Source of the DNA: Cochliopodium minus
Lineage: Eukaryota; Discosea; Himatismenida; Cochliopodiidae
Assembly: GCA_024220525.1 (NCBI GenBank)
Contig: JAMYWO010000316.1
Coordinates: 1-34,026, forward strand
Direction of reading: 5' to 3'
Length of the DNA: 34,026 nt
Position 1 is the stretch's first letter. The number at the start of each line of letters is the position of its first letter. The translations under genes and the position numbers were made by a program. Below are positions 1 to 34,026 of the stretch, piece by piece. The notes under the pieces are model-generated. The model was given only the letters and a program-made list of their open reading frames with translations, had not been told where the DNA came from and did not search any database.

Positions 1-64
1 TTGTTCAGTGGTAGAATGGACCCCTGCCACGGGTCAGACCCGGGTTCGATTCCCGGAACGTGCA
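1..64 (+). tRNA. tRNA-Gly (anticodon GCC), 5' end cut off by the window
   Basis: The D arm (GTTCAGTGGTAGAAT), the anticodon stem GACCC/GGGTC with loop CTGCCAC, and the T arm CCGGG/CCCGG with loop TTCGATT are all present. The 3' acceptor strand AACGTGC is followed by discriminator A64. The anticodon GCC assigns it to glycine. The seven 5' acceptor bases, predicted to be GCACGTT, lie before base 1, so the gene is complete in the genome but truncated here. The internal A and B boxes needed for Pol III are visible. No intron. Confidence 0.95.
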
Positions 65-67
65 TAA

Positions 68-78
68 TTTTTTTTTTT
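68..78 (+). terminator. Pol III terminator of tRNA-Gly
   Basis: A run of 11 T begins three bases after the discriminator base, the usual Pol III stop signal. T-runs are common in this AT-rich DNA, so the call rests on position. Confidence 0.7.
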
Positions 79-672
79 ATTCAAATGATACAGTAAATGA
101 TTTTTTACTTTGATTTGCTCTTGTTTAACATTTTCCCAAAATGAGGAATTTTCAGCTTGATCATACATTATAGATAATTTTAATTTATCTATTCCATTTC
201 ATTCTTGATAATTTTTTTTTTTTTACCAAGCAATGATTTGACATTTCCATTGAATCATTATATTAAAATATATTAAAATATATTCCTTTATATCTTCTCC
301 ATCAAAATTAATTTTGCAATCATTAAAAAACATAGTAAATTATTCATCCCATTCTCTTTAAATTTTTATTTGATAATCAAATCTCTTTCTATCTTCAAAT
401 CTTCTTGTTTCTATTATCTTCTATTATCTTTTATTATATTCAAAATAAAAACTTCTGATAGAAATAAACCATCTTTTTTTATATATTTAATCAAAGATAT
501 ATGCAATTATATGCTAAATAGAATTTGATTATTTTCTTATCATTCTTTGTTATTCGACCAATATTTATCTTTTGAATAAGGAAGAATACAGAGGGAACTT
601 ATGGGTTTTGAGGATTCAACAAATACATAACACATAGAATATTTTATTCTCAAAAACAAACAATAATAACAT
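79..672. other. AT-rich intergenic stretch, no gene seen
   Basis: I find no open frame with recognisable protein content and no RNA gene. It holds poly-T runs and a short imperfect tandem of ctattatctt near 411-440. It separates the tRNA-Gly from the stop codon of the minus-strand Sel1 gene. Confidence 0.6.
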
Positions 673-2999
673 TTAATGTTTCACCCACAAATAAGCCAAA
701 TATTTGATGAGAATCATACAAACAAGTTTTGAAAAGCAAACGACATGAGGATCGGAAGAAATCTTCTTGTTTTTGGAAATCAAAAGCAAAATTAAGACTT
801 GATCCTGAAAAGTGAAGGGAATTCTTTTCTTTGGTTCTTCCTTCTTTTCTTCCCTCTTCTCTTTCTTTTTAAAAAAATCGAGCAATTTCTTTTTTCTTTT
901 TTTCTCTACAATTACCTCCCCTTTTTGAGAATTGATGGTGTGATAATCAAAATCGTTAGGCCAATATACGTGATAATGGATTTCCCATTCGACTCCCCCT
1001 TGTCTGATAACCTTGGCCAAAGAGTCCAATGACTTTATGTCGCCCAGTCTCAGGTAAAATTTGGCAGCTTTTAGAAGATCAACTTCAAGGCTGTTGCTTC
1101 CATTATGGTAGCTTTCTGAAATAATTTCAAGAGATTTTCTGTGTCCTATTTAGGGTATAAAAAATAAATAAATCAAAAGCTTAAAAAACTTTTAATAAAA
1201 AATATTTACCCAATTCAGCTGCTCTTTCGTAATAAATGTAAGCTTGTTTTGTATCTATTGGGACTCCTTTTCCTTAAGAAATTAATGGTAAATAAATGAA
1301 TTGAAATAAAACTTTAAAATAAAACTCACCATAGTGATAAGAAATAGCTACATTAAAATTTGCATTTTCATCTCCTCCTTTAGCAGCCCTATTAAACAAA
1401 TCGAAGCTCTTTTCATAATCTAAATTATTGTTGTAATAATAAGCACCCAAAGAATTCAAACAATTTGTGTTCCCGCTTTCTACTGACCTCAAATAGTATT
1501 TCATCATTTTGGAGGGGTTTTTTTCTACTCCTAAACCCTCTTTATATAGACCTCCAACATTCCACATTGACATGGAATCTCCTTTTTTCATAAAAAATAT
1601 AAGAAAATTAAATTAATAAAATTAAAACATATTAAAACCTATTTTTGCAGCTTTTTTAAAAAATTTCATTGCCATTGTGTAATTCACTTCTGTATCGATT
1701 CCCTCTTTATACAAAGTTCCTAAAAAAAAAATTGAGTAAAAATATTATTCAAAAAAGAGTGAAATTTACCAATGTTAGTAAGAGAGTAAATCTGTCCCTT
1801 TAGAAAAGATAGCTCATAATATTTGAAGGCATTTGCAAAACTCTTTTTTACTCCTGAAAATTTATGAAAAAATTTTATTAATTTATCAAGATTTGGAAAT
1901 TTTACCGAAACCTTGATTAAAAGAAAATAAAATAAATAAAAAAAAATTGTAAAGTTCCAATATATTCTTGCCATTGTGATACAATGTAGCTAAATTATTG
2001 GATGCCCCACATTCTACATCATCATATAAAATCTCCTCGTACATATGCAACACTTTGTTATAGTCTTTGCCAAAATTTTGGTGGCAAAAAACGATCATCA
2101 TTCCTTATAAAAAAAGATAAATAACAAAGATTAAACCTTAAATATTTCATTACATCTTCAAAAATTCACAAATTTATTAGTGGGTATTAATTTTGTTTCA
2201 AATAAATCTTGAATTCTTGTAATGTTTTTGTGCATCTCAAATTTTTTCTTTATTTAAAAAATATATTTAATTTGAAATTTTTTGAGAATTTAATTATCAA
2301 TTCATAATTTGGATCATTATTTTATTCAAAATTAATATATATATTATCAATATCTTTTTATAATTTCATTTGAATTTTTGTATAGTGGATTTATTTTTAT
2401 TTTTTAAATGAAATATAATGTTTATTTACTTGCCACCGCATTATCTGCTCTTTTTTCTGTTTTATATTTTTCAAGATGTTTTTCGAAATAAATCAATGCC
2501 TCCTTTTCACTTTTCTCAAATCCGAACCATCCACAAAAGTATGCAAATCTTTTATAAAGATTATAAGTATTGATATAGGATATATAGATATTTTAATTTA
2601 TTTCCTCTACATAATAATATATTTTACCCTTTGGCAACCAAATTATTCTTCAAAAATGATTTATAGCACCATTCTTTGGCCGCTAATCTATCCATATTTA
2701 CACCAACTTTTCATCCATGAGAGTAAATTTATGAAATGATGAAAAATTATTGATAGGATATTTTACTTGCTGCAAATAGCTAAAGATAGGATAAAAAAGA
2801 TATCTTATAAAATGTTAATTAATTACCTTTCTGCATACTACCTAATTAAAAATTTGAATAAAATTAATGTTAAAATGGATTAATGTGAGATATTGATTAC
2901 TATTTGGGCAATAGGATCTCCTTTGTTTGCCAAATCAAGATATCTCTTATATTCTTCTGTTGGAAATTCTATATTTTTTTCCAAAAGAGGTACATCCAT
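673..2999 (-). CDS. Sel1-like repeat protein (12 exons, about 471 aa)
   Basis: Sel1 repeats form alpha-alpha solenoids that act as scaffolds. Here at least six repeats can be read (for example LYKEGLGVEKNPSKMMKYY and ISYHYGKGVPIDTKQAYIYY), starting at MDVPLLEKN (ATG at 2999). My exons on the minus strand are 2999-2901, 2841-2827, 2779-2767, 2706-2628, 2548-2430, 2103-1972, 1911-1906, 1853-1770, 1719-1639, 1581-1330, 1272-1210 and 1145-673. They sum to 1416 nt, exactly 472 codons with the stop. One intron uses a GC donor and is followed by a 6-nt exon that restores the repeat consensus GFGV. The two exons of 15 and 13 nt near the N-terminus are the least certain joins. The C-terminal 110 residues have a Lys/Glu-rich stretch, then a hydrophobic, Cys-containing tail that I do not recognise. 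No signal peptide is seen, so it is probably cytosolic. The partner is unknown. Confidence 0.82.
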
Positions 3000-3121
3000 T
3001 CAATTTTTTTAAATTTTAATCTCTTATTTGTTGAATCAAAGAAAAATACTTTAATGGTTTGTTTGAAAAGAATTGAATCAGCAAAGAACAAAGATTTTAT
3101 TTAAAATAAATATATGAAAAA

Positions 3122-3194
3122 GACTCCTTAGCTCCAATGGTAGAGTGGACGACTCCAGATCGTTTGGTTATCGGTTCGAGTCCGATAGGGGTCT
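3122..3194 (+). tRNA. tRNA-Trp (anticodon CCA)
   Basis: Full cloverleaf. Acceptor GACTCCT/AGGGGTC (one G-T pair), D arm GCTC/GAGT, anticodon stem GACGA/TCGTT with loop CTCCAGA, five-base variable loop, T stem ATCGG/CCGAT with loop TTCGAGT. The anticodon is CCA. There is no intron. The discriminator base is T, whereas eukaryotic tRNA-Trp normally carries A or G there. It lies 122 bp upstream of the Sel1 start, in divergent orientation. Confidence 0.93.
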
Positions 3195-3196
3195 TA

Positions 3197-3206
3197 TTTT
3201 TTTTTT
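3197..3206 (+). terminator. Pol III terminator of tRNA-Trp
   Basis: Ten T in a row, three bases after the mature 3' end of the tRNA. Confidence 0.7.
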
Positions 3207-3483
3207 CCTTTTTGGTTTTTTTAAAATATAATGGGAATTTAATTGTGGGAGGGAATTTAAACAAACATGTATGTGATTAAATGGTTGATTAAATGAAATT
3301 GACAGAAATAAAATCATTTAACCTTTTTCAAAAATATCCGCAACACAATTTAATGTGAATTAAAACTTTCCATTAGCCAAATCATCTATATAGATGTTAT
3401 TATATTTTTAATTTATTGATTCCGAAAAAATGAATTAATAAAAATAAAAAAAAAATCATTATATAATCAAACTTTTGATCAAA

Positions 3484-3921
3484 ATGAAATCAGTTTTTTT
3501 AATTCTTTTTTCAATAATCGCACTTACCTTCTCTTACCAAATCTGTATCTACTCCAATTCTGGTAAAAACTATAAAAACTAAAATAAAAAAAATACTTTA
3601 TCAAAAACAGAATGCAGTGGATCAAAAACATGCAATTCAAATATCAATGTGGGAACATGTTATGCAGCAGATCAATTCTTAGGATCTGCTTTTTTCAATG
3701 AATCAGCAAGTTTATCATCACAAGGTAATACCTTCACAATCGCAACCTATCCCAACCCTGGTTGTAATGCATCCACAGTTGCTTTTGTCACATCCAACAT
3801 CTCTTTGGCTGTATGTCAGGTGCCTGCCGGAATTAGTGGGTTCAGCTTTTTGTTGAATTCTTCAATTATCTTTTTTCCATCCCTTCTCATCATCTTGTTG
3901 TGCTTTATTTTCTCTTTTTAA
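3484..3921 (+). CDS. small secreted, probably GPI-anchored Cys-containing protein (129 aa)
   Basis: Two exons, 3484-3562 and 3611-3921, joined by a 48-nt GTAA...CAG intron (130 codons with the stop). The first 18 residues (MKSVFLILFSIIALTFS) form a signal peptide. The C-terminus ends in a hydrophobic segment (IIFFPSLLIILLCFIFSF) after a Ser/Asn spacer, the layout of a GPI-attachment signal; a single transmembrane anchor is the alternative. The mature region has six cysteines, enough for three disulfides, and N-glycosylation motifs (NES, NAS, NIS, NSS). I do not recognise the family; such small surface proteins are common in amoebae. It lies 259 bp upstream of the secreted phospholipase on the same strand, so both may act at the cell surface. 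Function unknown. Confidence 0.8.
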
Positions 3922-4180
3922 TTTGAAAATCTATAAATTATTAAATACAGGAATATTTGAATTATATTTATTCACCATCATCTTTGATTGGAATATATTT
4001 GAATTATACAAATTACTCAATGGATTATTGCATTATTTTCCATTATCCAATCAAATACTTTAAATAAATCCTTCAAAATTACTTATTATTGAATCTACAA
4101 GTGGATTATCCATCATATATTTCTTTACTTTTTTATTTTTTTTTATATCATAATTTCGATAAATATTCGAAAAAAAAAAA

Positions 4181-6584
4181 ATGAAAACTATTTTATACCT
4201 TTTGATCATCTTTTTCATTTGTTTATGCATCTCAAAACCAATCAAAAAACAGAAATTGCCCATAGGAGATAAAATCAAGAACATAGTGGTTCTTATGATG
4301 GAGGTAAAAAAGAAATTAGAAAATATATCCCTTTTGATTTATTGAAATTTTAATAATATAGAATAGATCATTCGATCATTTCTTGGGTTGGTTAAAGGTA
4401 AAGAGATGAGCTGAATATAAATCAAAAATTAAATTTTCCTTTTCCATTATCTTTTAGAAAGATTATAATAGCACAATTGATGGATTGGTAGATGGGATGT
4501 CATGTGTTGTTGACGTTAATGATCCATCCAAGGGATCTCTGCCGATCACAAGAAAGGGATATGATATCAGCCCAAGTGATCCTCTTCATGACTTTCCAAA
4601 CATCAAATATCAGATCAATGATCAAAAGATGAATGGATTCATTGCAGATACAATAATGAATAAGCTTAATGAATCCAATGTGGTCTCAATGTAAGAAAAA
4701 AAAATTATACATTGATAATTCACTATTATATTTCTATAATATGGTTTCAATAAACCTTATTCAATTGATAATTTACAATCAATAATTCCGTATTTTTTAT
4801 ACTGACTCCGAGTTTTATTCTTTGTTGATATAAAATTAAAAATAATTATGAAACAAAATGTTGTTCATTTGGTTTCAATACAAAACGTAATAGATTATAC
4901 AAAGTAATAAGATTATACAAAAATTTTAAATAATAATATCTTTCACAGTTAAAAAAAACTCCGAGTTTTTTAGTCTCAATAAAAAAATTTATTCAATTAT
5001 TTAGGTTCGACTCTACTTCAGCACCAATCATCAACTTTTTGGCAAAGGAATTTGCAGTATTTGACAAATGGTTCTGCTCTTTGCCAGGACCTACTGACCC
5101 AAACAGGGGGTTTGGAATGTCAGGTACATCCAACGGTATGTTGAATAATTTTAATGGAACATTGTGGAGTCAAAAGTCCTATTTTGAATATCTCAGACAA
5201 AACAACAGATCTTTTTCTGGATATTATGTAAACAAAAATTCTTTTTATATAATTGATTTTTATTCAATTTTTTCTTTTTAAAAAAAATTTATTTATTTCT
5301 TAAATTTTTTTAATTTTTTCAAGCAACACGACCCATGGGCATTGATGTACTTTGAAGACATTCACCTTCCTATTAACAGTCAACATATCCACGAATTAGA
5401 TGAAACCTTTTACACAGACGTCGCAGCTGGAAAACTTCGTGACTTTACATGGCTTCAACCAAGAATGACTGGTAAAATAATAAATTTAAAAAATAAAAAA
5501 ATTATCTATTTTTTTGAACAAAATAGGAATACCCACATGGCAACATCCAGACGCTAGTATCATTTTTTTTAAAAAAGTTTTATTTTATTAATCATTTATT
5601 TCTAAAAGGTGTGATGGAAGGAGAGAGACTTATCAAATCAGTTTATGAAGCTTTGAGAAAATCTCCCCAATGGAACCAAACTTTATTTGTCATTACTTAC
5701 GACGAACATGGAGGGTAAAATTTATACCATAGATGTTTATTAAAGATAAACCATTAATTTTTTATTTCAGTTTTTATGATCATGTTGCACCTCCAAACAA
5801 AGGTAAACTTTTTTTTTATTTAAAATTTTTTTGTTTAAAACTTTTTTTGTTTTTATTTTAGGGGTATTTTTTTGCTTATTATCAAAATTTTAAAATATAA
5901 AAAAATTGAAATAGGTTCCTTCACCAGATAGTAACAAAAACATCTTTTTTTTTTTACATTATTTAATCATTTTATTGTTTTGAAATTTAAAGATGTAGTT
6001 GCTCGTAATGGATTCACATTTGATAGATTAGGAATTAGAGTTCCAACCATTGCAATTTCACCATGGATAAGCAAAGGGCAAATCATTTCCGAAGCATTCA
6101 AGGGAGAACAACCTACTCCTACCTCCCATTACGATGCCACCTCCATTTTGTCCACTTCCAATAAAATTTTGGGAATCAAAGCTGATCCTTTGACTAAAAG
6201 AATGGGATGGGCAAATACTTTCGAAGGTGTTCTTGATTTAGATTCTATTCGTGATTGTCCTACTGTACTACCTGGTAAAAAGATAGTTTTTTTTTGGAAA
6301 TTATTTTCATTTTTTCAAAATTTTTTGAAATTAAAGAACTTCCTCCTCAAAATGCAAAATTGTTGTTGGAAGAGCAACGTAGAAGAAAATTAAATGATCA
6401 CTTAGAAGCCCAAATCTTGTTTTATTGCAAAATGAACCACCCTGAGGAATCAAATTGCTATGAAGAAAGAATACATGAGCTCACCAATCAAGGATTGGCA
6501 AGTGATTGGATCTTGAAAGAAGTAGATGTTTTTATGACTAAAATTCGTATCAAAGAAAAACAAATGAAATATTTTACAAATTAA
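4181..6584 (+). CDS. secreted non-specific phospholipase C-like phosphoesterase (12 exons, 492 aa)
   Basis: The family (plant NPC and bacterial PLC, phosphoesterase family) hydrolyses phosphatidylcholine and related lipids to diacylglycerol. Residues 1-19 are a signal peptide. Family motifs appear in order: [11 protein letters not shown] (41-51), [13 protein letters not shown] then FYDHV (about 293-305), and [15 protein letters not shown] (328-342). Exons: 4181-4303, 4362-4397, 4458-4690, 5005-5227, 5324-5471, 5527-5556, 5609-5714, 5771-5802, 5862-5863, 5915-5930, 5993-6274 and 6337-6584, total 1479 nt or 493 codons. The 2-nt exon GG plus the next 16-nt exon supply GVPSPD, which matches the family at this place. 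Skipping both also keeps the frame, giving 486 aa. The tail of about 80 residues after DCPTVLP is charged and helical. It likely acts in digestive vacuoles or outside the cell. The 3' end is 32 bp from the convergent F-box-like gene. Confidence 0.9.
4805..4969. repeat. two copies of ACTCCGAGTTTT inside a phospholipase intron
   Basis: The 12-mer ACTCCGAGTTTT occurs at 4805-4816 and 4958-4969. Each core is a near palindrome (AACTC-C-GAGTT in the second copy). Both lie in the 314-nt third intron, which is several times longer than most introns here. Confidence 0.6.
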
Positions 6585-6616
6585 TAATAAAAATGTTTTC
6601 ATAATTAAATCTTTTT

Positions 6617-8573
6617 TTAATACAAATTATCAACACCCAATTTAACAGATATTAATTTAAATATATCTATTTTTATTTCTTTATTGTTCTTCGTTTCAAA
6701 AGTACTCTTTCTTGATATTGCATTCAATATTTCTTCTTTAAATTTTTCTAGTTCTTTGTTGCTCTTTTCCTTGAAATGTTTTTCTACAAATTCTTCATTA
6801 AATATTTCTTCAATAACTTTTTTTGCATTATCATGTAACTTGTTTATTTTTTCAGAACTCATTTTCAAAACTAAATAAAATAAATAAAAAAATAAGAAAT
6901 TTAAAATTTTAAATTGGTTTTTTTACCATTACTTTCAATGGGATAAAACTTTTTTGCTTGACTTTCTAATATTTTATCACAAATTAACCAATATTCAATA
7001 AAAGAGTATTCCTCTTCCATCTCATAGTTCAATAAAAAGTCTAATTGTTTGACAAAAATGTGAGAATAATCTAAAAAACCATTTTCTTGTATTTGGAGAA
7101 TAAATCTCCCATAAGTGGATACAGATGCAATGTCAGAAATTTTTTTGGAGAAAATACAAGGGAAATCTCTTCTCAAATGAGAATTCCAAACCATATTATC
7201 TCTTGAAGCTTCCAACCATTCTTTACTTATTAATAAAATTGAAACATCAAAAAAAAATAATTTGAAATAAAATTATTTAATTGAAAATATTTTTAAAAAT
7301 ATCATTTTACCTAACTAGGGATGTTCTTAATGTTTCTCTTGCTGAAAAATTGGTCAAAATTTGTTTAATTATGTACATTCTCGTTGCCTTTATACTTGGT
7401 AAAATAAATTGATCTTTGTCTTCCAATCCTAAAAAATGAATTCGGTTCCTTGATCTATTGTTTTGTTTGATCTTCAATCTGTTCAACAAAATTTTTTTCT
7501 CTTCTGTATCAGTCCTCAAAACCATGCAAGCAACCTAAATAAAAAGTAAAAAATAAAAAATAAAAAGTAAAAAATAAAAAATAAAAAATAAAAAATAAAA
7601 AATAAAAAATAAAAAATAAGAATTTACTTGAATGGAATATGAAAAATCTATTTCTATTTTCACTTTGAAAAATAGTTCTTTCCTAATCAAATTTACAAAG
7701 TGAAGAAAAGACTCCCGGAAATGATGGAATCCATACTTATTTTCTTCCTCTCCTCTAACTTTCGACAAAATTCCTTTTACAAATTTATCCTGGAATTATG
7801 ATAAATCAAGTGTTTCATAAAACAGGAGATGTTGGTTTATATTAAATGTACAAATCTGCCTTTTTATTTNAATTTAATATTAAAAATTAATTGAATTTAC
7901 CTGATGTTTTGAGGAATAAAATGGGTGTTAAGATTGACTCCTATTTTAAAATTATTTTTAATTTTTTGTTGTTTAATACAATAGCTTTTCTAATTATTTT
8001 TGTTTAATTTTTTTATTATTTTTTAAATTTTTTTGATGGAAATTTTGTGAAAAAAAAAATCTTTTAATTATTTTTAAATTTTTGAATTATACCATCTTGA
8101 AAAAAGATTGTGGCTAATGTTGGAGCATCCTCAGCAAGATCCTCTCCATCTAAAGCACCAAATTTTTTATTTGTGAAAAAGAGATCTTGTTGTTTTCCAT
8201 TTTCCTGAAAATGTTTCTTGTTTTCAACATAATAAACCATCACCTTTTGAAGAAATCCTTCTTTGATTCTCAACAATTTTTCACTCCTGGTAACTTTTTC
8301 TTTTCTAACATCCACTTCCATTTTCATTTTTAAATTTGGGTTTCTGTACATTTCTTCAAAAATCAATTTGTTAGATTCAAATCTTTGAAGTGATCCCAAT
8401 TCTCCTTCCCTTGAATCTTCCAATTTAATATAGCTCAATTTGAGAAGCTCGACAAATTGTAATCTACTTCCATTATCTAACAAAAATTCCAATTTTACTA
8501 GACCCTACCAAAAATTGGATTAAAATCAAATAATATAGATGGGAATCAAGATATTTCAACCCCTCATTTTCAT
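6617..8573 (-). CDS. F-box-like protein (8 exons, about 466 aa)
   Basis: An F-box-like segment lies mid-protein: ILTNFSARETLRTSLVSKEW followed by LEASRDNMVWNSHLRRDF. This is the typical VSKxW...N.LW pattern of F-box helices. F-box proteins recruit substrates to SCF ubiquitin ligases. Minus-strand exons: 8573-8561, 8497-8093, 7940-7901, 7855-7852, 7789-7628, 7534-7311, 7225-6927 and 6870-6617; the sum is 1401 nt, 467 codons with the stop. The 4-nt exon ATTT is needed to keep the frame between its neighbours and is tentative. The start (MKMR on a 13-nt first exon with a GTTGAA donor) is also uncertain. The N-terminal 150 residues match no domain I know. The last 85 residues are Lys/Glu-rich and helical (starting at KMSSEKINKLHDNAKK). 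One intron holds a heptanucleotide repeat and another holds the undetermined base. Confidence 0.65.
7540..7618. repeat. heptanucleotide microsatellite (AAAAAAT)n in an intron
   Basis: About 11 copies of a 7-bp unit AAAAAAT, with two G variants at the left side, fill most of the intron 7535-7627 of the F-box-like gene. It is a length-variable simple repeat and adds no coding potential. Confidence 0.85.
7870..7870. other. undetermined base (n)
   Basis: The only ambiguous base in the window. It falls in an intron of the F-box-like gene, near the tentative 4-nt exon, and does not change the protein model. Confidence 0.95.
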
Positions 8574-8705
8574 ATCCTAAAAGAAAAATTGAAAAAAAAA
8601 AAAAAGAAAAAATTGGAGTTGTAAAGAATTATTTTGATCGATTCATCAAAGTATTATTGAAAAATGTATTTAATATAAATTATTTGTACACCAAACATCT
8701 ATTTA

Positions 8706-9341
8706 TTAAGAAATTCTGCTGTATTTCTTCCCACAAGAGCAAGAATTAAATGCACACTCACCATTATTTCCATTTCCGTAATCAGGATAACCATCCATAT
8801 CGATCAAGACACCTTCAAAACAAATGTGGATCTCATTCTCCTTTGTCAAGATGGTGTAATCCTCATTGTAAGTATCAACAAACTCCATATCAGAATTTGA
8901 ATCCCATTCAAATGATAGTATTTGATTTCGGAAATCCTCATAGATGAAGGATACAGATAAGGAATGTTTCTCTTTGAGAATTCTGTCCTCATTTTCCAAA
9001 TATCTAATGAATTTTTTCCTATTATGTGTCAATGCAGCTTCATATATACAAGCAAAGATTATAATCCCTGCAATTGGTATCAATAAAATGAATAATATAA
9101 TCAAAGGAGGTTTGATGTTGATCTGTTCATTGATATTCTTCATCAATTCTTCGAATTCTAATTGATCCAATTTATCTGATAAAACGGGATGGTAAAAATC
9201 AGGAAATTTCTTTTGTGAATCATTGGGATCAAAATGGATTTGTACTTTTTTTTTCATTTCTCTAAATATGTCAACAAATAAGTTTGATTTTTTTTTATAA
9301 TTTTCTGAAAAATCAAATTTTCTCAAATTGTAAAATTTCAT
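8706..9341 (-). CDS. one-pass membrane protein of unknown family (211 aa)
   Basis: A single-exon frame. The first ATG is at 9341 (MKFYNLRKFDFSENY); the frame is open further upstream but without an ATG. A charged N-terminal region of about 75 residues, with a KKKVQIHFDPND segment, precedes one strong transmembrane helix at about 79-101 (LIILFILLIPIAGIIIFAC). An acidic soluble domain of about 95 residues follows, and then a short Cys-rich end (CAFNSCSCGKKYS). There is no cleavable signal, so the topology is uncertain. I do not recognise the family. It sits 132 bp upstream of the F-box-like gene start on the same strand and shares a 174-bp divergent gap with the permease gene. Confidence 0.7.
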   Translation of the reverse strand: MKFYNLRKFDFSENYKKKSNLFVDIFREMKKKVQIHFDPNDSQKKFPDFYHPVLSDKLDQLEFEELMKNINEQINIKPPLIILFILLIPIAGIIIFACIYEAALTHNRKKFIRYLENEDRILKEKHSLSVSFIYEDFRNQILSFEWDSNSDMEFVDTYNEDYTILTKENEIHICFEGVLIDMDGYPDYGNGNNGECAFNSCSCGKKYSRIS

Positions 9342-9515
9342 TAAATTGCTAATATCCTTTAAAAGATAATTAACCAAACAAACTTTCAATTTTAAACAAT
9401 GATTTTAGTTTTTATAATAATTTCATTCTTTAAATTAAATTTTGAATTTTTGTTCTCAAAAAATCATCTTTTCATAATAAAAATATAAAAAAAAATCAAT
9501 TTCTGGATATTTGTT
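9342..9515. promoter_or_regulatory. shared divergent upstream region (membrane protein / permease)
   Basis: The 174 bp between the divergent start codons at 9341 (-) and 9516 (+) must carry both promoters unless one lies in a gene. It is A/T tracts only; no named motif is seen. Confidence 0.35.
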
Positions 9516-11590
9516 ATGAATCAAAATGAAGATGGAGAAGCTATAATCATGGAAATAAAATATGAAGATAAAGATCTTTTAGAATCAAATCATAATCAAA
9601 CGGAATTGGAAACAAATGATACACAAAGAGAAAGTGAGGTGGTTACAAGACAGATGAATGGAGATTATATATGTCGATTTGTTCCAACCACATTTCGTGA
9701 ATCTTTCACACCATTGACTGTAGCAAATTCCGCATTGGGAGGGATTGCATATCTTGCAGATTTTGCAATTGGGAGTTCTATTGGTATTAATTTGAAAAAA
9801 AAAATATATATTCACTTGAAAATTTCAAAACAAATCATTTCAAAACTAATATATTTTTCAAATATTTCAATCATCCTTATAATTGAATTTCAAGGATTAA
9901 CATATGGTACTGTGAATGGAATGACAGGAATTTGTATTGCTGCAATATTCATCTTTATTTTCTCTTTCGCACCTGCTTACTTCTCTTCAAGATACAATAT
10001 TGACTTAGATTTGTTGACTAGATCTTCAGGATTTGGATATTATGGAAGTATCCTTACCAATCTCATTTTCGCTTCTTTTACAATAATATTCTTTGCATTG
10101 GAAGGTTCTATCATGGCACAAGGATTTTACCACGTTTTAAAAATACCAAAACAAGTTGGATATGTGATTTCAACCATTATTATTTTCATTCCAGGTGAAA
10201 AAATTTTTTTGTTTTTTTAAAATAAAAATTTTACTTTAATTTTTTTTAAAAAAAGTTTTGTATGGAATGACTATATTGTCAAAGCTACAAAAATGGAGTA
10301 ACATTGTTTGGCTTTTATTGATGATAGTTCCTGTGATAGTATTGGTGGGCAAGAATCCCTCTTCACTTTCTTTCTTTATTAAATTTGAAGGGAAAGGAGA
10401 TTACTATCAAGGAATTGGTGGTTCTTTACAATCTGCAGGAGTTTGTTTATCTTTAATGAGTCAAATTGCAGAACAAATTGATTATCTTAGATTTATGCCC
10501 ACAAGAACTGATGAAAACAATAAATTGTGGTGGTTTTCTGTTATTATTGCGGGACCTGGATGGGTTTTCTTTGGTGCTTTCAAGCAAATAATCGGTAAAA
10601 ATAAATAATAATTTTTGTTTATTTTAGTTTTAAATTTTTAAAAAAGGAATGTACATTGGAGTATTTTTATTTTCTACAGGAGTTTCACAAGAATTATCCA
10701 CTGAACCAGTAAATCAGTTTGTTGCAATGTATTCTGTTTTCACTCCAAAATGGCTTGCATACATCATTTCACTGTTGCTTGTAGTTTTGTCACAAATAAA
10801 AATCAACGTTACAAATGCATATTCTGGTTCAATAGCATGGACAAACGTTGCCACGAGAATATTTAAAAGGAAACCTGATTATAACTTGTTTCTAACTTTT
10901 CAATTAGGAATGTGTTTATTACTAATGGAATGTGATCTTTTTACCTTTTTAAATTCTTTATTAGGGTTTTATTCAAACTGTGCTATTGCATGGATAGTTT
11001 CTGTCTCATCTGATTTATTTATTAATAGAATTTTATTTGGATTTTCACCACTTGTACCAGAATTTAGAAGAGGAATGGTAGGTTCTTTAAACCCTGTTGG
11101 TTTTATCAGTGTAATTGTTTCTTCTTTCATCAGCTTTTTGTTTTATTTTGGAGCTTTTGGTAAAACATTGATGCCATACTCCCAAATTGTTGCTTTAGTT
11201 TTTGCTTTTGTTTTACCTCCCATCATCGCTATGTTTAGTTGTGGAATGTTTTATTCTCAAAGAGAAAATGATGGTATTGATATTGCTCGTATTGATCTTT
11301 CAAATGGGAATTTATCCGTACATTCCATTTTTTTTTTTTTAATTTTTTTATTTATATTTTATTTTTTTTATTTTCAGAAAGATATTTTGGAATGCCACAT
11401 TTGTAAAGGACATTTTGAAAGACCAGATCTAGTTGGTTGCTCAAAACATTCAGCTTATTCATGTAGTAGATGTTTGGATGTAGATAAAAATAATGAACAT
11501 ACATTCTATGCAAACAAGAATGAATTAAATTGGAAAAAATCATTTGAGAAATGGAAAAATGAAAGATGGAATTCTTTCAAATCTTTTTGA
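9516..11590 (+). CDS. NCS1-like purine/cytosine-type permease with C-terminal zinc ribbon (596 aa)
   Basis: A nucleobase:cation symporter-1 type transporter, likely importing a purine, pyrimidine or related compound across a membrane. Five exons: 9516-9783, 9895-10194, 10256-10594, 10647-11317 and 11378-11590, total 1791 nt, 597 codons. The N-terminal 50 residues are acidic and soluble. About 12 membrane segments follow. Family-like stretches include ALGGIAYLADFAIGSSIG, SQIKINVTNAYSGSIAWTN and LLGFYSNCAIAWIVSVSSDL. The last exon encodes five cysteines in the pattern C-x2-C-x11-C-x7-C-x2-C (Cys 532, 535, 547, 555, 558) with FE and D between them. From memory, bacterial permeases fused to histidine kinases have a similar ribbon (C-x2-C-x3-FE-x2-D-x3-C). 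Here no kinase follows, only about 36 charged residues. The substrate cannot be told from sequence. Confidence 0.87.
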
Positions 11591-11748
11591 AGGATATAAA
11601 AAAAAATTATTTATTCAAAACAAAAAATGTTTTGGGGTTTACAAATAAAGTAGAAATTAAAAACAATAATGAGGTGATTTCTTTTTAAAAAAGAATTTAT
11701 AAGTAAATTTGAGTTTATTAAAAAAATTTGATCAAAAAAAAACAATTT

Positions 11749-14281
11749 TTAAAAAATAGCAACAATTGGATAGGAAGCATCATCAGCGACTAGATTTGAA
11801 TTGAAAAAGATTAATTAATTAAAAACCTATTTTTTGGAAAACAAAAATATATTTACCTCCGCATCTGTTCTCTCCTTTTGCTAATCTCATATATCCTAAA
11901 ACAAAATTGAAATTAAAATGCATCTTTTCAATAGAAACTGTTTAAACATACCTTGTTCACCCCAATGTTGACTCCACTATTTGATTTATTGGAGATTAGT
12001 ATTTTTTAAATTTTGACAGTTAAAAAATAAAAGATACCTGATTTTTAATGATCCAATAATCTTTTCCATTTTCGCTTCCATAACCAACTGCCAAAACACC
12101 TTATTTTTTTAAAAAAAAAAAAATATAAATCTCAAAAAAAAAATAAAAAGATATCTACAGTGATCAATGTCGTTTGGATTAGAAGAGCAAGTCTTATCAT
12201 CGAAAATTCCAGAGTGATAAAAAGTCCAATTAGTAGAACTATTAAAAATAACAAAAAAACAATAAACAATAAAAGTAATAAAATTTAAAAAAAATAAAAA
12301 AATATAAAATTTTAACTCAACACAAACTGAAACAGGTCCAAAGTTTCCTACTGCATCTGTTAATCCTGCTTCATCAAATTGAGTGATCTTTTTGTAATCC
12401 AAAAGAGTGATTTCTCCAGCCACAGACTTGCAAATGCTTGGATTCATCAAGTATCTATAATCCTTCTCACTAGGCCAGCTCGCATTATTGTGTTTGAGAA
12501 CGTAATCATAAGAAGCAAAAGGCCATCCACCTATTTATAAAGATTAAAAAATTTGTTTTATTATTTTTTTTTTTTTTGAATAAAAAAATTTTTTCATTAC
12601 CATTGCAGGCTGCGTTTGATACTTCCCAAGTACAATCCAAAAGATATTGTTCTGAAGCAGTAACCATTCTACTATTCTTAATGAAATGAGCAGACTCAAC
12701 AGCACCAGTTGCCGAAAAAGACCAGCATGAACCACAATCACCTAAAGTTATTCAAAGAAATAAATAATTTTAAAAGAAATAAATTATATTACCTTGATCT
12801 TTAATAGGAGAAACAGCACCCTTTTCTCTCCAATCAATGGAAGTAGGAACTGCAGAAGAGGATTTTTGGTGATAAATTTTTTTGTCTTGGAGTTTTTTTT
12901 GGAACAACTTCTCATCTTTGCGATAACAGCTAGATTTTACTTCTTCTTTTGTCTTATCAGCAAACCAATTTACTCCCAATGTATGAGAATGTTTACCTTT
13001 AAAAAAGTTTTTTAAATAAATAAAAAAAATGTGAATAAAATTACCAGAGTTGTATTCCCATCCTAGATAATAAATTAATTTAAAATTAAAAAAAAAAAAA
13101 AAATTTTTTTTACTGTGAGATGAAATCTTGGAAAGATTATCAATGTAGATTTTCTTTCTGAGATTGTATTCTTCTTTAGATTTATAAACTTTTCCATGTT
13201 GTGAAACAAACTCAGCAAACATTTGGTCTACATCAAAGTGGAACATATGGGACATTCTTATAAAATTTATTTGGTCAAATAATTTTAAAAGATAAAAAAA
13301 AAGAAAAACATACCTTTGAGATGGGCTCATAACTTTAGTAGGAGTAACAGTATTACAAATGGATGGCAAATCGAAATCTGAAGCATTGTAATAATTTGGA
13401 ATGTATCTTGTGTAGTTGCCTTTTTGAATGTAAAACATTGTATGAATACGAAGAATTTATAATTTAAATTGTAATTATTACTCACAAACCAATCGTAGTT
13501 AGGAGAATGAAGATATCCAGCAATAGATGAAGAAAATCTAATGTAAAAATTTAAAAATGTCAAAACTATTTAAGAAATGAGATAAAGTTTGATCTTACCC
13601 AATATAATTAAATTGGACCGGAACTCCATTTGGGGCAACGTAGAAAGTATAATTATTTGTTGCACCTTGAACAGGGGAGTTATAATTAAATGCATCACAA
13701 GTTGTATTTCCTAATGAAAAAAAAAAAAGATGAGAATGATATTTAAATCAATTCAAATTGAATTTTTTCTGACCAATTATTTGCTTTCCTGCATACTTGA
13801 ATGAATTAAGATGAGGTGGAAATGCACTTATAAGTGATGATTCTAATGATCCTTTGAAACATATTCTTGTAGTATCCCTGGGGATCTATGTTTACATTGT
13901 GCATATAAGGTTGATATCAAAACATTAAAGAATTTATATAAAAAAATTTTCTCCTTACAACATGATATACTTCATAATTGCTATCAGATATTCTTTTTAC
14001 AAATGTTTGATCCATTCCATTATAAAAATCAATACGTTGCACATTATTCACTTACATTAAAAATTATATACCAAATAAATAAGCTTATTCTGTTTTGTTG
14101 GGAAAGATTTACCAGCATCATACCACATTTTGACTGGTTCAAATACACGAGGAAGTTTTGATTCAACCCATTGTGGGACTTCAAAATCAAATTCTACATA
14201 ATATCTTGTTGGCATTGTTGGTGGGGATTGACAAAAACAAATACCAAATATCAAACAAAAAATTAATATTTCCTTTCTCAT
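11749..14281 (-). CDS. papain-family (C1) cysteine protease, CfaD type (16 exons, 537 aa)
   Basis: A secreted or lysosomal cysteine endopeptidase. MRKEILIFCLIFGICFC is a signal peptide. Residues about 20-200 form an N-terminal domain like that of Dictyostelium counting-factor-associated protein D (YYVEFDFEVP, CDAFNY, FYVAPNGVPVQFNYIGF). Then comes an I29-type propeptide (MFAEFVSQHGKVYKSKEEY, LSKISSH) and the peptidase from about 318 (VPTSIDWREKGAVSPIKDQG). The catalytic set is present: Gln337, Cys343 (GDCGSCWSFS), His482 (DHCVLAVGYG) and Asn502 (KNQWSQHWG). Exons (-): 14281-14113, 14050-13959, 13885-13774, 13710-13599, 13537-13482, 13419-13314, 13256-13114, 13062-13045, 12996-12793, 12741-12601, 12530-12317, 12238-12159, 12099-12038, 11976-11952, 11895-11857 and 11789-11749; 1614 nt, 538 codons. 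Oddities: DHC for the usual DHA/DHG, NQW for NSW, and a GTCAGA and a GTTAAA donor. A C1 peptidase is certain; the CfaD link is by domain layout. Confidence 0.93.
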
Positions 14282-14476
14282 TTTTTTTTATTTTTATTTT
14301 TCTTTTGATTTTTCCTTACGAGTAGTTTTATGAAACAATTATCTCTAATCAAACCAAAACTGTAAAGATTCCTTCTGAATATTTGTTCTCTTATTAAAAA
14401 ATTTATATTTGAAAAAAAAAAAAGGGAGAATATTCACTTTAAATTCTGATTTGCATCAATATTTTCAATATAAAAG
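14282..14476. promoter_or_regulatory. shared divergent upstream region (protease / RhoGEF 1)
   Basis: 195 bp between the divergent starts at 14281 (-) and 14477 (+). It contains A/T tracts, with an A11 run at 14412-14424 region; no defined element is seen. Confidence 0.3.
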
Positions 14477-17283
14477 ATGGAGGATTTGGTATATACTTGC
14501 ACATTATGCGATTGTGATGCATGTAATTTTTTTTTTTTTCAAAATAATAATTTTATGCATAAAATAAACGATATATGTGATTATAGAAACCTCAATTATC
14601 TGACAAATTTATATTTATTAATTCATAATTTTCATTTCCAGTTATTAGAAAGATGCCAACTTCCGAATATTGCAAGAATTGTGTTCATAAAGAAGCAGAA
14701 CATCATAATGTTAAAATATCTTTAATGAATGATAGTTCAGTTAGATATAACAGGTAAATTACATTGATATCACAAATAATAATCAAAATTCAATCTTAAA
14801 TGTGAAAATAAAGATATACAGTCAAGAAGATAAATAGAGTGATGAAAAATTCCTCAACAAATATTTTGCAAGGAGGAAAATCTCCCTCAACTGAAATGTT
14901 AGAATCAATTGATCTTTCAAATGAAATAATAGAAAATATAAAGGAAAAATCAAAACCACTCATAAAATTAAAATCATTCAACAATACAATGGCAATAATA
15001 TTCTTTTTTTTTTTTTTGCCTCTTAAATATAATTTCTTTTAATAAAAAACAGATATACAAGAAATCAAAAAAAGATTTGATCATAGATGAGATTATTTCA
15101 ACAGAAAAAGATTACGTAAATTCACTGACAATACTTAGAGATACATACTATACATCTTTCCAACTTATTCTTTCAACTTCCGAACTCAACACAATATTCT
15201 CAAATTTACAAGAAATAATTGATGTAAACAATAAATTTTATGAGAAATTAAAAGAAGTACCTGAATCTAGGAAGCCTATTCGGTCATTAATAAAGGCATT
15301 TGGACATATGGTATAAGTTTTTCTTTGAAAAAATTTTAATTTTATGAATTTTTGTTTAAAGGAATCTTTCGTCTACCTATATGCCACATATGGTCTTTCA
15401 TATAAAGATGCCAATAAACTTATCACAAGATTAAAAAAAGAAAATTTGGAATTTTCAAAGAGATTGTTAGAACTAGAAAAAAAAGACGAAAAAAAGTGGG
15501 GAATTCAATCTTATTTAATCATTCCTGTGCAAAGAGTTTGTCGGTAAATAAATAAATTTATTTTTTATTTGACATGATAAGCTATATTTTTTATTATTTA
15601 GGTATCCATTATTGCTGAAAGTAAAATTTTTATTATCTATTTAACTGGTTAATAGTAATTTAATTTTTAAAGACTCTTATTTCTTCTCTAGATAAAGAAA
15701 ACGAGCATACCAAAACATTAATTGAAACCCAACAAAATTATGAACATCTTGTGGATGAAATTGATCAGTTTATCATAAAAGAAGAAAACAAAAAATTATT
15801 ATTACATTTAAGTGAGAGAACACAAATCAAGGGATTCAACATTAATGAGCAAAGCAGATTCATCATACATCAATGTGAAGAAAATACTCAAACAAAATTG
15901 AAGAAAAGAACAAAATTAAGAGAAATTTACATTTTCAATGATATCTTTGTTCATATAAACAAATCTAAAAACACCAAGAACCCCAATGCTCTCATCGACC
16001 CTAAATTGTGCAAAATTACTGGTTTACAATCGAAGGAGCAGAAAATAATAACAATAACAAACCCCAATTTTACCAAAAAGCGTGTTTTCAATATATATTG
16101 TCAAACTCAAAGTAGCTTCAATAAATTATTCACCAACCTCAAAAAAGTAGTTTCAAAGCAAAGAAAATTACAAGAGTATGAGTATTGTGGATTCCTTCTC
16201 TTGGACAACAAAGGTAGTGACTTGATTTTTTAAAAAAATATTTATTAACTTTTCAAAAAAAAAAACAGAGTTTCCAATAAAATTTAGAAAAATCTCTAAT
16301 GCAAAAAATAATCAACAAAGTCAAATTATAACATCAATATATGTTGATAATAATCTTTGGTTGGTAAAGAAAAACTCTGTGGTGGAAGTATTCAACATCT
16401 CTGACAAACAAGAAATAAACTCGTTTGTTGTAGACCCTGAAACAAAATCTGGAATAACACAAATTTGTTTTGATGGAAACCATATTTTCTTTTCGATGGA
16501 AAGTGGGAAGTTGTTTGTTTATGACATCAATCAGAAAAAGGTGGAAACTAATGATACAAACTTTCATTCATCAAAAATAAACTGCCTCACCTTCTTGGAA
16601 AACGAAAATTGTTTTGCTTCTTCTGATTCAAGTGAGACTCTTTGTTTTTGGATGTTCGAAAAAGGACAGTTTCAAATGATCAAAAAACTTGATGTAAAAG
16701 ATAATGTTTGTTTCATCTACTCCTTCAAAGACAAAAACGATAATCACATAGTTTTAGTTTCTTCTTATAACGAAAATAAGAAAACAACTATCTACAAAAT
16801 ATCAGACAGTGTAAACACAAATATTTCTACCAATAATTTAGAAATCAAAGAAAGCAGACTCGAAGAAGTATCGGTAGTTAAAGGAATAATTAACTCGATG
16901 TGCTATTCTTCAGGAAACTTGTGGGTTGGAATTGATAGTAATATAAAAGTATTTCACCTTGAACCAGAGTTTAAAGAAGTCTTTTCAATCAAAAATCCTC
17001 ACAAAAGAACAAAAGTAACCATCCTTCTTTTAATCTTTATGACTATCAAAATTTTTCCTTCTTCATTTAGGTGACACAAATCTTCTGTATTCATGATATT
17101 GTTTGTTCATTTGGTCAAGATTCATCTGTCAAGATATGGGATAATAGAAACTATCAGTCTCTTATGGTTCTTGAGGAACATAATGATCAGATCGTTAAAG
17201 CAATTGTAAAATATGATAATATCTTTTCTATTTCTAATTCTGGTGAGATATTCAAATGGTATTTCCAAAGAGGAGGAGTGTAA
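14477..17283 (+). CDS. RhoGEF (DH-PH) with N-terminal zinc motif and C-terminal WD40 propeller, paralogue 1 (756 aa)
   Basis: Predicted Rho-family guanine nucleotide exchange factor. Order: zinc motif CTLCDCDAF...YCKNCVHKEAEHH (about 8-42), DH domain about 108-290 (IIDEIISTEKDYVNSLTILR, WGIQSYLIIPVQRVCRYPLL), PH-like region about 300-400 (IYIFNDIFVHINKS), then WD40 repeats to the end (SSDSSETLCFWMF, SFGQDSSVKIWDN). Exons: 14477-14522, 14642-14753, 14838-14991, 15053-15310, 15362-15543, 15602-15620, 15673-16213, 16269-17014 and 17071-17283; 2271 nt, 757 codons. The third intron has a GC donor (ATG|GCAATA). The third-exon acceptor (ATAG at 14834-14837) is chosen by phase. The QRVCRYPLL motif is the conserved DH helix that contacts the GTPase. 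It is a tandem duplicate of the next gene. The GTPase target (Rac or Rho) is not decided by sequence. Confidence 0.88.
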
Positions 17284-17541
17284 AAGGAATTTGTTTGTTC
17301 GATATACTTAAAATAAATAATAAATTGTTTATTTTGAAGATAAAAGTGGATCATTTCAAAATTACACCATTTTTTATTGATTTTGATTCATTAATGAATT
17401 AATCAAAAGTTCACTTAAAAATATATAAAAAAAAAAAATATTGAAATTCAAAGAACAACCAAAGAAATAATTCATTCTCAGAAGAACAATAAAGAATTGA
17501 TTAGAAAGATAAATTAGATACCGAAAATATAAAATAATATC

Positions 17542-20266
17542 ATGAATGAAATAATAAATAATGAAACGAATAATGAAACAAACAAAAATGATATAGAGAC
17601 AGTAAATTGTCATATCTGTGATTGCAAGAAATTCGAGCCAAATATCTTTGATCCAAAATATTGTAAGACATGCTATCACAAGATGGAGAAACATAAGAAG
17701 AGCTATATGGTCGAAAGGCCAAAAACAAAACCATTTGTGATCAAGATGCCACAACAAACCAATAATTTTGTAAAGCTCAAAAAAACACCCAATAATAACA
17801 GTCCACCTAACAAAAATCATAGAGTTACATTGAGTCAACCTCTGGAACCTAAGGGAACAGATGTGGATATCAAGTTGGATCAATCATTGGATCTGGCAAT
17901 TTTAAAAAAGAACAAGGAAAGAGAAGAAAGAGATAAATTGACAGTATCTTTGGATATGAGCAACTTAACTAAGAAGGTTGATAGAAAAACATTATTGGTG
18001 ATGGAGATAATAGCTACCGAAAGTGATTATGTGAAATCAATATCTTATTTATTGAAGAATTATCTCAGCGTGTTGGAGAATACTATAACAACTAACGATA
18101 TAAATTTGATCTTCTCCAATATAATATGGATCTTCAACATTAATTCTGAATTCGAAAGTGAATTGAAAGAATTCCAAAGAAATCAAGGAGATATGAGTGA
18201 AATGTTCGATATTCTTAGTAAATATGTAAGATTTATAAAATAAAAAAAAAATGGGGGATCAAAAATTGAAATCCAATTAAATATCATGCCAATATACTTT
18301 AATATAGAATATTCAACATTATTTCAAATATTTATTCAAATATATTCAACATAAAATTTTTAGAGTGAATTATTCAAAGCTTACGGAACATACGGTTCTA
18401 GTTACGATGATGCTCTCATTCATCTTGCTCTACTCAAAAAAGATAATCAAAACTTTGCAAAAACATTAACTGAAATAGAAAAAAGTGACGGGAAAAAATG
18501 GAATCTAGAAACCTACCTCATCACTCCCATTCAAAGAATTTGCAGGTAATAAAATTATTTCATTTTTTTTTTTTAAAAAAAAAGCATTTATTTATTAAAT
18601 AAATTAGGTATCCTTTATTATTGAGAGTAAGAAATTTCTGATTTTTAAAATTCTTTCATTTTTTTAATTTTATTTTTGATTTAAACAATTCAAACGTTTA
18701 ACTGATATTTACCTTCTTATTTTATAATTTTATAAATTTTTAAAAAAATTAAAAGGAACTTATTTCTTGTACTGATACTGAAGATCCAAATTATAAAATA
18801 TTATTGGAAACCCACAAAAAAATAGAGAAAATAGTCAAAATAGTGAACGAATTTAAGAGATTAAAAGAGTTTACTGACCTAGTAAGAACAATCAGCGATA
18901 GAGTAAATGTAAAGGGATTCAGTCTGATACAACCAAATAGATACATTGTCTATCATTGTGAGGAAATGGTGCAAACGAAGCCTAAAAAAAAGTTTAAGCC
19001 TAGAGAAGTGTATGTGTTCAATGATATAATCTTGCATCTAAGGAAATCAAAGTCTACAAGCAACAAAAAAGCCATCATTTATCTTCAACATTGCGAGATC
19101 ACAACTAACAAAGAAGAACCTCTTACTTTCGCTTTGGAGAACAATACTTGGGACAAAAACTATATTTTCAGAGTTCAATGCAAAGAAGAAAGCAAATACA
19201 CCAACATCATTTCTTCGATCAACCAAAATTTGACCAAAAAGAAAAATGAGTATGAATACATCTCTTCGGGTCTTGTGCAGTTGAACAACAAAAATTATCC
19301 TATCAAGTATTGCGAAATATCCTCCAGTGACTCCAATAAAGTAGTTGTCAATGCATGTTTCGTGGGGAAAAAGATTTGGATCGTACATGAGAAATCAGAG
19401 GTAGATGTACTTTCCATCTCCAAAAAATCAGTTACAAGATCTTTTCAAGTTGATGAAGAAAATCATCACGAAATAACACAGATCTGTTACAATGGAAGCC
19501 ACGTCTTTTTTTCAACTGAACATGGAAAGATAGTCGTATTCGATCCAAAGGAAAGAAAAAGAGTTGAGATTGATAATTATCCAAACTTTCACACTTCTAA
19601 AGTCAATAGTTTGGTTTATCTTGAGAATGAAAATTGTTTAGCTTCTTCTGATTCTAGTGGATCCCTTTGTTTTTGGAAGCTCGAAGGTAATCAAATAAAT
19701 TTGATCAACAAACAAAATGTCAAAGGGAATGTGAATCTCCTTTACTACTTCAAAGATGAAAGTAATACCCAAAAACTCTTTGTTTGCTCTTTCGAAGACA
19801 AGAAATCTACTATCTATTCTTTTGTCAATTATTTGAACTCTTCCGAAAGCAAACTAGAAGAAATTTACAAGATGGATGGAATCATCAATTCTATGTGCTA
19901 CTATTCTGGAAATCTTTGGATTGGCATTGATAAAAATATCAACGTTTACAATATCGCTACATTCAAAGAAGTTAGTGTCAAAAAAAATCCTCACAAAAGA
20001 ACTACAGTAAAAAAAAAAAATAATTTTTAAATTTAAATATTTTATTATCAATTTTATTTTAGGTCAATTCCATCAACAGTTTGGGAAAAATTATTCTTTC
20101 ATTTGGTCAAGACAGTTCAATAAGGTTGTGGCACTTTGACAATTTTGATTCTTTGATCATTTTGGAGAAACATAACGATCAAATCGTTTTCTCGATAGTA
20201 AAAGATGAAGGAGTTTACTCTATTTCAAAGAATGGAGAAATTCTAAAGTGGATATTTTCTTTTTGA
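17542..20266 (+). CDS. RhoGEF (DH-PH) with N-terminal zinc motif and C-terminal WD40 propeller, paralogue 2 (779 aa)
   Basis: Same architecture as the upstream neighbour. An Asn-rich lead is followed by the zinc motif CHICDCKKFEP...YCKTCYHKMEKH (23-51) and a Pro/Asn/Lys linker. The DH domain (about 150-335) has VMEIIATESDYVKSISYLL and LITPIQRICRYPLLL. A PH-like region (VYVFNDIILHLRKSKS) and WD40 repeats (SSDSSGSLCFWKL, SFGQDSSIRLWHF) follow. Five exons: 17542-18225, 18364-18545, 18608-18626, 18756-20006 and 20063-20266; 2340 nt, 780 codons. All four introns sit at the same places as in paralogue 1, including both sides of the 19-nt exon encoding YPLLLR. Four introns of paralogue 1 are missing here. 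The zinc motif and propeller likely direct membrane or partner binding, while the DH-PH part activates a Rho GTPase. Confidence 0.9.
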
Positions 20267-20685
20267 GTTTTATTAAATATTTTATAATTTTTTTATAAAC
20301 CACAAGCTCATGCTTAAATGATTTTGAAACCAATCAGAAGATATAAAAAGCTATTTCGATGGAATATTATAATGTTATCTTATTTTGAGGAAATAATAAA
20401 AGAAAAAGGAAATATTTTTATCTTTATTTCCAACATTATTAACAAAAAACAATGATTTCAATCTGATCTCAAAAAGATATTAAGAGATTTTATCTTTTTA
20501 GAATAAACTGAGAATCAAACTAAAAATCAAACCGAAAATCGACCTCAACACAACACACTAGAATGATGTTTCATTTTCTATGATCTTCCTTTCAAAATTT
20601 TTTTTTTTTTCGAGAAACTTATTCAATATATTTTTTTTCTGAATTTTTAAAAAAAAAAAATCAAAGTGGGAGCTTGTTGGAAAAA
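20267..20685. other. intergenic stretch, nothing recognised
   Basis: 419 bp between same-strand genes: 3' flank of RhoGEF 2 and promoter side of the DENN gene. It holds T and A runs and no open frame of interest. Confidence 0.5.
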
Positions 20686-23600
20686 ATGAATAATGAAAGC
20701 AATATATTTGAATATGTATTATTATTTCGTGTAGAATTAGATGGTTCTCAAAACTTTTCTCTAATCAAAATAAATATTCTCCTTCAAAAAAAAATTTATT
20801 ATCTAACACAATCAAACACATTATAGGAGATGCAAATACCATAAGATTGGGATTTAAACATCCATCGAATCTTCCTGAAAAGATGATTGAAAATGTAAAA
20901 TCATTTTCTTTCCCTGATTTGAAATCGATCAAGCCTATGATGAAGATGGAGGGAGAAAGTTTCAATTTTATTTTGACAGAAGATGATAATTCAAAGAGTT
21001 ATGGTTATTGCAGAAGATTGCTGCCATATGGAACAGAAGCAAGATTGCCAATCTGTTTTTGTTTGATTAGCAAATAGTAAATTACAATACCAATATGATA
21101 TATTACCTTTATAAACAACAATCATATTTTTGGAAATATATAATAAATTTAACATATTGCTCACAAATTTCATCCAATCAAAATTAATATACAAATATGA
21201 AAGATATAATCAATCCATTATTTAACTCCATATTAAAATAATCCCTCTTATATAAAATATAATAACAATTAAATAATGTGATAGAAAAAACCAATAAAGG
21301 GATCAACTATTTGATTAATTAAAAACATCAAGAATATGTGCAAATTGGATTTAATAAAATTAAACCTCTTAATTTAAATCTATTCAAATTACAAGAAATC
21401 TCTATTTATATATCATCCCTATTTCAATCTATTAATACTCACAAATTATATTTTCAAAATAATATAGTTCATCAATCAAAATGTTCAGCGATATATTAAA
21501 AGTGATAGAAGAAAAGTGCGTGTTAGCCACCCATACCTCCGTATTTTCGTTTTTGAAATTGTTGCAGAAGATGCCTGTACCAACACCTGGAACTTCCCTC
21601 AAATGCACTGTATCACCCACAGAAGAACATACATTTAGCAGACCTCAAGATAAAGATAATGTTTTGGAGCATGTAAAAAATTGGATATAAATTTTTATTT
21701 CCTTTCAATTTCTATCTCTATAATGAAATATTGACCTTAATTTATTTCTTATTCAGTTTATTAATAAATTATAAACAAATAATCCATAAATCATCTTTGA
21801 TATGACCATAAAATATTCTTATATCATCTTATTGATTTCACATTTATAAAAAATACATATAAATTAAAATAAAAGTGGAAAATTGATTAAAAATGAATCA
21901 TAATAAAAGATAATGATTTATGATGTAAAAAATTCAAGACATATCCTCAACACCTTTAATTGAGAAAAATGTTTTTTTATTTGTTTGATTGATAAAAAAA
22001 AAAGATGGATCTTTACGACATGCTGAAACACATCAGCATCACCAACATAATCTACCTCTTCGCAGCTCTGATGAACGAAAGAAGAGTGATTATCTGCTCC
22101 TCAAAACTGAGCGTTCTCTCCTCCTGCGCCCAAGGGCTCGTAGCACTCCTCTACCCCTTCTCATGGCAATACATTTTCATCCCCGTCTTACCAAACAATT
22201 TGATCATGTTTTGTTGTGCCCCCATGCCTTTTGTTATTGGAATGATGACCGAACACATCGATGATTTGAATTCTATCAAAGAGTTGATGAATGAGGTGTT
22301 TATCTTTAATATCGATTCAAACAAGTGGGTCGACAAGCCTGAGGGCATAGATGACTTTAAGTTGTTGCCTGAAGAGCCCATGAACTCTTTGACATTTTAT
22401 CTCACAAAAATTAAAAGTAAGAAATTTTATTTATTTAATATTATTTTATTTTTTTAATTTATAAACTATTTTAATTAAAATATTATTGAATACCTTTAAT
22501 TTATTTATTTGTTTGATCAGTTTCCTTTATTAATTTATTTTCTTCACATTTAAATTTTAATCTTTAAATCTTTCTCTTTAAAAAACAGAAAAATCATCCA
22601 AAAAAAATAAACAAGAAATAGCAAAACAAGTATCGAGTTTGTTCATGTCTTTCTTCGCAAAGATACTTGGACCTTATAATTTATTTTACAAGCCCAACGA
22701 AAACCCAGAAAAAGCAAAAACCATCCCTCTCGTATTTGACAAACCAGAATATTTAAAAAATCTTCCAGAGGATTATGTACCATACATGGAACCTTTTACA
22801 CAAGTTCAAATGTTCGAAGAGTTTATAAGAGAAAGAGAAAAAACAGATGGTGTTATAGGTAAATTATTAATTTTAACTATTTTTTATTTTTTCATTTTAT
22901 TATTATTATTTTATTTAAACATTAATATTTTTTTTCTAGATGTTGCATTTGATAAACATAGAAAAGAATATTTAGAAGCACTTCAAACATTGTCGGATTG
23001 TACCGAACCCGAAAAAGAAACACAACTCAGACAAGAATTCAACAACACCTTTTTTGTGAGCCCGGATTACTCCGAGTTGATGCGTCAAAATCTGGGAAAG
23101 TTTGCATTGAAGCTAAAAAATCTCGCGAAAAACATAGGAAAGAAGAATGAAAATAACAACACCGTAGATAATAAAAATAACAAATCTTTAAATGAATTGA
23201 GTTCTGAGGAGTTGGGAAATATGATAAAAAAGAGACAGCCCATTGAAAGTTCTCCTGTTTTTGATCCCAATAGATCTCCTTCTCCTATCACTCATAAAAA
23301 TGTGGATCCAAAGGTCGCCATCAAGAAAGTTCCTCCCAAAGTTGTAAAAAATAATCCCGTCACCAAAGTTCCTCTCAATAATAACAATACAAACAATATC
23401 TCTAATAATACAAATAATGCACCTCCCACTAAAAATAATAACATTCTCATCAACTCCCCCATCAAGACTCCCGCCAAGACTCCCTCCGTCAAAAATAATG
23501 GTACGAATGTTCCTCCTCCTAACAAGACTCCCCTTCCCAACAAACAACCACCAAACAAAGTTCCTCTCAAAAAAAACATCCCTTCAAACAAAAATATTCC

Positions 23601-23808
23601 TCCAAACAAAAATGTTCCTCCAAACAAAAACTCATTGACAAAAGTTCAAGCTCTTTACGATTTTGAAGCACAAAATGAAAGAGAACTCAATTTTAAGAGT
23701 GGTTCCATTATTACTATTCTCGATAATTCTCATGAGGACTGGTGGAAAGGTTCTCTCGATAATGGTGTCTCTGGTTGGTTTCCTAAGGACTATGTTTCTG
23801 ATCTTTAA
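20686..23808 (+). CDS. DENN-domain protein with Pro/Asn linker and C-terminal SH3 (687 aa)
   Basis: DENN domains are exchange factors for Rab GTPases, so a role in membrane traffic is likely. uDENN is at about 8-105 (NIFEYVLLFRVELDG, IRLGFKHPSNLP, CFCLISK). Central DENN is at about 110-300 (VIEEKCVLATHTSVFSFL, LMNERRVIICSSKLSVLSS, PFSWQYIFIPVLPNNL), then dDENN to about 440. A linker (about 450-630) has repeated PNK/PPNK units. SH3 is at 632-687 (VQALYDFEAQNERELNF, DWWKGS, GWFPKDYV) with all the usual ligand-groove aromatics. Exons: 20686-20743, 20827-21076, 21468-21672, 22005-22416, 22589-22858 and 22940-23808; 2064 nt, 688 codons. The first donor is GTTCTC, unusual but phase-consistent. Introns 2 and 3 are long (391 and 332 nt). 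The proline-rich linker could bind its own SH3. It lies in line with the two RhoGEF genes. Confidence 0.9.
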
Positions 23809-23951
23809 TAAAAATGTTAAGTATTTACAAAAGGAAAAATGATTGTCAATAATGAATGATTCAAAAAATGAAAACAAAAAAAGTAAAATTGGAATTAAAA
23901 TTAGAAAAATATTTATTTTATTTTTTTTGTTGGAAATTTCTTTTTTTTTAA

Positions 23952-24673
23952 TTATTTATTATTATCTTCTTTTACAACAAAAAATGATTTTAAAGTTGTT
24001 TGCTTTCTTTTTTTGGGACTATTATTATTGTCTTGATTTTTCTTGTTAAGATCTGTCAACATTCTCTTCTTTGTATTATTTGGTGAGAAAATGATTTTTT
24101 TTGGGCTTTTGAGATTTTCTATTTCACTTTTATCTTCGACATACTCTTCGACCTCTTTATCATCAAATCTTTTAGAAAACAAAAAAGCATGTGGAGCTTC
24201 TATTCTCTTATAATAATCTTTCAACAATTTTACTTTTTTGAAATCAAGTTTTTCATAGAAGGATAGAGCATCTTCATTGTTGATATGCACATGTATTTGT
24301 ATTTCCGTTATTAATTTTTCTTTACAATATTCAACAGTTTTCCCTATCAATGACCTACCTATTCCCTTTCTTCGATATTTGAGATCTACAGTTATTGTTT
24401 TAACAAATAAAATATTATTTTTATCCAATTCACAACAAATAGATCCTGCAAAATCATCTTTATAGAAAGCTAAAGTATATCAAGTGCATATTAGTGATTA
24501 GGAAGAAAAATTGAACAAAAATTACCTATTTGGCAGTAATTTTCTTTATTCATCAGTTCTTCATAGAATTTGTTTGGATATATAATAGGTAAAGCTATGA
24601 GATTCAATGTCTTTATAGATTCTAAATCTTCATTTGATATATCTTTCAAAATTATTTTGTTTTTCTTCTCCAT
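23952..24673 (-). CDS. NAA50: N-alpha-acetyltransferase NAA50 type, with PIP-box-like tail (221 aa)
   Basis: GNAT enzyme that acetylates protein N-termini (and lysines). Two exons on the minus strand, 24673-24526 and 24469-23952, total 666 nt, 222 codons. The NAA50 match is clear along the fold: YPNKFYEELM (human YNDKFYKDVL), the acetyl-CoA loop RRKGIG at 82-87, and DYYKRIEAPHAFLF (human NYYKRIEPADAHVL). After the catalytic domain, from about residue 155, comes an acidic then basic tail with SPKK sites. It ends in KRKQTTLKSFF; residues 206-213 (QTTLKSFF) fit the PCNA-interaction consensus Q-x-x-L-x-x-F-F with basic residues before it. Human NAA50 has a short tail without this motif. NAA50 is linked to sister-chromatid cohesion in animals, so a PCNA link is plausible but inferred. 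Confidence 0.92.
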
Positions 24674-24747
24674 TTTTTTTTTTATTAATTAATAATCGTT
24701 ATTTAAATAATTTCTCTAAAAATCTATTTTATTTAATACTTTTCGTC

Positions 24748-26052
24748 TCATTTCTTTTGTTTTTTTTTCTCTTCAATTTTCTTGTTGAGAGTATCATAGG
24801 TTGATATAGCAGATTGAGGAATAACCTGTCCAATGGAATTCTCAAGAGTTTTCAAACAAGGAACATCCAAAATCTTCAAGATGGCCTTAGTAGTATGATG
24901 TTTGTTTTGATTGAAATCATCAAGAGCCTGAGTGAGACCCTCATTAAGTAAAGAAGAGACGTAGTTCTTCAAAATCTCGTATCTTTGGCTGTCAGAGATT
25001 TCAGTGAGGATTGTATCTTCATCATTCTGTGAATTAATATTCATTCCCTTTTGGAGCCATGACATGCTATTTAAAAACTCATTCTAAAAAAAAAACCAAA
25101 CAATAAATGATTGATAAAATAATTTTTGTTGAAAAATTAATTTCATTTAAAAAATACTCCGAATAAATATTTTATTGAAATAAAAAAAAAATTTTGATAT
25201 TTATTTTACAAAAGATATTTTTCCATCTCCGTTAGTATCAATGCTCGTAAAAAAGTTTTCTAATTCATTTCCACTATATTCAAGATCTAAAGAATTAATA
25301 ATAAATTAAACAATAACAAGAATTTTATACTCAGATTTTTGAACAATTCGCTTATCCCTGCTTTGTCCAAATACCCTCTTTTCTTAGTATCACAAAGATC
25401 AAACAATTCTTTGAAACTCTTTTTTTTTTTTTTGGAAAAAATTAAAAATTAATTTGATGTTTTTTATAATTTTTTATTTTTTACTTTGGTTTCCTTATCG
25501 TTGAAATTCTCCAACAACGCAACAAAACTTGATTTACGTGACAAGTTGTTAGGTTGAATTGTTTTTGCTTTTTTCATCCATTTAAGTCCATTCACAAATT
25601 CCTTTCAAGAAAAATATATTTTTAAAAGTGAAATTTCAGATAGAATTAATATAAAATTATTTTTTTACGTTGAAATTAATTTGCCCATCTTTGTTAATAT
25701 CCAATTGATCAAACAGACTATTGAATTCTTTTTCGGTATGATTTATTTCCATTTGTTTCAATGCATTCTATATAAATTGTGAAAAATAAAAAAAATATTT
25801 TTTTTTTTGTTAGCATAGAACAGTTTATTAATTTTTATACTTGCAATTCTTTCTTAGATAATGATCCATCCTTATTTATATCGCACATTTTGAAAATCTC
25901 AATCCTAGAAATCGATATATTATTTTTAACATCAACATAAATGAAACTTCTATTCAATTTTCTTACAATTCTTTTTCATCATTTTGCTCCATTGTTTCAG
26001 CAAATTGAGCAATGCTTTTCTTTCTTGTGAGGGGTTGTCTTCTGTTCTGCAT
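24748..26052 (-). CDS. four-EF-hand calcium-binding protein with unknown C-terminal domain (288 aa)
   Basis: Seven exons (-): 26052-25967, 25904-25841, 25767-25669, 25601-25485, 25418-25331, 25286-25210 and 25083-24748; 867 nt, 289 codons. Starts MQNRRQPLTRKKS. Three canonical 12-residue calcium loops are seen: DINKDGSLSKKE, DINKDGQINFNE and DTNGDGKISFNE. The third hand in order is degenerate (DTKKRGYLDKAG; Arg at position 5, Gly at 12) and should not bind calcium. The first and second halves are internally similar (EFVNGLKWMKKA versus EFLNSMSWLQKG), which suggests duplication of an EF-hand pair. About 100 residues without EF-hands follow, helical and ending in a Lys/Glu tail. There is no signal peptide or acylation site. 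A calcium sensor is likely; the target is unknown. Confidence 0.88.
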
Positions 26053-26476
26053 TTTTAATGTTTTTCTCTATTTTTATTTCAAATATGTCAATAAAATAGA
26101 AAGGGTATGAATGAATTGAAAAAAAAATACTCTCCTTGATGATATATAAGATGATCAAGGATCAAATTTTCAATTTTTTTTTTTTTAATTTAAAATTTCT
26201 ACAATAAAATTTCTTTTTTGTAATTCGAATCTTATCTCAAATTCAATTAGATTTATCAAGAACTAATTGTATTTCATCAAGTTTAACAAAATTGATTTTG
26301 TTTCGCAATTTCCTTGAAGATGAATTTGAAAATAAAAAAAATAAAAAAAAAAGAGAAAGAATTTGGAAAGAATAAATTTATTCTATCTTTCAAATTCATC
26401 ATTCAATTGAAGAATAACATACATATATAAAGTCATATTCCTATTCATTTCTCAAATATATAAAAAAATAAAAAAA
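26053..26476. promoter_or_regulatory. divergent intergenic region between EF-hand and EFL1 genes
   Basis: 424 bp between starts at 26052 (-) and 26477 (+). It must carry both promoters. I see poly-A/T tracts (for example 26334-26352) and no defined motif or open frame. Confidence 0.4.
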
Positions 26477-29400
26477 ATGCAAGGAAATCAATTGAATCAA
26501 TTGATAGTAAAATTACAAAAGAAGACAGATCATATCAGAAATATATGGTAAAAAAAAACCATACAAAAAAATTTCAGCTAAAAAAATATAAATAATCTGC
26601 TTCAAAATATAAAATTATAAAAGTATTTTGGCACATGTTGATCATGGAAAAACGACATTATCAGATTCATTGATAGTATCAAATGGAATAATCTCGCAAA
26701 GATTAGCAGGGAAAATTAAATATATGGATTCGAGAGAAGAGGAGCAAGAAAGAAAGATAACAATGAAGTCAAGCTCCATTTCATTGCTCTACTCACATAA
26801 CCTTCCTGAGACTGGAGTGAAGGAGGAGGTGCCTTATCTGATCAATTTGATCGATTCTCCTGGACATGTTGACTTTAGTATGGAAGTATCTTCAGCACTC
26901 AGATTGTAAAAACAAAAAAAAAAATATTAAATTAAAAAAAATTAAAATTTCTTTAAACAATTCATTCCTTTATCAAACAAAAACTAAATTTACATTTTTT
27001 ATTCTTTATCAATCCAAAATTTTATTTGGTAAATTTCTTTGTTGTGCTTCATTTTACATTATTTTAATTTTAGATGTGACGGAGCAATAGTGGTGGTGGA
27101 TGTAATTGAAGGCGTTTGTGTTCAGACAAATGCAGTCTTGAAACAGGCATGGGACGAAAAAGTAAGACCAGTGCTTGTCCTAAACAAAATGGACAGACTT
27201 TTCCGAGAATTGAATTGCGTAAAAAAAATTTTTGTCAATTTATTAAAAGAATATAAGAAATAAATCATTTTTCATTTTAGGACGCAAATACAGCATATTT
27301 ACATTTAAAAAAAGTTTTGTCTCAAGTAAATGCAGTCTGGAGTACTTTTTGGTTGCACGAAAACGTCATTGGACTCGTAATAATTCCCTTCAAATACAAA
27401 TTCAAAAGAGCATTCTTTAAATTTAATTTTTAGGAAAATGAAGTAGAAACAGAAAAGAAGGAAACAGTGGAAATCAAAGAAGGGGAAGAAGAAAAAGAGG
27501 AAGAATTTTTTGATCCTTGGTAAAAAAAAAGCATATTTACATTAAAAAGAATCATTAATTTATATTTTATATCTTCAATAGTAAAGGGAATGTTGTGTTC
27601 GCATCTGCTTTTGAGGGTAATAAAAACTTTGTTTTTATTATTTTATCTTAATTTTATTTTTAATTTTTAAATTATTTTAATTTTTATTTTATCGACCAGG
27701 TTGGGGCTTTGGAATTCATCATTTCGCGAATTTAATGTCAGTAAAATTGGGCATGAACAAAAAAATTCTGCAAAAAACCCTCTGGGGAGAATTTTACTAC
27801 GATCCAAAAGCCAAAAACATAAAAACTAAAAATATCAATGGAAAGCTCACTCCCATGTTCGTTCAATTCGTGCTTAAAAACATTTGGTCGGTATATACAA
27901 AGTGTCAAAAAGGGTATTTAGTTTTTTAAAAAAATATTTTTTTAAAATTTAAATTTTTTTGATTTTTTAATTTTAAATTTTTTAAAAATTTTTTCTTTAT
28001 TTAAATTTTTTCTTTAAAAAAATTTTTTATTTAAATTTTTTTGATATTTTATTTTTAATTTTAAAATTTTTTTCTGACAATTTTATTTCATTTATTTTTC
28101 TTTTTTGTTACAAATAAAAAAAAAGAGATGAGAACGAAATAGAGAAAATCACAAAAGCTTTGGACATAAAAATTCTCCCCAGAATTTTGAAGTCGAAAGA
28201 AAAGAACACCATTCTCACAGCTATTATGACATCATGGCTCCCTTTGGCCCCCTCTGTACTAAGTAAGAAAAAGAAAACATTAAAAATAAAAAAAAAAATA
28301 TTTAAAAATAAAAAAAATATGAAATAAAAATTATTTAAATAAAATTTTAAATAAAAATTATTTTCTTTATCAACTTTTTTAAAAACTGTTTAAATATAAA
28401 TTAAAAAAAAAATAAAAATTCATTAAAAATTATTTAAAAAAAATAATTAAAAAAAAAATTAAATAAAAATTTATTCAAAAAAAAAATTTAAATAAATAAA
28501 GATATGTGTGTTTCCCACCTTCCAAACCCTATCGAAGCACAAAGAGAAAAACTGGGAATATTTTTCCCTCCATTCACATTCAATGAAAGCGAGAGCAAGT
28601 CAAAGTTTGAGAAAATCTCCAAAAATATTGAAGAATGTTCCAAGGATGGGGAAGTGGTTGTGTTCATCTCCAAAATGTTCCCTTCTGATTACACAACTAA
28701 AAACGAACACAAAAAAGACGAAAGTAATTTTTTTAAAATTTTTTATTTTTCTGATTTATTTACTATATATTCAAGTTTCTTGATGAATTTAATAAACATT
28801 TCTAGATTTTATAATTTCTATAATTTTAATTTATATTTTTAACTTCTAATTTTTAATTATTTTATTTTTATACTTTTATATTTTTATTGATTTATATTTT
28901 TATATTTTATATTTTATATTTTTAAATATTTTATATTTTTATAGATTTATATTTTTATATTTTTATATTTTTATTTTTATATTTTTATATTTTAAATTTA
29001 ATGTAATCATAAATTTGATTTTTGTGTTTTAAAATTTAAATATTTTTATTAGATGGAGAAATAATCGAAAACAAATCAAGTAACGCAAACAAATTTATAG
29101 CATTCGCAAGAATCTTCAGCGGAACTCTCAAGAAGGGAGCGACAGTCAAAATAATGGGACCCAAATGGAACCCAAACAACCCCACCTCCTTCATCCAAAC
29201 AACCGAAATCAACTCCATCTTTTTGATGATGGGAAGAGAAGCAGAACCTATCGATGAAATACCCGCTGGAAATATTGGCAAAAAAAATATAAATCTTTTT
29301 TCCTTTTAATATTTTATTTAACAATTAAATATTTTTTTTTTAATTTTAATAATCTATTTTATTTTTGAATTTAATTTTAGTAATTTCTTTTTTTTTTATT

Positions 29401-31871
29401 TATTAATATATTCATTTTTGATATTTATTAAGTTTAATTTAATTTTTTTAATTTTTATTTTTTCAATAATATTTTTTCGATTTTAATTTTGTTAAATTTT
29501 TATTTTAAAAAATATTTTATTTTTTATTTCTTTTTTTAGTTATTCAATCATTTTCATTAATTTTTTAATTTTTTTTTAGTTGGAATAGGAGGTTTGGGAG
29601 ACATCGTTTTGAAAACTGCCACCATTTGTACAGAAATTTGCATCCCCTCCTTCGACACGATGAAAACCAGCAGTTCTCCCATCATCAGTGTTGCTGTAGA
29701 ACCAAAATTTTCTTCCGATCAGCAATACTTATTAGAAGGTAAACATTTATATTTTTAATTTATTTTTATTTTTTATTTTTATATTTTTTTTATTTTAATT
29801 TTTATTTTTATATTTTTTTTATTTAAAATTTTATTATTTTATTTTTTAATTTATAATATTTATTAATTATTAATTTATTATTTTTGTTTATTTTTTATTT
29901 TATTTGTATGTTAATAGGTCTCAAAATTTTGAATTCTTCCGATCCTTGTGTACAGGTTATCATCAAGGATACAGGAGAACATATCATTGTTGCTTCAGGA
30001 GAAGTCCACTTGGAAATGTGTTTGAAAGATCTCAAAGAGAGATACGCCAACATCGAACTCGATGTAAGAAAAAAAATAATGAAAAAAAAAAAAAAATTAA
30101 AAATTAAATATCAAAAATAGTTAATAAAATAAAAAAGAAAATCAAAAATCAAAAAAATTAAATTTCATTATTTTAAATAAAAATAAAACATACAAAAAAT
30201 ATGAAAGAAAAAAATTTTTTATAAAAATAAACGAGAAAATGATATAATAAAAAATTAAATCTCAAAATAGTTAATAATACAAAAATGAAAATGTTATTTA
30301 AAACGTTTTTAAAATGACAAGAATATTAAAAATATAAAACATAATTCTTTTATTTTTAGGTATCAGAACCAATTATATCATTGAGAGAAACAATAATTAA
30401 AGAAAGGAGAATAGACGAAAGAAAAGACAATAAAAGAAACCACCCAGATGGGAAAGTTTCCTTCACTTTTCGGCGATGCCCTCCCTCCAACATCTCCTCC
30501 TTTCTACCTCAACTCCAAGAATATTGACTACTTGAGATCTTGTAACAACCTGAAGAGATCTCCGTTTTTGCACACAAATTGTTTAATGTTTTCAAAGAAG
30601 CTGGTATTTTTTTCTTTTTATTCATTAAATCTTAATTTTTTATTTATTTTTAAACTTTTTTAACTTTTATAGTTTCCAACTTTTTTATTTAATTTAATAA
30701 ATTTTTTTTTGATTTTATATTCAACTTTATTTTGATTTTTTTAATTTTGTAATTTACAAACATGTATTTTAATTTTTTTATCAGGTAAAAATGGGAAAAG
30801 CTTTTCCTTTTTTGGGAAATAGGACCCTCAGAAAACAACTGCAACCTGATGTTCAACAGAGTGCCCAAATTTACGACTTCATTTTGGGGACAATCTCAAA
30901 ACGACTTTTTTCAAATTTCCCAAAGACATTCGTGAATCCAAAATCAAAAAATAGAGAATTCCGAGTTGGATCAACTGATTATTGAAAGAAACGAACATTT
31001 AATCAAGTTTTCTGATTCGATTGCTTCTGGTTTTCGTATCGCCACTAATTCTGGTCCTCTTTGTGAGGAGCAGACAATGGACGTTTGTTTTTGTTTGGAA
31101 GATTTCGAGTACAACTTTGAGTTGGAAGAAGATGATTCTCAAACCCACGGTCCCTTAAGGTAAAAAAAAAAAAATCAAAAAAACTTTTCACAATTTTTCA
31201 AAGTGGACAAATTATTGCTTCTGCTTGTTTTGGTAAATATTTTTTAAAAACAAAAATCTATATTTTTAATTTTTTTTATTTTTTTTTTTTTTTGATAGGA
31301 ATGAGAAAGGCCTTTGAATTAAAATCAGCAAGAATTTATGAAGCAGTTTTCGATTGCCATATACAAGTTTCTCAAGAGTACCTAGGGAAAACATACAGCA
31401 TTCTTGGGAAAAGAAGAGCCAAAATTTTGGATGAGAGCTTGAAATATGGGACAAACATTTTTGGAATAAGAGCATATTTACCAGTTACTGAAAGTTTTGG
31501 ATTCTATCAAGAATTAGTTGAAGCAACTAGGTAAAAAAAAAATAACTAAAAAAATAAAATAAAAGTAAAAAATAAAATAAAAAATCTAAATAACAAAAAT
31601 GAAATAAAAAATCTAAGAAAAATAATTTATTAATAGTGGATCTGCTACTGCTCAATTAGTATTTCATTCATGGAGAAAAATAGACAAGGATCCCTTCTTT
31701 GTACCAAGAACTGAAGAGGAATTGGAAGAGTTCGGGGAAAGTGACTCCACTCGTGCTCCTAACATAGCTAAAGATTTGATTGATAAAGTAAGAAAGAGAA
31801 AGGGATTAAAGTTGGATGAAAAGTTGGTGGAATCAGGAGACAAACAAAGAAATCTCAGCAAAAATAAATAA
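26477..31871 (+). CDS. EFL1: EFL1, elongation-factor-like GTPase 1 (about 977 aa), with local frame breaks
   Basis: EFL1 (yeast Ria1) works with SBDS to release eIF6 from 60S ribosomal subunits in the cytoplasm. GTPase motifs: AHVDHGKTT (27-35), IDSPGHVDF and NKMD. Later EF2-like parts: [19 protein letters not shown]...[34 protein letters not shown], and the C-terminus QRNLSKNK as in human EFL1. Exons: 26477-26547, 26624-26905, 27074-27218, 27281-27376, 27434-27519, 27582-27616, 27700-27913, 28126-28262, 28502-28723, 29053-29277, 29580-29738, 29918-30063, 30360-30603, 30785-31159, 31204-31232, 31299-31530 and 31637-31871. The intron 29278-29579 has a GC donor. Exons 1-12 stay in frame (606 codons). 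In 30360-31000 the homologous reading jumps frame about five times at short homopolymers, net minus one base. The rest is intact. Sequence error is likelier than a dead gene, because EFL1 is normally essential and single-copy. Confidence 0.92.
28862..28995. repeat. TATATTTT-type low-complexity repeat in an EFL1 intron
   Basis: Repeated tttatattttta units fill the middle of the intron 28724-29052. A simple-sequence expansion with no coding potential. Confidence 0.75.
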
Positions 31872-32277
31872 AATTAAATTATTTTCAAAAAAAAAAAAAT
31901 GGTTTTTCTCTTGTTTGAATCAAACCCATTCAGTTTCAGATAATTGTTAACTAATTCCTTTGGATATATCCAACAAGAATATTAAAATTAAAAACGCTAA
32001 TCTTGAAGATGTAAAAGAATAATCAAAAAAACCAAGAAAGAAGGACAAGAAAAAAAAAAGGGGACAAGACGAATAAGAAAGAAAACAAAAGAAAATGAAA
32101 TAAAAATTAAATAAAGGTTGGTTGTTTTAGAATCAAATACTTTTTAAATATTAAATGATAGAAAAAATACAAATTTAAAGTTGAAACCTTGTGGAAAAAA
32201 ATGATAACGTGATTAAATTTTACAAAATTAACTGAATAAAATAAAAAATTGATCATTACACAAGAATTAAGAAAACA
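31872..32277. other. intergenic stretch between convergent genes, nothing recognised
   Basis: 406 bp holding the 3' flanks of EFL1 (+) and the Asn-rich gene (-). A purine-rich patch (about 32030-32100, AAGAAAGGACAAG type) is the only notable composition. No RNA or protein gene seen. Confidence 0.5.
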
Positions 32278-33999
32278 TTAATGGGGAAGAACAGGAATCA
32301 AAAAATTGAAACGAGAAGTTTCGGGAGCGACATAATTGGCATTGGTGTTCTTTTTGGCGAAAAAAAGGGCAGTCTGTTGAAACTTTTTGAGCTTTTCCTT
32401 CTCCCTCCTTTTCTTGCTCTCAGGAGACTTGGAGTTTGAACTGGGCAAAGTAAAGGGAACACCATTGGTAGAAACAGAATTATTACTATTGAGATTAATA
32501 TGATTATTAAGGTTATTATTGTTGTTCAGGTAATTTTCGTTAAGATTATTGTTATTATTATTGTTAAGATTATTATTATTGTTAAGGTTATTATTGTTAA
32601 GATTATTATTGTTATTGGGATTAAGATGAGATTGATCACTATTATGATTATTGTTTTCGATGAGATTGTTGGTGGGTGACATCTTCCTCTTTTTGGGATC
32701 TTCTTGATGGTTGTTTGTGGGCCTATCTCGATTCAATTTGTTATAATCTTTCCTGTTATCACTGTTATTTCCATTTTTGAGGTGATTATCTTCATTGGGG
32801 AGGTGGTTATTGTGATTATTGTTCATTTTATGGCTATTATTGCTATTGAGGCTGATGTTATTACTATTATTATAGTTTTTGGAATGATTATTGTTGAGTT
32901 GGGAGATCTCTTTTTTATGTCTGGGATCCACAGACTTTTGGAGTTGATTATTGTTTGGATTATACTCTGTGTTGTTGATTCTTTCCTCTGGATTGTATTC
33001 TATTGATTTAGATTCGATATTCACATTCGAATTTTCATTATTTCCTTTTTTGAGTTGATTATTATTGTTGTTTATATTTCCATTATTATTATTGAAAAGA
33101 ACATTGGGATTGGGATTCATAATTGTTTGCAAATTTTGATTTTGATTGGTTGTTAATTGATTATTAGAAATCCCTTGTTGAATATTATGAATAGGGAAGC
33201 CAAAATTGGATGGATTATTTTTATTGAGGTTATTTTGTAATACAAGATTTTGGAATTGTTGAGGATTAATATTATTCTGCTTTGGTAACATATTTGGTTG
33301 TAAAATATTATTATTTTGGTATATTTGTTGATTATTCTGATGTTGGTTGAGATTCTTCATATTGTTTTGATTGATGTCATTTATTTTATTACTTTGATTT
33401 TGTTGAAGATTTGAGAAGTTATTTTGAAGAATATTATTATAAGGCATATTATTATTATTGTTTAAATTTATATTTTGATGATTAGGATGTATTTGTTGAA
33501 CAGGATTATTTGGATATGTTGTTATATTTTGAAGAATTATTGGATTATTTTTATTTTGTTGTATATTATTTGCACTATTCAAAAAATTATTGAGCAAATT
33601 TACATTATTATTGTTATGGGGGTTAATTATCTTTGGATTGTTATTTTGATTGGGATTATAAGGATTATTCATCAAATTGACATTATTTTGTTGTGGGAAG
33701 GGAATTTGAACATTTGATACAATTGGCTGATTATTTGGTCTGTATTGATTACTATTACTCATCTGTTGAATTATCCTATTCAATATCTCATTATTACCTG
33801 TTAACAAATTATTATTTTTTTGTTTGAGAATATTATTTTGATGTTGAGCAAAATTAATATTGTTTTGGGAGCGTATTTGATTGAATACTTGTTGTTGGAT
33901 CTCAACGGGTAATTGTTGATATTGTTTTAATACTTCCAATTCTGAATTGTTTTTGGGGATAAAAGGCAGATTTGGATCATTTAGATTGGTATTATTCAT
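32278..33999 (-). CDS. Asn/Gln-rich protein with conserved-looking C-terminus (573 aa)
   Basis: One long single-exon frame in an otherwise intron-rich window. It begins MNNTNLNDPNLPFIP and a short structured-looking segment (ELEVLKQYQQLPVEIQQQVF) follows at about 20-40. Residues about 45-500 are dominated by Asn with Gln, Ile, Leu and Pro, the composition of disordered, prion-like tracts common in AT-rich amoebae; part comes from AAT/AAC repeat expansion (32500-32640 is the densest). A basic patch (KKRKMSP, ESKKRREKEKLKKF) suggests nuclear targeting. The last 40 residues (QQTALFFAKKNTNANYVAPE then a hydrophobic end) are not low complexity and look like the functional tail. I do not recognise a family. 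The lack of introns could reflect repeat growth or a retrocopy. Confidence 0.75.
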   Translation of the reverse strand: MNNTNLNDPNLPFIPKNNSELEVLKQYQQLPVEIQQQVFNQIRSQNNINFAQHQNNILKQKNNNLLTGNNEILNRIIQQMSNSNQYRPNNQPIVSNVQIPFPQQNNVNLMNNPYNPNQNNNPKIINPHNNNNVNLLNNFLNSANNIQQNKNNPIILQNITTYPNNPVQQIHPNHQNINLNNNNNMPYNNILQNNFSNLQQNQSNKINDINQNNMKNLNQHQNNQQIYQNNNILQPNMLPKQNNINPQQFQNLVLQNNLNKNNPSNFGFPIHNIQQGISNNQLTTNQNQNLQTIMNPNPNVLFNNNNGNINNNNNQLKKGNNENSNVNIESKSIEYNPEERINNTEYNPNNNQLQKSVDPRHKKEISQLNNNHSKNYNNSNNISLNSNNSHKMNNNHNNHLPNEDNHLKNGNNSDNRKDYNKLNRDRPTNNHQEDPKKRKMSPTNNLIENNNHNSDQSHLNPNNNNNLNNNNLNNNNNLNNNNNNNLNENYLNNNNNLNNHINLNSNNSVSTNGVPFTLPSSNSKSPESKKRREKEKLKKFQQTALFFAKKNTNANYVAPETSRFNFLIPVLPH

Positions 34000-34026
34000 T
34001 TATAAATAAACTGAGCTAAATTAATA

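Follow-up and report, generated by a model that had tools for sequence, protein, structure and literature searches.

A predicted two-nucleotide exon in a phospholipase C gene of Cochliopodium minus

Introduction

Tiny exons put to the test whether splice sites can be found by the spliceosome with no exon to guide it, and the locus described here raises that question in an acute form. Between exon 8 of a predicted phospholipase gene, which ends at position 5802, and the exon that begins at 5993, a 16-nt segment encodes VPSPD, and the original prediction held that this segment can be read in frame only if two further bases, GG, are spliced in ahead of it as an exon of their own. We ask whether a two-nucleotide exon is the best account of these bases, and whether other exons of comparable size occur in the same genome. 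Positions refer to the window, by which we mean the whole 34,026-base stretch of DNA that was analysed, 9000 of whose bases are G or C; the window is one contig (C313) of a 44.65-Mb assembly of 598 contigs.

Identity and layout of the gene

Positions 4181-6584 on the + strand of the window carry a gene of the PF04185 phosphoesterase family. The PF04185 profile matches the gene product at 246.8 bits, with a cut-off of 23, over positions 1-355 of its 356, and the product passes the curated whole-domain cut-off for non-specific phospholipase C (PF04185, NPC type). Its best solved relative is the non-specific phospholipase C4 (NPC4, 8hav; E 1.3e-72), which we take to be the Arabidopsis enzyme. On these matches the gene is predicted to encode a non-specific phospholipase C, with the layout given below, in which splice-site strengths are percentiles among the model introns introduced further on.

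4181..4303, + strand: exon 1, with the ATG and a hydrophobic start (frame analysis, gene model)
4362..4397, + strand: exon 2 (frame analysis, homology to solved relatives)
4458..4690, + strand: exon 3 (frame analysis, gene model)
5005..5227, + strand: exon 4 (frame analysis, gene model)
5324..5471, + strand: exon 5 (frame analysis, gene model)
5527..5556, + strand: exon 6, 30 nt (frame analysis, gene model)
5609..5714, + strand: exon 7, ending in DEHG and the GG of the next Gly codon (frame analysis, homology)
5771..5802, + strand: exon 8, 32 nt, ending AAA G, the G being the first base of the Gly311 codon (frame analysis, homology)
5803..5861, + strand: intron of 59 nt with strong sites, donor GTAAAC at the 84.5th and acceptor TTTTTATTTTAG at the 74.1 percentile
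5862..5863, + strand: predicted microexon of 2 nt, GG, which supplies the last two bases of the GGG codon for Gly311 (frames, gene finder, shuffles, splicing enumeration)
5864..5914, + strand: intron of 51 nt with weaker sites, donor GTATTT at the 23.6th and acceptor GAAATAG at the 20.1 percentile
5915..5930, + strand: 16-nt exon GTTCCTTCACCAGATA, encoding VPSPD and the first base of Asn (frames, homology, gene finder)
5931..5992, + strand: intron of 62 nt with weaker sites, donor at the 23.9th and acceptor at the 14.6th percentile
5993..6274, + strand: exon 11 (frame analysis, homology)
6337..6584, + strand: exon 12, with the stop codon (frame analysis, gene model)

When the 112-nt stretch 5803-5914 is counted as a single intron, all ten listed introns of the gene start with GTA and end with AG. 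Apart from this gene the genome has one PF04185 match (C337; L015 2800-4630, - strand), which was considered as a possible paralogue; it is phosphatase-like and only distantly related, lies by eye beside a similar tandem copy, and gave no information on the GVPSPD loop.

Reading frames and splice sites

With the VPSPD exon included, one open frame of 492 codons needs two extra bases between 5802 and 5915, just as had been claimed: joining 5802 directly to 5915 gives NKGSFTR followed by a stop, and inserting GG gives a single open coding sequence of 492 amino acids. Skipping only the exon at 5915-5930 produces NKGM and a stop, whereas removal of both small exons takes out 18 nt and retains the frame, also as foreseen, leaving 486 amino acids. 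The two bases are available in the motif TTTTAGGGGTATTT (TTTTAG, GG, GTATTT) at 5856-5869, within which GG occupies 5862-5863. The motif is thus present as described, with the difference that its start had been placed two bases late, at 5858 in a span of 5858-5869; the other coordinates (exon 8 ending at 5802, the VPSPD exon at 5915-5930, the next exon at 5993) and the frame statements were correct. The 112-nt stretch 5803-5914 holds a single internal AG, which ends at 5861, and three internal GTs, only one of which, at 5864, scores in the usual range. GG is accordingly bordered by GTAAAC...TTTTAG on one side and GTATTT...ATAG on the other, in introns of 59 and 51 nt. The sites flanking GG lie within the range of the 343 model introns, those of the second intron in the lowest quarter. 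A motif search for a branch point in the intron tails returned no clear one, and the GGG that the exon completes is a minority glycine codon (170 of 1197), which counts against the GG exon.

To enumerate the splicing products of 5771-6060 we allowed up to three successive GT-AG removals, with introns of 38-260 nt and with sites created at junctions included. Of the 54 GT-AG products, seven were in frame and open and only two of these carried VPSPD in frame. One is the GG product; the other deletes six residues and depends on a donor at 5784 that stands at the 1.7th percentile of model donors. With GC donors also allowed the enumeration grew to 94 products, 13 of them in frame, and the GG product was still the top-scoring one. 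Summed site scores rise with intron number and are comparable only between products that share their later introns. Because such sums favour multi-intron products, they do not by themselves reject the removal of both small exons as a single 190-nt intron (5803-5992), which yields the in-frame, 486-residue protein with a loop six residues shorter: its donor and acceptor sum to 9.4 for one intron, which per intron is no worse than the 26.0 that the GG form collects over three. This form must be judged on other grounds, which are given with the gene model and the alignments below.

A frame gap of two bases might also be mimicked by a broken allele, or by an indel that arose in assembly or sequencing and lies in exon 8 or the 16-nt exon, and the window does contain one N. 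Against this reading, the rest of the gene is open across 492 amino acids, homopolymers in the two small exons are at most five bases long, and an indel would leave unexplained a strong acceptor placed exactly two bases before a GTA donor. We regard an indel or broken allele as extremely unlikely.

Gene prediction and chance controls

We evaluated the region with a gene finder that combines a frame-wise third-order coding model, donor and acceptor matrices and intron lengths. It was trained on 172,676 unmasked bases of the same genome under a minimum exon length of 9 nt, starting from seeds that comprised long open reading frames together with phospholipase exons 1-8 and their introns, 5803-5914 being left out. 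The trained model contains 80 genes with 343 introns, whose donors are mostly GTAAA and whose median length is 79 nt. Once small exons were allowed, the gene finder picked exactly GG and the 16-nt VPSPD exon, at 8.5 nats over the next best model, which skips both; intron cost, lengths and coding scores are all counted in that difference. The same choice was made, at +6.9 nats, when the coding model, splice matrices and lengths were retrained without the window, which leaves 266 introns; intron composition and rate parameters are kept from the full training. Skipping of both exons is what the gene finder chooses when exons shorter than 3 nt are forbidden. We dropped intron length as a main argument for the GG form, in which 59 and 51 nt had seemed to fit better than 112 nt: given the median of 79 nt and the 144 of 343 introns that measure 45-70 nt, a 112-nt intron is not unusual.

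Chance occurrence of such a configuration was gauged in several ways. Only 19 of the 1436 AGs on the + strand of the window score at least as well as the acceptor at 5861; the donor of the second intron at 5864 and its acceptor are weak, that donor being equalled or surpassed by 140 of the window's 1146 GTs, and this counts against the exon. When the interior of 5803-5914 was dinucleotide-shuffled in 5000 trials, with the first 6 and last 16 nt held fixed, a frame-restoring GT-AG microexon of up to 30 nt appeared in 183, and one that scored as well as GG in 31. Among other introns of 95-150 nt (n=67, giving 201 intron-by-frame trials) any microexon was found in nine trials and one of equal score in none.

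Homology around GVPSPD

The expectation that VPSPD falls at the matching place of the phospholipase C family was borne out, since the segment occupies the position of VPNPD in NPC4. NPC4 reads HVPTPVDGVPNPDG there and aligns without a gap across the GVPSPD of the gene product. Scores with NPC4 are 248.3 bits for the GG form, 242.5 for the form with KVPSPD and 229.4 for the form that skips both exons; against PF04185 the corresponding values are 246.8, 242.5 and 243.0. Across the six solved relatives listed, the GG form scores higher than the skipped form in four and lower in two (9gy2, 2d1g). Bacterial homologues, for which the best 80 of at least 583 relatives were used and all 80 fetched, give the same direction, with the GG form winning in 61, losing in 13 and tying in 6.

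These comparisons bear directly on the form in which both small exons are normally skipped. Bacterial loop lengths vary and the skipped form is the better one in the 13 of those best 80 of at least 583, but it falls 18.9 bits behind against NPC4 and gives no account of a spliceable VPSPD exon lying exactly at NPC4's VPNPD. The form is rejected by the gene model and by NPC4, as distinct from the summed site scores, and we consider it quite unlikely.

The original prediction named as its main alternative a non-canonical donor one base earlier, that is, one intron with a border such as GG-AG, which would give NK-VPSPD with no glycine. The alignments treat this form somewhat more kindly. KVPSPD scores slightly higher than the GG form in 44 of the best 80 of at least 583 bacterial homologues, lower in 16 and equal in 20, with a mean of +0.8 bits in its favour, and it is also higher in four of the six solved relatives (8k3g, 8yk5, 9gy2, 2d1g) and lower in two (8hav, 9gye), the GG form losing by 1.3-2.4 bits where it loses. 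Loop length is variable among these best 80 of at least 583, and the exact spacing PP-x-x-GVPNPDG was seen by eye in only 2 of the 80 (L050, L106); because loop length varies, this set does not discriminate for the glycine. Against NK-VPSPD, it requires a non-GT donor where canonical AG and GT sites supply the two missing bases, all ten listed introns of the gene begin with GTA and end with AG, and it trails the GG form by 5.8 bits with NPC4, which is the closest of the solved relatives, and by 4.3 bits with Pfam. The one-base-earlier donor is slightly favoured by most of the bacterial and solved-relative scores and weakened by its GG-AG borders, NPC4 and Pfam, and we judge it very unlikely.

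Conservation of GVPSPD had been proposed as a check on the exon, and the answer divides: the alignment to NPC4 is gapless, whereas the best 80 of at least 583 bacterial homologues do not demand the glycine. The predicted VPSPD exon is thus supported by the bacterial proteins, which taken alone leave the single glycine undecided, and the case for the putative Gly311 itself comes from NPC4 as nearest relative and from the canonical splice sites. GG is needed for the frame and for the homology, with the proviso that the bacterial set on its own does not call for the residue. The two-nucleotide reading is the best one by its frame and splice sites, by homology to NPC4 and by a gene model whose training excluded exons of this kind, and we conclude, from DNA and protein comparison, that the phospholipase gene very probably contains a 2-nt exon, GG (5862-5863), between GT-AG introns of 59 and 51 nt. 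Our confidence is slightly lowered because the one-base-earlier form is better in four of six solved relatives.

Proposed splicing mechanism and relation to known systems

In the predicted arrangement the Gly311 codon would be split, exon 8 contributing its first G and the two-nucleotide internal exon (5862-5863) the remaining GG. We propose that each short intron may be recognised as a unit by the spliceosome (intron definition), in which case the exon between two introns needs no minimum length. As a 2-nt exon falls below the footprint of either site and is too short to hold the acceptor machinery and U1 at once, the two introns would be removed successively, and the upstream 59-nt intron would probably be the first to go, given its strong and closely spaced donor and acceptor. 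This first removal would join AAAG to GG, and the rebuilt AAAGGG/GTATTT would act as donor for the second intron. Since AAAG and TTTTAG both end in G, GGG stands before GTATTT both before and after that step, leaving the second donor unchanged in sequence. Use of the GG exon would presumably be constitutive.

A two-nucleotide exon would indeed be among the smallest known, as had been suggested, although not the smallest, as 1-nt exons have been published (PMC4674806, PMC8831610). Arabidopsis APC11 contains a constitutive 1-nt exon for which intron definition with stepwise removal was proposed (PMC4674806), 1-nt exons occur in plant APC11 and VPS55 (PMC8831610), and a further 1-nt exon is reported in placozoan mitochondrial cox1 (PMC5436844). 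A nuclear exon of 2 nt was not found in the literature searched, which was mainly the openly available part, or by term look-up in the main text of PMC8831610, PMC8042270 and PMC12409088. The GG exon resembles the APC11 and VPS55 exons in being nuclear, protein-coding, far below any splice-site footprint and required for the frame; it differs in having two nucleotides rather than one, in lying in an AT-rich genome whose introns often measure 45-70 nt (144 of 343), and in being predicted here from DNA and homology.

Two other kinds of stepwise splicing invite comparison. Zero-nucleotide AG/GT recursive splicing, as described in PMC13149111, likewise places an acceptor almost directly before a donor and uses the two in two steps, but here two bases stand between AG and GT and would remain as exon, which departs from the definition of a zero-nucleotide site, and in place of very long introns there are two of 59 and 51 nt. 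Fungal stwintrons also combine two adjacent introns with an obligatory order of removal, but at this locus nothing breaks up a splice site of an outer intron, and GTATTT lies intact as a donor downstream of GG. The locus falls outside the stwintron definition as well: with junction-made sites allowed, neither in-frame product that carries VPSPD makes use of one.

Further predicted tiny exons in this genome

Applied to the same sample, the gene finder returned 286 internal exons, 12 of them of at most 15 nt and six of at most 10 nt, one of which, of 8 nt, was rejected. Plant genomes have internal exons of the order of 100,000. Against this rough denominator the density here looks higher than that of plant microexons of up to 15 nt, of which 2,398 were found in ten species (PMC8831610) and which the GG exon resembles in being tiny, conserved and easily overlooked by annotation. 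Six other predicted tiny exons (4, 7, 7, 11, 14 and 15 nt) have support from protein comparisons that formed no part of the gene prediction:

L019 4417-4420, + strand: 4-nt exon ATGG in a gamma-glutamyl hydrolase gene, gapless there against 4l7q and 1l9x
L020 9109-9123 and 9047-9053, - strand: 15-nt and 7-nt exons in the middle of the P-loop GNPGVGKST of an AIG1-like GTPase (protein homology)
L023 8889-8895, - strand: 7-nt exon encoding DMC of VLDMCASPG in an NSUN6-like RNA methyltransferase, gapless against ILDLCAAPG
L023 5902-5915 and 5968-5978, + strand: neighbouring exons of 14 and 11 nt that fall in PRMPWHDVHLMV of a phospholipase D, gapless there against PLD1 and PLD2

In the hydrolase gene, the best model without the 4-nt exon loses the frame of the second half and its Peptidase C26 match falls to profile positions 18-120 of 219. 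The AIG1-like protein has a second GTPase domain in which the same nine residues are encoded by only two exons, a long one giving GNPGVGK and the first bases of the serine, after which an intron falls where the 7-nt exon of the first domain ends. The methyltransferase exon contains an internal alternative donor that would make a 4-nt version, in frame but reading VLDIASPG. A second 4-nt exon, ATTG (L019 8940-8943, - strand), is a prediction in a hydrophobic protein that gave no Pfam match. The rejected 8-nt exon lies at 7852-7859 on the - strand of the window, in a model that reads through a stop codon.

A gene-level control on stretches cut around the 80 genes found three microexons of at most 10 nt with a gain of at least 8, and 30 rounds of intron shuffling at the gene level gave a mean of 0.23 and a maximum of one. 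Three is lower than the count in the sample-wide prediction, apparently because each stretch had been cut at the gene boundaries of the model in which small exons were forbidden. The introns around predicted exons of at most 11 nt, the rejected 8-nt exon left out, measure 51-68 nt in 12 of 12 cases, lengths that we do not count as evidence because the gene finder itself favours them.

GG and the 16-nt exon might form a regulated cassette, skipped jointly as an 18-nt switch. Both-in and both-out forms are in frame and each single skip leads to a premature stop, as such a switch would have it, and the idea is compatible with the two-nucleotide exon preferred here; the frames, however, are all that speaks for regulation, and the other adjacent pairs of tiny exons (15+7 in the AIG1-like gene, 14+11 in phospholipase D) are not multiples of three, which argues that the 18-nt symmetry is not general in this genome. 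We consider a regulated cassette unlikely.

Most likely the two-nucleotide exon marks the far end of an abundant and normal population of tiny exons, which would be spliced stepwise by intron definition, and extremely short exons seem to be routinely spliced in this species. The density of tiny exons in the genome is the more interesting possibility, its basis being a small sample and predictions. In its strongest form, to which we give about even chances, exon size would be almost fully relaxed, with exons of 2-15 nt routine in conserved genes, making up a few per cent of internal exons, lying within conserved motifs such as the P-loop between introns of about 50-68 nt, and used constitutively by pure intron definition, stepwise and with no lower limit. 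If exons of 2, 4 and 7 nt are ordinary here, the genome would offer a natural system for asking whether the spliceosome requires an exon. In genomes of this kind automatic annotation will disrupt conserved proteins: with tiny exons forbidden, the models lose the first P-loop of the GTPase, and in the gamma-glutamyl hydrolase the second half falls out of frame.

Neighbouring features of the window

Several further features of the window were noted. Two related genes stand in tandem on the + strand at 15344-17283 and 17542-20266, each with a predicted 19-nt exon at the corresponding position; the motif QR-C-RYPLLL leads us to take them as RhoGEF-like. For the first of these, one model begins with a predicted 3-nt exon consisting of the ATG only (15308-15310). 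A single N lies at 7870, where the - strand gene model (6617-8321) reads through a stop and is probably wrong, and an AT-rich short tandem array, recognised by eye at 7545-7620, falls inside a predicted intron of that gene. A tRNA-Trp (CCA) gene occupies 3121-3195 on the + strand.
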